Shown here piece after piece: positions 1-64,000 of a DNA stretch of 64,000 nt (position 1 is its first letter; every line of letters starts with the position of its first letter). The notes beneath the pieces are model-generated. The model ran no database searches. It saw nothing but the letters and a program-made list of their open reading frames with translations, and was not told the origin of the DNA. A program made the position numbers and the translations under genes. The DNA is from Methanohalophilus levihalophilus (GTDB lineage: Archaea; Halobacteriota; Methanosarcinia; Methanosarcinales; Methanosarcinaceae), in contig NZ_JAGGLK010000002.1 of assembly GCF_017874375.1 (NCBI RefSeq), forward strand, positions 1 through 64,000, written 5' to 3'.

Positions 1-51
1 TGGCTTAATCGAACACCGATAGCAGTAACCTCTGGCAGGATCAACCAGAAT
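1..51 (-). rRNA. rrs: 16S rRNA, 5' end only (partial)
   Basis: Read on the minus strand, the bases from 51 downward give the near-universal 5' start of archaeal 16S rRNA (ATTCTGGTTGATCCTGCC), followed by the conserved stretch ending in TTCGATTAAGCC. The gene runs off the left edge of the window, so only about 51 bases are visible. The rRNA operon therefore points left, away from the protein genes here. The exact mature 5' end is placed by similarity to the conserved start. Confidence 0.96.
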
Positions 52-91
52 TTACTATTACACACATTAAGATATTTGGTCAATTAAGGAA

Positions 92-133
92 TTGTCAGGG
101 AGCAATACACAATGGTATTGCAGCCCTGCACAA
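92..133 (-). other. Hairpin in the 16S leader
   Basis: An imperfect inverted repeat lies about 40 bases upstream of the mature 16S end. TTGT-CAGGG-AG-CAATAC pairs with GTATTG-CAG-CCCTG-C-ACAA around a six-base loop (acaatg). It lies within the transcribed leader. It could help fold or process the precursor. It is not the long 16S processing stem itself, whose partner lies downstream of 16S and outside the window. Confidence 0.5.
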
Positions 134-286
134 TGTTATTCCATTAATTCTGTTTCAATACCGAGTCAGAATTAATCGAACTGCCATATCACTAGTCAGA
201 CAGAATATAACTCCTGTCTCCATAAATTTGATATCAGAAGGTGATATTCCCGCAATGATATGCGAGAGATGATGGATAGTAAAGAT

Positions 287-296
287 CATATATAAG
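287..296 (-). promoter_or_regulatory. Possible second rRNA promoter (TATA box)
   Basis: On the minus strand this reads CTTATATATG, a good archaeal TATA element. Initiation about 25 bases downstream would fall near 262, giving a leader of about 210 bases before 16S. It is spaced about 100 bases from a stronger TATA box upstream, which would make tandem rRNA promoters, a common arrangement for rRNA operons. The call rests on motif match and position only. Confidence 0.4.
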
Positions 297-387
297 AGTT
301 TCCGTTCCGAAAAACCGGAGCAGAAAATCGTGACGCAGTGCCACATATGATCATCCCATCAGAAGCAGCCCTACAATTGCATAATCG

Positions 388-395
388 TATATAAA
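388..395 (-). promoter_or_regulatory. Probable main rRNA operon promoter (TATA box)
   Basis: The minus strand reads TTTATATA, a perfect match to the archaeal TATA consensus, about 340 bases upstream of the 16S 5' end. Predicted initiation is near 362. Long leaders are usual for archaeal rRNA operons. From 396 to about 730 no credible gene was found; the short open frames there overlap in several registers and resemble nothing known. Confidence 0.5.
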
Positions 396-736
396 CCTTG
401 CGTGCAATTGTCTGCATTTCAATCCCACATACCCAATATTCACCCATTATCCGGAAATATTGAATCAACATGACATCAATTTACGGATTTTTGATGCAGA
501 AAATATCAGATGTAGGGCTACTGAGATTCAAAATAAGAAGAAAATTAGGAACCCACTTCCAAAAACATGCTATTGCCAGGGTGACCACAAAAGGAATCAT
601 AAAATGTGTTTTACATTCCACAATAACAATCAAGAGCGGGAAGATTAAATTCAATGATGGCACCACATGAGTCAATTACTCATAACAAAAGCGGCGAATA
701 ACTCTTCAGATATCGGACGATTAATGCGCATACCTA

Positions 737-744
737 TTTATATC
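737..744 (+). promoter_or_regulatory. Predicted promoter of the leuA-like gene (TATA box)
   Basis: TTTATATC lies upstream of the leuA-like gene. Initiation about 25 bases downstream falls near 765-770, immediately before an ATG at 773 that opens a 14-codon frame. The main gene would then have an untranslated or leader-peptide region of about 50 bases. Confidence 0.45.
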
Positions 745-772
745 AGAAATAAGAAAGTAGGCATCGATTATC

Positions 773-817
773 ATGAATGCGAAGATTGAACTGAGGGATC
801 GCTTTTTACAGCGCTGA
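773..817 (+). other. Short upstream open frame (14 codons) before leuA
   Basis: ATG at 773 opens a frame of 14 codons (MNAKIELRDRFLQR) ending in TGA at 815-817, one base before the TTG taken as the start of the leuA-like gene. It is in a different frame from leuA and would be translated first from an mRNA starting near 767. It could couple translation to leuA. It holds only two Leu codons, so classical attenuation is not evident. Confidence 0.25.
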
Positions 818-818
818 T

Positions 819-2318
819 TTGCTTCGGGACCGACAGATAACCATTTTTGACACAACTCTTCGCGACGGGGAACAAACTCCCGGTGTATCCCTTACTCCTC
901 AGCAAAAAATTGATATTGCCTACCAACTCGACAAGCTTGGTGTCGATATCATAGAAGCTGGTTTTCCTATTGCTTCCGAAGGAGACAGGGAATCGGTACG
1001 TTCCATCGCCGCTGCGGGGCTGCCTTCAACAATGGTCTGCGGTTTGGCTCGCGTACTTTCAAAAGACATAGATACCTGCATAGATGTAGGTGTCGACATG
1101 GTGCACACCTTTGTATCCACCTCGGATATCCAGAGAATACACACCATTAAGAAAAGTCGCGAGGAAGTACTGGACATGGCAGTAAATGCCGTGGATCAAA
1201 TCAAGGATAGTGGCATCAAATGCATGTTTTCTGCCATGGATGCAACAAGGACTGATCTTGATTACCTTATACAAATATTCAAAGCGGTTGAAGATGCCAA
1301 GTGTGACATAATCAATGTACCTGATACTGTTGGCGTAATGGCACCATCCGGCATGTACAACCTTATCAAGAACATCAATGACGAAATCAATATTCCAATT
1401 GATACACATTGCCACAATGACTTCGGACTGGCAGTTGCCAACAGCCTCATGGCAGTCGAGGCTGGTGCAAGCCAGGCACAGGTTACCATTAATGGCCTCG
1501 GGGAAAGAGCAGGAAATGCAGACCTCGCTGAGACTGTAATGAGTTTGCAATCAATATACGGAGCAAGAACCAATATCAATACCGAGTATATTGTGGAAAC
1601 TGCCCGGTTGGTTGAAAGATACACAGGAATCGCTATTCCTGCACATACGCCTGTTGTTGGCGAAAATGCCTTTGCCCATGAATCAGGAATCCATACACAT
1701 GGAGTTCTTGAGAAGAGCGATACATTCGAACCGGGTATCATGACGCCAGAAATGGTAGGTCATACCCGAAGGATTGTACTGGGCAAACACGCAGGAAAGC
1801 ATGCCATAAGGAAGTCTCTTGAATCTGCAAACCTTGAACCTACAGATGAGCAACTTAACCTCATTATTGAAAGGGTAAAGGAAATTGCAGACAAAGGCAA
1901 GAAGATGACCGATGCAGATCTTTATGCGATTGCTTTTGCTGTGATGGGTAAGCCACAGGGTAAACCAGTCATCGATCTTAAGGAAGTCTCCGTGATGACA
2001 GGCAACATAACAACTCCTACCGCAGTGGTGAAAGCCATTGTGGACGGAGAGGAAAGAGTTGCCTCCGATGTTGGAATCGGACCAGTTGATGCAGCGCTTA
2101 ATGCCGTTTATGAGATTTCTGGCAAGCATACGGGCATCAAAATCCACGATTTCAGGATTGAAGCCGTAACCGGCGGTTCTGATGCAGTTGCAGAAGTCAT
2201 AATTGGAGTGCAGGATGAAAGGGGACGCATGGTTACCGCAAGAGCGGCAAACGCAGACATCGTCCTCGCTTCCGTGGAAGCCCTCGTAACATCTATTAAC
2301 ATGCTTCTCCAAACCTAA
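819..2318 (+). CDS. leuA: 2-isopropylmalate synthase / (R)-citramalate synthase family
   Basis: This 499-residue enzyme condenses acetyl-CoA with a 2-oxoacid, the first step of leucine synthesis (2-oxoisovalerate) or of the citramalate route to isoleucine (pyruvate). The HMGL-like TIM barrel starts with FDTTLRDGEQ (residues 10-19); the metal-binding HCHND motif is at 197-201 and NGLGERAGN follows near 224. Residues from about 370 form the C-terminal allosteric LeuA dimer domain. That domain argues against the shorter homocitrate synthase AksA. LeuA and CimA cannot be told apart by eye. The start is TTG, because the frame closes upstream at 792 with no ATG or GTG. Stop TAA. tatD follows 7 bases later, so co-transcription is likely. 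Confidence 0.88.
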   Translation: MLRDRQITIFDTTLRDGEQTPGVSLTPQQKIDIAYQLDKLGVDIIEAGFPIASEGDRESVRSIAAAGLPSTMVCGLARVLSKDIDTCIDVGVDMVHTFVSTSDIQRIHTIKKSREEVLDMAVNAVDQIKDSGIKCMFSAMDATRTDLDYLIQIFKAVEDAKCDIINVPDTVGVMAPSGMYNLIKNINDEINIPIDTHCHNDFGLAVANSLMAVEAGASQAQVTINGLGERAGNADLAETVMSLQSIYGARTNINTEYIVETARLVERYTGIAIPAHTPVVGENAFAHESGIHTHGVLEKSDTFEPGIMTPEMVGHTRRIVLGKHAGKHAIRKSLESANLEPTDEQLNLIIERVKEIADKGKKMTDADLYAIAFAVMGKPQGKPVIDLKEVSVMTGNITTPTAVVKAIVDGEERVASDVGIGPVDAALNAVYEISGKHTGIKIHDFRIEAVTGGSDAVAEVIIGVQDERGRMVTARAANADIVLASVEALVTSINMLLQT

Positions 2319-2325
2319 GAGAAGC

Positions 2326-3084
2326 ATGTTTTCTTCTATTATTGATTCTCATTGCCACCTCGATTTCCCTAAATTCAGCAAAGACCGGGATGAAGCAATT
2401 TCCCGGGCAAGGGAAGCCGGAGTGGAAGCGATGATTAACTCCGGAATAGATTTCAAGACAAACCTGTCCAGCTTGCGTCTTGCAGAACAATACGATTTTA
2501 TTTATGCGACCGCCGGACTTAGTCCTTCTGTTGCATCCACAAAGGACGATGAAAGAATCGGAGAAGTCCTGAAACAGCTTTCTGAGCTAGGAGAAAAAGT
2601 AATAGGAATCGGGGAAGCAGGGTTGGATTACTATCACTACAAGGAATTGGGGCAGCGCCAAAAACAGAAGGAAACGTTTGAAAAAGTCATTGAAATTGCC
2701 GATGGGTTCGGGAAACCTCTCATTATCCACGGACGAGATGCGGAAGACGAATGTTTTGAGATGTCGAAGAATCTGGAAACTGTTGTTTTTCATTGCTATG
2801 GAGGAAGCCTTGAAACAATGGAAAAAATTGCCGATGCCGGACATTACATTTCGATCCCGACCCTTGTCTGTTTCTCAGAACACCATCAGGAAATCGCAAA
2901 GAGTGTCCCGCAGGAATTAATGATCATTGAAACCGACAGCCCTTACCTTTCCCCAAGGAAAGGACGAAATGAACCTGCATACCTTGCGGATTCCCTTGAA
3001 GTAATTGCCAAGCTTCGCGGCATTACAGCAGAAGAGGTCGCAACCATTACAACAAAAAACACCAGGAAAGCTTTCAAAATATGA
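2326..3084 (+). CDS. tatD: TatD family metal-dependent hydrolase (DNase)
   Basis: This 252-residue protein belongs to the TatD amidohydrolase-fold family, 3'-5' exonucleases or DNases often tied to DNA repair. Visible are the first metal motif SHCHLD (residues 8-13), the bridging glutamate in GIGEAGLDYY, the histidine of IIHGRD, and the signature ETDSPYLSPRKGRNEP near the C-terminus that carries the catalytic aspartate. Length is normal for the family. It starts 7 bases after leuA and ends 12 bases before the next gene, so the three are likely one transcript. The substrate cannot be deduced from sequence. Confidence 0.88.
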   Translation: MFSSIIDSHCHLDFPKFSKDRDEAISRAREAGVEAMINSGIDFKTNLSSLRLAEQYDFIYATAGLSPSVASTKDDERIGEVLKQLSELGEKVIGIGEAGLDYYHYKELGQRQKQKETFEKVIEIADGFGKPLIIHGRDAEDECFEMSKNLETVVFHCYGGSLETMEKIADAGHYISIPTLVCFSEHHQEIAKSVPQELMIIETDSPYLSPRKGRNEPAYLADSLEVIAKLRGITAEEVATITTKNTRKAFKI

Positions 3085-3096
3085 AGGAGGGGAAAA

Positions 3097-3732
3097 ATGG
3101 AAGTAACCAAATTCACCACATCACAATATAATGCCAATTCATACCTCGTTAACGGTAAAATCCTGATTGACACAAGCATCGATACAGAACGGCTTATCAA
3201 GTTAATCGAGGAAAAAATCCCAATTGAACAAATCGAGCTAATAATCCTTACACATTGTCATTATGATCATACAGCCTCTGTGCCTGAAATCGTCAAAAAA
3301 AGTGGTGCAAAGGTCGGAATCCACAAACTTGACGGGGATTGTGTCATGGATACTGAAAAAAGTGTTTCATACCTTTTCGGCAAAGAAGCTCCCGAAATTG
3401 TGGCCAATGAGCTTTATGAGGATGGCGATACAATCGACATTGGAAGTGGAGAAAAACTGAAAATAATCCATACCCCGGGCCATACAAGAGGAGGCATCTG
3501 CCTTTATGAAAGAAACTCGAAAAGCCTCTTTTCCGGGGACACGGTTTTTTCATCTGGTGGTTTTGGTAGAACTGATTTCGAAGGGGGTTCCCGGGAAAAA
3601 ATAACCGAATCCATTGGTAAAATTGCAGAATTGGATGTTGAAACCCTTTACCCGGGACATGGACCTGTCACATCTGAAAATGCAAATCACCATATTCAAC
3701 TATCACATCGTGCTTCCAGAAGCATGTGGTAA
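3097..3732 (+). CDS. Metallo-beta-lactamase-fold hydrolase, glyoxalase II-like
   Basis: This 211-residue protein shows the full metal-site signature of the superfamily: THCHYDHTAS (H53, H55, D57, H58), HTPGHTRGG in the middle, GDTVF supplying the bridging aspartate, and YPGHG near the C-terminus. It resembles the short hydroxyacylglutathione-hydrolase-like proteins common in archaea, which lack glutathione and so act on other thioesters or unknown substrates. A strong ribosome site (AGGAGGGG) precedes the ATG. It sits between tatD and ygiQ with gaps of 12 and 9 bases. The substrate is unknown. Confidence 0.8.
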   Translation: MEVTKFTTSQYNANSYLVNGKILIDTSIDTERLIKLIEEKIPIEQIELIILTHCHYDHTASVPEIVKKSGAKVGIHKLDGDCVMDTEKSVSYLFGKEAPEIVANELYEDGDTIDIGSGEKLKIIHTPGHTRGGICLYERNSKSLFSGDTVFSSGGFGRTDFEGGSREKITESIGKIAELDVETLYPGHGPVTSENANHHIQLSHRASRSMW

Positions 3733-3741
3733 AGTGAAAAA

Positions 3742-5571
3742 ATGAAACAAAAAGACGATAATTCCCGTCCTCTCCCGATGAGCCTGAAGGAAGCTTCCGC
3801 CAGAGGCTGGGACAAGCTAGACATCATTATTGTCACGGGGGATGCATATATCGATCATCCTTCCTTCGGCGCTGCAATTATTGGCAGGGTTCTTGAAGAC
3901 AAAGGCTTACGTGTGGGAATAATCGCCCAGCCGACCTGGGAAAATACCGAGGATTTCCGGAAACTGGGTGAACCAGAACTGTTCTTTGCAGTAACAGCAG
4001 GAAACGTCGATTCAATGGTGTCGAATTATACACCGTCCCTGAAGCCCCGGAAAAAGGACATGTATTCCCCGGGAGGAAAGCCGGGAAGGCGCCCTGACAG
4101 AACTACAATTGTCTATTCCAATCGCATTCATGAAGCATATCCGGGTGTTCCTATTGTTATAGGGGGAATTGAAGCATCACTAAGGCGGTTTTCCCACTAT
4201 GATTTCCAATCGGATAAAGTTCGACAGTCCTTACTGGCCGATGCTCCGGCCGACATCCTGATTTTCGGCATGGGTGAATTGCAGACAACTGAACTGGCGG
4301 AGAGGATGAGGGAAGGGGGAGACATCCACCAGATCCGTGATGTTCCAGGGACAATGTGGAAAATTCCTCCAAAACAATGGCGAGATATACCCCATGAAAA
4401 TATTGTGGCCTTGCCTTCCTACAAAGAGGTTGTTGATGAAGACAACGCATTTGCAAAAGCCTTTGCAACCATCCACAGAGAACAGGATCCAATCCGTGGA
4501 AGTGCACTGGCACAGCCACACCCGAAGACTGTCGTAGTCCAGAACCCGCCTGCCAGATCCCTGACACAGGAAGAGCTCGATCACGTTTATGAGCTCCCGT
4601 TCACCAGAAAACCGCATCCATCTTACAAAGAACCAATACCGGCCATGGAAACCGTGAGATTTTCCCTTACCACCCACAGAGGATGTTTTGGTTCCTGCTC
4701 CTTCTGTGCAATAACATATCATCAGGGCCGGATGATCAGTTCGCGAAGCATTGGTTCAATCCTGAGGGAAGCAGAAATCCTGACGAAAATGAAAGAGTTC
4801 AAGGGAATCATTACAGGAGTCGGCGGGCCCACTGCTAACATGTATGGAATGAAGTGCAAGAAGTGGGATAAACAAGGGGCATGTTCCGCTAAAAACTGCC
4901 TTTACCCTGACATTTGCCCGTCACTTGATACCGATCATAGTGCAACCATGAAGCTCCTGACACAGCTTCGCAAAATGCCCGATGTACGCAAGGTCTTCGT
5001 AGGATATGGAATCCGACATGATCTTGCCCTTGAAAGCCCGGAGTATATGGAACTATTGTGCAGGCATCACATCAGCGGAAGATTGACTGTAGCGCCTGAA
5101 AGCTACAGCCCGGAAACCACTCAGCTTATGAGAAAACCCGCAAAGGAAGTCTTTGAGGAGTTCAACGAATTGTTCACTAAAACCAATAAAAAACTCAACA
5201 AGAAACAATATCTGTTGACATATCTTATGTCCGGACACCCCGGATGTGACTTTAGTGATATGGCAGACACTGCCGAATATATCCGGGACACAGGCCTTTA
5301 TACAGAACAGGTGCAGGATTTCACACCCACGCCAATGACCGCTTCCACATGCATGTATCACACAGGCATTGATCCTTTTACCGGAAAAAAAGTGAAAGTT
5401 GTGAAGGGAAGAAGGGACAAGAAAATAATGCGCTCAATGCTCCACTACCGGGAACCAAGAAACCGCAATCTGGTTTATGAAGGGCTCGAAAAGGCCGGAA
5501 GATTGGACCTTGTGGGAAATAGCCGGGATTGTTTAATACAAAAGAAAAAACCTCAGTCAAAAAGGAAATGA
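3742..5571 (+). CDS. YgiQ family radical SAM protein (UPF0313)
   Basis: This 609-residue protein matches the YgiQ family in length and layout. An N-terminal cobalamin-binding-like domain includes VTGDAYIDHPSFG, and a radical SAM core carries the cluster motif CFGSCSFC (C315, C319, C322). A second cysteine group (CKKWDKQGACSAKNCLYPDIC) follows at about residues 371-391, and the basic C-terminus is KKKPQSKRK. The family is widely conserved in anaerobes without an assigned reaction. It is the last gene of a run starting at leuA. A 19-base palindrome and a TATA box follow it and belong to the next gene. Confidence 0.82.
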   Translation: MKQKDDNSRPLPMSLKEASARGWDKLDIIIVTGDAYIDHPSFGAAIIGRVLEDKGLRVGIIAQPTWENTEDFRKLGEPELFFAVTAGNVDSMVSNYTPSLKPRKKDMYSPGGKPGRRPDRTTIVYSNRIHEAYPGVPIVIGGIEASLRRFSHYDFQSDKVRQSLLADAPADILIFGMGELQTTELAERMREGGDIHQIRDVPGTMWKIPPKQWRDIPHENIVALPSYKEVVDEDNAFAKAFATIHREQDPIRGSALAQPHPKTVVVQNPPARSLTQEELDHVYELPFTRKPHPSYKEPIPAMETVRFSLTTHRGCFGSCSFCAITYHQGRMISSRSIGSILREAEILTKMKEFKGIITGVGGPTANMYGMKCKKWDKQGACSAKNCLYPDICPSLDTDHSATMKLLTQLRKMPDVRKVFVGYGIRHDLALESPEYMELLCRHHISGRLTVAPESYSPETTQLMRKPAKEVFEEFNELFTKTNKKLNKKQYLLTYLMSGHPGCDFSDMADTAEYIRDTGLYTEQVQDFTPTPMTASTCMYHTGIDPFTGKKVKVVKGRRDKKIMRSMLHYREPRNRNLVYEGLEKAGRLDLVGNSRDCLIQKKKPQSKRK

Positions 5572-5587
5572 TTTTTCTTCCTTCAAA

Positions 5588-5606
5588 AACAGTAACGGTT
5601 ACTGTT
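5588..5606. promoter_or_regulatory. Perfect palindrome abutting a TATA box (putative operator)
   Basis: AACAGTAAC-G-GTTACTGTT is a perfect inverted repeat with 9-base arms around one central base. Its right arm runs directly into TTATATAG (5605-5612), a TATA box about 50 bases before the ATG at 5662. In archaea, repressors often bind such dyads at the TATA/BRE. No T-tract follows, so an intrinsic terminator for ygiQ is less likely. Confidence 0.5.
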
Positions 5607-5661
5607 ATATAGAATTGTGAATAACTGAAAAAATAGCTAGAATGCCCTTTCCGGAGAAAAT

Positions 5662-7122
5662 ATGACCACCCAAAAACAGGCATCCATTTTGGTTGTAGAT
5701 GACGAACCTGTCAATGTGGAGCTAATGGAAGCCATCCTTGGTGAGGATTACAATATCCAGAAAGCATATTCCGGCACCGACGCTTTTCAAGCCATCGAAT
5801 CGGAAAAACCCGATCTTATTTTGCTTGACATCATGATGCCTGACATCAGCGGTCACGAAGTTTGTGCCAGATTGAGACAGGAAGAAGATACGAAAATAAT
5901 TCCTGTGGTTATGATAACCGCTTTGCAGGACAAAAATGAGAAAATAAAAGGCCTTGAAAATGGCGCTGATGATTTTCTTACAAAGCCAGTTAATGCCGTT
6001 GCATTAAGAGCAAGAATACGCACACTCTTGAAAGTAAAAAAGCTTCAGGAAGATATTTACCAGGAGCGAAACCTTGCAAGAAAGTATATTGACGTAATCG
6101 GATCAGTCATGCTGATTCTGGATAAAGATCTCAATATCCAGCTTGCAAACCAGAAATCTAACCGGGTTTTTGGATCTGATCCCGGCAAACTAAATGGATT
6201 GAACCTCGTCGATACATTTATTCCTGAAAATGAGAAGGATAAGATTCGGGCATGGATGTCTGATTTTTCCGGAAAAATGAAATCTGAGTTCATTGAAACG
6301 TTCATAACAAGCAAAGATGGGGAAAAGAAGCTGCTCCGATGGAGAATGGCAACTCTTCATGAGAACACAGGCGAGATAAAGGAGATAGTGCTTTCTGCAG
6401 AAGATATCACTGCCCAGAAAGATACCGAAAAGCGCCTTTTAGAAGCGAATCGTGAACTTGAAACCATCGACCAGATTAAAAATGATTTCATTGCGAACAT
6501 GAGCCATGAGTTAAGAACACCATTAATCCCCATAAAAGGATTCAGTGAACTATTGTATCAGGAAAGATTAGGTGACTTAAACGAAAAACAAAAAAGCATC
6601 GCCGGATCAATAGCCAGGAATACATATATCCTCCAAAAGTTAATAGAATCCCTATTCTATATCACAAATGATATTCGTAAGACGATAAAGTATTCTTCAA
6701 GCCCGCTTGATATCAAGAAGATAGTTCGGAATACAATCGATGATATCTCAGTTCATTTTGAGAAAAAACAGCTTACTCCTGTTTTTGAAATGCCTGATGG
6801 CCTGCCCCCGGTACGTGGAAATCGCCCTTACCTGGAACGTGTTTTGATGCACCTCTTGGACGATATTATTGACGCAAGTCCACATGACACTAGCATCTCA
6901 ATTTCGGCTTCCAGGCAGCAAGGCAACATAATAATCCGGATGGAGAATCAGATGGAACCAATGTACATGCTGGTACCTCTTAGGCAAAAGGATATGGCTG
7001 GAATCAGCATCTGCAAAGGAATAATTGAAGCTCATAACGGAGAACTTAGCGTCAATGAGGAAAATGGATTTTGTCAGATAACTGTAGCTCTCCCATATCA
7101 GCAAAATTCTGGCGCTTTATAA
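5662..7122 (+). CDS. REC-PAS-histidine-kinase-like protein with degenerate ATPase domain
   Basis: 486 residues. A receiver domain (about 8-125) has the acidic pair VVDDEP and phosphoacceptor D56 in LILLDIMMPD. A PAS domain follows (about 140-255), then a HisKA dimerisation helix with H282 in NMSHELRTPL. The C-terminal HATPase region is degenerate. The N-box reads VLMHLLDDIIDAS, where an asparagine is expected at the first D of DDII, and no DxGxG (G1) motif is visible. AGISICKGIIEAHNGE remains from the segment after G2. ATP binding and autophosphorylation are therefore doubtful; it may act as a phosphorelay scaffold or a signal-responsive partner of other kinases. The gene appears monocistronic, and its stop overlaps that of the convergent glcF-like gene (shared TTATAA, 7117-7122). 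Confidence 0.78.
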   Translation: MTTQKQASILVVDDEPVNVELMEAILGEDYNIQKAYSGTDAFQAIESEKPDLILLDIMMPDISGHEVCARLRQEEDTKIIPVVMITALQDKNEKIKGLENGADDFLTKPVNAVALRARIRTLLKVKKLQEDIYQERNLARKYIDVIGSVMLILDKDLNIQLANQKSNRVFGSDPGKLNGLNLVDTFIPENEKDKIRAWMSDFSGKMKSEFIETFITSKDGEKKLLRWRMATLHENTGEIKEIVLSAEDITAQKDTEKRLLEANRELETIDQIKNDFIANMSHELRTPLIPIKGFSELLYQERLGDLNEKQKSIAGSIARNTYILQKLIESLFYITNDIRKTIKYSSSPLDIKKIVRNTIDDISVHFEKKQLTPVFEMPDGLPPVRGNRPYLERVLMHLLDDIIDASPHDTSISISASRQQGNIIIRMENQMEPMYMLVPLRQKDMAGISICKGIIEAHNGELSVNEENGFCQITVALPYQQNSGAL

Positions 7123-8148
7123 TAATTCTACAATATCTATTATCTTCTTTTTACATGCCTGCTCAAGATTGGAGCGGCACAGAGGACACGAAGTCACAAG
7201 CAACTCGGCTTCTTCGGGCATTTCACTTATTCTTCTTTCAGCTATTTTCAGGGAGAGATCAGGATATCCACGCCTGACTCCACCACCGCCGCCACAGCAG
7301 TGGGATGTTTCGTGATGAGATGCCATTTCAACCAGTGTTGTTGCTTCCTCGATTAATTTCCTTGGAGCATCATAAACGCCACCGCTCCTTCCGAGGTGAC
7401 AAGGGTCGTGGTAAGAAACAACGAGATCCTGCTTCTTGATATCAAGTGCTTCAATCTTGTCAGCCAGGAATTCAGCCACATGAATTATTTTGAGGTCGTC
7501 AGGATAGTATTTCCTGAGAGCTGCATAGCAGCCTGCACAACCGGTGATAATTGTATGAGCACCCATCTCCCTGATCTGCCTGATGTTATGCTCGATAAGT
7601 TCGGATGCATCGGAGCCAGTCCTTTCAAGAGGTGATCCGCAGCACACTTCATCGCTGAGGGGGGATACACCATATGGTTTTAAAAGTTCAAATGTTTTCT
7701 TCGCAACCTCTGGATAGCGATATGAATTCATGCATCCTACGAAATAAACGTACTCAGCCTTTTCAGGAAGTTCCTGTTCTTCCATCCAGTGCAGACGGGA
7801 TTTTTCCTCACCTAGAGGATTTCCTTTTTCAATTGTGGTCTCAGCCAAGCCCTTCTGGGCTTCTGTCTGTAGACCTTTCCCTGTAAGCTGCTTGCGTGCA
7901 CTTTCAACAACCGAAGGAGGAGTTGCACCTGCAGGACACATTTCTTCACACAATCCGCATGTCGTACAGGTAGCAATTGTTTTGATGATACTCTCATCTA
8001 TTTCCTGACCTTCAAGAATAGCATGAGATATCAAAACACGACCTCTGGCATTTGTGGATTCCCAGCCAAGCTCTTCAAAGACCGGACAGTATGCCCTGCA
8101 AGTTCCGCAGTGTACACATTTCAGAACGGTACGCAGATCTTCGGCCAT
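7117..8148 (-). CDS. GlcF/HdrD-like iron-sulfur protein with two CCG domains
   Basis: 343 residues. Two 4Fe-4S ferredoxin motifs lie at the N-terminus (CVHCGTCRAYCP and CTTCGLCEEMCP). Two complete CCG domains follow. The first runs from VGCMNS through CCGSP to CAGC; the second from DPCHLG through HCCGGGG to CPLC. Such domains bind non-cubane clusters in heterodisulfide reductase and occur in glycolate and lactate oxidase subunits. The ATG overlaps the stop of the upstream FAD subunit by one base (TGATG), so the two are translationally coupled and form a complex. The electron acceptor is unknown. The 3' end overlaps the convergent kinase-like gene by 6 bases. Confidence 0.82.
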   Translation of the reverse strand: MAEDLRTVLKCVHCGTCRAYCPVFEELGWESTNARGRVLISHAILEGQEIDESIIKTIATCTTCGLCEEMCPAGATPPSVVESARKQLTGKGLQTEAQKGLAETTIEKGNPLGEEKSRLHWMEEQELPEKAEYVYFVGCMNSYRYPEVAKKTFELLKPYGVSPLSDEVCCGSPLERTGSDASELIEHNIRQIREMGAHTIITGCAGCYAALRKYYPDDLKIIHVAEFLADKIEALDIKKQDLVVSYHDPCHLGRSGGVYDAPRKLIEEATTLVEMASHHETSHCCGGGGGVRRGYPDLSLKIAERRISEMPEEAELLVTSCPLCRSNLEQACKKKIIDIVELL

Positions 8149-9527
8149 CAGAAATCCTCCAGTCCGAGTTTTCCGGGATTCATAATTCCCTGCGGATCAA
8201 GAGCTTTCTTGATAGCAGCCATAACGGGCATTGAGGTTGAATGTTCAGCTTTCATGTATTTCCCGCGGGCAGAGCCGATTCCGTGTTCTGCAGAAACGGT
8301 CCCCCCTAATTCAATCGTTTTTTGATAAATCATATCAGCAATTCGGAAGAGTTTCTCCCATTCATCGTCATTGAGCATGTCAATGCTCATTCCGGTATGG
8401 AGATTTCCGTCCCCGATATGTCCGTAAATCATAATTGGCATTCCGACTTCCCTGGAAATCGAATGCACGTGTTCAATCATTTCCGGAATGTGTTTGATTG
8501 GAACGCCTACATCCTCGCCAACGTACACACGATTCCTTTTTGGGTCCAGACGGGTAATTGCAGCACCTACAACTCTTCTTGCAGCCCAGAGCTTCTCGCT
8601 TTCTTCCTCCGTGGAAGCTGCACGAATATCAACTGCAATATCTTTACAGACCTCTTCAACGGTATGGGCAGCATCCTTGACGGCGCCCTCGTTGCCGTCT
8701 ACTTCCATCATCAACATGTCCCCCGATTCAGGAAGATCAAGTGACGGGTCATAGGCTTTCAGAGCATTAATTGTGGTATTATCAAGAATTTCACATGCAG
8801 AGGGAATTACACCCGAAGAAAGGGTTCTTACAACCGCCTCTCCGGCTTTGCTTGCACTTTCAAAGGTGAGTAATATCACCAGACGTGTTCGTGGAAGAGG
8901 GTGAATGCGAAGAACAACTTCTGTCATTACGCCGAGAGTTCCTTCCGAACCTACCATGAGTGATGTCAAATCATATCCGGACGCTGTTTTTAGTGTCCTG
9001 GAACCTGTCCGTATTATGCTCCCATCAGCGAGCACAACTTCGAGATCAAGCACGTAGCGTGAAGTCGTCCCGTATTTCACAGAACGCATTCCACTGCCGT
9101 TATTTGCAATTAGTCCCCCGATTGTACACATCTTGGTGCTTCCCGGGTCAGGGGGAAAGAAAAAACCGTAAGGCTTGAGTGCTTCGTTTAGCTTTGTGTG
9201 CACAACACCCGGTTGCAAAGTAACCTGAAGATTATCAATGTCAATATCAAGAATATTGTTCATCCTACTCATGTCAAGCACAATGCCACCCCTAAGCGGC
9301 ACTGCCCCACCTGCAAGACCGCTACCTGCACCCCTTGTGACAATGGGCATGTTTTCATTTGCAGCAAGTTTCACTATTTCGCTGATTTCATCGGCTGTTT
9401 CTGGCCTGACAATGTAATCAGGCATTCCCTTTTCCTGAGAAGCATCACAGGAATAGCAAAGTTTGTCCGATGTGGAATCGCTGACATTCTCATTTCCGAC
9501 TATATCTCTAAGATTTTGAAGAAGCAT
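8148..9527 (-). CDS. FAD-linked oxidase subunit, GlcD / D-lactate dehydrogenase family
   Basis: 459 residues. The N-terminal FAD-binding (PCMH/VAO) domain shows PIVTRGAGSGLAGGAVP and DPGSTKMCTIGGLIANNGSGM. The C-terminal FAD-oxidase domain shows YGHIGDGNLH and the terminal motif SAEHGIGSARGKYM. Family members oxidise D-2-hydroxyacids such as glycolate or D-lactate. Methanogens do not grow on these, so the physiological substrate and direction are open. It is first in a two-gene operon with the iron-sulfur subunit and is divergent from arcS. Length is typical. Confidence 0.85.
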   Translation of the reverse strand: MLLQNLRDIVGNENVSDSTSDKLCYSCDASQEKGMPDYIVRPETADEISEIVKLAANENMPIVTRGAGSGLAGGAVPLRGGIVLDMSRMNNILDIDIDNLQVTLQPGVVHTKLNEALKPYGFFFPPDPGSTKMCTIGGLIANNGSGMRSVKYGTTSRYVLDLEVVLADGSIIRTGSRTLKTASGYDLTSLMVGSEGTLGVMTEVVLRIHPLPRTRLVILLTFESASKAGEAVVRTLSSGVIPSACEILDNTTINALKAYDPSLDLPESGDMLMMEVDGNEGAVKDAAHTVEEVCKDIAVDIRAASTEEESEKLWAARRVVGAAITRLDPKRNRVYVGEDVGVPIKHIPEMIEHVHSISREVGMPIMIYGHIGDGNLHTGMSIDMLNDDEWEKLFRIADMIYQKTIELGGTVSAEHGIGSARGKYMKAEHSTSMPVMAAIKKALDPQGIMNPGKLGLEDF

Positions 9528-9587
9528 ATGTTTTTACCTGCGGTTATTCCATGGTAATATTTCGAGTGGGAGTAGAAAACATTTACA

Positions 9588-9595
9588 TCTATATA
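9588..9595 (+). promoter_or_regulatory. TATA box placing arcS close to leaderless
   Basis: CTATATAG lies in the divergent space between the glcD-like gene and arcS, only about 20 bases from the arcS ATG at 9613. Initiation 25 bases downstream would fall at or next to that ATG. No Shine-Dalgarno sequence is visible there. Together these suggest a leaderless or very short-leader mRNA. Confidence 0.4.
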
Positions 9596-9612
9596 GCTCT
9601 ATTCTATGAACC

Positions 9613-11445
9613 ATGAGCAGGTTTTTTGAAGTGCACCAGAGGGAAGGAGCCGGAAGAATCGGCACCCTGATGCTTAAAAGTAAAATTACTACACCCACAA
9701 TTCTTGATGTTCGCCAGTTTGGGGATCTGGAAAACAGCTCCATAATCTATCCGGGAAATCTCTGGGGAATGCACGGAGTAAAAAACACAACTGCTCTAAT
9801 GGAAGAAATAAGGGAAAAGGCAGATGACAATGCGCTTATAATTTACCCATCAAGAAGCTACCCACCCGAAATAGCTGAAAAATGTGATCTGTCAAAGCCA
9901 TCCAATGAGAAAATAGAGGGACCTGTAGGAATTGCATTCAGTGAAGATGACTGCACATTCCCAAAGGATCTCTATATACTGGATGGCGCCGGCACTTTTG
10001 ATAATAAATCCCGGAAATTGTTTCAGAAAATTGTTGACATCAGAAACAAGATCCCTGAGGATTCTGTTCTGTATGCCCCAAATATTGCAACCCCGGAAAA
10101 TCTTTCAATGCTCATATTTCTCGGGATTGACGCAGTGGATAATACTCGGGCTCTGGTAGCCGCAGGAAATAACATCTATTTCACACCTGCAGGTGCATTC
10201 CATCTGGACAGCCTTACGGAACTCCCATGCGGATGTCCTGCATGCAAGGACCATACTCCTTCAAGCCTTTTGGAACTTGAAGCTGAAGAAAGAAAAACGC
10301 TACTTGAAAATCATAACAATACAATTCTTGAATCGGAAATTGCAATCTGCAGGGAGATGATCCGGAAAGGAAGCCTCCGGGAGTACGTTGAGGGCAAATG
10401 TCGCAGCCAGCCATGGCTTACCGCTTTACTCAGACATGCCGATTCAGAATATGATTACATCGAATCCCAAACCCCTATTTCACGTCGGGCACCGCTACTG
10501 GCCACAACTTCCGAAAGCCTGACCCGCCCGGAGGTCGTACGTTTTGCAAAACGTGTCCAGGAACGCTATGTTCCACCTGAAAAAGACATCCTTCTCCTGC
10601 TTCCCTGCTCGGCAAAAAAGCCGTATTCCATATCCCTATCACATTCCAAATTCATCCGTGCCCTTGGAAAGAATCGCAAGTATGTACAGGAACTTATCCT
10701 GACATCCCCAATGGGAATTGTACCACGGGAACTCGAGATTGTCTATCCTGCTGCACATTATGATACAACCGTGACCGGGTACTGGGATGCCGAAGAGCAA
10801 AAATGGGTGGAAAGTTGTCTGGAGAAATTCCTGGAGAAACATCACTACAAGCACATAATTGCCCATGTCGACGGAGAGTACAGGGAAATCTGTGAGGAAG
10901 TTACCCGGAAAACCGGAATTGAATTTGTTTACACAGCCGAAGGAAGTTGCACAACCTCTGCTTCGCTTAAGAAACTGGAAGCTACACTCAATGGCATTGA
11001 TACCGAACTCTTAAGAAAAGGAGACTGGCGAAAGGATACACTAAGAGCAATTGCAGACTACCAGTTTGGATCTGGTGCTGGAAATCTATTGGTGCAGGAA
11101 AGTGACAAAATCAAAGCTCCCTATCCAAAGCATCAGGTTTTTGCAGGCAAGACACAGGTTGCAACCCTTGTTCCCCAATATGGTTTGATGGCGCTTGGAC
11201 TTGAAGGAGTTAAACGAATAATTGAAATGGGCAATTATATCGTGCACATCGATGATTTTGTTCCCAGGGGTTCAATTCTTGCACCCGGAGTCACGGATGC
11301 TGACCCCGACATCCGGCCACTGGATGAAGTTATCGTTGTCGGGGAAAAAGCAATGGGAGTTGGACGTGCTTTTATGAGCGGGAAAGAAATGAAAGAATCC
11401 GCCCGTGGAATTGCAGTGGACTTGCGACACGTTAAAAAGCTGTGA
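9613..11445 (+). CDS. arcS: Archaeosine synthase ArcS (TgtA2-type)
   Basis: 610 residues. ArcS acts on tRNA carrying preQ0 at position 15 in the D-loop; with a radical SAM partner it completes archaeosine formation. The family motif PC-x3-KPY-x2-S-x2-H is present exactly as PCSAKKPYSISLSH (from P331). The N-terminal half is a degenerate TGT-like barrel with CGCPACKDH, and a PUA RNA-binding domain occupies about residues 530-605 (PGVTDADPDIRPLDEVIVV). The PUA domain and length match TgtA2 rather than catalytic TgtA. A GNAT acetyltransferase gene follows within about 25 bases. Confidence 0.9.
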   Translation: MSRFFEVHQREGAGRIGTLMLKSKITTPTILDVRQFGDLENSSIIYPGNLWGMHGVKNTTALMEEIREKADDNALIIYPSRSYPPEIAEKCDLSKPSNEKIEGPVGIAFSEDDCTFPKDLYILDGAGTFDNKSRKLFQKIVDIRNKIPEDSVLYAPNIATPENLSMLIFLGIDAVDNTRALVAAGNNIYFTPAGAFHLDSLTELPCGCPACKDHTPSSLLELEAEERKTLLENHNNTILESEIAICREMIRKGSLREYVEGKCRSQPWLTALLRHADSEYDYIESQTPISRRAPLLATTSESLTRPEVVRFAKRVQERYVPPEKDILLLLPCSAKKPYSISLSHSKFIRALGKNRKYVQELILTSPMGIVPRELEIVYPAAHYDTTVTGYWDAEEQKWVESCLEKFLEKHHYKHIIAHVDGEYREICEEVTRKTGIEFVYTAEGSCTTSASLKKLEATLNGIDTELLRKGDWRKDTLRAIADYQFGSGAGNLLVQESDKIKAPYPKHQVFAGKTQVATLVPQYGLMALGLEGVKRIIEMGNYIVHIDDFVPRGSILAPGVTDADPDIRPLDEVIVVGEKAMGVGRAFMSGKEMKESARGIAVDLRHVKKL

Positions 11446-11469
11446 TTTTAAGCGGATTGGAGGATGCCA

Positions 11470-11952
11470 GTGCAAATCCGAAATTTCATGGGATCTGATT
11501 TTGAACAGATCATCCAGATTGAAATGGAAGCATTTACAGAGCATAATCCCTATATCTATATGAATTTCTACGAGCTGAATCCGGAAGGTTTTTTTGTAGC
11601 TGAGGAAAACGGAATCATATACGGATTCGTTATGGGGTATCTAAGCGACGAACTGGAAGGCCGCATATTCTCTCTTGCCGTCCGCAGTGACATCCGGGGA
11701 AAAGGAATCGGAACCAGGCTTCTGAGGAGGATATTGAAGGAATTTAGACGTCTTAATTTACAATCTGCTAAACTGGAAGTCAGGGAAAGTAACCTCAAGG
11801 CAATTGATCTATACAAGAGAATGGGGTTTTTAGAATGCTGGTGCGAGGCAGGGTATTATTCTGACGGAGAAGATGCGGTTGTTATGAAAAAACGCTTGTT
11901 GCCTAAACATCTTCAAAAACCAGAAGTCAGAACCGTTGACAATTTTTACTGA
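11470..11952 (+). CDS. GNAT N-acetyltransferase, RimI-like
   Basis: About 160 residues. The acetyl-CoA loop VRSDIRGKGIGTRLL and the RimI/Naa10-like tail (LEVRESNLKAIDLYKRMGF) mark a protein N-terminal acetyltransferase. An ATG at 11464 abuts GGAGG with no spacing, whereas GTG at 11470 lies 6 bases after it and is preferred as the start. It probably shares a transcript with arcS. The last 7 bases overlap the 3' end of the convergent UPF0058 gene. Confidence 0.82.
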   Translation: MQIRNFMGSDFEQIIQIEMEAFTEHNPYIYMNFYELNPEGFFVAEENGIIYGFVMGYLSDELEGRIFSLAVRSDIRGKGIGTRLLRRILKEFRRLNLQSAKLEVRESNLKAIDLYKRMGFLECWCEAGYYSDGEDAVVMKKRLLPKHLQKPEVRTVDNFY

Positions 11953-12233
11953 TCATCATCCGGCATCCTTCTGCCGGATTTATCCGCAAGTTCCTGCATC
12001 CTGACAGAGGTGCGTCCGGGGGAAGAAAATTCATCCTCTGCAATAATGGATGCTAGATGATTTCCGAGAACAAAGATTGCGTGCTTATGCTCCGCCTTGC
12101 TGCGATGAATATGAACCGGGCTGATAGCAAGTGAATTGTACTCATCGAAGTCATGGTCTATTCCCTGACTTTCCAGGTACTTCTTTATCTGCGCCATTAA
12201 AGTGTGCAGCTGGATCAATTCATCTTTGTGCAT
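11946..12233 (-). CDS. UPF0058 family protein
   Basis: 95 residues beginning MHKDELIQLHTLMAQIKKYLE, then a histidine-rich segment HIHRSKAEHKHAIFVLG. These are the hallmarks of UPF0058, a small family found mainly in archaea with no known reaction. The clustered His and acidic residues suggest metal binding. The C-terminus is polar (SGRRMPDDDQ). It converges on the acetyltransferase gene with a 7-base overlap. The 220 bases upstream, to 12455, hold no recognisable gene. Confidence 0.7.
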   Translation of the reverse strand: MHKDELIQLHTLMAQIKKYLESQGIDHDFDEYNSLAISPVHIHRSKAEHKHAIFVLGNHLASIIAEDEFSSPGRTSVRMQELADKSGRRMPDDDQ

Positions 12234-12455
12234 GGAGTAACATCCATATCGATACTTATCTAAAGCATTTACTCTGCGAATTGTTTATTGATCTATTTAC
12301 CAAACCAAATATTGCAGAAAGCTTTATCCTATGTGGAAGATATACTTTTTGCTATTTATTAGTTGCCAGTAACAATACACTTCCAACCATAATAACCAGT
12401 AACAGAAGAAAGATTTGGCATTCGCCAAAAATGTTGCTTCCAGGAGAAAAATTAC

Positions 12456-13058
12456 TTACGTCAACCCCGATGTTTTTAGAAATATCATTGCAAATAATGC
12501 AGCAAATGGTATTGCAAGATTATCATATTTACAGCAGAAAAGTTCTGTGATCATTCCCGCTGCACAACCCACAACGGCAATTTCACCTGCAAACCAATAT
12601 CCTATGAAGGATGAAGTTACAAATCCGGCAATTGTACCTTCAAGGGTCTTGGAGCAGCCCTTAATGTAGATTCTTCCGAAAAACCCCACCAGTGCTGCCA
12701 TGGAATCACCCACAGACAGTACCACTATTGCAACATAGCAGAGAGCTGGTTCAATCCGATATGAAAGCAGGAGTAACAAAAGTACCGATATCGCATAAAG
12801 GAACGGATCCAGTGCAAAATTATTCAGTTCACTGGATTTCCAGATTGACTTTGCAAATGGCGTATGCTTGATTCGTGATTTAAGGAGTTCAAGTAGCAAG
12901 AAACCGACAAGACTCAAAACCAACAGCATAATTGCAGGAAACTGCCCATAAAAATGTGCAATAAAAGGTAGCGCTACACCACCGATGTGTATTATTTTCC
13001 GCAAAGGCTGGTATGTGTTTTGCGAATTCGCTGATTTGCAACTGGACTCTCGGGCCAT
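12456..13058 (-). CDS. Dolichol kinase / CTP-dependent polyprenol kinase-like membrane protein
   Basis: 200 residues with about six membrane-spanning segments. The motif PLRKIIHIGG near the N-terminus, VGDSMAALVG in the middle and KTLEGTIAGF towards the C-terminus match the SEC59/dolichol kinase and cytidylyltransferase-like family. In archaea such proteins are thought to phosphorylate polyprenols using CTP, either for glycan carriers or for isoprenoid salvage. The exact substrate is inference. The gene stands alone between UPF0058 and a methyltransferase gene, all on the minus strand but with gaps of more than 130 bases. Confidence 0.72.
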   Translation of the reverse strand: MARESSCKSANSQNTYQPLRKIIHIGGVALPFIAHFYGQFPAIMLLVLSLVGFLLLELLKSRIKHTPFAKSIWKSSELNNFALDPFLYAISVLLLLLLSYRIEPALCYVAIVVLSVGDSMAALVGFFGRIYIKGCSKTLEGTIAGFVTSSFIGYWFAGEIAVVGCAAGMITELFCCKYDNLAIPFAALFAMIFLKTSGLT

Positions 13059-13188
13059 TAAAACAGAATAAGTTGATACAGATGGATATAAGTTTGGCAG
13101 GAATATAATGCATTGCTAACTTTAAAGCAAGACATCGCTATTGAAGACTTATCCTTTCTTCCATTTCAGGGAGCTGAAAGCTCAATTC

Positions 13189-13995
13189 TTATTTCTTCCC
13201 CACGCCCTTAAAGAAAGTATACATAAATGTCCCGTAGTCTGCCGCGGTCTTGTGAAGGTCTTCTATTCCACTGTCAAACGCTTCAGAATCGATTAGTCCC
13301 ATTTCAACGGCATTTTCCCTTACACCTTCTACCATAGGAATAATGGTTTTTCTCACAAATCCTTCTTCCATATGAGGACGGCTGGAGTCACTATAGACCA
13401 TGCGGGGAGATACCGTAATGTCATTGAAGCCTGCTTTTTTGAGAAGTGGATAAACCTGCCTTCCAATGAGTGAATCGCCTTGAATTTTCGCTTGCACTTC
13501 TATCAAACTATTCCATGCTTTCAGTGCATTCTCAGTCTCCGGATGGAAAAAGCATGAGCCATGATCTCCTTCAATTACCGTGATAGTTCCGCCTTTTTTG
13601 AGAACCCTGCGCAAACTTTCTAAGGCTTTAACTGGTTCCTTAAGATGTTCCAAAACAAAACAAACAAAAACATGATCAAAACTTTCATCTTCAAACGGTA
13701 GATCAAAGAGATTTTCCACAAAAAAATCTACATTAGTTATCCCTTCTTTCAAAATACGTTCTTTTGCCGAATTGAGAGAATCTTCGGAAATGTCAACAGA
13801 AGTGATATGAGCTTCCGGACTGTTCCGTGCGAGTATAGCGGTTTGTGCACCAATCCCGCATCCTGCTTCAAGTACCTTACTGCCTGAAGGATACATTGTA
13901 TCGCTATGCAAAAGCTCTTCAAGTGTGTTTGCCTGATCGCAGAGGCGAATCGATTCCCTTTCAGAATAACCATGAACATAGTCATTAGAAGGCAT
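13189..13995 (-). CDS. Class I SAM-dependent methyltransferase
   Basis: 268 residues. The SAM-binding motif I is VLEAGCGIGAQTA, with acidic motif II at SVDISEDSL, then FDHVFVCFVLEHL and the typical LKKGGTITVIEGDHG after motif III. The C-terminal 110 residues form a substrate domain that I do not recognise. It resembles UbiE/Methyltransf_11-type enzymes acting on small molecules. It is divergent from leuD, 207 bases away; that intergenic space contains candidate promoters and no gene. Confidence 0.78.
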   Translation of the reverse strand: MPSNDYVHGYSERESIRLCDQANTLEELLHSDTMYPSGSKVLEAGCGIGAQTAILARNSPEAHITSVDISEDSLNSAKERILKEGITNVDFFVENLFDLPFEDESFDHVFVCFVLEHLKEPVKALESLRRVLKKGGTITVIEGDHGSCFFHPETENALKAWNSLIEVQAKIQGDSLIGRQVYPLLKKAGFNDITVSPRMVYSDSSRPHMEEGFVRKTIIPMVEGVRENAVEMGLIDSEAFDSGIEDLHKTAADYGTFMYTFFKGVGKK

Positions 13996-14202
13996 AATAG
14001 ATCTTTTTTACATGGAACTAATACCTATTTAAGTACTGGGCATGCAAATCCAGGGTTACGACGTGAAACACTTATTCCATAAGAAAGTAGGATTCCGGGT
14101 AAAACCTCCCATCTAACTTATGTAATATTAGATTATTAACTGTGCCAATTCACAATAGCTGTAACTAACACTAATATAAATTAGGATAATTTCGGTGATA
14201 AT

Positions 14203-14685
14203 ATGAAGGGCAAAGCATGGAAATTCGGCGATGACGTCGACACTGACGCAGTCATCCCGGGAAGATACCTGGTAATGAATACTCCTGAAGAGCTGGCAGT
14301 CCACGCCTTCGAAGGAGTAAGACCTGATTTTGCAAAGAATGTCCATGAAAACGATGTTATTGTTTCCGGAAACAACTTTGGATGCGGCTCTTCAAGGGAG
14401 CATGCACCAATTGCCCTGAAGGGAACAAAAGTCAGTTGCGTTATTGCAAAGTCGTTTGCAAGGATTTTCTTCCGCAATGCAATCAATATTGGTGTCGCAC
14501 TCCTTGAGTGCCCTGATACAGATCGCATTGATGAGGGAGATGAACTGGACATCGATCTTGCAAGCGGCGTTATTAAAAACCTTACTAAAAATGAACAGTA
14601 TCAGGCAACTCCTCTGCCTGACTTTGTCCGCGAAATTGTTGATGCAGGCGGACTTATCGAATACACACGCAAACTTATTGCCTGA
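14203..14685 (+). CDS. leuD: 3-isopropylmalate dehydratase small subunit
   Basis: 160 residues, the length of archaeal LeuD/HacB subunits. It pairs with a LeuC-type iron-sulfur large subunit, not in this window, to isomerise 2-isopropylmalate. FGDDVDTDAVIPGRYL opens the protein and NNFGCGSSREHAP is the conserved substrate loop. The specificity loop reads YLVM (V24), where methanogen homoaconitase has YLRT. A hydrophobic residue there is associated with isopropylmalate or citraconate-type substrates, so leucine/isoleucine use is favoured over coenzyme B synthesis. A GGTGAT ribosome site precedes the ATG. leuB follows after 20 bases. Confidence 0.88.
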   Translation: MKGKAWKFGDDVDTDAVIPGRYLVMNTPEELAVHAFEGVRPDFAKNVHENDVIVSGNNFGCGSSREHAPIALKGTKVSCVIAKSFARIFFRNAINIGVALLECPDTDRIDEGDELDIDLASGVIKNLTKNEQYQATPLPDFVREIVDAGGLIEYTRKLIA

Positions 14686-14705
14686 AATTAATAGGAGAGA
14701 TTTAG

Positions 14706-15833
14706 ATGGCACAATATAAAGTTCCGGTTCTGCCAGGTGACGGCATCGGTCCGGAAATCGTAGCAGAAGGTATGAAAGTCATCGACGCAGCCGGAGAGAA
14801 ATTCGGATTTGACGTTGACTGGATTGAGTTCCCACAGGGAGCTGACCACTACCTTGAGACAGGTGAACTGATCTCAGAAGACACGCTTAAAGAACTTTCA
14901 AATTACAAGACTATCTACCTTGGTTCAATCGGAGACGACAGGATTGCACCAGGTGTACTTGAGAAAGGAATCCTGCTTGCAGCAAGGTTCTACTTTGACC
15001 AGTACATCAACCTGCGCCCAATCAAGCTTCTTGAAGGTGCATGGTGCCCGCTCAAGGACAAAACCCCTGCAGACATCGACTTCGTTGTTGTCAGGGAAAA
15101 CACCGAAGACTTCTACATCGGAATCGGTGGAAGGGCAAACAAAGGCATGAGCAAAGATCTCCTCGAGGTAAACAGGACACTCTACAATGCAAAGTTCGGC
15201 CTTGATATCGAGACAGACAGTGAGGAAATTGCTTACCAGATAGGTATGATCTCCAAGGAAGGCACACAGAGAGTAATCAACTACTCCTTCGACCTTGCTG
15301 AAGGCAGAAACAAACACGTTTCCTCCGTTGATAAGGCAAATGTCCTTTCCGACATCTACGGATTCTGGAGAGAAGAATTCAACACAATCGCTGACAAGCA
15401 CCCTGATGTAAAGACCGATTTCAACTTCGTTGACGCAATAACCATGTGGTTTGTCAAGAACCCTGAATGGTTCGACGTAGTTGTCACACCTAACATGTTC
15501 GGTGACATCATTACTGACCTTGGAGCAATGGTTCAGGGCGGTCTCGGACTTGCCCCAGGAGGAAACATCAACCCTGAAGGTACCAGTATGTTTGAGCCAA
15601 TCCACGGTTCAGCACCAAAATACAAGGGTCAGAACAAGGTCAATCCAATCGCAACCATCTGGGCAGGTGCAATGCTTATCGAACAGCTCGGCGAGAAAGA
15701 AGCAGCTGATTCCATCGTCAAAGCTATCGAGCAGAACATCAAGGAAGCAAAGGTCCAGACCTACGACATGGGCGGCTCACACGGAACTTCCGATATCGGC
15801 GATGATATCGCAAGAATCGTGCTCGAGATGTAA
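14706..15833 (+). CDS. leuB: 3-isopropylmalate dehydrogenase
   Basis: 375 residues of the isocitrate/isopropylmalate dehydrogenase family. It oxidatively decarboxylates 3-isopropylmalate (or erythro-3-methylmalate) with NAD(P). Seen are [12 protein letters not shown], the substrate-binding [12 protein letters not shown], the metal-binding [19 protein letters not shown] and the nucleotide loop [20 protein letters not shown]. An AGGAGA site precedes the ATG. It is coupled with leuD in a two-gene operon, separate from leuA at the left of the window. The codons are unusually uniform, as expected for a highly expressed gene. A strong hairpin terminator follows. Confidence 0.9.
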
Positions 15834-15851
15834 GTTTACTTATCCTTTTTA

Positions 15852-15883
15852 CCTTCACGTCTTTTTGGACGTGAAGGCTTTTT
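15852..15883 (+). terminator. Hairpin terminator after leuDB
   Basis: CCTTCACGTC and GACGTGAAGG form a perfect 10-base stem around a six-base loop (TTTTTG). A short T-tract (CTTTTT) follows. It begins 18 bases after the leuB stop and is the clearest terminator-like structure in the window. Confidence 0.75.
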
Positions 15884-15947
15884 CCTGTTTTTATTTTCCT
15901 GACAAAATGGCAACATTCTTTTCATAAAATAAAGCAATTTATCTCCT

Positions 15948-16097
15948 ATGCCATACCACCCGCTCATCTACGGTGCACTAGCATTTCTCATAAGCTTGCC
16001 TGTAATATATTGGCTGACAGGAGAAATCAGATGGAAGTTCGCACTCTATGTAGCCATCGGTGCAACCATTGGGAATTTCATAGGAAGCATGATCTGA
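15948..16097 (+). CDS. Small two-helix membrane protein (49 residues)
   Basis: ATG at 15948 opens 49 codons ending in TGA at 16095. The translation has two strongly hydrophobic stretches (LIYGALAFLISLPVIYW and FALYVAIGATIGNFIG) separated by the polar turn LTGEIRWK. That makes a plausible helical hairpin in the membrane. The frame begins about 65 bases after the leuDB terminator and fills most of the gap before the tetraether synthase gene. No canonical ribosome site is obvious. Function unknown. Confidence 0.5.
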   Translation: MPYHPLIYGALAFLISLPVIYWLTGEIRWKFALYVAIGATIGNFIGSMI

Positions 16098-16201
16098 ACA
16101 TGCATTACCCACGAGTTCAGGAATAAATTTTATATGAACTTATGATATACAGATATTTGGGGAAATTCATTGATACCCACTGGTATTAATGGGGTGAATA
16201 A

Positions 16202-17692
16202 GTGGAGTATACCAAATCAATTTGTCCAGAATGTCTGGACGTTATTGAAGCTAAAATATTCGAAGAAAACGATATGATAATGATGGAAAAAACATGCCCG
16301 GAACATGGGGATTTCCGGGAAGTATATTGGTCTGACGCCAAACTCTATCAAAAATTCAAAAAGTTTGAAAAAATGGGAGATGGAATCTCCAATCCCATGA
16401 CAAAAACAAGCCAGGGATGCCCAAAAGATTGTGGTATTTGTGAGAAACACAAAACTACAACACTTCTTGCAAACATCGATGTTACCAACCGTTGTAACAT
16501 GAGTTGCCCTATCTGCTTTGCAAATGCAAAAACCAGAGGTCTGATCTATGAACCTACCTTTGAGCAAATAGTCGATATGCTCAAGATGCTAAGGGATGAA
16601 AAACCAACCCGATGTTTCTCAGTCCAGTTTTCCGGCGGAGAACCGACGGTTCGTGATGATCTCCCTGAAATAATTAGAGTCGCGGAAGAGATGGGGTTTG
16701 TGCAGATCCAGATAGCAACCAATGGAATTCGGATCGCAAAGGACCTTGATTATGCCAAAAGGATGATGAAGGCCGGATTGCGAACTGTTTATCTCTCCTT
16801 TGATGGCATCAGCGAGGAAATATATCGGGATATGCGCGGATTCAATGCATTTCCAATGAAAGTCCAGGCCATTAAAAATTGCAGGGCTGCAGATATCAGG
16901 AGCGTTGATCTTGTACCCACAATCGCCAGGGGCATCAATGATCACGAAATCGGGGATATTATCAGGTTTGCGGCCGACAATCGGGATGTTGTCAAGGGAG
17001 TTAATTTCCAGCCAATTGCTTTTACAGGAAGGATTGATCAGGAAAGCCGCAACCAGAAACGCTTCACAATTCCGGATCTGATAAAGAGTGTGGAAGAACA
17101 AACCGAAGGCCAGGTTCCGGCAGATGCCTGGTATCCTGTTCCCTTTGTAGTTCCCGTCTCAAGATTCCTGGAAAAAGTCCAGAGAAGAAACCTTCCCGAG
17201 TTTACAGTGCATCCGCATTGCGGGGCGGCTACCTATGCATTTGTTGAAAATGGAAAGCTGATACCAATCACAGATTTCATAGACGTGGAAGGATTCATGG
17301 GAATCCTTGATGATGCATCAGAAGAACTCAATGGAAAACGACCCAAAGACATGCTAGTCCTCGCAAAAGTCCTGAAAATGATCCCTCAGGTTGTAGATTC
17401 CGAAAAGGGACCAAAAGACATCAACGTTACAAAACTGCTTGTCAACGTAATCAAGGACGGTGGAAAAGAAGTCACACGGCAATTCCACAGGAACGCCATG
17501 TTTCTGGGATGTATGCATTTCCAGGACCCGTATAATTTCGATGCTCACAGGGTTGAAAGTTGCGGAGTCCATTATGCAACCCCCGATGGAAGGGTGATAC
17601 CATTCTGCACCTACAACACCTTGCACCGGGACGCTGTGGAATCAAAATTCCTGCGCCCTTATGAAAGCAAACCGACTGCCATAGAATCCTGA
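16202..17692 (+). CDS. tes: Tetraether lipid synthase-like radical SAM protein (MJ0619/MA_1486 family)
   Basis: 496 residues. An N-terminal zinc-ribbon-like part (C8-P-E-C11, then TCPEHGD) is followed by CPKDCGICEKHK, the radical SAM motif CNMSCPIC (C98, C102, C105), and the SAM-site motif FSGGEPTVRDDL. The C-terminal region contributes LGCMHFQDPYNFD and the final cysteine in PFCTYNTLH. This arrangement, with extra clusters, is that of the enzyme shown to join two archaeol chains into macrocyclic or tetraether lipids. The family was earlier proposed to methylate pterins in methanopterin synthesis, so annotations vary. Start is GTG with GGGGTGA just upstream. The Rieske gene downstream has a possible TATA element of its own. 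Confidence 0.83.
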   Translation: MEYTKSICPECLDVIEAKIFEENDMIMMEKTCPEHGDFREVYWSDAKLYQKFKKFEKMGDGISNPMTKTSQGCPKDCGICEKHKTTTLLANIDVTNRCNMSCPICFANAKTRGLIYEPTFEQIVDMLKMLRDEKPTRCFSVQFSGGEPTVRDDLPEIIRVAEEMGFVQIQIATNGIRIAKDLDYAKRMMKAGLRTVYLSFDGISEEIYRDMRGFNAFPMKVQAIKNCRAADIRSVDLVPTIARGINDHEIGDIIRFAADNRDVVKGVNFQPIAFTGRIDQESRNQKRFTIPDLIKSVEEQTEGQVPADAWYPVPFVVPVSRFLEKVQRRNLPEFTVHPHCGAATYAFVENGKLIPITDFIDVEGFMGILDDASEELNGKRPKDMLVLAKVLKMIPQVVDSEKGPKDINVTKLLVNVIKDGGKEVTRQFHRNAMFLGCMHFQDPYNFDAHRVESCGVHYATPDGRVIPFCTYNTLHRDAVESKFLRPYESKPTAIES

Positions 17693-17741
17693 GTAGTTAT
17701 TTATAGATTGCAAATCCACTTTTATTACCGGGGGATATCCA

Positions 17742-18056
17742 TTGGAAGAAGAAAACTGGACCCTAGCAGCCCAAGAAAGTGAATTGAAAGATGACCGTAA
17801 AGCCATTTCCCTGAATGGACAGAATATTCTTCTCATCAGGAAAGATGATGAGATTTTTGCAGTAGAAAACAGATGCATTCATATGAACTGCAAGTTCACA
17901 AGAGGTGAACTTAATGGCTATAACCTGAAATGTCCCTGCCATGACTGGGAATTTGACATCCGAAGTGGAGAAATGACAGTGGCATCCGAGCTTAAATTAG
18001 CAGTATATCCTGCAAAGATTGACAGCGGAACAATTTACATTGAAATGGGGGATTAA
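17742..18056 (+). CDS. Rieske [2Fe-2S] ferredoxin-like protein
   Basis: 104 residues, entirely a Rieske domain. The cluster ligands are C45-I-H47 and C64-P-C66-H67 (CxH and CxxH), within RCIHMNC and CPCHDWEFD. There is no membrane helix, so it is a soluble electron carrier of the small-ferredoxin type. It starts with TTG, with GGGGGAT about 8 bases upstream. TTATTTATAG near 17698 may be its TATA box, making it the first gene of an operon. Its TAA overlaps the glutaredoxin start (TAATG), indicating coupling. Redox partners are unknown; the next two genes are thiol-redox proteins. Confidence 0.86.
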   Translation: MEEENWTLAAQESELKDDRKAISLNGQNILLIRKDDEIFAVENRCIHMNCKFTRGELNGYNLKCPCHDWEFDIRSGEMTVASELKLAVYPAKIDSGTIYIEMGD

Positions 18057-18310
18057 TGATGACCGAAGACGTTATTTTGTATACACTCAGCACATGTCCA
18101 TGGTGTCGGAAGAGTAAGGCATACCTCAATGAACGCAACATTCCTTTTGATAACATCGAATACGATCTTGCGGATGAGGAAACAAAGGAAATGATCCGCA
18201 ATGTAATCGAGGAATCGGGCGAAAAACTTGCATTTCCTTTCCTGAAAAAGGGAGATCAGTGTATCTGCGGATACAATCCGAAAAAATATGCCGAAATTCT
18301 GGGGCGCTGA
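18056..18310 (+). CDS. Glutaredoxin-family protein
   Basis: 84 residues with the dithiol site CPWC (residues 14-17) in a beta-alpha-beta start (VILYTLSTCPWC). The cis-proline region FPFLKKGDQ and the GYNPKKYAEIL tail match NrdH/glutaredoxin-like proteins. Methanogens lack glutathione, so it probably exchanges disulfides with the ferredoxin-thioredoxin-reductase-like protein encoded immediately downstream or with coenzyme M-type thiols. Two ATGs occur in tandem (18056 and 18059). It overlaps the Rieske stop by one base. Confidence 0.86.
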   Translation: MMTEDVILYTLSTCPWCRKSKAYLNERNIPFDNIEYDLADEETKEMIRNVIEESGEKLAFPFLKKGDQCICGYNPKKYAEILGR

Positions 18311-18312
18311 GT

Positions 18313-18645
18313 ATGGACACAGAAAAGCGAAAAGCCCAATATCGCGAGATGTTCGGCCGGGTGGCCGATGCTCTTGGGTACAAATTCAGCCCGGATGAGG
18401 AAATCGTGGATTTCATACTTGAGCAGGAAGTCACTTTGGAGAAAAAACACGGAAATCCTTTTTGCCCCTGTCAGGGACTTAAAGGCAATCGTGAAGAAGA
18501 CATGAAAATCGTATGCCCTTGCATTCCGTTCAACCGGGAACATTTTGATGCCATGAAACGATGCTGGTGTGGCCTTTTTGTTCATAAGGACGTTGAAGAT
18601 CCCGATGAACTCGAGCAATTGGCATACAGTGAATTTAACAGCTAA
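18313..18645 (+). CDS. Ferredoxin-thioredoxin reductase catalytic-subunit-like protein
   Basis: 110 residues from the ATG at 18313, two bases after the glutaredoxin stop. The six-cysteine pattern C51-P-C53, C68-P-C70, C84-W-C86 (CPCQ, CPCIPF, CWCGLF) is that of FTR beta subunits. There four cysteines hold a 4Fe-4S cluster and two form the redox-active disulfide. The role is to pass single electrons from ferredoxin to a disulfide on a thioredoxin or glutaredoxin. The gene order Rieske-Grx-FTR suggests a complete ferredoxin-to-thiol relay. An earlier in-frame start at 18259 would overlap grx and is rejected. Confidence 0.86.
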   Translation: MDTEKRKAQYREMFGRVADALGYKFSPDEEIVDFILEQEVTLEKKHGNPFCPCQGLKGNREEDMKIVCPCIPFNREHFDAMKRCWCGLFVHKDVEDPDELEQLAYSEFNS

Positions 18646-18647
18646 GG

Positions 18648-19613
18648 TTAAGGCAGAAACAGATCTTCATATTTCATTATTGTTGATACGGGATCGGTGT
18701 TCACAGGAATACCGGCCTCTCCTACCGCAGCTATTGAATTGACGCCAACCGCGACTACAACCCCCGACATGTCCGTATCAACCGGAGCACCATAAACATT
18801 TCCATTTTCCCCGCCGATTTCAAACATTCCTCCAACTTCGGATTTTGCAAGGGATTCTAATACACCCTGCGCCCGCTCAGCAGCGGATACCGGAATAGTT
18901 CGCATGTTTGCAAGAATCCTCCCGGACCCTTTCTCAAGCACATCAAGCACTGACGTTGGTTGTCTGATAAGGAAAATCTTAATCGGATCGATGGATGTAC
19001 CTGAATAGGATATCAAATCCGAAAATCTGTCAGGTTTCCAGTCATTCATTTCCAGAATGCCACCAAATGCGGGTTTTACCGGAATCCTGTTCCTTAGCAA
19101 AACACCATCAAAGGTGATACTACAAACCGTAGCTATCCCGACCTTCCCGGCCGGAACATGGATTAAAGGGGAGTCTTCATCAAAAAGAGCTATTTTTGGG
19201 CTGATTGAAACCTTCGATGCTTTCTCGATTATATCAATTGCATCATCAAAATCATTTTTGTCGACATAGGAAATGTTGACAATTACATTGCCTTTCCCTG
19301 TTTCTGGATTGTAATCAACCTTGTAAATAAGATCTTCAATATGCGTAATGACGAAATCAAGCCTGTCCCCGATAAGGGCTTCTTCCAACTCCTCGGCACC
19401 CCGGGAAGTAATTGTTCTCCCGTTGTAACCGTGCTTGTGAGTAAAACCTCGCTCATCAAGTATCCTTAAATGATACCTGACAGCCCTCTCTCCCAGATTG
19501 TAGCCCCTGTTGTGAAGCTCATCTGCAATGGCACGAGCCCCTATCGGCCTGTCACTTTCACTGATAATGCGCATGATTTCAATCAATTTGCGCTCAATCT
19601 GGGGGTCTGTCAT
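18648..19613 (-). CDS. nrpR: Nitrogen repressor NrpR, single-domain (NrpRI) type
   Basis: 321 residues. An N-terminal winged helix (about 1-70, including ERAVRYHLRILDERGF) is followed by one NrpR/DUF128 effector domain (about 80-320, with VPAGKVGIATVCSITFDG and GGMFEIGGENGNVYG). NrpR represses nitrogen fixation and assimilation genes in methanogens and is released by 2-oxoglutarate. In Methanosarcina the DNA-binding subunit (NrpRI) has this HTH-plus-one-domain form, and a separate NrpRII lacks the HTH. It converges on the FTR-like gene, leaving only 2 bases between stops. Confidence 0.88.
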   Translation of the reverse strand: MTDPQIERKLIEIMRIISESDRPIGARAIADELHNRGYNLGERAVRYHLRILDERGFTHKHGYNGRTITSRGAEELEEALIGDRLDFVITHIEDLIYKVDYNPETGKGNVIVNISYVDKNDFDDAIDIIEKASKVSISPKIALFDEDSPLIHVPAGKVGIATVCSITFDGVLLRNRIPVKPAFGGILEMNDWKPDRFSDLISYSGTSIDPIKIFLIRQPTSVLDVLEKGSGRILANMRTIPVSAAERAQGVLESLAKSEVGGMFEIGGENGNVYGAPVDTDMSGVVVAVGVNSIAAVGEAGIPVNTDPVSTIMKYEDLFLP

Positions 19614-19686
19614 AGGTGGATCACCGGCAAAGTCCTTCCGTGTACCAACCTATTGCCGGTTAAATGCTTAAAAAGGTATCGGAAGA

Positions 19687-21417
19687 TCAAATATTCCCCG
19701 TACGCAGGATGTAAAGCACTAAAGCCAGACCAAGGAAGCCGGCGGTTAAAAATCCAACCGCACCAATCAGCGGTACACCCCAGAGAAACGGTTCCATGCC
19801 AGTCTGGATAATCAACGAGGAACCAACAATTATTGCGGAAATGATAAGGCTGAATGCCACGCGGTTGCTGGAAGCATTGATTTCCGCAACAATCCTGTCC
19901 AGCCCATGGTGCTCAAAACGCAGGTTCAGATAACCCCTTTCTGCAACTGAAAGAACATGAGACAACTGCAAAGGCGCTTTCTTCAGGAGTCTCTTTGTAT
20001 ACCAGAGATCATTGTAAACCCCTTTTGCCATATTGAGAGGTTTTGTTCTTTCAAACATTACCCTGCGAGCATAAGGTTCCGCAATTTTCGCAATGTTCAA
20101 ATCCGGTGAAAGCTGCATCGCAAAACCGTTTATTGTCATCATGCCTTTGAAAAGGAGAGCAATATTTGACGGAATACGGATATGGTATTTCCGCAGGGTC
20201 TTGACCATTTCCCCGAGCATCTCCGCGGTGTTAATCTGCTTAAGGGAGCGACCGTAGTATTTGTTCAGCAAATGTTCGTAATCATTCTTCAAAGCCTCAG
20301 TACGGGCCTCTTCATCAATCATCCCGAGATCCTTGAGCACCTCGATGTAGCGCTGCAAATCACCCTGGGTAATGGCAATCAGGGCATCAAGCAGCAATCC
20401 CTGCATCTCTGTAGATATGTGCCCGGACATTCCCATATCAAGTAGCGCAATCCTCCCGTCAGGAAGAACAAAAACATTCCCAGAATGCATATCGGCATGG
20501 AAAAACCCATCCTCAAAAACCTGTCTCATGAACGCTTCCGTGCCATACGTTGCGACCTGGTTTACATCGACACCCATCTCTTCAAGTTTTTCAAAATCAT
20601 CACACTTGACACCGTCAATGAATTCCAGCGTGAGGACCCGTTCACTACTGAAATCCCAGTAAACACGGGGAATGACAACATTCTTGTTGTCTTTCATGTT
20701 CTCCCTAAAACGCTCGGTATTGCGGGCTTCCTGAGTAAAATCCAGTTCAGAATGAATGGAGCGGGATATTTCATCGATTACCCCAACGGGATCATAAAGC
20801 CTGATTTCCTCAAGATGCTGCTCTGCAAACCCAGCCAGACTGTACATTATATCCAGATCAGCATCAACTATTTTCTTTATTGCAGGTCTCTGTATCTTTA
20901 CCGCAACGTCCTCCCCACTGTGCAATTTTGCACGATGAACCTGTCCGATGGAAGCTGCTGCAATTGGATCCCGGTCAAATTCTGCAAATAATTCCGAAAT
21001 TGGAGAGCCCAATTCACTCCGGATCATCGCTTCAACGTCTTTAAAGGGAAACGGAGAAACACGATTCTGTAATTTTGTTAACTCCTTTGCATATTCCTCA
21101 GGAACAAGATCCTGACGCATGCTCAAAAGCTGTCCGAATTTTACATAAGTAGGTCCAAGTTCTTCAAGGGCTTTTCTCGCCCGCTCTGGACTACTACCCC
21201 TTTGACTGTTTTCACCGAACCCCGGTTTTCCAAAACGTGATTTGAAGCGGCTCCTGGATCGGAGTCCCATCTGGTCTACAAAATAGCCGAACCCGTGCTT
21301 TACGAGTACATCTACGATCATTCCATAGCGCTTGACCATGGAGTATCGTCGCAACATGCCTCCAACCATAATACCCGGGGGAAAGCGATGAAGATGGATT
21401 ACCATCTTCAAAAACAA
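19687..21417 (-). CDS. ABC1/UbiB (AarF) family atypical kinase
   Basis: Up to 576 residues. The atypical kinase signatures are [12 protein letters not shown] (KxGQ-type N-terminal motif), [11 protein letters not shown] (alanine-rich nucleotide loop), [18 protein letters not shown] (catalytic loop) and LLDMGMSG (metal-binding D). Two hydrophobic segments at the C-terminus anchor it in the membrane. UbiB/COQ8 proteins are ATPases assisting isoprenoid quinone or lipid biosynthesis; in this organism methanophenazine or ether lipids are possible clients. The start is uncertain: TTG at 21417, or in-frame ATGs at 21405, 21369 or 21357. Family alignments begin near [12 protein letters not shown]. It lies 20 bases after the phasin-like gene. 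Confidence 0.82.
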
Positions 21418-21437
21418 AACTTTCCGATTTTAGGAAA

Positions 21438-21761
21438 TTATTCGTCTTTCTTTAATGCTTCTGCAAGCATCTCTTCGAGTTTGGCGATCTTGTCTTCAAG
21501 GGCCTTGATTTCTTCCTTAGAAGCAATTTCGGTCTTTCCGAAAGTCTCCTTTACTTTGGAAGAGATCTTTTCTTCGAGATCTTCCTGCTGCTCATTCTTT
21601 CTATCGATGAGCTCTTGTACGTACTTCTTCCCCTCTTCCCGGTTTATTTCCCCGCTTTCAATCAATTCCTTGACATATTCGTCAATCTTCTCTTCAGTCA
21701 TTGCATAAATACCGATACCAAAAAGTCCTAATTTCTTCATGTAATCCACAGGGTCTCCCAT
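21438..21761 (-). CDS. Phasin-like coiled-coil protein
   Basis: 107 residues. After a short apolar N-terminus (LGLFGIGIYAM), the rest is highly charged and helical, ending in a heptad-rich coiled coil (ALEDKIAKLEEMLAEAL). This matches the small PhaF/PhaI-like phasin family proteins often found next to UbiB kinase genes in archaea and bacteria. There is no sign of polyhydroxyalkanoate genes here, so a membrane- or lipid-associated adaptor for the UbiB protein is more likely (inference). GGAGGTT precedes the ATG. Confidence 0.68.
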   Translation of the reverse strand: MGDPVDYMKKLGLFGIGIYAMTEEKIDEYVKELIESGEINREEGKKYVQELIDRKNEQQEDLEEKISSKVKETFGKTEIASKEEIKALEDKIAKLEEMLAEALKKDE

Positions 21762-21823
21762 GGTTTAACCTCCATATGCAATTATGACTTTCAAACTATA
21801 TAAGCAAACACGAATAGAAGCAT

Positions 21824-23545
21824 TTACTCAGAAAGGATTTCTTCCAGACCCTCATCAAGATACGTGGCGTTGGAAGATTTGATGAATGTATCACAGACTT
21901 CTCTGGCATCTCCATCCGCTTCAATGTGATTATTGCGGACAAGGATAGCCCTGTGGGCTACTTCCCTTACAAAATCCATGTGATGGCTGACAAGGACAAT
22001 GGTTGTGCCTAACTTCTTGTTAATGTTTTTCAGGGAATTGGTAACATCCCTGAGAGTTACCGGATCAAGGTCGCCAAAGGGTTCGTCCATCATCAGGATT
22101 TCAGGAGAAGTGGCAAGAGATACTGCAATGTAGGCGCGAACATGTTCCCCGCCGCTTATTTCATCCGGTCTCTTGTCTAGGATTTCAAGCGGTAAATCAA
22201 GGGCTTCAAAAACAGGTTCTGCGTATTCATGCATGTTCATATCCACAGGATAGGGGAACAGTTTTCCATAGATATCCACACCCAGTCCCATTTTGGAAAG
22301 TGAATCCTGCTTCTCATCCTCACCCATGTCAGGGAGGCGGTAAATTGTGTCCAGCATCTCATCCGAGATTCCAAGATCAATAGCCTTCTGCCGGGCTTCC
22401 TCTATGGCACCCCTGCGTTTGAGTGCTAACCTGAAGCCGATTTGCTGCCCAATGGTGGAATGAGGAGACAAAGTAAATTCCTGATGCATTATGCTTATTT
22501 TGCGAAGTATATCCATTCTTTTCTGGCTGTACACGGTAAGATCGACCCAATCGTCTTCATGGGAATAGAGTACCTGTCCTTCTTTAGGAGGAATCAAACC
22601 TTCAAGAATTCGTAAAATAGTGGTTTTTCCACCTCCTGAAGGACCTATTAAGGAAACAATTTCACCTTCGTTAATGGAAAATGAAATATTTTCCAGATTG
22701 AGTACTTCCCCAACTCTCAGAAGATAATAGCGTTTTGATATATCCTTTGCAGTGATGCAAGGTTTAGTATCATCCGGTGTTGAAAGATCAACTTTGGGAG
22801 GCAAACCTGTAAGGAAATGCCTGACAACTGCATCAGGATCTCCTTCTTCTGCAACCTTGCCTTCATCAATATAAATGAGCCTGTCAGCAAGATACCGGTG
22901 AACTTCCGGCAAATGTGAAACTACAATAATCGGGATGGAAAGATGATCTTTCAATTGTTTGATAACATCCATGATTTCCTGCTTTGTATCGGGACCTGTC
23001 ATGGTTACAGGTTCATCAAGAAGCAGGAGCCTTGGTCGGGCTGCAAGTTGTCTTGCAAGAATAAGGCGTTGTTTTTCCCCACCGCTTAGTGCCTGTGAGA
23101 AATGGAGGGCTTTCTCCTCAAGACCCACAAGTCTCAGAAATACGAGGGCTTCTTCATACATTTCATCATAGTAAGGTGAATCAGGTTCAGGTAAGCCGTC
23201 GTACCCGCGCCTGTGGTAATTTAATTTCCTCAAGATATTTTCAATTGCAGGACCTGCCCAGAGACTGAAATTGCGCTGGAAATGGATAGCAGAATTGTGT
23301 TGCAGGAATTTTGCACCCTCAATACCTGAAGCAGGGTTTACTTCCTGCCCGTCAAGTTCGATTGAACCGTTGTCAAAAGACTCAACACCACGTAGAATAC
23401 GAAGAAGAGTAGATTTACCACACCCACTTTTGCCGGTGATACCGAGGATTTCCCCATCATTAACAGTAAAATTGATGCCATCCAGAACCTTCTTTTTACC
23501 GGATGATGTGTCGTAAGATTTGGAAATATCCTGGATTTTTAACAT
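21824..23545 (-). CDS. atwA: Methyl-coenzyme M reductase activation component A2 (double ABC ATPase)
   Basis: 573 residues with two ABC ATPase domains in one chain and no membrane segments. Walker A motifs are GKSGCGKST and GPSGGGKTT; signature motifs are LSGGEKQR and ISGGEHVR; Walker B motifs are LLLLDEP and ILMMDEP. The arrangement and sequence match AtwA, the ATP-using protein needed for reductive activation of the nickel cofactor F430 in methyl-coenzyme M reductase. It works in the cytoplasm with the iron-sulfur activation complex. It is followed by the GGGP synthase gene upstream on the same strand, with a 31-base gap. Confidence 0.86.
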   Translation of the reverse strand: MLKIQDISKSYDTSSGKKKVLDGINFTVNDGEILGITGKSGCGKSTLLRILRGVESFDNGSIELDGQEVNPASGIEGAKFLQHNSAIHFQRNFSLWAGPAIENILRKLNYHRRGYDGLPEPDSPYYDEMYEEALVFLRLVGLEEKALHFSQALSGGEKQRLILARQLAARPRLLLLDEPVTMTGPDTKQEIMDVIKQLKDHLSIPIIVVSHLPEVHRYLADRLIYIDEGKVAEEGDPDAVVRHFLTGLPPKVDLSTPDDTKPCITAKDISKRYYLLRVGEVLNLENISFSINEGEIVSLIGPSGGGKTTILRILEGLIPPKEGQVLYSHEDDWVDLTVYSQKRMDILRKISIMHQEFTLSPHSTIGQQIGFRLALKRRGAIEEARQKAIDLGISDEMLDTIYRLPDMGEDEKQDSLSKMGLGVDIYGKLFPYPVDMNMHEYAEPVFEALDLPLEILDKRPDEISGGEHVRAYIAVSLATSPEILMMDEPFGDLDPVTLRDVTNSLKNINKKLGTTIVLVSHHMDFVREVAHRAILVRNNHIEADGDAREVCDTFIKSSNATYLDEGLEEILSE

Positions 23546-23576
23546 TTACGCACCTCTTTGGTGGTTGAGGATACGC

Positions 23577-24380
23577 TCACTTTTTGATGCCGGAAACAAA
23601 TTCTTCAATTTTGCCCTTTACATCAGAAGCGTCTTCCACTGCCGTACCTGTAACAATTATATCGGCACCTGCAGCGGCACAAATCGAAGCGGCTTCACCA
23701 TCACGAATACCGCCACCGACAATCAGCTTTGTGTCACCAATTGTCTTCTTAACAGCTCCAATCATCTCCGGTGGAATTGGTGAGTCCGCACCTGAACCAG
23801 CTTCAAGGTACACAAAATGCATACCAAGGTATTTGCCGGCCAAAGCATAGGCAACTGCGAGTTCGGGTTTCTTGCGCGGGATTAATCGTGCATCTCCCAC
23901 CCATCCCACAGTTCCTCCAGGCTCCACAATTAGGTATGCCATGGAAATGGGTTCAATCCCATACTGGTAAACCAAGGGTGCACCCATTGCCTGATTGGTA
24001 GTAATATAATTGACGTCTCTCGAATTGAGAAGACTCATAAAAAAGACAGCGTCTGCATGAGCGCTGACTCCCCCGGCATTTCCGGGGAAAAGAATGACCG
24101 GTACATCGGTCTTTTCTTTAATAGCCAAAACCGTCTGGTCGAGCACATTGCCGGCAGCTCCTGTAGAACCGCCAACCATGATTGCATCAGTGCCACCGGC
24201 TACTGCCGCCGCAGCTATTTCCCCGGCCTTTTCAGGCGACTGGGATGCAGGATCAATTAGTGTCATGTGGGCACAGCCGTCCCTTTCAATGACACTATTG
24301 AGATGTTGCTCAACCTGAGACAGGTCAATCAGCCTCTCTTCACCTCTTTGTTTTTCACACGGAGGTTCTTGTAGCCGCAT
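23577..24380 (-). CDS. Geranylgeranylglyceryl phosphate synthase
   Basis: Makes the first ether bond of archaeal lipids, joining geranylgeranyl-PP to glycerol-1-phosphate. The TIM-barrel signatures are LTLIDP-like (MTLIDPASQ), [31 protein letters not shown] and [11 protein letters not shown] with TGTAVE. The coordinates give the widest frame (267 residues). Its ATG at 24380 lies 52 bases inside the L40e gene. The conserved protein begins around QVEQHLN, and GAGGTGA inside L40e sits 7-10 bases before a CTG (24332) and an ATT (24329), so a non-canonical start there is likely. The gene is coupled to L40e either way. Confidence 0.88.
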
Positions 24381-24478
24381 TTCCTGCAGCGTGTTGCCCT
24401 TACAGCGTTACGGGCATTGCAATTCATACAGATTTTCTTGTTGAGTATACGTTCCTCTGCTTCTGGGAATCTTGCCAT
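24329..24478 (-). CDS. rpl40e: 50S ribosomal protein L40e
   Basis: 49 residues starting [20 protein letters not shown] and ending KNKEVKRG. The C-x2-C...C-x2-C zinc ribbon (CMNC and CRKC) and the basic composition are those of archaeal/eukaryotic L40e. The length is exactly typical of archaeal L40e, which lacks the ubiquitin fusion seen in eukaryotes. The stop TGA lies at 24329-24331 and overlaps the start region of the GGGP synthase gene. A GGTGAAAAA ribosome site precedes the ATG. Confidence 0.93.
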
Positions 24479-24568
24479 TTTTTCACCTTAGCATGGTAAA
24501 TATAATATATAGATTAATATCGGGCTGGCTACATGTCCTTCAAAACATATAATTGTTTTGGAAAGGAA

Positions 24569-25999
24569 TCACCTGTGCTTCTCATCGATTTCACGTATCA
24601 GTAGCTCTCTTGCACTTTGTGCATCTGCTCTTCCACGAGTCTTCTTCATTACCTGTCCCACAAGGAAATTGAGTGACTTTTCTTTCCCCGCAAGGAAGTC
24701 CTGCAAAGCTTCCGGGTTTTCGTCAAGGCTTTCGGAAATTGCCTGTGAAACAATGTCACCTTCAACCTTTACCAGACCTTTCTTCTCCACGATTTCCTCA
24801 GGGTTGCCACCGTCATCAAGAATAGTCCTGATGACATCGACACCGCTCTTTTCAGTAATCTTATCGGAAGTCACAAGATTGATGATTTTCACCAGATCTT
24901 CAACCTTAAATGAATTAATACCAAGATCACGGTAATTCAGTTCACCTTTAAGGATGTCAGCAACCCATGCAGCTGCTACTACCGGATCCACTTCTTTCGC
25001 GACTGATTCATAGAAATCAGCTACACGGATATCGGATGTAAGTGCTTTTGCGTGGGTGTCTGCGACGTTGTAATCGGAAATGAAGCGCGCCCTTCTGGCA
25101 TCAGGAAGTTCCGGCAGAACAGCACGGATTCCATCAACCCAATCAGTTACCCGCATTGGTACAAGATCAGGTTCAGGGAAATACCTGTAGTCGTGTTCCT
25201 CTTCCTTTGTCCTCATGGAAATGGTGACACCTCTTGCTTCATCGAAGTGGCGGGTTTCCATAACAACAGTTCCTCCTCTGCGAACAAGGTTTTTCTGCCT
25301 CATTATTTCGTACAGAAGTGCCCTTTCCGCTCCTTTGTGGGAGGAAATGTTCTTGACTTCAGCTCGGTCTCCGCCTCCAATTGATACATTGGCGTCAACT
25401 CTCATGGAACCTTCAAGGTCACCATTAAAGACATCGAGATACTCAAGGATATTACGTAGCTTATCAAGGAAACGTCTTGCTTCCTTGGGACTTCTCATGT
25501 CAGGCTCTGTGACAATTTCAACCAGAGCCATACCTGATCGGTTGTAATCGATAAGTGTTCCCTTTGATTTCTCAATGGAACCCATGTGCATAAGCTTTCC
25601 TGGATCTTCTTCCATGTGGGCACGTGTTATACCTACTTCGTGCTCCCCATCTTCACCGTCAATCACAATTGTTCCGTTTCCAACAATCGGGAAATCGTAT
25701 TGGGTGGTCTGGAAGCCTTTTGGAAGATCAGGATAGTAGTAATTCTTACGATGGAATTGGGTCTGCTCCACAATCTCACAGTTCATAGCAAGACCTATTT
25801 TTATCGCGTATTCAACCGCCTTTTTGTTGAGTACTGGCAATGACCCGGGAAGTCCCATACATACAGGACAAACATGGGTATTGGGTTCATCGTTGTGATA
25901 ATCAGTGGAACATCCACAGAATAACTTGGTGTTGAGTTTGTTTAGCTGGACGTGAATTTCAAGCCCAATCATCACACCATCAGGATTCTCGTAAACCAT
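24569..25999 (-). CDS. gatB: Asp-tRNA(Asn)/Glu-tRNA(Gln) amidotransferase subunit B
   Basis: 476 residues. GatB binds the mischarged tRNA and activates its carboxylate by phosphorylation. GLEIHVQLNKLNTKLFC opens the cradle domain with the metal/ATP site, and CPVCMGLPG and RKNYYYPDLPKGFQ are family signatures. The helical and YqeY tail domains occupy about residues 295-476. It ends the gatCAB cluster, with its ATG overlapping the gatA stop by one base (TAATG). In methanogens GatCAB chiefly makes Asn-tRNA(Asn), since Gln-tRNA uses GatDE. Confidence 0.95.
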   Translation of the reverse strand: MVYENPDGVMIGLEIHVQLNKLNTKLFCGCSTDYHNDEPNTHVCPVCMGLPGSLPVLNKKAVEYAIKIGLAMNCEIVEQTQFHRKNYYYPDLPKGFQTTQYDFPIVGNGTIVIDGEDGEHEVGITRAHMEEDPGKLMHMGSIEKSKGTLIDYNRSGMALVEIVTEPDMRSPKEARRFLDKLRNILEYLDVFNGDLEGSMRVDANVSIGGGDRAEVKNISSHKGAERALLYEIMRQKNLVRRGGTVVMETRHFDEARGVTISMRTKEEEHDYRYFPEPDLVPMRVTDWVDGIRAVLPELPDARRARFISDYNVADTHAKALTSDIRVADFYESVAKEVDPVVAAAWVADILKGELNYRDLGINSFKVEDLVKIINLVTSDKITEKSGVDVIRTILDDGGNPEEIVEKKGLVKVEGDIVSQAISESLDENPEALQDFLAGKEKSLNFLVGQVMKKTRGRADAQSARELLIREIDEKHR

Positions 26000-27417
26000 T
26001 ATGCCACCTCCCCTGCGGTGTTCAAATGATGATCAGTATTCTTCTCAAAGGTGTATGCAGCCTTGAGAATACTTGCCTCGTCAAAGTGCTTTCCAATTAT
26101 CTGCAAACCAACTGGCAAACCGTCTGCAAGTCCGCATGGAACTGATATTGATGGCACTCCCGAGAGGTTCATAGGTACAGTGTTTACGTCAGAAAGATAC
26201 AATGAAAGCGGATCTTTCACCTTTTCACCAAGTTTGAATGCGGGAGCCGGCATCGTTGGTGCCATCATTACATCAACATCGGAGAAAGCCCTGTCAAAGT
26301 CTTCTTTCACAAGAGTACGTACCTTGAGAGCTTTCAGGTAATACTTGTCATGGTAGCCTGCAGAAAGAGCATAGGTTCCAAGCAGGATACGCCTCTGGAC
26401 TTCCGATCCGAAGCATTCATGCCGGGTTTTTGACGCCATCATGTGCCAGTTTTCTCCCTCTGACCTTGGGCCATACCTTGTTCCGTCAAACCTTGCAAGG
26501 TTAGAAGAAGCTTCACTCATGGCAATAATGTAGTAAGCAGCTAATGCGTATTTTGTATTTGGAAGGGATATTTCAGTATAAGTTGCACCAAGTTCCTCGA
26601 ACTTTGCAATTGCATCCCACACTTTTTTCTCAATGTTCTCGTCGACACCTTCACCGAAATATTCCTTTGGAATACCGATTTTCATGCCTGAAACGTCATC
26701 TTCCAGACTACCTCTGTAATTGATTTCCCTGTTCACGCAGGTACTGTCCCTGTTATCATAAGTACCGATAACGTCCATCAAAGTTGCGATGTCTTCAACA
26801 CTGTTTGCAAGGGGACCGATCTGCTCGAGGGAATTTGCATAGGAAACAAGCCCGTAACGTGATACTCCACCATATGTTGGTTTTAATCCCACAACACCAC
26901 AAAATGCTGCAGGACAACGTACTGAACCACCTGTATCAGATCCAAGTGATATCGGGGCCTCACCTGCTGCAACAACAGCAGCGCTACCACCTGAAGAACC
27001 TCCCGGAACACGTTCTGTATCCCATGGATTCAGGGTTGGTCCGTAGTGACTTGTCTCAGTTGAAGTGCCCATTGCGAATTCATCCATGTTGACCTTGCCG
27101 AGTATGATTGCGCCTTCGGCTTTGAGCCTCTCGACTACATGGGCATCGTAGGGTGGGATGTAACCCTGCAGGATTTTTGAACCGCAGGTTGTGGCCATCC
27201 CTATTGTAGAAATATTGTCTTTGATAGCAATCGGAACTCCGGCAAGTGCTCCTTTACCTTCGCCACCGATGGATTTTGCCTCTTCAATCGCATTTTCTGC
27301 GACGTAAGTGAAGCCGTTAATATTGCTCCTCTGTATTTTTTCAAGATAGGAAGAAACAACCTCTTCTGCGGATGAGCTTGCAATTCTCTCTTTGACCTGT
27401 GTAATAGTTTCCAGCAT
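25999..27417 (-). CDS. gatA: Asp-tRNA(Asn)/Glu-tRNA(Gln) amidotransferase subunit A
   Basis: 472 residues of the amidase-signature family; it releases ammonia from glutamine or asparagine for GatB. The Ser-cisSer-Lys site is visible: the lysine in AIKDNIS, the GGSSGGSAA loop and [29 protein letters not shown] and [14 protein letters not shown] are conserved. It overlaps gatB by one base and lies 9 bases after gatC, an operon in the order C-A-B. Length is typical. Confidence 0.95.
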
Positions 27418-27426
27418 ATTGCAACC

Positions 27427-27708
27427 TCACATGATTTTTGGCCCTTTGATGTAGCCTTCCTTGCTTTCATCCGCATTGCTAAGCACGTCTTCCTGTGGAA
27501 GTGAAGGTGTACGCTCATCTTCCCTGAAAACGTTCATCAAATCTGCGACGTGGTACGTGGGATCTACGCCGGACGTATCCACCTCATCCAGCTGGTTAAA
27601 GTAATCGAGTACAGTGTTCAGTTCGGAGGCGTACTTTTCGGCCTCTTCCTCTGAGAGACTGATACGGGAAAGCCATCCGACATGTTCCACTTCATCCTTT
27701 GTGATCAT
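27427..27708 (-). CDS. gatC: Asp-tRNA(Asn)/Glu-tRNA(Gln) amidotransferase subunit C
   Basis: 93 residues, the small clamp subunit that wraps GatA and GatB. The pattern VEHVGWLSRISLSEEE, followed by SELNTVLDYFNQLDEVDTSGVDPTYHV and the C-terminal LREDERTPSLPQEDVL-type segment, is characteristic. It is first in the gatCAB operon. A GAGGAA sequence upstream of the ATG may be its ribosome site. Confidence 0.93.
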   Translation of the reverse strand: MITKDEVEHVGWLSRISLSEEEAEKYASELNTVLDYFNQLDEVDTSGVDPTYHVADLMNVFREDERTPSLPQEDVLSNADESKEGYIKGPKIM

Positions 27709-27794
27709 CGTGAGTTCCTCTGGAATGAATTAATGATTATATATGTCAGTTACACAAAAGGTAATGATATTAAAATATTCTTGTCATTGCAGGT

Positions 27795-28961
27795 TCAGCA
27801 CTTCTTCTTGTCCCTGCGGTTAATACCATACATCTGTACTTTCTTGAGTTTCGCCAGATGCATGACATGCTCCATCTCAACATCTTCCAGAGGCCTAGCT
27901 TCGATAAAACCACTATCTATAGCTTCTTTGAATATTTCATATCCAATGGATGAACGTGCAAGAACAGTCGTGTATCCCTTTGGACTCCCGATACCTCCGA
28001 AGCTTATATCCGAATTCTCAGCAGCCATATCAGTACAATACTTGCAGGAACTGCTCCTATATTCATCAAAATCTGAAAGTGGAAACTTTTCCACCCCTTC
28101 TTTTGTTTCAAATTCAAACATTCCTTTCCGGATTTTCATCGCATCAATATCCTTAAGGGAAAAACCGTGATTTTCCGCAAATTCCTTAATTCCTTCGTAG
28201 GAAAAAGTATCCATGCAAAAAAGACCAAGACGCAGGACATTTGCCCTCATGAACAGGCGCAGAAATCCTGAAGGGCTTTTTTGCATCTTGTAAACTGCAT
28301 CTATGTTGCAGCTCGGACCCACAAATGCAATGCTTCGCATACCTTTCTCTATGGAATCCATCAACTGGCCTATTGTCATGCTGTGGGAATAAATGCTTCC
28401 GGAGGAATTCAGCAAATCACCATATGATTTGGCTACAATTGCAACAGGTTTCCAGGGTTCTGCCTCTGATTTTGTGGTCACTACCGCACAGTCGATGAGA
28501 CCTTCCTCCAGAGCATAGGCGAGTAGTGCAGTTACAACACCTCCATCCTGCCCCCTGACATCTTTGAGCTTGCTTTGGGCAGCATAGGCAAAGCGGATTT
28601 TCCCGATCAAATCCTCTTCAGTGGTGATAGTTCGGGGACATTGGTTATAGCAAACCCCACAACCATTGCATGGACCAACAATGCGCGGTTTATCATCCCT
28701 CATCTCAATAAATTCGCAGGATGCGGCACAGGCACCACACATGGTACATATACCCGGTTTTATGATATCCCTGTTCAGCTTCCCAAACGAAAGCCTTGTT
28801 TCCTCATCGATGCTATGCTTAAGCCGGGCAACACTTTTCTTCATATCCCTGAACGAGCGCATACACTCCGATGAACAAAAAAAGTACTCCTGATCCCCAT
28901 ACTCAAACTTGTAAGGTGTGCATTCCGGAACTTCCTGATCACACACCGGATCATATTTCAT
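27795..28961 (-). CDS. FrhB/FpoF-family F420-dependent oxidoreductase with N-terminal YHS domain
   Basis: 388 residues. The first 40 form a YHS/TRASH metal-binding domain (YDPVCDQEV, C7, C14, then YFFCSSECMRSF with C29 and C33). Next are two 4Fe-4S motifs (CTMCGACAASC and CNGCGVCYNQCPR). The remainder is the coenzyme F420 hydrogenase/dehydrogenase beta-subunit fold, with VGPSCNIDAVYKMQ, LFCMDTFSYEG and SCKYCTDMAAENSDISFGG. Such proteins oxidise or reduce F420 via FAD and pass electrons to iron-sulfur clusters. The YHS fusion is unusual. The gene stands alone, so its partner is unknown. The C-terminus ends RRDKKKC. Confidence 0.78.
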   Translation of the reverse strand: MKYDPVCDQEVPECTPYKFEYGDQEYFFCSSECMRSFRDMKKSVARLKHSIDEETRLSFGKLNRDIIKPGICTMCGACAASCEFIEMRDDKPRIVGPCNGCGVCYNQCPRTITTEEDLIGKIRFAYAAQSKLKDVRGQDGGVVTALLAYALEEGLIDCAVVTTKSEAEPWKPVAIVAKSYGDLLNSSGSIYSHSMTIGQLMDSIEKGMRSIAFVGPSCNIDAVYKMQKSPSGFLRLFMRANVLRLGLFCMDTFSYEGIKEFAENHGFSLKDIDAMKIRKGMFEFETKEGVEKFPLSDFDEYRSSSCKYCTDMAAENSDISFGGIGSPKGYTTVLARSSIGYEIFKEAIDSGFIEARPLEDVEMEHVMHLAKLKKVQMYGINRRDKKKC

Positions 28962-29119
28962 TTTGCTATTTTCTCCTTTTATAGTGACAAGATCACTTTC
29001 GCAGAGAAGGCAGAAACTGGCCTCCAGAAAAGAGGTTAACTCACTAGCTTAAGAAGTTCTCGCTCCGAAGCAATTTTTCGTGCTTCATCGCCATAATTTA
29101 TCATGAAAAACAATAACAA

Positions 29120-30301
29120 TCATTGTTTAGTATTTTTAGGACTTGCAGGAATAGTGAAAGTAAACGTACTCCCGGTCCCCAATTCGCTTTCGACCCGGAT
29201 CTCCCCGTCATGCATCTCTACAAATGCATCAACAATCGAGAGCCCAAGACCTGTGCCTTCATCTTCCCGGCCAATGGAGTTCGGGATCTGCCTGAAAGGC
29301 TCGAATATTTTGTTGAGATATTCTTCGGGAATTCCTATACCAGTGTCTGAAACTGATATTTGCACCCCATCCCGGGTTTCTTCAAAAACAAGTGAAATCC
29401 GGCCATAAGTTGGAGTAAACTTAACCGCATTCTCCAGCAGGTTGTGAAGAATTTGCTTTAGCTTGGATCTGTCTGCAATAACCGGAAAATATTCAGAATT
29501 AAAATCTGCGACAAGGCTTATGTGTTTTTCCATAGCAAGAGGCCTGAAAACTTCCACTTCATCATTGAGTACTTCTATAAGGTTAAAAACTTCCAGATAA
29601 AGCTCATACTTTCCTGCATCAACTTTTGTGACGTCGAGAATATCATTAATGACGCTTAACAGATGATTGCTGCTCTTCACTATGTTTTGGATGTAACCCT
29701 GCTGCTTTGCAGTAAAATCATCCCCTTTTTCAGATTCAAGTAGCTGGGAAAAACCAATTATGGAATTCAGCGGTGTCCGCAATTCGTGGCTCATGTTCGC
29801 AAGGAATGCCGACTTGGAATGATTCGCTTTTTCAGCCGCGAGTTTGGCCTCAAATAGGGATTCTCTGCCCTTGATAAGTGCTTTTTCCGTTTCTTTCTGG
29901 CTTGTGACATCGTCGACTGTAAGCAATACCCTTTGGTTGCTATCCAGTCGGATTAGAGTGGTTGAAATAATCAGATCTCTCGTGGAAGGACCCCTGTCAG
30001 TTCTGATTGTTAGCTCCCCGCTTTTCTTGTAGACACTTTCACCTGTCTGGAAAGTGTGCATTACAGCATTCCTGACCGGACATTCTGAACAATCCGCACT
30101 TCTTCCACATCCTTCCCTATCAAACGAATTTACACAATCAAACAGCTCTCCGCCAAGGAGGCCCAACGACTGCTCAGGACTTTTCCCGAGAACTTCGGAA
30201 GCGAAGTGATTAATAGCATCAACTTTGCCCTCGGGATTTACAACTATCATAACAAACGGAACATCATCAAAAAAGGATGTCAGTGCGGAAGTTTCCTCCA
30301 T
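29120..30301 (-). CDS. PAS-domain sensor histidine kinase (paralogue A)
   Basis: 393 residues without membrane segments. An N-terminal PAS domain (about 10-130) carries a cysteine set at C56, C65, C71 and C74 (GCGRSADCSECPVRN). A short coiled linker leads to HisKA with NMSHELRTPLNS and an intact HATPase domain: N-box NLLENAVKFTP, G1 SDTGIGIP, G2 EGTGLGLSIV. It is a cytoplasmic sensor whose cysteines may hold a metal, cluster or redox signal. A close paralogue lies 82 bases upstream on the same strand, so this looks like a tandem duplication. No receiver gene is adjacent. The 158 bases downstream of its stop hold no convincing gene. Confidence 0.87.
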   Translation of the reverse strand: MEETSALTSFFDDVPFVMIVVNPEGKVDAINHFASEVLGKSPEQSLGLLGGELFDCVNSFDREGCGRSADCSECPVRNAVMHTFQTGESVYKKSGELTIRTDRGPSTRDLIISTTLIRLDSNQRVLLTVDDVTSQKETEKALIKGRESLFEAKLAAEKANHSKSAFLANMSHELRTPLNSIIGFSQLLESEKGDDFTAKQQGYIQNIVKSSNHLLSVINDILDVTKVDAGKYELYLEVFNLIEVLNDEVEVFRPLAMEKHISLVADFNSEYFPVIADRSKLKQILHNLLENAVKFTPTYGRISLVFEETRDGVQISVSDTGIGIPEEYLNKIFEPFRQIPNSIGREDEGTGLGLSIVDAFVEMHDGEIRVESELGTGSTFTFTIPASPKNTKQ

Positions 30302-30383
30302 CGTTTTGCTCCCCTACCCCTTCCTAATACTATTTGTTAACTATATACTACTTGTGCTACTATGTCAGGAAAAACGATAACGA

Positions 30384-31571
30384 TTATGAAGCGGAAACTT
30401 CGATACCTTCAGGTATAGTAAAAGTAAATATGCTTCCTTCTCCAACTTCACTTTCAACCCAGATCTTACCTCCATGAATCTCAACAAATGGTTTTACAAT
30501 TGAGAGTCCGAGGCCTGTCCCCTCATATTCCCGGCTGCTGGAATCCTGTACTTGCTTAAAAGGCTCGAATATATTCTCAAGATCTTCTTTTGGAATTCCT
30601 ATTCCTGTGTCAGATACTGAGACTTGGATACAATCATCTGTTTTCCTGAGATCCAGTGAAATCTTTCCATTAGGCGGGGTAAACTTTACAGCGTTTCCCA
30701 GAAGATTATACAGGATCTGCCTCATGTTGGATTTGTCTGCATAGACAGGGAATTGTTCGCCGTCCAAATTCGAAGAAATGGAGATGGCCTTTTTCATAGC
30801 AAGGGGATGAATCATCTGCAATGTATCTTCAGCTAGCTCTGCAAAATCAAACTCTTCAGGGCAAAGCTCATGCTTGTTTGCGTCTATTTTTGAAAGATCA
30901 AGAATATCGTTGATCAGATGCAGGAGATGCGTACCGCTTTTCAAAACGTTTTCCACATATCCTTGCTGCTTCTCGGTGAGTTCTCCTCTTTTTTTGTCAC
31001 CAAGCAACTGGGAGAAACCTATTATTGAATTCAATGGAGTGCGCAGCTCATGGCTCATGGTGGCCAAGAAAGACGATTTGGAACGATTGGCGTGTTCAGC
31101 CTCCAGTTTGGCTTTTAAAAGCATTTCTTTGCTCTGAATCAATGCTTGTTCCGTCTCTTTGAGTTTTGTTATATCGTCAACCGTGAGTAAAACTTTAGGG
31201 GCACCAGAGCTGCTTAGCAAAGAAGTTGAGATTACAAGTTCTCTTGTAGACTTTTCACCTTCAGCTATCACTGTCAATTGCCCGTTTTTCTTATAAATGT
31301 CATCGCCTGTCTGAAAAGTGTGCGTTACACAATTGCGAACCGAACAAGAAGAACACTCCCTGTTTTTTCCGCACCCTTCGCCCTTGAACGCATTAACACA
31401 ATTGAATAAATCCCCGCCAAGAAGATTTAATGAATGTTCCCAATCCTTACCAACAGCAATGGTTCCGGTATGGTTAATGTCTTCAACTCTCCCTTCCTCG
31501 TTGACAATAACCATAACAAATGGAGCTTTATTGAAAATAGATCTGAACGTGGCATTGTTTCCACTTTTCAT
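30384..31571 (-). CDS. PAS-domain sensor histidine kinase (paralogue B)
   Basis: 395 residues, collinear with the kinase downstream. The PAS domain has the same cysteine spacing at C58, C67, C73 and C76 (GCGKNRECSSCSVRN). HisKA shows TMSHELRTPLNS; the ATPase motifs are NLLGNAVKFTPP, SDTGIGIP and EGTGLGLSIV. The two proteins have diverged well beyond recent duplication, mainly in the PAS domain and linker, so they probably sense different or graded signals. It is divergent from a radical SAM gene, with a 174-base shared upstream region. Confidence 0.87.
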   Translation of the reverse strand: MKSGNNATFRSIFNKAPFVMVIVNEEGRVEDINHTGTIAVGKDWEHSLNLLGGDLFNCVNAFKGEGCGKNRECSSCSVRNCVTHTFQTGDDIYKKNGQLTVIAEGEKSTRELVISTSLLSSSGAPKVLLTVDDITKLKETEQALIQSKEMLLKAKLEAEHANRSKSSFLATMSHELRTPLNSIIGFSQLLGDKKRGELTEKQQGYVENVLKSGTHLLHLINDILDLSKIDANKHELCPEEFDFAELAEDTLQMIHPLAMKKAISISSNLDGEQFPVYADKSNMRQILYNLLGNAVKFTPPNGKISLDLRKTDDCIQVSVSDTGIGIPKEDLENIFEPFKQVQDSSSREYEGTGLGLSIVKPFVEIHGGKIWVESEVGEGSIFTFTIPEGIEVSAS

Positions 31572-31745
31572 CCTATTAAATTATGTCCTTCCCTGAATAT
31601 CAACTTTTTTGAATGGCATTACCCAGATACATGTGTCTATTCCTTTCCTATTGGAAATTCAAGATATCCTTATTTTTAAATCTCAGGCATACACCAATCT
31701 TACCGGGCAAAAGCTATAAAAGCAAAAGTTCACATTCGTGAATTG

Positions 31746-32723
31746 ATGGATGCCAAAACAAAAGCCAGGCTTCTGGAAATTGGAAAAGTCCGAATGGACC
31801 CGGCCCTTTTGAAGAAAGTTACAATCCCCACAGCCGGACCTGGTGCCGGGAAACTGGCATTTTTCTTCCGTTCAGGCGACCAGCGGGTAAGGCTGGGAAT
31901 CAATGAAAACTCTCCGTTTCTCGCGACAGAAGAAGACGGGAAAATTGTAATCCGAGAAAATGGACAGGAAATCGTGCGGGGAGAGATTGAAGAAGAGCTT
32001 ATCCATTGTCCGGATCAGGCTTACGTCAACCTCACGGAAAAGTGCACTTTTGATTGCAAATTCTGCCCTGTCCCAAAGCTTTCCGGGAAAGTGAAATCCG
32101 TGGAAGAAGTGCTTCAGATGATTGAAGAAGCAAATGCCAGCGGCAAGCTGAAAGGCATTTCCATAACTTCAGGAGTGGACACGACAGCCGAAAAAGAAGT
32201 TGAGAGGGCAATCAATGTCATTGAGGGAACAAAGAAATACGGAGTCCCTATAGGTGTCGGCATTTATCCAACAGAAGGATCCACAAAAAGACTCAGGGAT
32301 GCAGGTGCCGAGGAAATCAAGTACAACGTGGAAACCATGGATAGGGAACTCCATGATAAATTATGCCCGGAACAGCCTCTTGAAGAAACTCTTAATGCGC
32401 TGCATGAAGCCGTGGAGATCTTCGGAAGGAATCACGTTTGTTCAAACTTCATAATTGGACTGGGAGAGTCCGATGAGACCGTTGAAAAGGGCATCAAGGA
32501 ACTGATTACCATGGGAGTTGTGCCCATTCTCCGTCCTGCAAGTATGCATCCCCTGCGTGAAGGTGAAGTGTTTATCGATCGTCCAACCGGTGATCGATTG
32601 CTTCGACTGACAAAATTCCTCCGGGAGGAGCTAGAGAAAGCTGATCTTGATCCCGGAGCCTTTAAGACAATGTGTCTTCCCTGTACAGGTTGTGATCTGA
32701 GTCCCTACTACGATCTGGAATAA
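31746..32723 (+). CDS. Radical SAM protein, biotin-synthase/HydE-like, with C-terminal cysteine motif
   Basis: 325 residues from the ATG at 31746. The cluster motif CTFDCKFC (C100, C104, C107) sits about 95 residues in, after an N-terminal domain that I do not recognise. The barrel resembles BioB/HydE-type enzymes (SITSGVD, YNVETMDRELHDKLCP, IIGLGESDETVEKGI, RPASMHPLREGE). A second group, CLPCTGC, lies near the C-terminus and could bind an auxiliary cluster. Methanogens have several such proteins of unknown reaction. A hypothetical gene follows after 24 bases. Confidence 0.75.
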   Translation: MDAKTKARLLEIGKVRMDPALLKKVTIPTAGPGAGKLAFFFRSGDQRVRLGINENSPFLATEEDGKIVIRENGQEIVRGEIEEELIHCPDQAYVNLTEKCTFDCKFCPVPKLSGKVKSVEEVLQMIEEANASGKLKGISITSGVDTTAEKEVERAINVIEGTKKYGVPIGVGIYPTEGSTKRLRDAGAEEIKYNVETMDRELHDKLCPEQPLEETLNALHEAVEIFGRNHVCSNFIIGLGESDETVEKGIKELITMGVVPILRPASMHPLREGEVFIDRPTGDRLLRLTKFLREELEKADLDPGAFKTMCLPCTGCDLSPYYDLE

Positions 32724-32747
32724 AAGCTACTGGAATCCAAGAATACC

Positions 32748-33062
32748 ATGGAAGAAGTCCTGGATGCATCCACTGAAATGCAGGAATCTGATTTTGATTT
32801 TACGAAACCTCCATTATCCCTTGAATTCATAAAGGGGATTTTCAGCAAAAACGAGATTATTGCTATCATTGACTTTGGAATGCGACATTTTTACGTGATG
32901 CAGGAAGACAATGAACCAATGACACCTCTTTACGATAATTCATCTTATCATCCTGATATCGAGGAAATAATCCTGTTCATGCAAGTGGAAAATATAAGGA
33001 TAATAAAGATGAAGGATGGCAAATTGTACCGTGGTTCAATAGAAAGGGGATATGAAAAATAA
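32748..33062 (+). CDS. Hypothetical protein (104 residues)
   Basis: Not recognised. The first 25 residues are acidic and probably disordered. The rest alternates strands and helices (IIAIIDFGMRHFYVMQE, IEEIILFMQVENIRIIKM, KLYRGSIERGYEK), consistent with a small folded domain. No cysteines or metal motifs are present. It lies 24 bases after the radical SAM gene and may share its transcript. A two-helix membrane protein gene follows 53 bases later. Confidence 0.6.
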   Translation: MEEVLDASTEMQESDFDFTKPPLSLEFIKGIFSKNEIIAIIDFGMRHFYVMQEDNEPMTPLYDNSSYHPDIEEIILFMQVENIRIIKMKDGKLYRGSIERGYEK

Positions 33063-33115
33063 TGCTCAAAATTCTGGAAAAGTATTAATAATCTACTTCC
33101 CTATGAAAGGCAGAC

Positions 33116-33328
33116 ATGATTGAAAAATTATATGAAATCCATATTGGATATGTCATTGCAATCGGTATTATCATCAGCGCAACTCTTTTTTCTTTCCTTC
33201 TCAGGTATGCGGATGAAGGAAATTTTGTCCTTGTTCTGTTGCTTGGTATATCAATTGGTATAGTAGCCATTCTCATTACCAAGGTTATCGCATACCAGCG
33301 CTATTACAAACAATTCAAGGATATGTAA
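33116..33328 (+). CDS. Small membrane protein with two helices
   Basis: 70 residues. Two transmembrane helices are clear (HIGYVIAIGIIISATLFSFLL and FVLVLLLGISIGIVAILITKV), joined by the short loop RYADEGN and ending in a basic/aromatic tail AYQRYYKQFKDM. GAAAGGC upstream may serve as a weak ribosome site. It converges with the Mrr-like gene, leaving one base between the stops. Function unknown. Confidence 0.6.
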   Translation: MIEKLYEIHIGYVIAIGIIISATLFSFLLRYADEGNFVLVLLLGISIGIVAILITKVIAYQRYYKQFKDM

Positions 33329-33329
33329 T

Positions 33330-34349
33330 TCAATATCCCTGAATAGCATTCCTTACTGAATTTAGCCAGTCGCCAGCATCCTTTACTTCAACTTCATGGC
33401 GAATTATTCCATCTTTAGATTCAAGAATCACAAGCTTTTTCCGCCGGAAAGCTCCCGCGCTTCCTCCCTCACACCCGGCGATATCTTTCAGGTTAATAGA
33501 AAGCAATAATTCATTCTTTTTCCCGATAACTTCAAACCTGCGGGAGGTAAGGATAACGAATTCTCTGCCGGAACTCTCCAGCTTCATGAGAGTCTCGCCC
33601 CGAAGGTACGAGGGACGAAGGCTCTCTAGCATGGATATGAAGGCCTGAAGCTTAAGCGGAGTAAATTTCATAATTTCAAAACTGCTGCCTCCAAAAACCA
33701 GGATAATATCGTTTGCTTCCTGATGGAATCCTACAATATCCTTCACCTTAAGCCTCTTTAAAAGCTCAGGTTTTCGGGAGAAGAGAGAAGTGGATTGTTT
33801 TTCAAGAAAAATGTGTTCAGGAGTAAGAGTCAGGTTTACCTTTGACCCTTCAAACATCACATGATGTCGTCCAATAACCGTTTCGCCATTAACAGAGATT
33901 TCAGTTTCTGGCGCAGACTGCTTTGAATCGGGATATTGCTCAGGACAGTAATGATCAAGCATTGTAACCAGCAAGGAGCCTTCTATGAGTTTTACATTGT
34001 GTTTTGCTGCTTCCTCATGGGCTTCCCTTGTAAAGCCGGAAGTTGTTACGATAATAACCCCGTCAACATGTTCGCGGTATTTGAGGCTGCAATATTCCCG
34101 GACTTCCTTTACACCCACGTTTCCACTGTAGCGTTTTGCCTGGATCAGCCACACATGGGATAGACCCACGTGATCAATGGAAGCTTCAATGTCCACCCCG
34201 CCATCTTTTGAAACAGGAGTTAATCGGGTTCTGTAACCCATAGCCTGAAAGAGATGGGATACCAGATTTTCAAAATCTGTTGGATTAAGCTGACGCAGAT
34301 AACTAAGATCCCACATGAAATCATTCTTCAGCTGTGTAAGAAAGTCCAC
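33330..34349 (-). CDS. Mrr-type restriction endonuclease-like protein
   Basis: 339 residues. The N-terminal 140 residues are an Mrr_cat domain of the PD-(D/E)xK fold: helix LNPTDFENLVSHLFQAMGY, catalytic D in KDGGVDIEA, and QAKRY as the Q/ExK element. Mrr proteins cut modified DNA. The last 180 residues form a beta-rich domain (two similar halves around LTPEHIFLEK and ILTSRRFEVIGK) that I do not recognise, possibly a PH-like fold. No methyltransferase gene is adjacent, which fits a modification-dependent or housekeeping nuclease. The start is GTG at 34349, overlapping the zinc-ribbon gene by 29 bases, or ATG at 34316, which avoids the overlap. Confidence 0.78.
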   Translation of the reverse strand: MDFLTQLKNDFMWDLSYLRQLNPTDFENLVSHLFQAMGYRTRLTPVSKDGGVDIEASIDHVGLSHVWLIQAKRYSGNVGVKEVREYCSLKYREHVDGVIIVTTSGFTREAHEEAAKHNVKLIEGSLLVTMLDHYCPEQYPDSKQSAPETEISVNGETVIGRHHVMFEGSKVNLTLTPEHIFLEKQSTSLFSRKPELLKRLKVKDIVGFHQEANDIILVFGGSSFEIMKFTPLKLQAFISMLESLRPSYLRGETLMKLESSGREFVILTSRRFEVIGKKNELLLSINLKDIAGCEGGSAGAFRRKKLVILESKDGIIRHEVEVKDAGDWLNSVRNAIQGY

Positions 34350-34554
34350 ACTCCGGACAGGAATAGGTTACCAGCTTTACCCCTTTTTTTGTAGCAGTTG
34401 CTGATCTTTGCATCCATGTGCCGCATGTAACACATTTCTGATCAAATACCGTACGGTTTGGAACAGTTTTTTCATCCTGACCTTCCAAGGCATTTCCTCC
34501 AATTAAGCTCCCTTTTACGCATCCAAATGTGGGTTGTGTGTAATTTGCGGACAA
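34321..34554 (-). CDS. Zinc-ribbon protein (77 residues)
   Basis: The C-terminal 45 residues contain one zinc ribbon: CVTCGTWM and, 25 residues later, CPECGLSY. The N-terminal 30 residues are low in structure and may not all be translated. The end overlaps the longest form of the Mrr-like gene by 29 bases on the same strand, suggesting coupled expression. The protein may help the nuclease bind nucleic acid or be an independent small zinc protein. Function unknown. Confidence 0.55.
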   Translation of the reverse strand: MSANYTQPTFGCVKGSLIGGNALEGQDEKTVPNRTVFDQKCVTCGTWMQRSATATKKGVKLVTYSCPECGLSYTAEE

Positions 34555-34654
34555 CCATGCAAATGTTTAAATGCTTTTATTTCGTAGATATGAAGGGATA
34601 ACTCAATATTAACAGATATAACTTGTGAATTATTTACAGGATTGGTGTATTGGA

Positions 34655-35053
34655 ATGGATGAACTCGAAGAGATCAGGAAAAAGCGAATTGAAGAGCTTA
34701 AGAAAGATGTCGAACGAAGCAATTTTCCTTCTACACCTGTAGAAATAACCGATGCGGAATTCGGCTATTTTATAGAAAAATATCCTGTGGCGGTGATTGA
34801 TTGCTGGGCTCCGTGGTGCGGCCCATGCCGCCGAATAGCACCGGTTATTGAAGAGCTTGCTGCATCCATGCAGGGAAAGGTTGTCTTCGGTAAGCTCAAC
34901 ACGGATCTCAATCGGGTAACCTCCATGGAATACCAGATCTCAGCGATCCCTACACTCCTTGTTTTCCAGAACGGAAAACTCTCTGAACGCATCGTTGGTG
35001 CCCTTCCAAAAGAGCAAATCGTCGAAAAAATCACTCCACTAATCCAAGGTTAA
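34655..35053 (+). CDS. Thioredoxin
   Basis: About 132 residues from the ATG at 34655, chosen because GGTG lies 9 bases upstream; an earlier ATG at 34625 would add 10 unrelated residues. The active site WCGPC lies in IDCWAPWCGPCRRIAP, and the cis-proline is in ISAIPTLLVFQNGK. An N-terminal charged helix of about 30 residues precedes the fold, a feature of some methanogen thioredoxins. It ends 3 bases before the marker-protein-14 gene, so they are likely co-transcribed. A role in redox control of methanogenesis proteins is plausible. Confidence 0.9.
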   Translation: MDELEEIRKKRIEELKKDVERSNFPSTPVEITDAEFGYFIEKYPVAVIDCWAPWCGPCRRIAPVIEELAASMQGKVVFGKLNTDLNRVTSMEYQISAIPTLLVFQNGKLSERIVGALPKEQIVEKITPLIQG

Positions 35054-35056
35054 AAC

Positions 35057-36484
35057 ATGTCACATAAACCCCGAATTGCACACACTCCATCTGTAAGGCT
35101 GCTTGATCTCAAGTCGAAACCATACTTTATCGTGGCATCTGTTGAAGTCGGAAATACCACTACAAAGTGCATTCTCACTGCAACAAACCTTGAAGAGGGA
35201 AAAACATACCATGTTGTAAAAATGGTTAAAATGACTCGTGATGTCCGAAAACCAAAACCAAATGAGACAGTTTTCGGAAGAACACTCACGAAAGTCGAGC
35301 TTACAAGGGAATCCGTTGCCGAACTTGTTCGGGACACTTTGCTTGCAGCAGTCAAAAAAGCCAACCTCGACATTAAAAATGACATTCATTTTGTAGTCCG
35401 CTCCACCGGTGTAGTAGCCGGCTTTGATAAACCCGAAGAGGTAGGGGAGTTTATCAAGGCTCTTGCAGATGGCTGCCTGCTTGCGGGAGTGCCTCCTAAA
35501 AACATGACCCCACCCCTGTCTATTGACAACATGCCTCCTAAATTCCAGAAATTTACCAAGCTCCAGAGTGTCATTTTTGACGGAGCAGTTGCAAGTGTTT
35601 TGCCCCCAACCGGCTCAAGCGGTGTTGAAATTGTTGCAAACGAAATGGAAGGAGAACTCGCAACCGCCGGCATCAAGGAAGGGTCCAAATGGGTCGATGT
35701 GGACTTCCGTAACCCCTGCGCTTCAATGGATTTCGGGACAACCCTTGATGGCAGGATAATCAGCGAAGATCAGCCTTATGCCCGTACAATAGGTAACTTC
35801 TGCGGCTATGCAGGAGCCATTCCTGACACTATTATACGGGGAACCGGGCTTGTGGATGTCGAACTGGGAACTGCCCTTGACGTTTTTGACGAAAAGCCTG
35901 CCGGAAAGCTTACAATGCTCTTTAAAGGCAACAAAGTGAAGGAATACGCAAAGCGGATACAGGATTACATAATAATCGAGCCGGTTCCCGAAGATGTTGA
36001 AAGATATGGCAGTGTCCCTGTAAACCCAAAGGCTGCAAAGGAAATTGGGGTCGTTTTGATAGGCTGTGATGTCGGGAGGAATGGTTCCGATATGGATAAA
36101 CTGTCAGAAATCGGCAGGGAAATTTACAATCAGGACGGACTGAAAATCCTTTTCGCAGTTATCGATGAAGTGATGTCTGATGTCGTTTACAGGCTCGTTA
36201 AAGTTGCAAATGACGAAGGACTTGTCTTCCCGGATACGACTTTTGGGGTTACGGGAAGAGCAGGAATTACAGGAAACAAACCAAATTTGATCCTTGAAAA
36301 GCTTGATCCTCTTATTCCAGGCAACATCGATGAAAGAGTTGCATTTATCGATGATGGTCTTGCAAGGGGAGCGGCCGTAATGGCACGTTGCATGAACTCC
36401 CTCGGGACAACGTTCAACCCTCTTGGAGGACATACCGGAGGCAAGTGTATACTGGGCCAGAGGATTAAACTCCAGAATAAGTGA
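35057..36484 (+). CDS. Methanogenesis marker protein 14
   Basis: 475 residues. The full-length pattern matches the family found only in methanogens: an N-terminal actin-like/ASKHA nucleotide fold (VASVEVGNTTTKCILTATN), VVRSTGVVAGF, SMDFGTTLDGRII, and a C-terminal GGHTGGKCILGQRI. This resembles ATPases of the reductive-activase or BadF type, suggesting ATP-driven activation of a metalloenzyme, but no function has been shown. It follows the thioredoxin gene by 3 bases. Its stop TGA is 1 base from the convergent DUF166 stop. Confidence 0.85.
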   Translation: MSHKPRIAHTPSVRLLDLKSKPYFIVASVEVGNTTTKCILTATNLEEGKTYHVVKMVKMTRDVRKPKPNETVFGRTLTKVELTRESVAELVRDTLLAAVKKANLDIKNDIHFVVRSTGVVAGFDKPEEVGEFIKALADGCLLAGVPPKNMTPPLSIDNMPPKFQKFTKLQSVIFDGAVASVLPPTGSSGVEIVANEMEGELATAGIKEGSKWVDVDFRNPCASMDFGTTLDGRIISEDQPYARTIGNFCGYAGAIPDTIIRGTGLVDVELGTALDVFDEKPAGKLTMLFKGNKVKEYAKRIQDYIIIEPVPEDVERYGSVPVNPKAAKEIGVVLIGCDVGRNGSDMDKLSEIGREIYNQDGLKILFAVIDEVMSDVVYRLVKVANDEGLVFPDTTFGVTGRAGITGNKPNLILEKLDPLIPGNIDERVAFIDDGLARGAAVMARCMNSLGTTFNPLGGHTGGKCILGQRIKLQNK

Positions 36485-36485
36485 T

Positions 36486-37154
36486 TTAGTCCTTTTTCAA
36501 TTTTTTAAGGGCATCTTCCATTGCTTTTTTGTGGATTTCCGCAGACTTGTGGATGCCACCTTCCTGACCCCGCACAGCCCTGCAGGGATACTGCTGGATT
36601 AGCAAACCTGCTTTTGCAGGAGCATCCTCCACAGCAGTCCCGATTATGTTATTTGCCATCTGCCATGTGCTTCCACAGGGAGCTCCCTTAGTAACTTTTA
36701 CATCTGAGATTTTCCCGTCTGAAACTGATACTTCAAATTCAGGAATTCCAAATCTTGAAGTAAATGCCAGATTGTCCGGGCTTTCTCCTATGGTACAGCA
36801 GATTTCATCCACTTCAACATGAATACCGTACTCGGATGCAATTTGTTTCAATTCCGATAACGGGGCTTTTTGCACGCCACCGGGTACGATCACGGATTTT
36901 ACACCATGTTTTGCGGCTTCACGCACAATCTCCGGCGTGAGATCCGGGTGAAGGGAGTATGTAATAAGAATATCAGTATTGAATACCTCCGGATCAATCT
37001 CCAGGGTTGAAAAATATTCATCCGGCTCATCTATGAAGTCCGGCAAGTTTGAAGGAATTTCCGTTACAACAATGTCCAGCGAAGAGTATTGTCGAATAGT
37101 CTCCACAAGTCTTTCCCCGTATTTTCCCCTCATTATAACACCAATACTTGCCAT
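36486..37154 (-). CDS. DUF166 family protein
   Basis: 222 residues. The protein has an alpha/beta start (SIGVIMRGKYGERLVETI), then CCTIGESPDN, and a C-terminal motif APCGSTWQMANNIIG with QQYPCRAVRG. The conserved cysteines (CC at about 122, C in APCGST and YPC) are diagnostic of DUF166, found chiefly in methanogens. The cysteine set could bind a cluster. No function is established. It converges with the marker-protein-14 gene and is divergent from a small zinc-ribbon gene. Confidence 0.72.
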   Translation of the reverse strand: MASIGVIMRGKYGERLVETIRQYSSLDIVVTEIPSNLPDFIDEPDEYFSTLEIDPEVFNTDILITYSLHPDLTPEIVREAAKHGVKSVIVPGGVQKAPLSELKQIASEYGIHVEVDEICCTIGESPDNLAFTSRFGIPEFEVSVSDGKISDVKVTKGAPCGSTWQMANNIIGTAVEDAPAKAGLLIQQYPCRAVRGQEGGIHKSAEIHKKAMEDALKKLKKD

Positions 37155-37223
37155 AGGTAATGTTTTGGATGGAACTATTTAATATATTATTTCCCACATA
37201 TAGGCAAGAGAGGGAGATATTCT

Positions 37224-37352
37224 ATGGAAGAAATTGATCAATCCAAGGTATATTACAGGTGTACAGTCTGTGACTTTGTTTTTCAGGATGACCCTAACTT
37301 CTTTCCCATAATCTGTCCCCAGTGCGGAAGCGAAGAAACCGAACGTACCTGA
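37224..37352 (+). CDS. Small zinc-ribbon protein (42 residues)
   Basis: ATG at 37224 opens 42 codons (MEEIDQSKVYYRCTVCDFVF, then a second half with CPQCGSEE) ending in TGA at 37350. CTVC and CPQC form a rubredoxin- or ribbon-like pair of knuckles spaced by 15 residues. GAGAGGGAGAT precedes the ATG with good spacing. It lies 11 bases before tmk and probably shares its transcript. Such tiny zinc proteins are common and uncharacterised in methanogens. Confidence 0.68.
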   Translation: MEEIDQSKVYYRCTVCDFVFQDDPNFFPIICPQCGSEETERT

Positions 37353-37363
37353 GGAAATGATTG

Positions 37364-37963
37364 ATGAAGGGAAAACTCATTACGCTGGAAGGGATTGACG
37401 GAGCCGGCAAAAGTACCGTACTGGATTTCCTCAAAAATCATCCCGTTTTCGGGAAAGCTGTTTTCACGCGGGAGCCAACAACTAACTGGACCGGTGAGGC
37501 GGTGGAACGTGCTATTAACTCGGATACCGATCCAATGGCTGAATTACTTCTTTTTACAGCAGACCATGCTGATCACATTGCACGAGTCATCCGTCCATCA
37601 ATACTGGAAGGAAAAAATGTAATCTCCGATAGGTATTATGACAGCAGGATAGCATACCAGACTGTCACGCTTCAGGGAGTTCTGGATGACCCGGCAGAGT
37701 GGATTCAAAAGCTTCATCAGGGATGGACAATTGAACCTGATCTTACGCTGCTGCTTGATCTTGACCCTGCTGTGGCCGTATCCAGATGCAATACCCGTGA
37801 AGTCCAGACTAAATTTGAAAAAATAGATTTCCTGAATAAAGTCAGGAGAAATTTCCTTGATTTGGCTGAAAAACAGCCTGAAAGGTTCTGTGTAATTGAC
37901 GCCTCGCAAGATGTTGAAGACGTCAAAAAACAGATCACAGAAGCCCTTACAGGATTATTCTGA
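37364..37963 (+). CDS. tmk: Thymidylate kinase
   Basis: 199 residues. Phosphorylates dTMP to dTDP. The P-loop is EGIDGAGKST, the DR(Y/H) motif is SDRYYDSRIAYQ, and TREPT follows beta 2. The lid region (CNTREVQTKFEKIDFL) is charged. TTG at 37361 also precedes, but ATG at 37364 with GAGGAAATG upstream is preferred. The last 9 bases overlap the convergent 80-residue gene. Confidence 0.9.
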   Translation: MKGKLITLEGIDGAGKSTVLDFLKNHPVFGKAVFTREPTTNWTGEAVERAINSDTDPMAELLLFTADHADHIARVIRPSILEGKNVISDRYYDSRIAYQTVTLQGVLDDPAEWIQKLHQGWTIEPDLTLLLDLDPAVAVSRCNTREVQTKFEKIDFLNKVRRNFLDLAEKQPERFCVIDASQDVEDVKKQITEALTGLF

Positions 37964-38197
37964 ACTCAGTTTGTTCTTGTCTGCAAACTCTACCAGAGCC
38001 TCACCTAATTCCCTGACATATTTGGGATTTAGGTTGAACCTGCCTCTTTTTTGCCCGGCACGTTCCTTGGCAATCTCAACATACTCCTTTTCAAAACGCT
38101 CGCTTGTCTCAATGGAGATGGTGAGATACCAGCCGCCTCCCATTTTAATTTCGGTAAATGCATTTTCAGGGTCGATTTCAAGCTTTTCATCTGCCAT
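37955..38197 (-). CDS. Conserved hypothetical protein (80 residues)
   Basis: Not recognised. A compact alpha/beta protein: acidic start, an amphipathic strand pair GGGWYLTISIETSERF, then a basic segment AKERAGQKRGRFNLNPKYV and a C-terminal helix ELGEALVEFADKNKL. The start overlaps the end of the HisA-like gene by 11 bases (ATGGCAGATGA), which argues for translational coupling and for being real. It overlaps tmk by 9 bases at its 3' end. Confidence 0.65.
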   Translation of the reverse strand: MADEKLEIDPENAFTEIKMGGGWYLTISIETSERFEKEYVEIAKERAGQKRGRFNLNPKYVRELGEALVEFADKNKLSSE

Positions 38198-38915
38198 TAA
38201 AAATACCTTCCTGTACTATGTTTAAGGGAATATTCCCGTTATGGACTGCTGTTGCAACAAGTGCCCCGGCAAGCCCGATATCATCCAGAATTCTTATATC
38301 TTCCATATTTTTCACTCCCCCACCCAACAATAGATTATGGGTTGAAAGGGAGTTCATTTTTCCGAGCAGGTGTGCATCTACACCTTTCCCGGTACCAACA
38401 CGATCCAGATCCAGATAAACAATATCCTTCAAATCAAGTGTGTTGAGAACCTCCAGCACTGCCAACGTGTCTTCAGGGATATCGTCAGAAGAGGAAAGCA
38501 CTTTTCCTCCCTTCCTGTCAATGCTCACAATGGATTTGCCCGGATATGTTTCACAAATCCGACTTATTGTTTCCATGGAACATGTCTCCGTACCCAGTAT
38601 TAAGTTTCCTGCAAAGTCTTTCCACGGATCCATGTCCTCAAGTTCCCGAATGCCTGTATCAAGCATTGTGGGAGCCATTGAAGCGATTTTTTCTATTGCT
38701 TCCCTGTTTGCTTCGGGTTGCATTTCGCCCTGGAGAACATTAAGATCAGCGACGTAGATCTCCTGAGGATTTAGTGTCCGGACGACATCCATAACCCCGG
38801 AAGTGTCACATACCTTGCTGTTGATATGCACAGGCATGTAATTTCGACGTTCGCCTCCTTGGGCATGGACAACGGTAGCATTATATATGTCTAATACAAA
38901 GACAATTCGAAACAT
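38187..38915 (-). CDS. HisA-like TIM-barrel protein adjacent to mfnB
   Basis: About 242 residues from the ATG at 38915; a TTG two codons earlier is possible. The half-barrel pattern of HisA/HisF is visible (FVLDIYNATVVHAQGG at the start, LNVLQGE, SIDRKGGKVLS, DLDRVGTGKGVD, LLGGGVKNMEDI). The histidine-specific phosphate sites look altered, and it differs from true HisA. Homologues occur in methanogens and in methylotrophs that use methanopterin, so a role in cofactor synthesis rather than histidine is likely (inference). It is divergent from mfnB, with only about 46 bases between the starts. Confidence 0.7.
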   Translation of the reverse strand: MFRIVFVLDIYNATVVHAQGGERRNYMPVHINSKVCDTSGVMDVVRTLNPQEIYVADLNVLQGEMQPEANREAIEKIASMAPTMLDTGIRELEDMDPWKDFAGNLILGTETCSMETISRICETYPGKSIVSIDRKGGKVLSSSDDIPEDTLAVLEVLNTLDLKDIVYLDLDRVGTGKGVDAHLLGKMNSLSTHNLLLGGGVKNMEDIRILDDIGLAGALVATAVHNGNIPLNIVQEGIFNGR

Positions 38916-38961
38916 ATTCAAACGGACTACTTAATCTTATCATATAAAAAGAGGCAAGTAC

Positions 38962-39663
38962 ATGAAATTGCTCATAAGCCCCATCAACACTGAAGAAGCA
39001 ATCGCTGCTTTACACGGCGGTGCTGACATTATCGATGTCAAGAACCCAAAAGAGGGATCTCTTGGCGCAAATTTCCCCTGGGTCATTAAAGAAGTCAAGG
39101 ATGCAATCCAATCCAAAAAACCTGTCAGTGCAACCCTTGGTGACTTTAATTTTAAACCGGGAACCGCTGCCCTTGCTGCCTGTGGTGCTGCAACCTCAGG
39201 AGCAAGTTATGTAAAAATCGGCCTTTATGACATTCAGACTGAAGAACAGGCTTTTGAAGTTCTTTCCGGAATTGCAAAAACAGCCGCAATGATGGATAAA
39301 CCACCAAAAGTCGTCGCCTGTGCATACTCCGACTACAAAAGAATTAACTCAATTGCTCCGGAACTGCTGCCTGCAGTCGGTGCTCGTGCAGGGGTTGACC
39401 TTGTGATGGTGGATACAGGTGTAAAAGATGGTGCTTCAACTTTTGAATTTATGTCAGAGGAAGAGCTCACAGATTTTGTAAACAAAGCACGTGAAGTGGG
39501 ACTTGAAACAGCTATTGCAGGCAGTCTGAAATTTGAAGACATACCTATGCTCCAGCGGATCGATCCTGACATTATTGGCGTCAGGGGAATGGTTTGCGGT
39601 GGAGACAGAACCTCCACAATTAAGAAAGAGCTTGTGGAAGAACTCAAGGCAAAGATGTCCTGA
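38962..39663 (+). CDS. mfnB: (5-formylfuran-3-yl)methyl phosphate synthase
   Basis: 233 residues. Converts two glyceraldehyde-3-phosphate molecules into the furan precursor of methanofuran. The active-site lysine is K27 in IIDVKNPKEGSLGAN, the region known to form the Schiff base in the methanogen enzyme. SATLGDFNFKPGTAALAA and GVRGMVCGGDRTS are further signatures, the latter at the C-terminal phosphate site. Length is typical. It has GAGGCAAG upstream and a TATA-like TCATATAAAA at about 38939. The cdc48 gene starts 39 bases later. Confidence 0.92.
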   Translation: MKLLISPINTEEAIAALHGGADIIDVKNPKEGSLGANFPWVIKEVKDAIQSKKPVSATLGDFNFKPGTAALAACGAATSGASYVKIGLYDIQTEEQAFEVLSGIAKTAAMMDKPPKVVACAYSDYKRINSIAPELLPAVGARAGVDLVMVDTGVKDGASTFEFMSEEELTDFVNKAREVGLETAIAGSLKFEDIPMLQRIDPDIIGVRGMVCGGDRTSTIKKELVEELKAKMS

Positions 39664-39702
39664 TTCGGAGAAGTAATTCCGGATCCCCTTAGCGGGAGTA
39701 CA

Positions 39703-41871
39703 ATGAGCGAGACAATTGAAGTATGTGTTGCGGAAGCCTTACATCGTGATGCAGGGAGAGGTATTGCGAGACTCGACAAGTTGCTGATGCAGAAGATAGG
39801 AGCTGTAAGCGGCGACATTGTCGAAATAAAGGGTAAAAAAAATACATATGCAATTGTCTGGCCCGGTTATCCTGACGATTCCGGTAAAGATATCATCAGA
39901 ATTGACGGAAACATTCGTGGGAATGCAGGAATCGGAATCGATGACAATGTCTCCATAAAAAAATCCAATCCCCGTGAAGCCCAACGTATCCTGCTAACCA
40001 CTACACAACCTATTCATCTTGGAAATTACTCTCGTTTTTTGCATCGTGTTCTTGAGGGGAGGCCTCTGGATCGCGGACAGCGTATCAAGGTTGCAGCTGT
40101 CAACAACCCGATGTCTTTTGTGGTTACTTCTACCCAGCCCACCGGCCCGGTTATTGTCGGGCGAAGCACAAAGATAGAGGTGAAAGAAAAACCTGAAGAT
40201 GCAGGATCTTCTTCCGAGCAGATTTCATATGAGGACATTGGTGGGCTGAAGCGTGAAATCAGTCTTATGCGGGAGATGATTGAACTTCCGTTGAGGCATC
40301 CCGAGCTTTTCCAGAAACTGGGAATCGAACCCCCTGCAGGAGTTCTTCTTTTCGGCCCCCCTGGCACCGGGAAAACCATGATTGCTAAAGCGGTAGCCAG
40401 TGAAACCGAAGCAAGTTTCTTTTCAATCAGCGGCCCTGAGATAGTCTCAAAGTATTACGGCGAAAGCGAGCAAAAACTCAGGGAAATTTTCGAACAAGCT
40501 CAAAAGGAAGCTCCTTCAATAATTTTCATTGACGAAGTGGATTCCATTGCCCCAAAGAGAGATGAGGTGTTTGGGGAAGTGGAACAAAGAGTAGTTGCCC
40601 AGCTTCTCTCCCTTCTGGACGGTCTGCGTGAAAGAGGTAGAGTAATTGTAATTGCCGCCACCAACCGTCCGAATTCAATCGATCCGGCACTTCGCAGAGG
40701 AGGGCGTTTTGACAGGGAAATGGAAATAGGGATCCCTGATAGGGAAGGGAGGCTGCAGGTTTTATACGTTCATACAAGAGGTATGCCTTTAGCTGAAAAC
40801 GTTAATCTTGAGAGGATTGCGGATGTTACCTACGGTTTTGTAGGAGCGGATCTCTCTTCTCTTTGCAAGGAAGCCGCAATGCATGCCCTGAGGCGCATTC
40901 TTCCAAAAATGGCTATTGATGAAGAAATTCCTCCGGAACTGCTTGACGAATTAATCGTAGCTGAAGAGGACTTTGATGAAGCCCTGAAAAATGTGGAACC
41001 ATCCGCACTCAGGGAAGTATTCATTGAAATGGCTACTGTCCACTGGGATGATATCGGCGGACTTGAAGCTGAGAAACAGGAACTCAAGGAAGCTGTAGAA
41101 TGGCCCTTGCAATACCCGGAGCTGTTTGAAGCTACTGCGACACGACCTCCGAAGGGAATCTTGCTTTTTGGTCCTCCCGGAACCGGGAAAACACTTCTTG
41201 CAAAAGCTGCTGCCTGTGAAAGTGGTGTGAATATTATTAGCATTAAGGGACCTGAACTTTTAAGTCGCTATGTGGGTGACTCAGAAAAAGCAGTCCGTGA
41301 AACATTCAGGAAAGCCAAGCAAGCTGCACCTACGATTATCTTTTTTGATGAAATCGATTCCATAGCACCCTTAAGAGGAAATACGGACGATTCGGGTGGC
41401 AGCGAAAGGGTTGTAAGCCAGATCCTAACTGAAATTGATGGTATTGAAGATTTGAAAGATATCGTGATTATCGCAGCTACAAACCGCCCTGACAGGGTAG
41501 ATCCGGCACTATTACGCCCCGGAAGACTGGACAGGCTTATTCACATAAACATTCCTGACAAAGCTGGAAGGGAGCAAATTTTCCGGATACACTCGAAGGG
41601 TAAACCCCTTGCAGAAGACGTGGACCTGAAAAGCCTTGCTGAGATGACCGAAGGGTATGGCGGCGCGGATATAGATGCAATTTGCAGGGAAGCTTCAATG
41701 CTTGCAATTCGAGAGACCGTTGAACAGGGAAAGTCCCGTGAGGAAATACGTGCATCTGCCAGCTCAATACAAATTCATGAAAGCCATTTTCTGGAAGCAA
41801 TTAAAAAAGTAAAACCTTCAAAGGATTCTTCCAACGAAGAAGATGGAATGATGCAAAAATACTTTAGCTGA
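39703..41871 (+). CDS. Cdc48/VAT-type AAA+ ATPase
   Basis: 722 residues. The N-domain (about 1-180) is a double-psi barrel plus a beta clamp ([15 protein letters not shown]). D1 has Walker A GPPGTGKT (near 217), Walker [15 protein letters not shown] and second region of homology [21 protein letters not shown]2 has GPPGTGKT (near 490), [12 protein letters not shown] and [20 protein letters not shown]. The enzyme unfolds proteins for the proteasome or remodels complexes. The tail ([14 protein letters not shown]) is acidic and ends with an aromatic residue as in proteasome-docking HbYX-like tails, though the match is loose. An RNase P-type PIN gene follows 33 bases later. Confidence 0.93.
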
Positions 41872-41904
41872 AGTACCCTAAATAAAAAGTGTAGGGGTTA
41901 CTCA

Positions 41905-42597
41905 ATGCTAAGACAAAGATTTGTGCTGGATACTACCGGACTTACGGACCTGCAGGCAAGGGATAGTGTGGGGGCAGACAATGTCTGCGACGGTATGAAA
42001 GAGATTCTTGAATTGATAGCGCAGGCAAGACTTGATCTTCAGATCAGTTGCTATGTACCTTTTCCTTCCGTTTACAACGAATTACGGGAATTTGCATCAA
42101 ACAACAATTGTGATAGCGAAGTTTTTGCCAAAATAGATACCTGGCTTGTGAAAAAAACACCTGACAGGTATGAAGTCAAGATTCCTTCCCGCATTTTCCA
42201 TGAGTATGTGGCCTACATGAGGGAGAGGATTGACAAGGGCATGAACGTCGCCGAGGAAGCAATCCGAGAAGCATCCTACGAATGCCTGTTCCTAACATCT
42301 GAAGCCGAGAATCGAAAGCAGGTCGAGACCGAAATAGAAAGGGAAGTCATTGGCTCCATAGTCGGGAAATTCCGAAATAAGTACAGATCTGCATTGCGTT
42401 ATGGTATTCTAGACAGTGCTCCCGACATCGATGTATTACTTCTTGCCAAGGAACTTGATGCAGCTGTAGTTGCCAAGGATTACGGAATCCAGAAATGGGC
42501 TGAGCAGCTTGGTGTACGTTTTGTACCTGCAGATACATTTCCCATGATGCTCAAAGAATACCTCAGTCATAAGGAAACAAAAAGTAACTTACAGTGA
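41905..42597 (+). CDS. Protein-only RNase P, HARP type (RNA ligase partner/UPF0278)
   Basis: 230 residues. The PIN-like metallonuclease has its first aspartate in [11 protein letters not shown] (D9) and a C-terminal acidic pair in [16 protein letters not shown] and [17 protein letters not shown] helical insertion of about 100 residues ([20 protein letters not shown] and following) is typical of HARP, the Aquifex-type RNase P that matures tRNA 5' ends without RNA. In archaea HARP coexists with RNA-based RNase P and appears auxiliary. The last 9 bases overlap the convergent DGGGP synthase gene. Confidence 0.85.
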
Positions 42598-43431
42598 ACC
42601 TGCTACAAATGCAAATAGCGCCAGGAACATGGCGTACTTAAACAGTTTTGACGATTTTGCCGGGTTCCCGCGAAGGATCGTAAGAATTGCAAAAGCAAAA
42701 ACTGCATCTGCAAGAATTACAAGGTACAGGTAACCTTCCCCGAGAAGACCGGTGATATATGGATAAGGGCTTGCAATAATTCCAATGACCCCCAGCGATG
42801 AAGCCAGCATCACTGAAGCTTTTTCTCCTGCGACTATTGGAAGTGTCCTGGCGCCATCCCGAAGATCGCCCTCCATATCCTCTATGTCCTTTACAATTTC
42901 CCGGGAGATGGTTGCAAATGTAGCCAGAAGGAACAAAATTGCCAGAGCGCTAAGTCCCGGGATACCAAAGACCGCTCCTCCGAAAAGGAATGTGGAGCCC
43001 GTGAGATATCCAACTGAAAAATTGCCTATCAAGGGCATACCTTTCAGGTTTCTTGCATACAGAATCAGCAGGAAAGAGTTGAAAATTGCAATTGCTGCAC
43101 AGACGTAGTTAATCCAAAGGGCAAGGAAAATTCCGACTGCAAAAAGCAAGATAGCAAAATTAAGAGCGCTTCTTGCAGAAACATTTCCCGAAGGAATTGG
43201 CCTGTTGGGCCGGTTTATGGAGTCAATATGAATATCAAAATAATCATTTATGGTGTTGCCTGCACCTGTTACAAGCACAACTGTCGCCATCACAAGTAAT
43301 GAATCCAGAACTGGAAACAAGCTAGCTTCTCCATTAGTGAGGATTCCAAAAGCAATAAAAACAGCAATCGCAGAAGCAAATGCTCCCATCCCGCAATTGC
43401 CTATGCGCATTAGTTGTAGGTAAGGATACAT
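42589..43431 (-). CDS. Digeranylgeranylglyceryl phosphate synthase (UbiA family)
   Basis: 280 residues from the ATG at 43431, preferred because GGAAGGAGTT lies about 10 bases upstream; a TTG at 43473 also lies in frame. It adds the second geranylgeranyl chain to GGGP in the membrane. The prenyl-PP/Mg motifs are [21 protein letters not shown] and [12 protein letters not shown], both intact, set among about eight hydrophobic helices. The earlier step enzyme is encoded near 24 kb in this window. It overlaps HARP by 9 bases and follows nadX on the same strand. Confidence 0.9.
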
Positions 43432-43473
43432 TGCTCTGTCAACTCCTTCCGAAAAGTAACAAAATATCCCCAA

Positions 43474-44295
43474 TCAGGTTCCCAGTTGCAGGGGGTTTGA
43501 TATCTTTTTCAATGTGGCTATCAGGGAAAGAGGAGCCAGGTAACTTGTCTTCGGATTTATCGGGGACGGTACATTCTCAATACGGTTGGTGAAAGACCCG
43601 AAATCCCCCTTTACTGTTATCTCGTGGATATTGCGGGTAATCTCCGGATTGGCAATAACCCTGACCTGTGTCTTTTCAAACCCTATCCCTGCGATACTGA
43701 GCGTTGCTGCAACATTAACGTTTGCCGGGAAAGCCTTAACAGCTTCTGCTGCCGTTCCTTCAAAAATTAGTGTTTTATCTGTGATGGAATCAAGATCAAT
43801 ATCATTTTCAAGAATGTAAGGAGCTCCTTCAAGGCCTTTTGGTGCTTTTTCGGTAGTTATTGACACTGAATCAATTCCTGCAATTGACGCCGATCTGAGT
43901 CCATCTATTCCACATATAGCGCCTGATGGGAGATAGATATTACAACCGTTTTCCTTTGCAATAGACAGGACTTCATCAAAAAGTTCGGAATCCACAAATG
44001 CGCCAATGCTTGCAACAAGGACGTCGCACTTTGCCTTCAGGGCTGTGGGAACAACCTCGGGAACTGCCTTTTGTGATGCGCATTCTACAACCAGATCAAC
44101 CTCCAGGACCATTTCCGGCACATCTAAAACCCTCGGATGAGAATTAACAAGGGATGCTAATGCCTGTTTTACTGAATCTTCGTGCTTGTCATATATCGCA
44201 TAAAGCTTCATTCCCGGAATTGAGGTATCCACTGCTTTGCAAATCTCGGTACCAATGGCACCGCAACCAACTACTCCAATCCTTATCATCAGCAA
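43474..44295 (-). CDS. nadX: L-aspartate dehydrogenase
   Basis: 273 residues. The NAD(P)-binding GCGAIGTEICKAV fold is followed by ECASQKAVPEVVP and a substrate region with PSGAICGIDGLRSAS; NVAATLSIAGIGFEKTQVRVIANP closes the catalytic domain. NadX oxidises aspartate to iminoaspartate, which NadA condenses to quinolinate. NadC, encoded divergently 106 bases away, uses that quinolinate, so the pair belongs to NAD synthesis. NadA is not in the window. Confidence 0.9.
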   Translation of the reverse strand: MLMIRIGVVGCGAIGTEICKAVDTSIPGMKLYAIYDKHEDSVKQALASLVNSHPRVLDVPEMVLEVDLVVECASQKAVPEVVPTALKAKCDVLVASIGAFVDSELFDEVLSIAKENGCNIYLPSGAICGIDGLRSASIAGIDSVSITTEKAPKGLEGAPYILENDIDLDSITDKTLIFEGTAAEAVKAFPANVNVAATLSIAGIGFEKTQVRVIANPEITRNIHEITVKGDFGSFTNRIENVPSPINPKTSYLAPLSLIATLKKISNPLQLGT

Positions 44296-44401
44296 CTTCC
44301 TTTTTGGCCTTTTACTGGATTTCTGGCATTAATCTACTGTTTATTGATTCTCTGTTGAAAGCATATAAATCTCTTGAAACATAAATCATTTCTGTGGTAA
44401 A

Positions 44402-45229
44402 ATGATGTTCACGTCGCATCTGGAAGAATTTATTGAAGAAGATCTTGGTTACAATGACATTTCCTGTACAATTGTGCCTGACAAAACCCAAAAGGCAGTT
44501 ATTTTTGCAAAGGAAAACTGCATCCTCGCAGGAACCGGGGTTGCAAAAGAAATACTGGATTATTTTGGAATTAAATATGAGCAGCTTTTTGACGACGGGG
44601 ACTTCCTGGTTGCAGGAAACACCATTTTTGAACTTGAAGGAAGTGCCATATCCATACTGAGAGCTGAACGCCTCACATTAAACTTCCTTGGGCATTTGAG
44701 TGGAATTGCAACCCTCACACGCAAATGTGTGGATCTTGTATCAAGACAATCCAAAACAAGGATTGCCGCTACAAGGAAAACAACTCCCGGACTTCGCAGA
44801 TATGAAAAACTTGCAGTAATAGCAGGAGGAGGGGACCCCCACCGCTTCAATCTTTCAGACTCTATTATGATCAAGGATAATCACCGAAATATGATGGGGC
44901 TTGAAAATGCCATCCTTGAAGCACAAAAAAGAGCCAGCTTTACTCAGAAAATAGAAGTGGAAGTTGAATCTGTTTCTGATGCCCTTATTGCTGCAAAAAT
45001 GAATGTTGACATAATCATGCTTGACAATATGGAGCCCTCAGAAATCAGTGACACAATTTCAGCACTTCAGGCTGAAGGATTACGTGAACATGTAATAATT
45101 GAGATATCAGGTGGGATATCACCTGCAAACCTAAACATTTTCGCTGATACCGGTGCCGATATTATTTCAATGGGATCCCTGATTCACAAGTCCCGCTGGA
45201 TAGATATCAGCCTGGAAGTAAAAGAGTGA
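44402..45229 (+). CDS. nadC: Nicotinate-nucleotide pyrophosphorylase (quinolinate phosphoribosyltransferase)
   Basis: 275 residues. The signature RKTTPGLRRYEKLAVIAGGG, followed by HRFNLSDSIMIKDNH, carries the PRPP and quinolinate contacts. IEVEVES and MLDNMEPSEI continue the barrel, and IEISGGISPANLN closes it. It makes nicotinate mononucleotide from quinolinate. The methanogen-type start (EEDLGYNDISC) is present. The ATG at 44402 follows GTGGTAAA. Divergent from nadX. Confidence 0.93.
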   Translation: MMFTSHLEEFIEEDLGYNDISCTIVPDKTQKAVIFAKENCILAGTGVAKEILDYFGIKYEQLFDDGDFLVAGNTIFELEGSAISILRAERLTLNFLGHLSGIATLTRKCVDLVSRQSKTRIAATRKTTPGLRRYEKLAVIAGGGDPHRFNLSDSIMIKDNHRNMMGLENAILEAQKRASFTQKIEVEVESVSDALIAAKMNVDIIMLDNMEPSEISDTISALQAEGLREHVIIEISGGISPANLNIFADTGADIISMGSLIHKSRWIDISLEVKE

Positions 45230-45288
45230 TGTCATAAGCTTTATATTAAATTCCAATCTTGTATTTAGGCTATAGGCTAACGAAAAGG

Positions 45289-45303
45289 AATCCTTGAAGG
45301 ATT
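45289..45303. promoter_or_regulatory. Palindrome in the leader of the surface-protein gene
   Basis: AATCCTT-G-AAGGATT is a perfect inverted repeat with 7-base arms, 13 bases before the ATG at 45317 and about 45 bases after a TATA-like CTTTATATTAAA (45239-45250). It could be an operator or fold in the mRNA leader near the ribosome site GAGGGAA. Confidence 0.35.
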
Positions 45304-45316
45304 AGATGAGGGAACT

Positions 45317-46564
45317 ATGTACAGCCCAAAACGGATTACAACGATTTTTCTTCTTACGATGATACTGTTCACAGCATTCACCGGAATGGCTGCTGCAAAA
45401 ACAGTTCTTTATGAGGACTATATTAATGAAGGCGACGGATACCAGATCAACAATTTCGTTATTGATGTTACTGATGTATTCCCTTCATCCGAATATGCTG
45501 CATTTTATGTCTATGAAAAAGATGAAGAAGTTCTGGACAAGGGACTGGATATTAATGACACTTTCACATTTGAAGTCGACGGAGAAGATGTGGAAGTAAA
45601 ATTACTGAATACAGCGTCCGGGGTTCTGAACAAAGCAAAAATTGCAATTACGATAGATGATGATGATGTTGTCTATGTTGACGGTGTTGTAGAAGGCGGA
45701 CACGAAGATGCTGAATTCTCCGGTACACCTGAGCTGGACATAACCAAATCTATCAGCAGTGAGACTATTAGTGTCGGAGACATAATCACGGTGACGGTTT
45801 CTGTAGAAAACCGGGGAGATGACACTGCCACAGAAATACGCTTTTCAGATATACCGCCTGAGAAATTTATTATTGAGGAGACATTTGTAAGCCAGACAGG
45901 GGAATTAACCCTTGATGTAGGACAGTCCCAGCAAATCTTCGTATATCGGATTAAAGCTACTGCCGCTGGAGAATATGTTATTAAACCAACAACTGCGACT
46001 TTTTCAAATGAAGCCGGGCAGGATTTCCCACAGGCATCATCTAATGTTGTAACAGTCACAGTTGAAGGAGAAGCTGTGAAAACCCCGGAACTACAATTTT
46101 CAGCTACTGCAGGACAAAATGTTGTTCCCAGAAATGAAAACATTGAATTCACAATCAACATTGAGAATATCGGGGAAGGGTCTGCAGATGCTGTTTCTGT
46201 CGAATTATTGCTTCCGGACGGACTGAAATATGAAGATGGAGATTCCGAAATCGAAGTAATATCAGGAGTCCCAACCATCTACCTACAATCTTTTGGAGTC
46301 CAGCAGGAAAAAGAGATTACATTTACCGCAAAAGCTGAAAGTATCGGAAGTTATACAATTACCGGAGACTATTCATACCTTTATGATAACGGGTTGGAGG
46401 ATGAAGAAGTAACTGGCGATTTCACATCCGGTACAATCACTGTTGATAAAGGCAGGTTTGACGCAATTCTCGAATTGCCTATCTACGTTTATGTCATACC
46501 TGTTCTTGTAATAATAGGAATCGGCGCCTGGGTTGCATACAGGCACCGTCAATATCGCTTCTGA
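45317..46564 (+). CDS. Membrane-anchored surface protein with CARDB/DUF11-like repeats
   Basis: 415 residues. A signal peptide (ITTIFLLTMILFTAFTGMAAA, likely cut after residue 26 or so) leads into an acidic N-domain, then two immunoglobulin-like modules of the CARDB/S-layer-related type. The first is about residues 138-250 (SISSETISVGDIITVTVSVEN); the second about 258-375 (RNENIEFTINIENIGEGSADAVSV). A C-terminal transmembrane helix (IYVYVIPVLVIIGIGAWVAY) ends in a short basic tail. It faces the outside of the cell. The tubulin-like gene starts 22 bases later, so co-transcription is likely. Confidence 0.78.
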   Translation: MYSPKRITTIFLLTMILFTAFTGMAAAKTVLYEDYINEGDGYQINNFVIDVTDVFPSSEYAAFYVYEKDEEVLDKGLDINDTFTFEVDGEDVEVKLLNTASGVLNKAKIAITIDDDDVVYVDGVVEGGHEDAEFSGTPELDITKSISSETISVGDIITVTVSVENRGDDTATEIRFSDIPPEKFIIEETFVSQTGELTLDVGQSQQIFVYRIKATAAGEYVIKPTTATFSNEAGQDFPQASSNVVTVTVEGEAVKTPELQFSATAGQNVVPRNENIEFTINIENIGEGSADAVSVELLLPDGLKYEDGDSEIEVISGVPTIYLQSFGVQQEKEITFTAKAESIGSYTITGDYSYLYDNGLEDEEVTGDFTSGTITVDKGRFDAILELPIYVYVIPVLVIIGIGAWVAYRHRQYRF

Positions 46565-46585
46565 TAATAAATTTGGAGGAATGGT

Positions 46586-47692
46586 TTGCTTAATATACTC
46601 ATCATCGGAAATGGCCAGTGTGGCAATCGTATTCTGGATGCTGTCAATAAAGAGGCATTTGGTGGCAGCGGCAAACTCGCAAAATTCTACTCAAAACAGA
46701 ATTACAAAAGTAATGTGCAAACACTTGCAATTAACACAGCTGTCAATGATCTCAAAGAGATGAAATACACAAAAGCAAAAGATCGTATCCATATTCCTCA
46801 CTTGCATGGTGTTGGAGCCAACCGAAATGTTGGGAAAAAAGTTTTCGAGGAAAACAAAGCCCAGATTATGCGCAATGTCGATGAAAGAGGTAGTTTTGAC
46901 GTTGGATTTGTTGTAACATCAGCATCCGGCGGAACAGGATCTTCTTTCACCCCTTCATTGGTAAAAGAGCTCAAAAAAGAGCATGATTTCCCTATCTATG
47001 CTGTTGTTGTATTACCATTCCGTGAAGAAGGAACCCTTTATCTCCAAAACGCTGCTTTTTGTCTCCGTGACATCAGGGAAAGCGGGGTTGACGGGATAAT
47101 CCTTGCAGATAATCAGTACCTGAAACAGCTTGGAGGGGATGTACAATCCGCTTACGACGCTATTAACACCATGATTGCAAGAAGATTATTGTTCCTTCTT
47201 GATTCACTGGACAGTGAAATGATGATGGTTACCGATCTTGGTGACTTCAAGACCGTAATGAGCGGTGGGGCAGGCATTGCAACAATTGGTTACTATGAAG
47301 CAGATCACGAAATGCCCATAAAGTCAGTTATCCAGAAAGCCATTGCTCCATCAGGATTGCTGTTTAATACCGATGTGTACAACGAAGCCAGTCGTTCCAT
47401 GGTGATAATTCGGGGAGATAAGACCTCTTTGAGCATCGAGGAAATTTCAGCGGAAGTCGAAAAGCTCTCTTCTGCGGTTGGCCATGTCTTTAAGGGCATT
47501 GTTGTGCGCAAGGGAGAACATCCACGTGTACTTGCCGTACTCACCCTTGAATCCGCGGCAGAGCTTGAGAATCTTTATGCAATAGCTGTGGATGCCATCC
47601 AGGAAGAAAAAGCTAAAAAAGAGCGTGTTGCTGAAGAGAAGGAACTCGACCGTGCATTTTCACAGATCGATGGACTTGAACCTCATTATTAA
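46586..47692 (+). CDS. Tubulin/FtsZ superfamily GTPase, CetZ-like
   Basis: 368 residues. The N-terminal glycine motif GNGQCGNRILD is tubulin-like, and the G-box reads SASGGTGSSFTP instead of FtsZ's GGGTGTG. The T7-type acidic loop and the FtsZ C-terminal fold are only loosely recognisable, and the tail is charged. It is clearly not canonical FtsZ and fits CetZ or noncanonical archaeal tubulin-like proteins, which affect cell shape or surface assembly. It starts with TTG, with GGAGGAATGG upstream. It sits between a surface protein gene and an ABC ATPase gene, a context that suggests work at the cell envelope (inference). Confidence 0.75.
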   Translation: MLNILIIGNGQCGNRILDAVNKEAFGGSGKLAKFYSKQNYKSNVQTLAINTAVNDLKEMKYTKAKDRIHIPHLHGVGANRNVGKKVFEENKAQIMRNVDERGSFDVGFVVTSASGGTGSSFTPSLVKELKKEHDFPIYAVVVLPFREEGTLYLQNAAFCLRDIRESGVDGIILADNQYLKQLGGDVQSAYDAINTMIARRLLFLLDSLDSEMMMVTDLGDFKTVMSGGAGIATIGYYEADHEMPIKSVIQKAIAPSGLLFNTDVYNEASRSMVIIRGDKTSLSIEEISAEVEKLSSAVGHVFKGIVVRKGEHPRVLAVLTLESAAELENLYAIAVDAIQEEKAKKERVAEEKELDRAFSQIDGLEPHY

Positions 47693-47705
47693 AAGTTGAA
47701 AGTAC

Positions 47706-48386
47706 ATGGATACTGACCAGATAATAACAATACGCGGACTTACAAAGATCTACAGTGACGGTGTAGAAGTACGTGCACTTGATGGCCTCGACATGAATGT
47801 TGCCAGTGGGGAATTCCTCGCTATTGTAGGACCATCCGGATCCGGGAAAAGCACGTTGCTGCATATGATTGGTATTCTGGACACCCCCACCAGCGGAACC
47901 GTTGTTATAGATGGCCAGGACGTCACACAGATGACTGAAATGCAAAGGTCACAGGCGAGAAATCGTCTCCTTGGATTTATTTTTCAGTACCACCATCTGC
48001 TTCCTGATTTTACTGCTCTTGAGAATGTGATGATGCCCATTCTGATTGCAGGCAAAAGGAGAGATGAAGCTGAAAAAGAAGCTATCTCCCTCCTGGGCCA
48101 GGTAAATCTTAGCGATCGTCTCCACCATTATCCAAACCAGCTTTCTGGTGGCCAGAACCAGCGAGTTGCAGTGGCAAGGGCGCTGGCAAACAGACCCAGA
48201 ATTATTATTGGGGACGAACCCACAGGAAATCTGGATAGTCATTCAAGCGATATGGTCTATGAGTTGCTCCGAAAACTTAATCGGGAAATGGGCCAAACGT
48301 TTATTCTGGTTACACATGACGAAAATATGGCAAAAAAGACAGATCGTATAATAAGGATTGTTGATGGAAAAATTGTTGATTCCTGA
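47706..48386 (+). CDS. LolD/MacB-type ABC transporter ATPase
   Basis: 226 residues. Walker A GPSGSGKST, Q-loop FIFQYHHLLPDFTALENV, signature LSGGQNQRVAVARAL, Walker B IIIGDEPTGNLD and the H-loop VTHD are all intact. The QYHHLLPDFTALENV segment is typical of LolD and MacB ATPases that drive FtsX-fold permeases. A matching permease is encoded at 50.7 kb, separated by three unrelated genes. It follows the tubulin-like gene by 13 bases. Confidence 0.88.
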   Translation: MDTDQIITIRGLTKIYSDGVEVRALDGLDMNVASGEFLAIVGPSGSGKSTLLHMIGILDTPTSGTVVIDGQDVTQMTEMQRSQARNRLLGFIFQYHHLLPDFTALENVMMPILIAGKRRDEAEKEAISLLGQVNLSDRLHHYPNQLSGGQNQRVAVARALANRPRIIIGDEPTGNLDSHSSDMVYELLRKLNREMGQTFILVTHDENMAKKTDRIIRIVDGKIVDS

Positions 48387-48394
48387 GGTGGATT

Positions 48395-48835
48395 ATGGAT
48401 TATCAAGGCGGAAATATTGGACGGGTTTTTGTATTGAAAATGGATCATGGCGATAACATACTTGATGAAATCGAAACTTTTGCCAATGCGGAAAGCATCA
48501 CTTCTGCTTTTATATTCATGCTGGGTGCCCTTTCAGAAGGAAATGTTGTTGTTGGGCCCGAGAAAAACCAGATGCCTCCAACTCCCATGTGGTTCCGATT
48601 TAGCGACGCGCATGAAATAATCGGAGTGGGAAATATTTTCAAAGAAAATGGGAAACCAAGAATTCATCTTCATGCTGCTCTTGGAAGAGACGGAAATACC
48701 AATACCGGCTGCATACGAGAGAAGAACGAAGCGTTCATGGTTACTGAAATCCTGGTTCTTGAAGTTGATGGATTGGAAGCTGAACGTGTCCATGATGAAG
48801 AGCGCGGATTCTCACCAATTTGCTTTAGAAAATAA
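48395..48835 (+). CDS. PPC-domain (DUF296) protein
   Basis: 146 residues, all one PPC domain. The fold elements FVLKMDHGDNILDEIETF, SAFIFMLGALSEGNVVVGP, and the histidine-containing HLHAALGRD (a metal site in this family) are visible. Bacterial and archaeal PPC proteins are trimeric; some bind DNA through AT-hooks, which are absent here. It starts 8 bases after the ABC ATPase gene with GAGGTGG upstream. Function unknown. Confidence 0.8.
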   Translation: MDYQGGNIGRVFVLKMDHGDNILDEIETFANAESITSAFIFMLGALSEGNVVVGPEKNQMPPTPMWFRFSDAHEIIGVGNIFKENGKPRIHLHAALGRDGNTNTGCIREKNEAFMVTEILVLEVDGLEAERVHDEERGFSPICFRK

Positions 48836-48849
48836 GAAAAGACACAAGG

Positions 48850-49224
48850 TTACTGCATTTCCTTTAGTCTTTTTATTGTCCTTTTTTTCTCACGGAAATC
48901 ATTTGTTAGTTTATTTTCATGGCACTCTATGTATTTCCTCAGTGGGACAGAAAGACGATAAAATTTAGCCGGGCGGCCGCGCTCACGCGTACTCTTCTCA
49001 TCCCAGCTGTCAATTATTCCCTACTCATTCAAAGGACGCATTGCTACACTCACTTCAGGTTGGTGGAGGCCAGCCACTTTTTCAATCTCCCGTGAAGTAC
49101 GAGGTTCACCGTCAAGTAAACTAACAATAGAAAGTGATTCAATCCTCGAGATTCCTAATGTCTGAAGAAGTGAGGCAATTTCATCCGTGTTGCCGCAGGT
49201 AAAGGTGGTTGAAGCACTTGCCAT
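48850..49224 (-). CDS. Winged-helix regulator with an in-frame amber codon (possible pyrrolysine)
   Basis: Reading from ATG at 49224, 67 codons give a winged-helix N-terminus (TTFTCGNTDEIASLL, SREIEKVAGLHQPEVSVAMR). TAG stands at 49021-49023. The same frame continues for 56 codons to a TAA at 48850: GIIDSWDEKSTRERGRPAKF, then YRLSVPLRKYIECHENKL and a basic helix. The wing motif RGRPAKFYRL, normal for this archaeal HTH family, lies after the TAG, so the true protein is 124 residues. Homologues have an ordinary residue at this spot, as in LxExGW. No other gene here ends in TAG, consistent with pyrrolysine decoding; a nonsense mutation is the alternative. It is divergent from enolase. Confidence 0.75.
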
Positions 49225-49369
49225 AATCCAATCATTATACTTTGTGCTTTATATAATTTATTATTATATTGTTCTTTTGATAGTATTTGCTTCCGATTCC
49301 TTTGCTAAAGGGAAATATATTATACAGAGAAATCCTATTCATTCTCATATATCCCATAGGGTGAATAAC

Positions 49370-50647
49370 ATGAGCTACATCGGAGAGGAAAGCAGATTCA
49401 GGATCGAGAAAATCCACGCCAGGGAAATCCTGGATTCTCGGGGTAATCCGACTGTGGAAGTAGATGTGTACACAAACTCAGGTTTTGGGAGAGCAAGTGT
49501 GCCATCCGGTGCGTCTACCGGAAGTAACGAAGCCCTTGAATTAAGGGACAAGGAAGATGATCGTTACAACGGAAAAGGTGTTCTTGATGCTGTTGATAAT
49601 GTCAATACCACCATTGCCAGCGAACTGATGGGCATGGACATCAGAAACCAGCGAGAAATTGATGGTTTGATGATAGCTCTTGATGGTACGGAAAACAAGA
49701 TGACATTTGGAGCAAATGCAATTCTCGGAGTATCCATGGCCGTTGCGAGGGCAGCAGCTGATTCACTGAATGTGCCTTTATACCGATATCTTGGTGGAAC
49801 AAATGCATTTACGCTCCCTGTTCCCACAATGAATGTCCTCAATGGTGGAAAGCATGCTGGCAATGAACTTGCAATTCAGGAATTTATGATCCAGCCAAAA
49901 GAAGCAGATACCTACTCCAATGCGGTTCGTATGGGAAGCGAAACATATCAGGCTCTGGGAAAAATTCTTGAAGATAAATACGGCGCTTCCGCTACAAATG
50001 TTGGGTATGAAGGCGGCTATGCACCACCTATTGATCAGACAACTGATGCACTTGATGCACTTGTTAGTGCAATTGAGGAAGCCGGTTACACAGAGTCGGA
50101 AATTACCATCGGACTTGACGCTGCTGCATCAGAGTTCTTTGATGGTGAAAACTATGCAATCGACGGGAATCTCCTGACGCCAGAAGAGCTTACCGATTTC
50201 TATGTCGAACTTATTGAAACCTATCCTATTCTTTCAATCGAGGATCCTTTCCATGAGGAATCTTTTGAGGATTTTGCTAACCTCACAAATGAGGCATGGG
50301 ACACCATTATTGTGGGAGATGACCTTTTCGTAACCAACGTCTCACGTCTTGCAAAGGGAATCGAAATGGAAGCTGCAAATGCCCTTCTCCTGAAAGTCAA
50401 CCAGATCGGAACGCTTTCGGAGGCTTTCGATGCTGCAAACCTTGCAAGTCGAAGTGGTTACAGTGTAGTAGTAAGTCACAGGTCGGCAGAGACCGAAGAC
50501 GACACCATTGCCGACATTTCAGTTGCGCTTGGCGCCGATCTTATCAAGACCGGAGCTCCTGCAAGAGGAGAAAGAACTGCTAAGTACAACCAACTGCTCA
50601 GAATAGAGGAAGATCTCGGCGACGCTGCAAGATACGTACACCTCTGA
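49370..50647 (+). CDS. eno: Enolase
   Basis: 425 residues from the ATG at 49370, which follows AGGGTGA with good spacing. Earlier in-frame codons back to 49187 encode a hydrophobic, non-family stretch and overlap the divergent regulator. Interconverts 2-phosphoglycerate and phosphoenolpyruvate. Seen are ILDSRGNPTVEVD, VPSGASTGSNEA, the catalytic E in EFMIQPK, metal ligands in GLDAAASEF, SIEDPFHEE and GDDLFVTN, the catalytic K in LLLKVNQIG, and SHRSAETEDD (usually SHRSGETED). The permease gene follows after 14 bases. Confidence 0.94.
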   Translation: MSYIGEESRFRIEKIHAREILDSRGNPTVEVDVYTNSGFGRASVPSGASTGSNEALELRDKEDDRYNGKGVLDAVDNVNTTIASELMGMDIRNQREIDGLMIALDGTENKMTFGANAILGVSMAVARAAADSLNVPLYRYLGGTNAFTLPVPTMNVLNGGKHAGNELAIQEFMIQPKEADTYSNAVRMGSETYQALGKILEDKYGASATNVGYEGGYAPPIDQTTDALDALVSAIEEAGYTESEITIGLDAAASEFFDGENYAIDGNLLTPEELTDFYVELIETYPILSIEDPFHEESFEDFANLTNEAWDTIIVGDDLFVTNVSRLAKGIEMEAANALLLKVNQIGTLSEAFDAANLASRSGYSVVVSHRSAETEDDTIADISVALGADLIKTGAPARGERTAKYNQLLRIEEDLGDAARYVHL

Positions 50648-50661
50648 AAAAGAGAAAACTA

Positions 50662-51831
50662 ATGTATGAATTCAGGATAGCTAGGCGGCATATTTTCTCT
50701 AAAAGGAGAAATGCTGCCTTTTCGGTTATTGCAGTAGCACTTGCAATAACAGTAATAGTAGTCCTGATGTCACTTATGTCCGGGTTTCAGGCAGATCTTA
50801 TTGACAAAACCGTTGAAAATTCTCCCCACATTACTATTTCTCCTGAAGAAGACGAGGATTTTGTCCACTTATACAATCACTATACAAAAACCATAGAGGA
50901 TTTTCCCAAAGTGGTTGTAGCATCCCCTTTTCTTTCAGGACAGGTTGCCATTACATACAGGGATGATTCAGCCGGGGCGAATATTTATGGAGTGATTCCG
51001 GAAGCTGAAAACGAAGTCCTGAATCTTGAAGAGGACATGGTCGAAGGGAGCTTTCTTGCGCTATCCAGAACAAATTCCGGCGTAGTGCTGGGGGACAATC
51101 TGGCAGCAAAACTTGGAGCTTCCACAGGAGATCGAGTGGATATTACTGTTCCCGGATATATTGATGCATCTCTGCAGGTTATTGGTATAATCAACACAGG
51201 AACTGCTCTGGATGAAAGTCTGGCGTATACGAAACTACCCCTACTTCAGGATCTAGCTGATGCAGACGGTGTTGTAAGTGGAATTTCCGTGCGAGTGTCT
51301 GATCCATATATCGCCGATGATGTTGCAAAAAATATTGAAAACGAGATTGGTCTTGAAGCAACAAGCTGGATTGAAAACAACAGTGAATTGCTTGAGCTTC
51401 TCAACACACAACTTGCTGTTACATGGATATACTATTTGCTGATTTACATGACAGCCGGTTTCGGTATTGCCAATGCACTCATCAACATTGTCATGGAAAA
51501 GAAAAGTGAAATTGGAATGCTAATGGCAATGGGAGCTTCAAAAAGAAGTATTACCTTGATATTTGTTATCGAATCTTCTATCCTTGGGGGAGTTGGCCTA
51601 ATCCTAGGAATACTTCTGGGATACCTGTCCATACTTCTAATCGGATCATACGAAATTGTTTTGCCGGAATCGGAATTCTATTTTGGTCTGGAAACTTTGC
51701 CGTTAAAAGTTGATTTGCGTAACTTTGTTTACGCTACATCATTTGCATTTGTCATCAATCTTCTTGCAGGCATATATCCTGCACGGAAAGCATCAAATCT
51801 TGATCCCGTAGAAGCAATCGAGGGAATTTAA
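50662..51831 (+). CDS. FtsX/LolE-type ABC transporter permease
   Basis: 389 residues. One N-terminal helix (AAFSVIAVALAITVIVVLMSL) follows a basic start (IARRHIFSKRR). A periplasm-like extracytoplasmic domain of about 220 residues comes next (the MacB_PCD fold, with GVVLGDNLAAKLGASTGDRVDI). Three C-terminal helices then make the FtsX domain, starting with WIYYLLIYMTAGFGIANALIN, and the end is YPARKASNLDPVEAIEGI. This matches LolC/LolE and MacB permeases. Its ATPase partner is probably the one at 47.7 kb. It converges with polB with no gap. Confidence 0.85.
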   Translation: MYEFRIARRHIFSKRRNAAFSVIAVALAITVIVVLMSLMSGFQADLIDKTVENSPHITISPEEDEDFVHLYNHYTKTIEDFPKVVVASPFLSGQVAITYRDDSAGANIYGVIPEAENEVLNLEEDMVEGSFLALSRTNSGVVLGDNLAAKLGASTGDRVDITVPGYIDASLQVIGIINTGTALDESLAYTKLPLLQDLADADGVVSGISVRVSDPYIADDVAKNIENEIGLEATSWIENNSELLELLNTQLAVTWIYYLLIYMTAGFGIANALINIVMEKKSEIGMLMAMGASKRSITLIFVIESSILGGVGLILGILLGYLSILLIGSYEIVLPESEFYFGLETLPLKVDLRNFVYATSFAFVINLLAGIYPARKASNLDPVEAIEGI

Positions 51832-54582
51832 TTAGAAGTCAAAAAGGGAACTCTGGTTCCTGGATGCATCGGGTTGGGATTTATCCTCACGCTCATGGTT
51901 TTTAGTTATGAAATTGTCACTTGCTTCCGGAGTATTTGTAAAATCAAAGAGACCTTTCTGTTTTGAATCGTGATCAAGGGTTGCAATATCCACTCCGAAT
52001 ACTCCCAGAATACGCTCCACAGGAGGAAGCATCTGCTTCTGGATGTAGTAATCAACATCCAGTGGGATATTATTTTCTTTAACGTATTCAGGATCTTCAG
52101 CCCGCTCCACAAAGAGACCTTTTCCTGCAATAATTACAAAAGGAATTCTTTCTCCAATTGTGGGCCGTATGCCCGTGCGACGCTCAAGCTTTTCAACAAC
52201 AGTAAGATGTGGCTGCCTGTTCTTGTAACTGGAAGGACTCTTGGAAAATGTTTTCGTTAAAACCAGTTCGTCCATGATTTCCGCATCATGCTGAACATCA
52301 ACATTCCTAACCCTGTCAACAGTTTTCCGGACGTGTTCCACCGCTTTCTGTATGTCACCTTCCTTAAGCACATATTCCAAGACCTGATTGAGCATATGTG
52401 AAGTAAGCTCACACCAATCCCTCCTGACAGTCTCAAGTCCCTTTACTTTGATTTTATCTTTCCAACCTTGTGGAGCGGGCTCAAAAAGCCATTGTGCATA
52501 GCGTTTCTTGGCAACAAGGAGCACACGTCTGGCAAGGGCTTCAAACTCAAGCTCCATAGGATCAGGGAGTGAATCAGTCACTATTGCTGCCACTTTTTTA
52601 CCCACAAGCTCGGAATCCTCCCGGCTGAATTCCTCTTCGGTGAATTCCCTACCTTCAGAAGACATACAATGGACAAATACACTATCTGTATCACCATAAA
52701 CTACGGATAGATCAACAAGTCTGTCGGTAGGAGTGATTGAAACTTCATCTTTCAGAAAAGCTTGTCCATCCCTCAAAATTACTGTCCCTATTTTATCGCA
52801 TACGATTTTCTCAGTTCTGGAAATATTTTCCCTGCCTATTGCAGTAACTGAACCTGCCATTTCCAGACTATAGAGCCTTGCCCTTGCATATCCTGAATAA
52901 CCGTAAAAACTGTTAAGTAAGATCTTCAGAGCAAGCTGGGTAGCATCCAGCACACGGTATTCATTATCATCCGTGGCTTTTTTCATCTGCCTTTTAGTCT
53001 CACTTCTCTGATCCAGCAGATTTTCCAGAACTGCAGGTACGATTCCCTTGTAAATATTCGGTTTTACAAAGCGTGCACCTGTGGGAGAAGAAATTACATC
53101 CCCATCATTGTATTCTCCATCCTCAAGTACAGTAGTATAGCACAAATTGTGCGCCATGATGATAGTTGGATAAAGGGACTTGTAATCAAGAACAAGGACA
53201 TTTTCATGGAGACCTTTTTTGGGTTCCAGTACAGCCCCACCTTTCAGGTTTTCATTCAAACGGCGCCGATCCGCTGAAGTCCTGTCATCGGGCTTGGAAG
53301 ACATCACCCTTCCCTGTTTACCGAATTCCGTGAGTAGCAACTGCTCAACCATATTGGTCTGGCCGCCACTGACAACATCCTGTATAATGGTACCACTAAC
53401 CTGTGACAATGCAATATATTTGTCAAGAAGCTTCAATTCAAGAACGAGTTCGAGTGCCAGCTCTGAATCACGTCTTGCATAATCCACAAATTTCCTTAAC
53501 TTTTCCCCGTCGTCGTTCCAGTGTTCTTCCATCTCACCTGCAGAAACATCCAGTTTTTCCCTTCCGAGCAATTCCTGCGAAACATTACGCAATGTGTAGC
53601 GTTTTAGGCTGAATTGCTGTCTTATGATGGGCAATGCGTCCACAACCACACGACCTGGGATGGAAACCATGGTTTGTGTCCCGATTTTGCGATAGGAAAG
53701 ATATCTGCGATCCCTGCCTACTGCAGAGTCGATGTTGTGTCCACTGTTGTTCAGAACCTTCACTCTGTCAACTATATAGGGTACATCAAATCCATTACAG
53801 TTGTATCCGGTAACGATGTCGGGATCATATTCCCTTAATATTTCAAAAAAACGTTTGAGAAGAGTTGGCTCATCAGCACATGCCTCCACATCATCGTCCA
53901 TCCCATCCGCAGGTTTTGCCATCAGAACAATTGTTTCTTTTCCCTTAAAAACCGGATTAAAAGACATGCTTACCATGATGACCGGAGATCTGTCCGGAGT
54001 CGGCATATTACCATCTTCGGGGAGACATTCGATGTCAAAAGCAAAATACCTTAGATCCGATGGTGCCTTGCGGTCGGTTTCCTCCACTTCCGAGAGTTCC
54101 AGAATCTCATCACATGCATAACCTGATAAGTTAATTTTCTTTCCCTTTCCCTGAAGCCAGCGCATTCCGTGAAAATCATTATCGATAAGGTATCTTGTCC
54201 TGAACAGAATATCCGCTTCATAAACCGCCTTTACACCGTTCATATTGGCAATATCATCCCTGATTTCAGGAACATTTCCCGGCTCATGGGTGAACACCTT
54301 GAGCATTGGTTTCATCGTTTTCTGGTAGCCAACCGGTTCAAATCGTTGCACTACTTCTACTCTTTTCACCTGGGAAAAACTGTCCTGCAATTCATGTGAA
54401 AAAAGCTCCAGATCATTTTCAGTATTAACGTAGAAATAAGGTTCAATTCCGGGGACATGACAACAGATACTCTTCCCTTCTTCTGTTCTCCCAAAAAGCC
54501 TGATTACAGGACCGGAATCCTGCCGGAAATAATCTGCATCTATTAACTGGAAACGTCTGTCTTCAATTGATGTCCTGGACAT
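51832..54582 (-). CDS. polB: Family B DNA polymerase
   Basis: About 916 residues from the ATG at 54582; a GTG at 54594 is also in frame. The exonuclease motifs are FAFDIECLPEDG (Exo I), YNCNGFDVPY (Exo II) and YARRDSEL (Exo III). The polymerase motifs are DYKSLYPTII (A), KILLNSFYGYSGYA (B) and YGDTDSV (C), all intact, so it proofreads and synthesises DNA. No intein interrupts motif A or C. The tail has two PCNA-interaction-like boxes, QKGLFDF and the terminal QSSLFDF. A tRNA gene lies upstream. Confidence 0.95.
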   Translation of the reverse strand: MSRTSIEDRRFQLIDADYFRQDSGPVIRLFGRTEEGKSICCHVPGIEPYFYVNTENDLELFSHELQDSFSQVKRVEVVQRFEPVGYQKTMKPMLKVFTHEPGNVPEIRDDIANMNGVKAVYEADILFRTRYLIDNDFHGMRWLQGKGKKINLSGYACDEILELSEVEETDRKAPSDLRYFAFDIECLPEDGNMPTPDRSPVIMVSMSFNPVFKGKETIVLMAKPADGMDDDVEACADEPTLLKRFFEILREYDPDIVTGYNCNGFDVPYIVDRVKVLNNSGHNIDSAVGRDRRYLSYRKIGTQTMVSIPGRVVVDALPIIRQQFSLKRYTLRNVSQELLGREKLDVSAGEMEEHWNDDGEKLRKFVDYARRDSELALELVLELKLLDKYIALSQVSGTIIQDVVSGGQTNMVEQLLLTEFGKQGRVMSSKPDDRTSADRRRLNENLKGGAVLEPKKGLHENVLVLDYKSLYPTIIMAHNLCYTTVLEDGEYNDGDVISSPTGARFVKPNIYKGIVPAVLENLLDQRSETKRQMKKATDDNEYRVLDATQLALKILLNSFYGYSGYARARLYSLEMAGSVTAIGRENISRTEKIVCDKIGTVILRDGQAFLKDEVSITPTDRLVDLSVVYGDTDSVFVHCMSSEGREFTEEEFSREDSELVGKKVAAIVTDSLPDPMELEFEALARRVLLVAKKRYAQWLFEPAPQGWKDKIKVKGLETVRRDWCELTSHMLNQVLEYVLKEGDIQKAVEHVRKTVDRVRNVDVQHDAEIMDELVLTKTFSKSPSSYKNRQPHLTVVEKLERRTGIRPTIGERIPFVIIAGKGLFVERAEDPEYVKENNIPLDVDYYIQKQMLPPVERILGVFGVDIATLDHDSKQKGLFDFTNTPEASDNFITKNHEREDKSQPDASRNQSSLFDF

Positions 54583-54728
54583 AGCACAACCCACTTTTAT
54601 CTGAAACCACCGCTCAGTAAGGCCACCTTTCCTATGTTTTTACTTGTATATATGTCCATTTCCCAAAAAAGTGGCAAAGCTCATAATTGTGCAAAGAATA
54701 CCTTAAATGGAAAAAGGAATAGGAAAAT

Positions 54729-54840
54729 GCCCGGAGCGTGACTCGAACACGCGACCTCCAGATGTCTCAGGAGACATGGGAGCACCCATTCAGTTATTAC
54801 CCTATGAGTCTGGCGCCCCAACCAACTAGGCTACCCGGGC
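54729..54840 (-). tRNA. tRNA-Met (CAT), elongator type, with intron
   Basis: The minus strand folds as a tRNA. The acceptor pairs GCCCGGG with TCCGGGC, the D stem is GCC/GGC, and the T arm is GCGTG-TTCGAGT-CACGC. The anticodon stem CCAGA pairs with TCTGG, but the loop CTCATA is interrupted after base 37. A 39-base intron (54764-54802) sits at the canonical 37/38 site; once removed, the loop reads CTCATAA with anticodon CAT (54804-54806). The anticodon stem lacks the three G-C pairs of initiator tRNA, so it is elongator Met; tRNA-Ile2 (CAU) is the alternative. CCA is not encoded. Confidence 0.9.
54764..54802 (-). other. tRNA-Met intron (39 bases, position 37/38)
   Basis: The intron begins GGGTAATAAC and ends CTGAGAC on the minus strand. 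The exon-intron junctions can form the bulge-helix-bulge that archaeal splicing endonuclease cuts. Its position is the canonical one between bases 37 and 38. Confidence 0.82.
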
Positions 54841-54911
54841 AGGTAGCATCTAGAAAGTACATTTTCCTATTAAAGCATATCGGTTAAAAAAAGAATGGGG
54901 AGAAGCTTCGG

Positions 54912-55454
54912 TCAGTATCCGGTAGCTTCTGCAAATTCTTTGAGCGTGGAAGGATCTGAAGTTGCCCCTCTTATGTGGAAAACAAAATTGTCACTGTTCC
55001 ACACGTAGGCGTAACGTTCCGCATCTGCTCCATTTTCTGTTACATACCAGACAATACGAGTTACAAAGTGATTATTTATTGATTGTTCAATGAACCTGTT
55101 CCCCATTGTCATAGGTGGAAAAGTCGCCTTGTAAGTGTTTACAAGGTTTTCAGCTTCATTTTCTGAAGAAGCTTCAATCACAGTTATCAGCACATCAAAT
55201 TCTTCACTTTCATAAATCCCCTGATGGGCTTCAACGAAATGAGATTCATTGCAGCAACCATCAAGGACTTTGTCTGCTGAAAGTTCCCTTGCACCAAGGT
55301 ATTCAAATCCTGCAGGAATTTCTTCAAGTACAACCATGTCCGAAACGGTCATCTCACCAGTTTCATCTTCACCAGCATTCGGATCAGTACATCCGGATAT
55401 TGCCAGCATCACAAGTGTAAACGATAACAATAGTGCAATAATTTTTGATTTCAT
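54912..55454 (-). CDS. Predicted lipoprotein
   Basis: 180 residues. The N-terminus is a lipoprotein signal (KIIALLLSFTLVMLAISGC) with lipobox ISGC at residues 18-21. An acidic linker (DPNAGEDETGEM) leads to a folded domain of about 140 residues with a CC pair (VLDGCCNESHF) and pattern VLITVIEASSENEAENLVNTY, seen in uncharacterised methanogen surface proteins. It would be anchored to the outside of the membrane. No operon partner is visible. Function unknown. Confidence 0.7.
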   Translation of the reverse strand: MKSKIIALLLSFTLVMLAISGCTDPNAGEDETGEMTVSDMVVLEEIPAGFEYLGARELSADKVLDGCCNESHFVEAHQGIYESEEFDVLITVIEASSENEAENLVNTYKATFPPMTMGNRFIEQSINNHFVTRIVWYVTENGADAERYAYVWNSDNFVFHIRGATSDPSTLKEFAEATGY

Positions 55455-55565
55455 GGAATTGCCTCAAGAAAGGAAGTATTCAAAATCGTATTTAAATTTA
55501 ATCAGAAAAGCAAGCCAAAAAAGAAAAGAGTTAGAAGGGATTATTCCCTTCTAATTAAGTTACGC

Positions 55566-57548
55566 TTAGTTTCTCCTCACGAGGTATGCAACTGCGAGAA
55601 GTCCACCGATTGCAAGAACTGCTTCAAAGCCTGGTGTGTCAGCATCTGGCTCGTCAACTGGTTCTTCTTCTTCAGGCATGTCTTCTTCAGGCATGTCTTC
55701 TTCAGGCATGTCCTCAGTTACGTTGTCTTCAGGCATGTCTTCTTCAGGCATGTCTTCTTCAGGCATGTCTTCTTCGTCGTCTTCTTCGTCAGCTTCGTCG
55801 CCTTCGATGGTTACTTCCTGCATCAAGTAGAACCTGTCAGGACCTTCTGAACCTTTGAAGAAGATTCCGTCCATGATTTCGAGTGTATCGTCATCTGGTA
55901 CATCGATATCATTGTCTTCGTCTGTGGACATTTCAATGACGCCACCAGTAAGGGAGTCGACAACGAGCTCTCCGTATTCATCGTCTGTTTCGATAATCAG
56001 ACCATCGTCAGAAATCTGGAAGATACCTTCGACAACACAAAGACTGTCAACCTGACCCTGGAACACTTCATCAACGTGTACCATCAGAGTAACAATATCT
56101 TCAGAGTCAAGAATATCCTGCTCGTAGAACCAAGTCTTGTTTGCCTGAGTTGCATCAGCGGTGGAGATAATCTTGTCATCAAGGAAATCACCATCTTTGG
56201 TAAGCTCAAGCCATACCTTGTTACCATCAACATCAATCTGCTGTGGAGTGATTGCGTAGCCCTCACCGAGTTCCAGTGTCTCACCAGTTCTCAGGGTGTA
56301 ACTCTCATCATCATCCATGAGAATCTTGGAAAGCTGTGCAACATCATCGTCAACTACGAAATATTCCTCTGCCATGAATCCAATCTTAGCGAATTCATAA
56401 TCTGCAGTGGTAGTTGTGTTTGCTGTGAATCCGAACTCAGTAGTCTGGCCGGTTATCATGGTAGCATTGTAGGTAAGGTTGTTACCATCAATAGCACCAT
56501 CTGTGTCAAATATAGCTGTCAGGTTTTCTGATGCATCACCAGTGTCAAGGTCAAGCCAGAAGCCGGCAAAACTAGTTGCATCCCAGGTCATGGTACCTGC
56601 AGTAATTTCGACAACTTCACCGCGGATTTCATGGGTACCTGGCTCAGTGATTAACTGCATCAAATAGAACCTGTCAGGACCTTCTGAACCTTTGAAGAAG
56701 ATTCCGTCCATGATTTCGAGAGTGTCATCATCGGGTACATCAAGGTCATTGTCTTCGTCTGTGGACATTTCAATGACGCCACCAGTAAGGGAGTCGACAA
56801 CGAGCTCTCCGTATTCATCGTCTGTTTCGATAATCAGACCATCGTCAGAAATCTGGAAGATACCTTCGACAACACAAAGACTGTCAACCTGACCCTGGAA
56901 CACTTCATCAACGTGTACCATCAGAGTAACAATATCTTCAGAGTCAAGAATATCCTGCTCGTAGAACCAAGTCTTGTTTGCCTGAGTTGCATCAGCGGTG
57001 GAGATAATCTTGTCATCAAGGAAATCACCATCTTTGGTAAGCTCAAGCCATACCTTGTTACCATCAACATCAATCTGCTGTGGAGTGATTGCGTAGCCCT
57101 CACCGAGTTCCAGTGTCTCACCAGTTCTCAGGGTGTAACTCTCATCATCATCCATGAGAATCTTGGAAAGCTGTGCAACATCATCGTCAACTACGAAATA
57201 TTCCTCTGCCATGAATCCAATCTTAGCGAATTCATAATCTGCAGTGGTAGTTGTGTTTGCTGTGAATCCGAACTCAGTAGTCTGGCCGGTTATCATGGTA
57301 GCATTGTAGGTAAGGTTGTTACCATCAATTGCACCATCTGTGTCAAATATTACAGTCAGGTTTTCTGATGCATCACCAGTGTCAAGGTCAAGCCAGAAGC
57401 CGGCAAAATTAGTTGCATCCCAGGTCATGGTACCTGCAGTAATTTCGACAACTTCACCGCGGATTTCGACAGAATCTGTTGCGCTTACTGCGCCAACACT
57501 TGCCAAAACCATTAAAGCGGCTACTGCGAATGTCAGTAATTTCTTCAT
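55566..57548 (-). CDS. S-layer protein with two DUF1608-type repeats and PGF-CTERM anchor
   Basis: About 660 residues from the ATG at 57548, which has GGAGG 7 bases upstream; the frame stays open to 57581. The signal peptide is KKLLTFAVAALMVLASVGAVSA. Two 279-residue modules follow, each starting EIRGEVVEITAGTMTWDAT and ending in FKGSEGPDRFYLMQ, as in the duplicated Methanosarcina S-layer domain. Then comes an acidic stalk of DMPEE repeats with an N-V-T sequon, and the archaeosortase signal PGF plus a hydrophobic helix and basic end (YLVRRN). It likely forms the crystalline cell surface. Confidence 0.9.
   Translation of the reverse strand: MKKLLTFAVAALMVLASVGAVSATDSVEIRGEVVEITAGTMTWDATNFAGFWLDLDTGDASENLTVIFDTDGAIDGNNLTYNATMITGQTTEFGFTANTTTTADYEFAKIGFMAEEYFVVDDDVAQLSKILMDDDESYTLRTGETLELGEGYAITPQQIDVDGNKVWLELTKDGDFLDDKIISTADATQANKTWFYEQDILDSEDIVTLMVHVDEVFQGQVDSLCVVEGIFQISDDGLIIETDDEYGELVVDSLTGGVIEMSTDEDNDLDVPDDDTLEIMDGIFFKGSEGPDRFYLMQLITEPGTHEIRGEVVEITAGTMTWDATSFAGFWLDLDTGDASENLTAIFDTDGAIDGNNLTYNATMITGQTTEFGFTANTTTTADYEFAKIGFMAEEYFVVDDDVAQLSKILMDDDESYTLRTGETLELGEGYAITPQQIDVDGNKVWLELTKDGDFLDDKIISTADATQANKTWFYEQDILDSEDIVTLMVHVDEVFQGQVDSLCVVEGIFQISDDGLIIETDDEYGELVVDSLTGGVIEMSTDEDNDIDVPDDDTLEIMDGIFFKGSEGPDRFYLMQEVTIEGDEADEEDDEEDMPEEDMPEEDMPEDNVTEDMPEEDMPEEDMPEEEEPVDEPDADTPGFEAVLAIGGLLAVAYLVRRN
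55665..55780. repeat. 15-base repeat array encoding the DMPEE stalk
   Basis: The plus strand repeats TCTTCTTCAGGCATG about six times, interrupted once by TCCTCAGTTACGTTG, which adds a predicted N-glycosylation sequon (N-V-T). The array is coding (minus strand) and gives the acidic, proline-spaced stalk before the PGF-CTERM. Such arrays can change length by slippage. Confidence 0.8.
55800..56636 (-). repeat. S-layer module, copy 2 (837-base tandem repeat)
   Basis: This stretch repeats the next 837 bases to the right almost exactly. From about 55915 to 56490 I see no difference from the other copy, including third codon positions. Differences cluster at the ends (for example TCGATATCATTG against TCAAGGTCATTG). 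Boundaries are approximate. Confidence 0.85.
56637..57473 (-). repeat. S-layer module, copy 1 (837-base tandem repeat)
   Basis: N-terminal copy of the 279-residue module. Its few protein differences from copy 2 lie at the edges: ENLTVIFD against ENLTAIFD, ATNFAG against ATSFAG, and NDLDVPD against NDIDVPD. The tandem arrangement within one gene points to duplication with later homogenisation. Confidence 0.85.
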
Positions 57549-57725
57549 TATTTTCCTCCGTTCTAATTTATAGTAGGTCAAGGTAATAAGCGATTATTAG
57601 AGTGAACATAACCAATAGATGTCCAATCATCCTTCATCAAAGGACAATACGTCCATTGACGAAAGTCAACTCATCACCCTCTAATCCCGTCATATTGGTT
57701 AGCAACTGTGTAATAAGACAATTGC

Positions 57726-57733
57726 CTTTTAAA
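57726..57733 (-). promoter_or_regulatory. Possible S-layer gene promoter (TATA box)
   Basis: On the minus strand this reads TTTAAAAG, preceded by a purine-rich BRE-like AAAGA. Initiation about 25 bases on would give a leader of about 150 bases before the ATG at 57548. A second TATA-like CTATAAAT nearer 57570 would make the mRNA leaderless, which conflicts with the strong GGAGG. The 527 bases between this gene and the KaiC-like gene hold no protein gene. Confidence 0.3.
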
Positions 57734-58075
57734 TCTTTTGTGGTCTCATGGCCAAAAAATCGCTCTTTTTGATAGTGAATATCGACATTTGCAACGTCAT
57801 ATGCCGAAGACTTTCTGCATTGATTAAATAGTTCAACGCTAATTTACCATGAAATCTTCACATATTGTCGATGTTCATATTTCCCTCAAGAAATAAATTT
57901 AATACTCATTTTGTCTTTGGAACAAGAACACTTAATCCCCTATTGATATTTTGTTTTTTAGTTCAATACATTTATATGTAAGTCTTTCCATAAGGTCACT
58001 ACGAAATAAATTTAATGCTTTCAATATATTAAGCAGTATAAGACTGTATACGATCACGAGGAGTGCGATTATAAA

Positions 58076-58849
58076 ATGTTTAACGGTTCAGAGGAAATAT
58101 CAATGGAAGATGCCGCAAACAGGGTAAAAACCGGTATTCCTGGTTTTGACGAGCTTTGCGGAGGGGGCCTCATCCGGGATAGGACATACCTCGTTTCAGG
58201 CACATCCGGTGCCGGAAAAACCATCTTTTCTATCCAGTTCATTTATAACGGTATTGTAAATCACGGTGAAAACGGAATTATTGTTGCAACAGAGGAACGT
58301 CCCGAGCAGATCAGGGAAAACATGCTCAACTTTGGCTGGGATCTTCAAGCCCTTGAAGATGAAGGTAAACTAGCCATTATTGATGCATGTTCCACAAAAA
58401 TAGGAATTCCATCCCAGGAGAAATATGTGGATGTAAGACCTTTTGATACTCGCTCCATGATGGACCAGATTATTGCAACTCAGGAAGAAATTGATGCAAA
58501 AAGGGCATTAGTGGATTCTACAACATCAATCAGCTTTTACCTTCATGATCCTGCAAGGATAAGAGTGGAGCTCCTCAAGCTTAGCACCACTCTGGAAATT
58601 ATCGGGTTAACATCTATGATGACCTGTGAGATAATTGATGAATCAAAGCCCTCCAGATTCGGGGTTGAGAATTTCGTCACTGATGGTACTTTCGCACTTT
58701 ACTACGACAGACGTGACAATGTCCGCTCCCGGAGTGTAGAAATCTACAAAATGAGAGGATCTGATCACAGTAAGAAAGTACACCCTTACGATATTGAAAA
58801 GGAAGGTTTCGTAATTCATCCACACGAAGAAGTTTACACTAGCTTCTAA
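58076..58849 (+). CDS. KaiC/RAD55-family ATPase (single domain)
   Basis: 257 residues. One RecA-like KaiC domain: KTGIPGFDELCGGGLIRDRT, Walker A SGTSGAGKT, TEERPEQIRENMLNFGWD, and a Walker B-like RALVDSTTS. The C-terminal part (FVTDGTFALYYDRR, VEIYKMRGSDHSKKVHPYDI) is characteristic of the family. Archaeal single-domain KaiC-like proteins often act in signalling with histidine kinases or in motility. It starts at an ATG with GAGGAGTG upstream. It is monocistronic and lies opposite the S-layer gene. Confidence 0.85.
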   Translation: MFNGSEEISMEDAANRVKTGIPGFDELCGGGLIRDRTYLVSGTSGAGKTIFSIQFIYNGIVNHGENGIIVATEERPEQIRENMLNFGWDLQALEDEGKLAIIDACSTKIGIPSQEKYVDVRPFDTRSMMDQIIATQEEIDAKRALVDSTTSISFYLHDPARIRVELLKLSTTLEIIGLTSMMTCEIIDESKPSRFGVENFVTDGTFALYYDRRDNVRSRSVEIYKMRGSDHSKKVHPYDIEKEGFVIHPHEEVYTSF

Positions 58850-58865
58850 AAATCATAAAAAATGA

Positions 58866-59009
58866 TTATATATCTGGATGGGTTTCTTCGTTGCCGCATT
58901 CTACACATTTATAAATAGCCAGACTGCGGCCAAATTTATCATAACGTTTAATCGGGGGATACATCCAGCGATTCATTCTCCCTTCGCATACGGAACACCT
59001 GTAGTTCAT
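58866..59009 (-). CDS. Small zinc-ribbon protein (47 residues)
   Basis: ATG at 59009 opens 47 codons starting MNYRCSVCEGRMNRWMYPP, with a second pair in YKCVECGNEE, ending in TAA at 58866. CSVC and CVEC are spaced by 26 residues and form a plausible zinc ribbon. The ribosome site AGGAGG lies 6 bases before the ATG and is among the best in the window, which supports a real gene. Function unknown. It sits between the KaiC-like and P-type ATPase genes. Confidence 0.72.
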   Translation of the reverse strand: MNYRCSVCEGRMNRWMYPPIKRYDKFGRSLAIYKCVECGNEETHPDI

Positions 59010-59059
59010 TCAAACCTCCTCATTAAATATATATGATTGTTGACAATATAATTCTTCCG

Positions 59060-61747
59060 TTAGCTAATGCTGTAACCCTTTTTGAATATAATCACTTTTA
59101 GAGCCTCTATCCCGACAAGAACCCCAAAGGCTACTGAAACCGGCACAATCCAGCCAGCTAAACCCAGGGGAACCAATTCGAAAATTGATGCGAAGAAGGG
59201 TATGTACATAACCCCCATTGTCAACAAGAAAGCGCTTACCACTCCTACAATCATCAACGGATTGTCTCTAAGACCCGTATTAAGTATTGGATTTTTGAGA
59301 GACCTGAATGCAAAGGGAACAAAAAGGATCATGCTCACAATTGCTGCAAACGTCACTGTCCTTGCATATATAAGATTATTGAAAGGATCTGCGTGAAGAT
59401 ACACTCCAAAACACGATAAACCCATAAACATCGCCACAATAACTACGAATGCAAGCCTGCTGCCACCAAGTATTTTTTCACCTATGGGACGCGGCTTACG
59501 TCTCATAACATCTTCTTTTGCAGGATCGAGACCTAAAGCTATTGCTGGCATTATTTCATCAAACATGTTGATGAAAAGAATTTGCAAAGCAAGGAGAGGA
59601 ACGAGATCGAATCCCAGGATGGAGATTCCCAACAGGATCAGGATTAATTCTGTGAAATTGCGGGATACGAGATATGAAGTAAATTTTTCAATGTTCTCAT
59701 AAATAGCTCTTCCCTGTTTCACTGCCTCAACAATTGTACTGAAATCATCATCCTGAAGCACCATAACACTGGATTCCCGGGCTACATCCGTTCCTTTTTT
59801 CCCCATTGAAACCCCAATGTCAGCGGTTTTAAGGGCAGGTGCATCATTAACACCATCACCTGTCATCGCTACAACATGCCCTTTGTTTTTAAGAGCTTTT
59901 ACAATTCTCAGTTTCTGTTTTGGCATCACCCTTGCATAGACGGAAATATGCTCCACAACCTGCTGGAATTCAGAATCATCAAGATATTCCAGTTCTTCAC
60001 CGGTAATGACTCCGTCACTAACAATCTTTTCAATCCCCTCTTCTAACAATGCTGGATCGTGGGAATAATCTGTTTTGATTCCAACTCTTGATGCAATAGC
60101 TTTGGCAGTTTTCCCATTGTCTCCAGTGATCATTATTACTTTAATTCCTGCTTCCCTGCATAACGAGACGGCTTTTGGAACTTCTGCACGGACCGGATCT
60201 ATCATTGCCATAAGACCCACAAAAACAAGATCGGTTTCAATCTCTTCTCCTGTTTTGTTTCCATGAATATCCCTGAAAGCAACCGCCAACACACGATACG
60301 CATCATTTGCCATGCGATCATTTTCAGAAAGAATCCTGTTTTTGTCAGTTGAATTAATTGTTCTTAATTCACCGTTTTCCAAAATTTGGGAGCATTTGTC
60401 CAGAACGATGGAACATGCACCCTTGGTATATGCGATTTTAGAACCTTTAGAACGATGAATGGTGGTCATCATTTTTCTTTCTGAGGTGAATACTATCTCA
60501 TCGATTCTTTCGAAATCCAGATCCAGTTTTTCCTTTGAGAAACCAGCCTTTAATGCAGCGGTCAATAGTGCAACTTCCGTAGGATCACCGGCTGATTGCC
60601 AGGCACCGTTACTTTCCACCAGACCCGAATTATTGCACAATGCAGATATCTGTAGCAGAAACCGTATATCTGGATAATTTTCCAAATCTGCAGCATTTCC
60701 ATCTACCAAAAAAGTTCCTTCAGGCACATAACCCGAACCCGTAACTTCAACTATCTGTCCATCAACAAAGAGGCACTCTACAGTCATTTCGTTTTGTGTC
60801 AGGGTTCCGGTTTTATCAGTGCAAATAACACTTGTGGACCCTAACGATTCAACTGCAAGCATTTTCCTTATTATGGCATTATTTTCCGCCATCTTGCGCA
60901 TTCCATGTGCAAGAGTAATAGTAATAATAAGGGGCAAACCTGATGGTACAGAAGCAACTGCCAGAGCAAGGGCTATAACAAGCATTTCCCCGATGGGTGC
61001 TCCGATTGTCACGCCCAGAAGAAAAGAAAAAGTTGATGCTGAGAGGGCTATTGCTGCAAGTACCTTTGCAAGATTTGAAATGCTTTTCTGTAATGGTGTC
61101 TCTTCCTCGGATTCCTGTATCAAGCCCGCTATTTTTCCAAGCTCGGTGTTCATACCAGTTGAAATAACAACAGCCTTACATTTTCCCCCCACTGCCTGGG
61201 TTCCGGCAAAAATAAGATCATTAACATCTTTTTCAACTGGAACACTTTCACCTGTAAGAGAAGATTCGTCAACCCTGAATCCGTTAAGCTCAAAAATACA
61301 TGAATCAGCTGGTATATTGTCCCCGTTTTCCAGATCAAGGACGTCACCCGGTACAACTTCTCTTGTCTGCACGTCCGTCAAAATCCCGTCCCTGACAACA
61401 CGCGTTGTCGGCATCATGATGTTTCGAAGGGATTCCATTGCTTTTTCCGCGCGATATTCCTGCACGAATCCAAGGATCAGGACAAAAACGATAATTGAAT
61501 TAATTACCCAGAAATTGATGACTTCATCTATGTAATAGGAGATCAAAGCCGCAGCCGCCAGCACCCAGATGATAAAATTGCCCAATTGGCGGTAAAAAAC
61601 CTTAATGGGAGTGATTTTTTGTTTCTCTTCGAGTTCATTAAGCCCGTAAACGGAAAGTCTTTTTTTTGCTTCTCTGGCAGAAATACCGTCAGTTGAACTG
61701 GAGTACTCATCAAAATATTCATTAAAGTCTTTTTTGACCCCCGCCAT
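59060..61747 (-). CDS. P-type cation-transporting ATPase with atypical M4 motif
   Basis: 895 residues with the full P2-type layout. An N-terminal cation-ATPase domain (YGLNELEEKQK) comes first, then the actuator motif TGESVPVEK, the phosphorylation site CTDKTGTLTQNE (near residue 310), the nucleotide domain with KGACSIVL, and the hinge TGDGVNDAPALK. About ten membrane helices are expected. The M4 ion site reads VPSGLP where Ca2+ pumps have PEGLP. M5 keeps N and E (SRNFTELIL), and M6 reads INMFDEIMPAIALG, where Ca2+ pumps have NxxTDGLPA. The ion is therefore uncertain; Ca2+ transport should not be assumed. It is divergent from a PAS kinase gene. Confidence 0.85.
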   Translation of the reverse strand: MAGVKKDFNEYFDEYSSSTDGISAREAKKRLSVYGLNELEEKQKITPIKVFYRQLGNFIIWVLAAAALISYYIDEVINFWVINSIIVFVLILGFVQEYRAEKAMESLRNIMMPTTRVVRDGILTDVQTREVVPGDVLDLENGDNIPADSCIFELNGFRVDESSLTGESVPVEKDVNDLIFAGTQAVGGKCKAVVISTGMNTELGKIAGLIQESEEETPLQKSISNLAKVLAAIALSASTFSFLLGVTIGAPIGEMLVIALALAVASVPSGLPLIITITLAHGMRKMAENNAIIRKMLAVESLGSTSVICTDKTGTLTQNEMTVECLFVDGQIVEVTGSGYVPEGTFLVDGNAADLENYPDIRFLLQISALCNNSGLVESNGAWQSAGDPTEVALLTAALKAGFSKEKLDLDFERIDEIVFTSERKMMTTIHRSKGSKIAYTKGACSIVLDKCSQILENGELRTINSTDKNRILSENDRMANDAYRVLAVAFRDIHGNKTGEEIETDLVFVGLMAMIDPVRAEVPKAVSLCREAGIKVIMITGDNGKTAKAIASRVGIKTDYSHDPALLEEGIEKIVSDGVITGEELEYLDDSEFQQVVEHISVYARVMPKQKLRIVKALKNKGHVVAMTGDGVNDAPALKTADIGVSMGKKGTDVARESSVMVLQDDDFSTIVEAVKQGRAIYENIEKFTSYLVSRNFTELILILLGISILGFDLVPLLALQILFINMFDEIMPAIALGLDPAKEDVMRRKPRPIGEKILGGSRLAFVVIVAMFMGLSCFGVYLHADPFNNLIYARTVTFAAIVSMILFVPFAFRSLKNPILNTGLRDNPLMIVGVVSAFLLTMGVMYIPFFASIFELVPLGLAGWIVPVSVAFGVLVGIEALKVIIFKKGYSIS

Positions 61748-62028
61748 CGACTACCGCCACATCCTATTATGAAAACTAACCATTTTAAGCCTTGCTTGAG
61801 ATGCCCTTGCAGAGGCGAACGATTGCTTTTAACTTGTGCCAACTGAATTAATATTATTTGTCCTTAATATTATAGCTTAACCTTTATATCGTATTAAGGA
61901 AAAACGCTGATCTATCAGATATTGAAAGCCCATGTCGTGGCAATCTGAGTTGGGGTAAACGGGGTATAAAAACGCAGCCTATAAAGAAATTATTAATTGT
62001 AGCTGGCGATGAATTCGCAGCTAACCAG

Positions 62029-63774
62029 ATGAAGCATTGTTTGCAATTGACTGATACCATCATTGAGACAACATACTCTTACGAAGAATCTAAGCTGGTT
62101 CTTGATAGCAATCCTGATGGTATAATGTTAGTTGTAGATGATTCTAAAAAGAACCAGAGTGCTATTTGCTCAGAATTAGAAGACGCCGGGTTTCCCGTAA
62201 TGCATGTAAAATCAGGAACCATTGACATAAAGTCTCTTAATGAAAGAACCCGGGAACTTTTGATGAGAAAGCAATGTGACAAGGAACTTCTCACACAAAA
62301 ACACGTTCTTGAGAAGCAAATCAAGGATAAGGAGAATAAGTTCCAGCATCTTTTTAATAGCCTCAGCGATGCAGTATTCATTCACGATCTGGAAGGAAAT
62401 TTCCTTGAAGTTAATGACATAGCATGCAACAGATATGGATATTCAAGGGACGAATTTTTACAAATGAACAAAAAAGATATCGATGCCCTCGAATATGCAA
62501 AAATGATAGGTCTCAAGATTGAGATGGTGTTGATAAAAGGAACTGCTCTCTTTGAAATTGTTCAGAGAACAAAAACAGGAAAAAAGTTTCCTGTAGAACT
62601 CAGCAGCAGGGTCATCGAATATGAAGGTAAAACTGGAATTCTGTCCATTGCCCGTGACATCAGTCAGAGAAAACTATCCGAAGCAGAGCTATTCCAGGAA
62701 AGACAGCAAAAGTTGACAATTCTTGACTCACTTAGTGAAACTGTACTTTACCTTGACAGAAACTTAACAATTAAATGGGCAAACCCACATGCCAAGGAAA
62801 TATTTTCAAGTGAAATTATAGGAAAGCAATGCTGTGAAGTGCTACATAAAAAAACAAACATTCCCGACGACTGTCCTGCAAAAATAGCTTTAGAAACAGG
62901 AAAAAAGCAACATCTGGAAATCAAGACCTCAGAGGGTAAATACTGGAATATTCGTGCCAATCCGGTGGTCGATCAGGAAAAAAACATCGTTGGAATAGTT
63001 ACTTCCATTCTTGATATTACAGAGCTGAAGCAAACCGAGGAAGATTTACTCCAATATCAACGTGATCTGGAAAAAATGGTCTATGAAAGGACAACAGAAC
63101 TCGAAGAATCAAACCAGCTAAAAGATATTTTCCTGGATATCTTACACCACGACTTGTTGAATCCTGCAGGCGTCATCAAGGGTTACTCACATTTGCTTGC
63201 ACGAACAGAAACAGATTCAAAGAAAAAGGAAGAAGAGTTGCGTATTGAGGAACAGTCCAAGAAAATAATTGAAATAATTGATAACGCCTCAAAACTTTCA
63301 AAACTACGTTCCTCCAAAGACCTCGAACTTCAGGAAGCCGACCTCTGCATGTTCCTGAAAAAGACTGTGGATAATTTCAAGGAGCAACTTGCAAGTAAAA
63401 ATATGCATGTAGAAGGCGAGCTTCCGGAAAATTGCACATCCCTTGTAAACCCCATCATTGAGGAAGTATTCGCTAACCTGATATCCAATGCTATCAAGTA
63501 TAGTCCCGAAGGTTCCACGATAAAAACTTCAATTGTAAGCAGCGAAAACAATTGGGAAGTCAGGATTACGGATTCAGGTGAAGGAATACCGGATTCTGAA
63601 AAGGAGAATGTTTTCCATCGTTTTGAACGGATTAACAAGGGAAGTGTGAAAGGCATAGGGCTTGGACTGGCAATTGTGAAGCGAATCGTTGAGCTCCACG
63701 GAGGAGATGTGGGAGTTCGTGACAATCCGGAAGGGAAGGGCAGTGAATTCTGGTTCCACCTTTCAAAAGCCTGA
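62029..63774 (+). CDS. PAS-PAS sensor histidine kinase, probably N-terminally extended
   Basis: 581 residues from the first ATG. Two PAS domains follow a receiver-like start: PAS-1 about 105-220, and PAS-2 about 230-345 with CCEVLHKKTNIPDDCPA, a cysteine pattern seen in redox PAS domains. A coiled linker leads to HisKA (LDILHHDLLNPAGVIKGYS) and an intact ATPase domain (N-box NLISNAIKYSPEG, G1 DSGEGIP, G2 GIGLGLAIV). The frame remains open upstream to a TAG near 61870 and encodes KKLLIVAGDEFAANQ, which looks like the first strand of a receiver domain, but no ATG, GTG or TTG occurs there. The true start may be non-canonical. Confidence 0.82.
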   Translation: MKHCLQLTDTIIETTYSYEESKLVLDSNPDGIMLVVDDSKKNQSAICSELEDAGFPVMHVKSGTIDIKSLNERTRELLMRKQCDKELLTQKHVLEKQIKDKENKFQHLFNSLSDAVFIHDLEGNFLEVNDIACNRYGYSRDEFLQMNKKDIDALEYAKMIGLKIEMVLIKGTALFEIVQRTKTGKKFPVELSSRVIEYEGKTGILSIARDISQRKLSEAELFQERQQKLTILDSLSETVLYLDRNLTIKWANPHAKEIFSSEIIGKQCCEVLHKKTNIPDDCPAKIALETGKKQHLEIKTSEGKYWNIRANPVVDQEKNIVGIVTSILDITELKQTEEDLLQYQRDLEKMVYERTTELEESNQLKDIFLDILHHDLLNPAGVIKGYSHLLARTETDSKKKEEELRIEEQSKKIIEIIDNASKLSKLRSSKDLELQEADLCMFLKKTVDNFKEQLASKNMHVEGELPENCTSLVNPIIEEVFANLISNAIKYSPEGSTIKTSIVSSENNWEVRITDSGEGIPDSEKENVFHRFERINKGSVKGIGLGLAIVKRIVELHGGDVGVRDNPEGKGSEFWFHLSKA

Positions 63775-63785
63775 TGATTTAACCT

Positions 63786-64000
63786 TTAAGAAACATAATC
63801 TTGCCCCTGTTTTTTTCTTATAAGAGTTTTCAGCAAGATTGGTGATATGAATATTGATACCGCAACCATGACCACGACTGCAGAAAAAACCTCATCGGTT
63901 ATCAGTCCAAGATTTTTCCCGATGGAAATGACCACAAGTTCAACACCGGCCCTTGGCATCATCCCGGCCCCAAAAATCAGGCTTTCGTGATTTCCAAAAC
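63786..64000 (-). CDS. Cation/proton antiporter, CPA2 (KefB) family, C-terminal fragment
   Basis: The last 70 codons of a gene entering from the right edge. The translation has the conserved FGAGMMPRAGVELVVISIG segment and GLITDEVFSAVVVMVAVSIF, then SPILLKTLIRKK and a stop TAA at 63786. These are the final two helices of monovalent cation/proton exchangers, with the PR motif common in this family. A regulatory TrkA domain does not follow, so the protein ends after the membrane part. Converges with the PAS kinase gene. Confidence 0.8.
   Translation of the reverse strand, partial: FGNHESLIFGAGMMPRAGVELVVISIGKNLGLITDEVFSAVVVMVAVSIFISPILLKTLIRKKQGQDYVS

Follow-up and report, generated by a model that had tools for sequence, protein, structure and literature searches.

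The window, a stretch of 64,000 nucleotides from Methanohalophilus levihalophilus (genome G000), carries on the minus strand at 48850..49224 a regulator gene of the MreA/TrmB winged-helix family with an in-frame TAG. The frame runs from an ATG at 49224-49222 through 67 sense codons to the TAG at 49023-49021 (codon 68), and then through a further 56 sense codons to a TAA at 48852-48850, just as an earlier note on this DNA had read it; with UAG68 counted as sense, the product would have 124 residues. On one side lies the enolase gene (49370..50647, plus strand), which is transcribed divergently from the regulator, as the earlier note had also remarked, and on the other side lies a gene for a PCC-domain protein (48395..48835, plus strand), which is convergent with it. 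The results showed that this arrangement is kept across the Methanosarcinaceae and marks a conserved slot. The slot (PCC-domain gene, regulator, enolase) was found in other Methanohalophilus genomes and in most of the Methanosarcinaceae enolase loci where it is visible, Methanosarcina among them; slots in relatives were located using enolase as the anchor, and a contig search with the regulator itself gave no match. At two loci, L039 (genome G031) and L066 (genome G016), the neighbouring ABC-transporter ATPase aligned just in pieces, as if frameshifted.

In a phylogenetic tree, the regulator groups with the slot genes of its genus (support 100/94) on a long branch (0.73) and outside the MreA clade proper, and the protein evolves quickly, with 46% identity to its genus-mates. 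Orthology to MreA (MA3302 of M. acetivorans), a global regulator of methanogenic pathways (PMC4158304; PMC12918732), was rejected since the MA3302-like sequence L184 falls in another clade, together with this genome's own copy, L049. Judged by its synteny beside enolase, the regulator is the mreB slot gene of the Methanosarcinaceae. The corresponding gene of M. acetivorans is taken to be MA1671, which has been called mreB (PMC5112694), from synteny and similarity, its place in the tree being weak; the slot sequence of genome G074 (L185, with a deduced locus tag) stands on a long branch with weak support (68/64). The regulator is like both MreA and MA1671 in family, size and winged-helix fold, and its slot matches that of the MA1671-like gene. 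Unlike the regulator of the window, both of these proteins have a sense codon at site 68, and MreA belongs to a separate clade.

The winged-helix domain around codon 68

The earlier note had proposed that the TAG interrupts a complete winged-helix protein of 124 residues, and profile matches bore this out. Against the NCBIfam MreA model NF053756, the read-through protein scored 105 bits over residues 13-121 (E 1.8e-30; cut-off 100), and it also passed Pfam TrmB, with a score of 26.2 over residues 20-85 (cut-off 25.6). Since both matches cross the TAG, the frame represents one domain that is cut by it. A structure model of the regulator, generated with AlphaFold2 from 33 orthologous sequences (mean pLDDT 86.1), contained a TrmB-type winged helix with a C-terminal helix. 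In this model, the first helices and the recognition helix (residues 57-67) are formed by the 67 codons of the N-terminal part (49024..49224, minus strand), and the two wing strands (71-76 and 86-91) and a long C-terminal helix (95-123) by the 56 codons of the post-TAG part (48853..49020, minus strand). The wing motif RGRPAKFYRL, to which the earlier note had drawn attention, does lie 3′ of the TAG. According to the model, the TAG directly follows the recognition helix and precedes the first wing strand, as had been suggested from the sequence, and the 67-residue fragment alone would have neither of the wing strands nor the C-terminal helix. A 56-codon open stretch is expected by chance in roughly 7% of cases and is just mildly unusual taken alone.

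Two other explanations of the TAG were considered and rejected. A split gene with two products was dismissed since the cut separates the recognition helix from the wing, and a sequencing error since GAGTAGGGAATAATT recurs unchanged at the corresponding place in G037, an independent genome. The predicted tryptic peptide across residue 68 is VAGLHQPEVSVAMRPLNE-Pyl-GIIDSWDEK.

Codon 68 in relatives and the frame after the TAG

The nearest relative is G037, a Methanohalophilus MAG whose enolase and PCC-domain protein are 92 and 81.5% identical, respectively, to those of the window. Its copy of the regulator gene (L050/L081, on contig C18 of G037) shares the TAG together with its sequence context, and the TAG is therefore older than the split between the two genomes, which are about 0.7 substitutions apart per four-fold site (K2P). 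This copy is a wrecked pseudogene that has lost most of its N-terminal part and is frameshifted several times on either side of the TAG. In each of the six other genus-mates the gene is intact, encodes 125 residues and has a Lys codon at site 68, and the TAG is thus absent from all the other Methanohalophilus with an intact gene; in the rest of the family, Arg, Lys or Asn occupies the site. Random disruptions after the TAG in a close strain, which the earlier note would have held against its proposal, do occur in G037; its copy, however, is damaged before the codon as well as after it. Given that the TAG is shared with an intact copy in G000, the case of G037 turns into evidence that the G000 copy has been kept. 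The two genomes, with one living and one dead copy that share a TAG, provide a clean natural test of UAG translation.

The dead G037 copy with the same TAG and the fast evolution of the protein are both points in favour of a young pseudogene, in which UAG is a real stop, the 67-residue fragment is the sole product and the rest of the gene has yet to decay. However, the shared TAG is old, with about 0.35 neutral substitutions per site on the G000 branch, and yet the frame and its invariant residues are intact. The G000 copy has acquired zero frameshifts and zero second stops since the TAG arose, and it has kept the family-invariant residues at 9 of 9 positions after the TAG and at 19 of 21 before it. 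When neutral evolution was simulated at 0.35 substitutions per site, the frame stayed open in 16% of cases without indels and in <1% with 5% indels, and the probability that it was open with all nine residues kept was 5.5e-4 without indels and at most 5e-5 with them. All indel events in the pairwise alignment of G000 and G037 (8/8) are on the G037 side. Between the two genomes, post-TAG sites differ at 25% as against 45% at four-fold sites (P 7e-7), and the second codon position differs least after the TAG; both tests are modest, the aligned stretch being short and G037 having probably been functional for part of its branch. By this evidence, which is indirect and comes from a single branch, the post-TAG frame has been kept by selection with UAG in place. 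On sequence comparison, the evidence says that codon 68 is translated.

UAG across the genome

The genome of M. levihalophilus (2.12 Mb in 5 contigs, 98.8% complete) contains tRNA-Pyl (CUA; pylT) and pylS, pylB, pylC and pylD clustered together, so that all five of the pylTSBCD genes, on whose presence the earlier note had made its proposal depend, were recovered by the search. The usual in-frame TAG is carried by two of the three mtmB-family copies.

A further TAG was observed within this cluster. The stop of pylB is TAG in 7/7 Methanohalophilus and in 17/20 other Methanosarcinaceae examined, despite the rarity of TAG as a stop, and it has been noted in three species (PMC2933860). The pylC gene begins immediately 3′ of the pylB TAG (L236, which is C2:320500-322400 of G000; L216-L242), and read-through of pylB here would add 39 codons that overlap pylC.

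The use of TAG was surveyed in two samples of 444 and 400 kb, which together make 844 kb or 40% of the genome. In the first sample TAG ends 10 of 357-359 ORFs of at least 150 aa and in the second 8 of 305, i.e., about 3% of ORFs, and several of these TAGs are internal to longer proteins. Within these 844 kb, TAG occurs inside at least 12 other proteins that look intact, Ftr and CfbD included. The single-copy ftr gene, for formylmethanofuran:H4MPT formyltransferase (C2:92058-92951 of G000, plus strand; L162:8058-8951), has a TAG as codon 38; the six other Methanohalophilus examined, G037 among them, have CAG there, and genomes further out have other sense codons. The single-copy cfbD gene, for the catalytic subunit for coenzyme F430 synthesis (C1:98444-99553 of G000, minus strand; L247:18444-19553), has TAG at codon 229, which is a stop in none of seven genus-mates (0/7). 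Further proteins are continuous over one to three TAGs at C2:136632-137768 (minus), C2:138903-139565 (minus), C2:155185-156180 (plus), C1:120352-123087 (minus), C3:114184-114867 (plus) and C3:248356-249507 (plus) and, as judged by eye only, at C1:47918-48856 (plus), C1:272062-273000 (minus), C3:255440-257038 (minus) and C2:260297-261814 (minus). Among these ten places are proteins of the FemAB/GNAT, SAM methyltransferase, isopropylmalate/homoisocitrate dehydrogenase and geranylgeranyl-reductase family types, in which, as in others, family matches span or flank the TAGs, together with a lipocalin-like protein and a PAS/GAF histidine kinase whose three in-frame TAGs are likewise spanned or flanked by family matches. 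In 360 kb of a genus-mate, G034, TAG ends 4 of 295 ORFs, of which two resemble, by eye, MttB and MtbB with their known Pyl codons.

Taken together, these gene sequences indicate that this organism generally uses UAG as a sense codon and that the regulator is one example of a genome-wide habit; the view of the regulator as an isolated, special case of pyrrolysine use, as in the earlier note, finds no support with so many other apparently intact proteins containing TAG. Since TAG also stands in essential single-copy genes of the same genome, UAG cannot be an effective stop, which argues against the young pseudogene, and we regard that explanation as improbable.

The same two enzymes bear on another suggestion of the earlier note, that the gene is a sensor of the coding state, in which the full-length regulator would be made only with plentiful Pyl-tRNA, as during growth on methylamines, and would couple transcription to the Pyl supply. 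Retention of the TAG over a long branch would be consistent with such a role, as would the finding that expression of mreB (MA1671) in M. acetivorans differs between trimethylamine and acetate (PMC5112694). However, Ftr and CfbD are needed for methanogenesis on any substrate and both require UAG decoding here, so that Pyl-tRNA, to judge from the essentiality of these proteins, cannot be scarce in a living cell; UAG decoding would then take place under all growth conditions, and the sensor finds no support. In addition, the TAG is seen in no other genus-mate with an intact gene, and other genes of the family carry Lys, Arg or Asn at the site, as is expected of a tolerated substitution. We therefore consider a sensor very unlikely. 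An equally small chance is given to a functional Pyl68 by which the full-length MreB-type regulator would track the level of Pyl-tRNA and feed back on methylamine or methanogenesis genes, with core methanogenesis (Ftr, CfbD) being pyrrolysine-dependent.

Probable pyrrolysine at residue 68 and its precedents

The explanation that we favour, with a probability of roughly 0.87 on the sequence evidence, is that UAG68 is read through as pyrrolysine in a working mreB-type transcription regulator. Codon 68 would have turned into UAG in the ancestor that this Methanohalophilus shares with its nearest relative, and tRNA-Pyl would decode it as pyrrolysine to yield the 124-residue winged-helix protein; given that UAG is a general sense codon here, the insertion would need no special signal. 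At a tolerant and usually basic site after the recognition helix, a TAG would be harmless with UAG as sense and so would have drifted. Pyl68 is most likely a near-neutral swap for a basic surface residue and, since relatives have Lys, Arg or Asn at this site, it appears to be a substitution that the protein tolerates, like the one in Thg1. We infer that the residue inserted at UAG68 is pyrrolysine and that the regulator protein is made and binds DNA; by analogy with its Methanosarcina relatives, it would presumably control methanogenesis genes. The loss of the gene in the nearest relative indicates that it is dispensable in the group, which counts against read-through in a working regulator, as does the long branch of the protein.

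In M. acetivorans, the tRNA-His guanylyltransferase Thg1 was found not to require its pyrrolysine, and neutral evolution was proposed (Heinemann et al., 2009, discussed in PMC2933860). As with Thg1, an in-frame UAG occurs here in one lineage of a conserved protein that is not a methyltransferase; unlike Thg1, the protein is a transcription regulator, and the TAG is common to two genomes, in one of which the gene has been lost. Pyrrolysine has also been predicted in a TetR-family regulator of M. acetivorans, with transposases listed too (PMC3639795); this is likewise a DNA-binding regulator with a predicted Pyl, but of a different family and with a different site. In Ca. Methanomethylophilus alvus, many Pyl proteins are predicted and TAG makes up 1.6% of stops (Borrel et al., 2014, PMC4153887). 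The present genome is similar in its low use of TAG as a stop (about 3%), and in having in-frame TAG in conserved genes that are without it in relatives, and differs in that it belongs to a different archaeal order and that other genes are involved, among them ftr, cfbD and the mreB-slot regulator. An archaeal code in which all TAG codons are read as pyrrolysine was reportedly described by Kivenson et al. in Science in 2025. The present use of UAG as a general sense codon is like that code, and this genome may already be covered by their work.

With the regulator and its companions, the list of proteins that apparently contain pyrrolysine grows by a methanogenesis-family regulator and two essential methanogenesis enzymes; such genes would be called truncated or pseudogenes by standard annotation. 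Together, these data suggest that this Methanohalophilus treats UAG as an ordinary sense codon and depends on it for survival.
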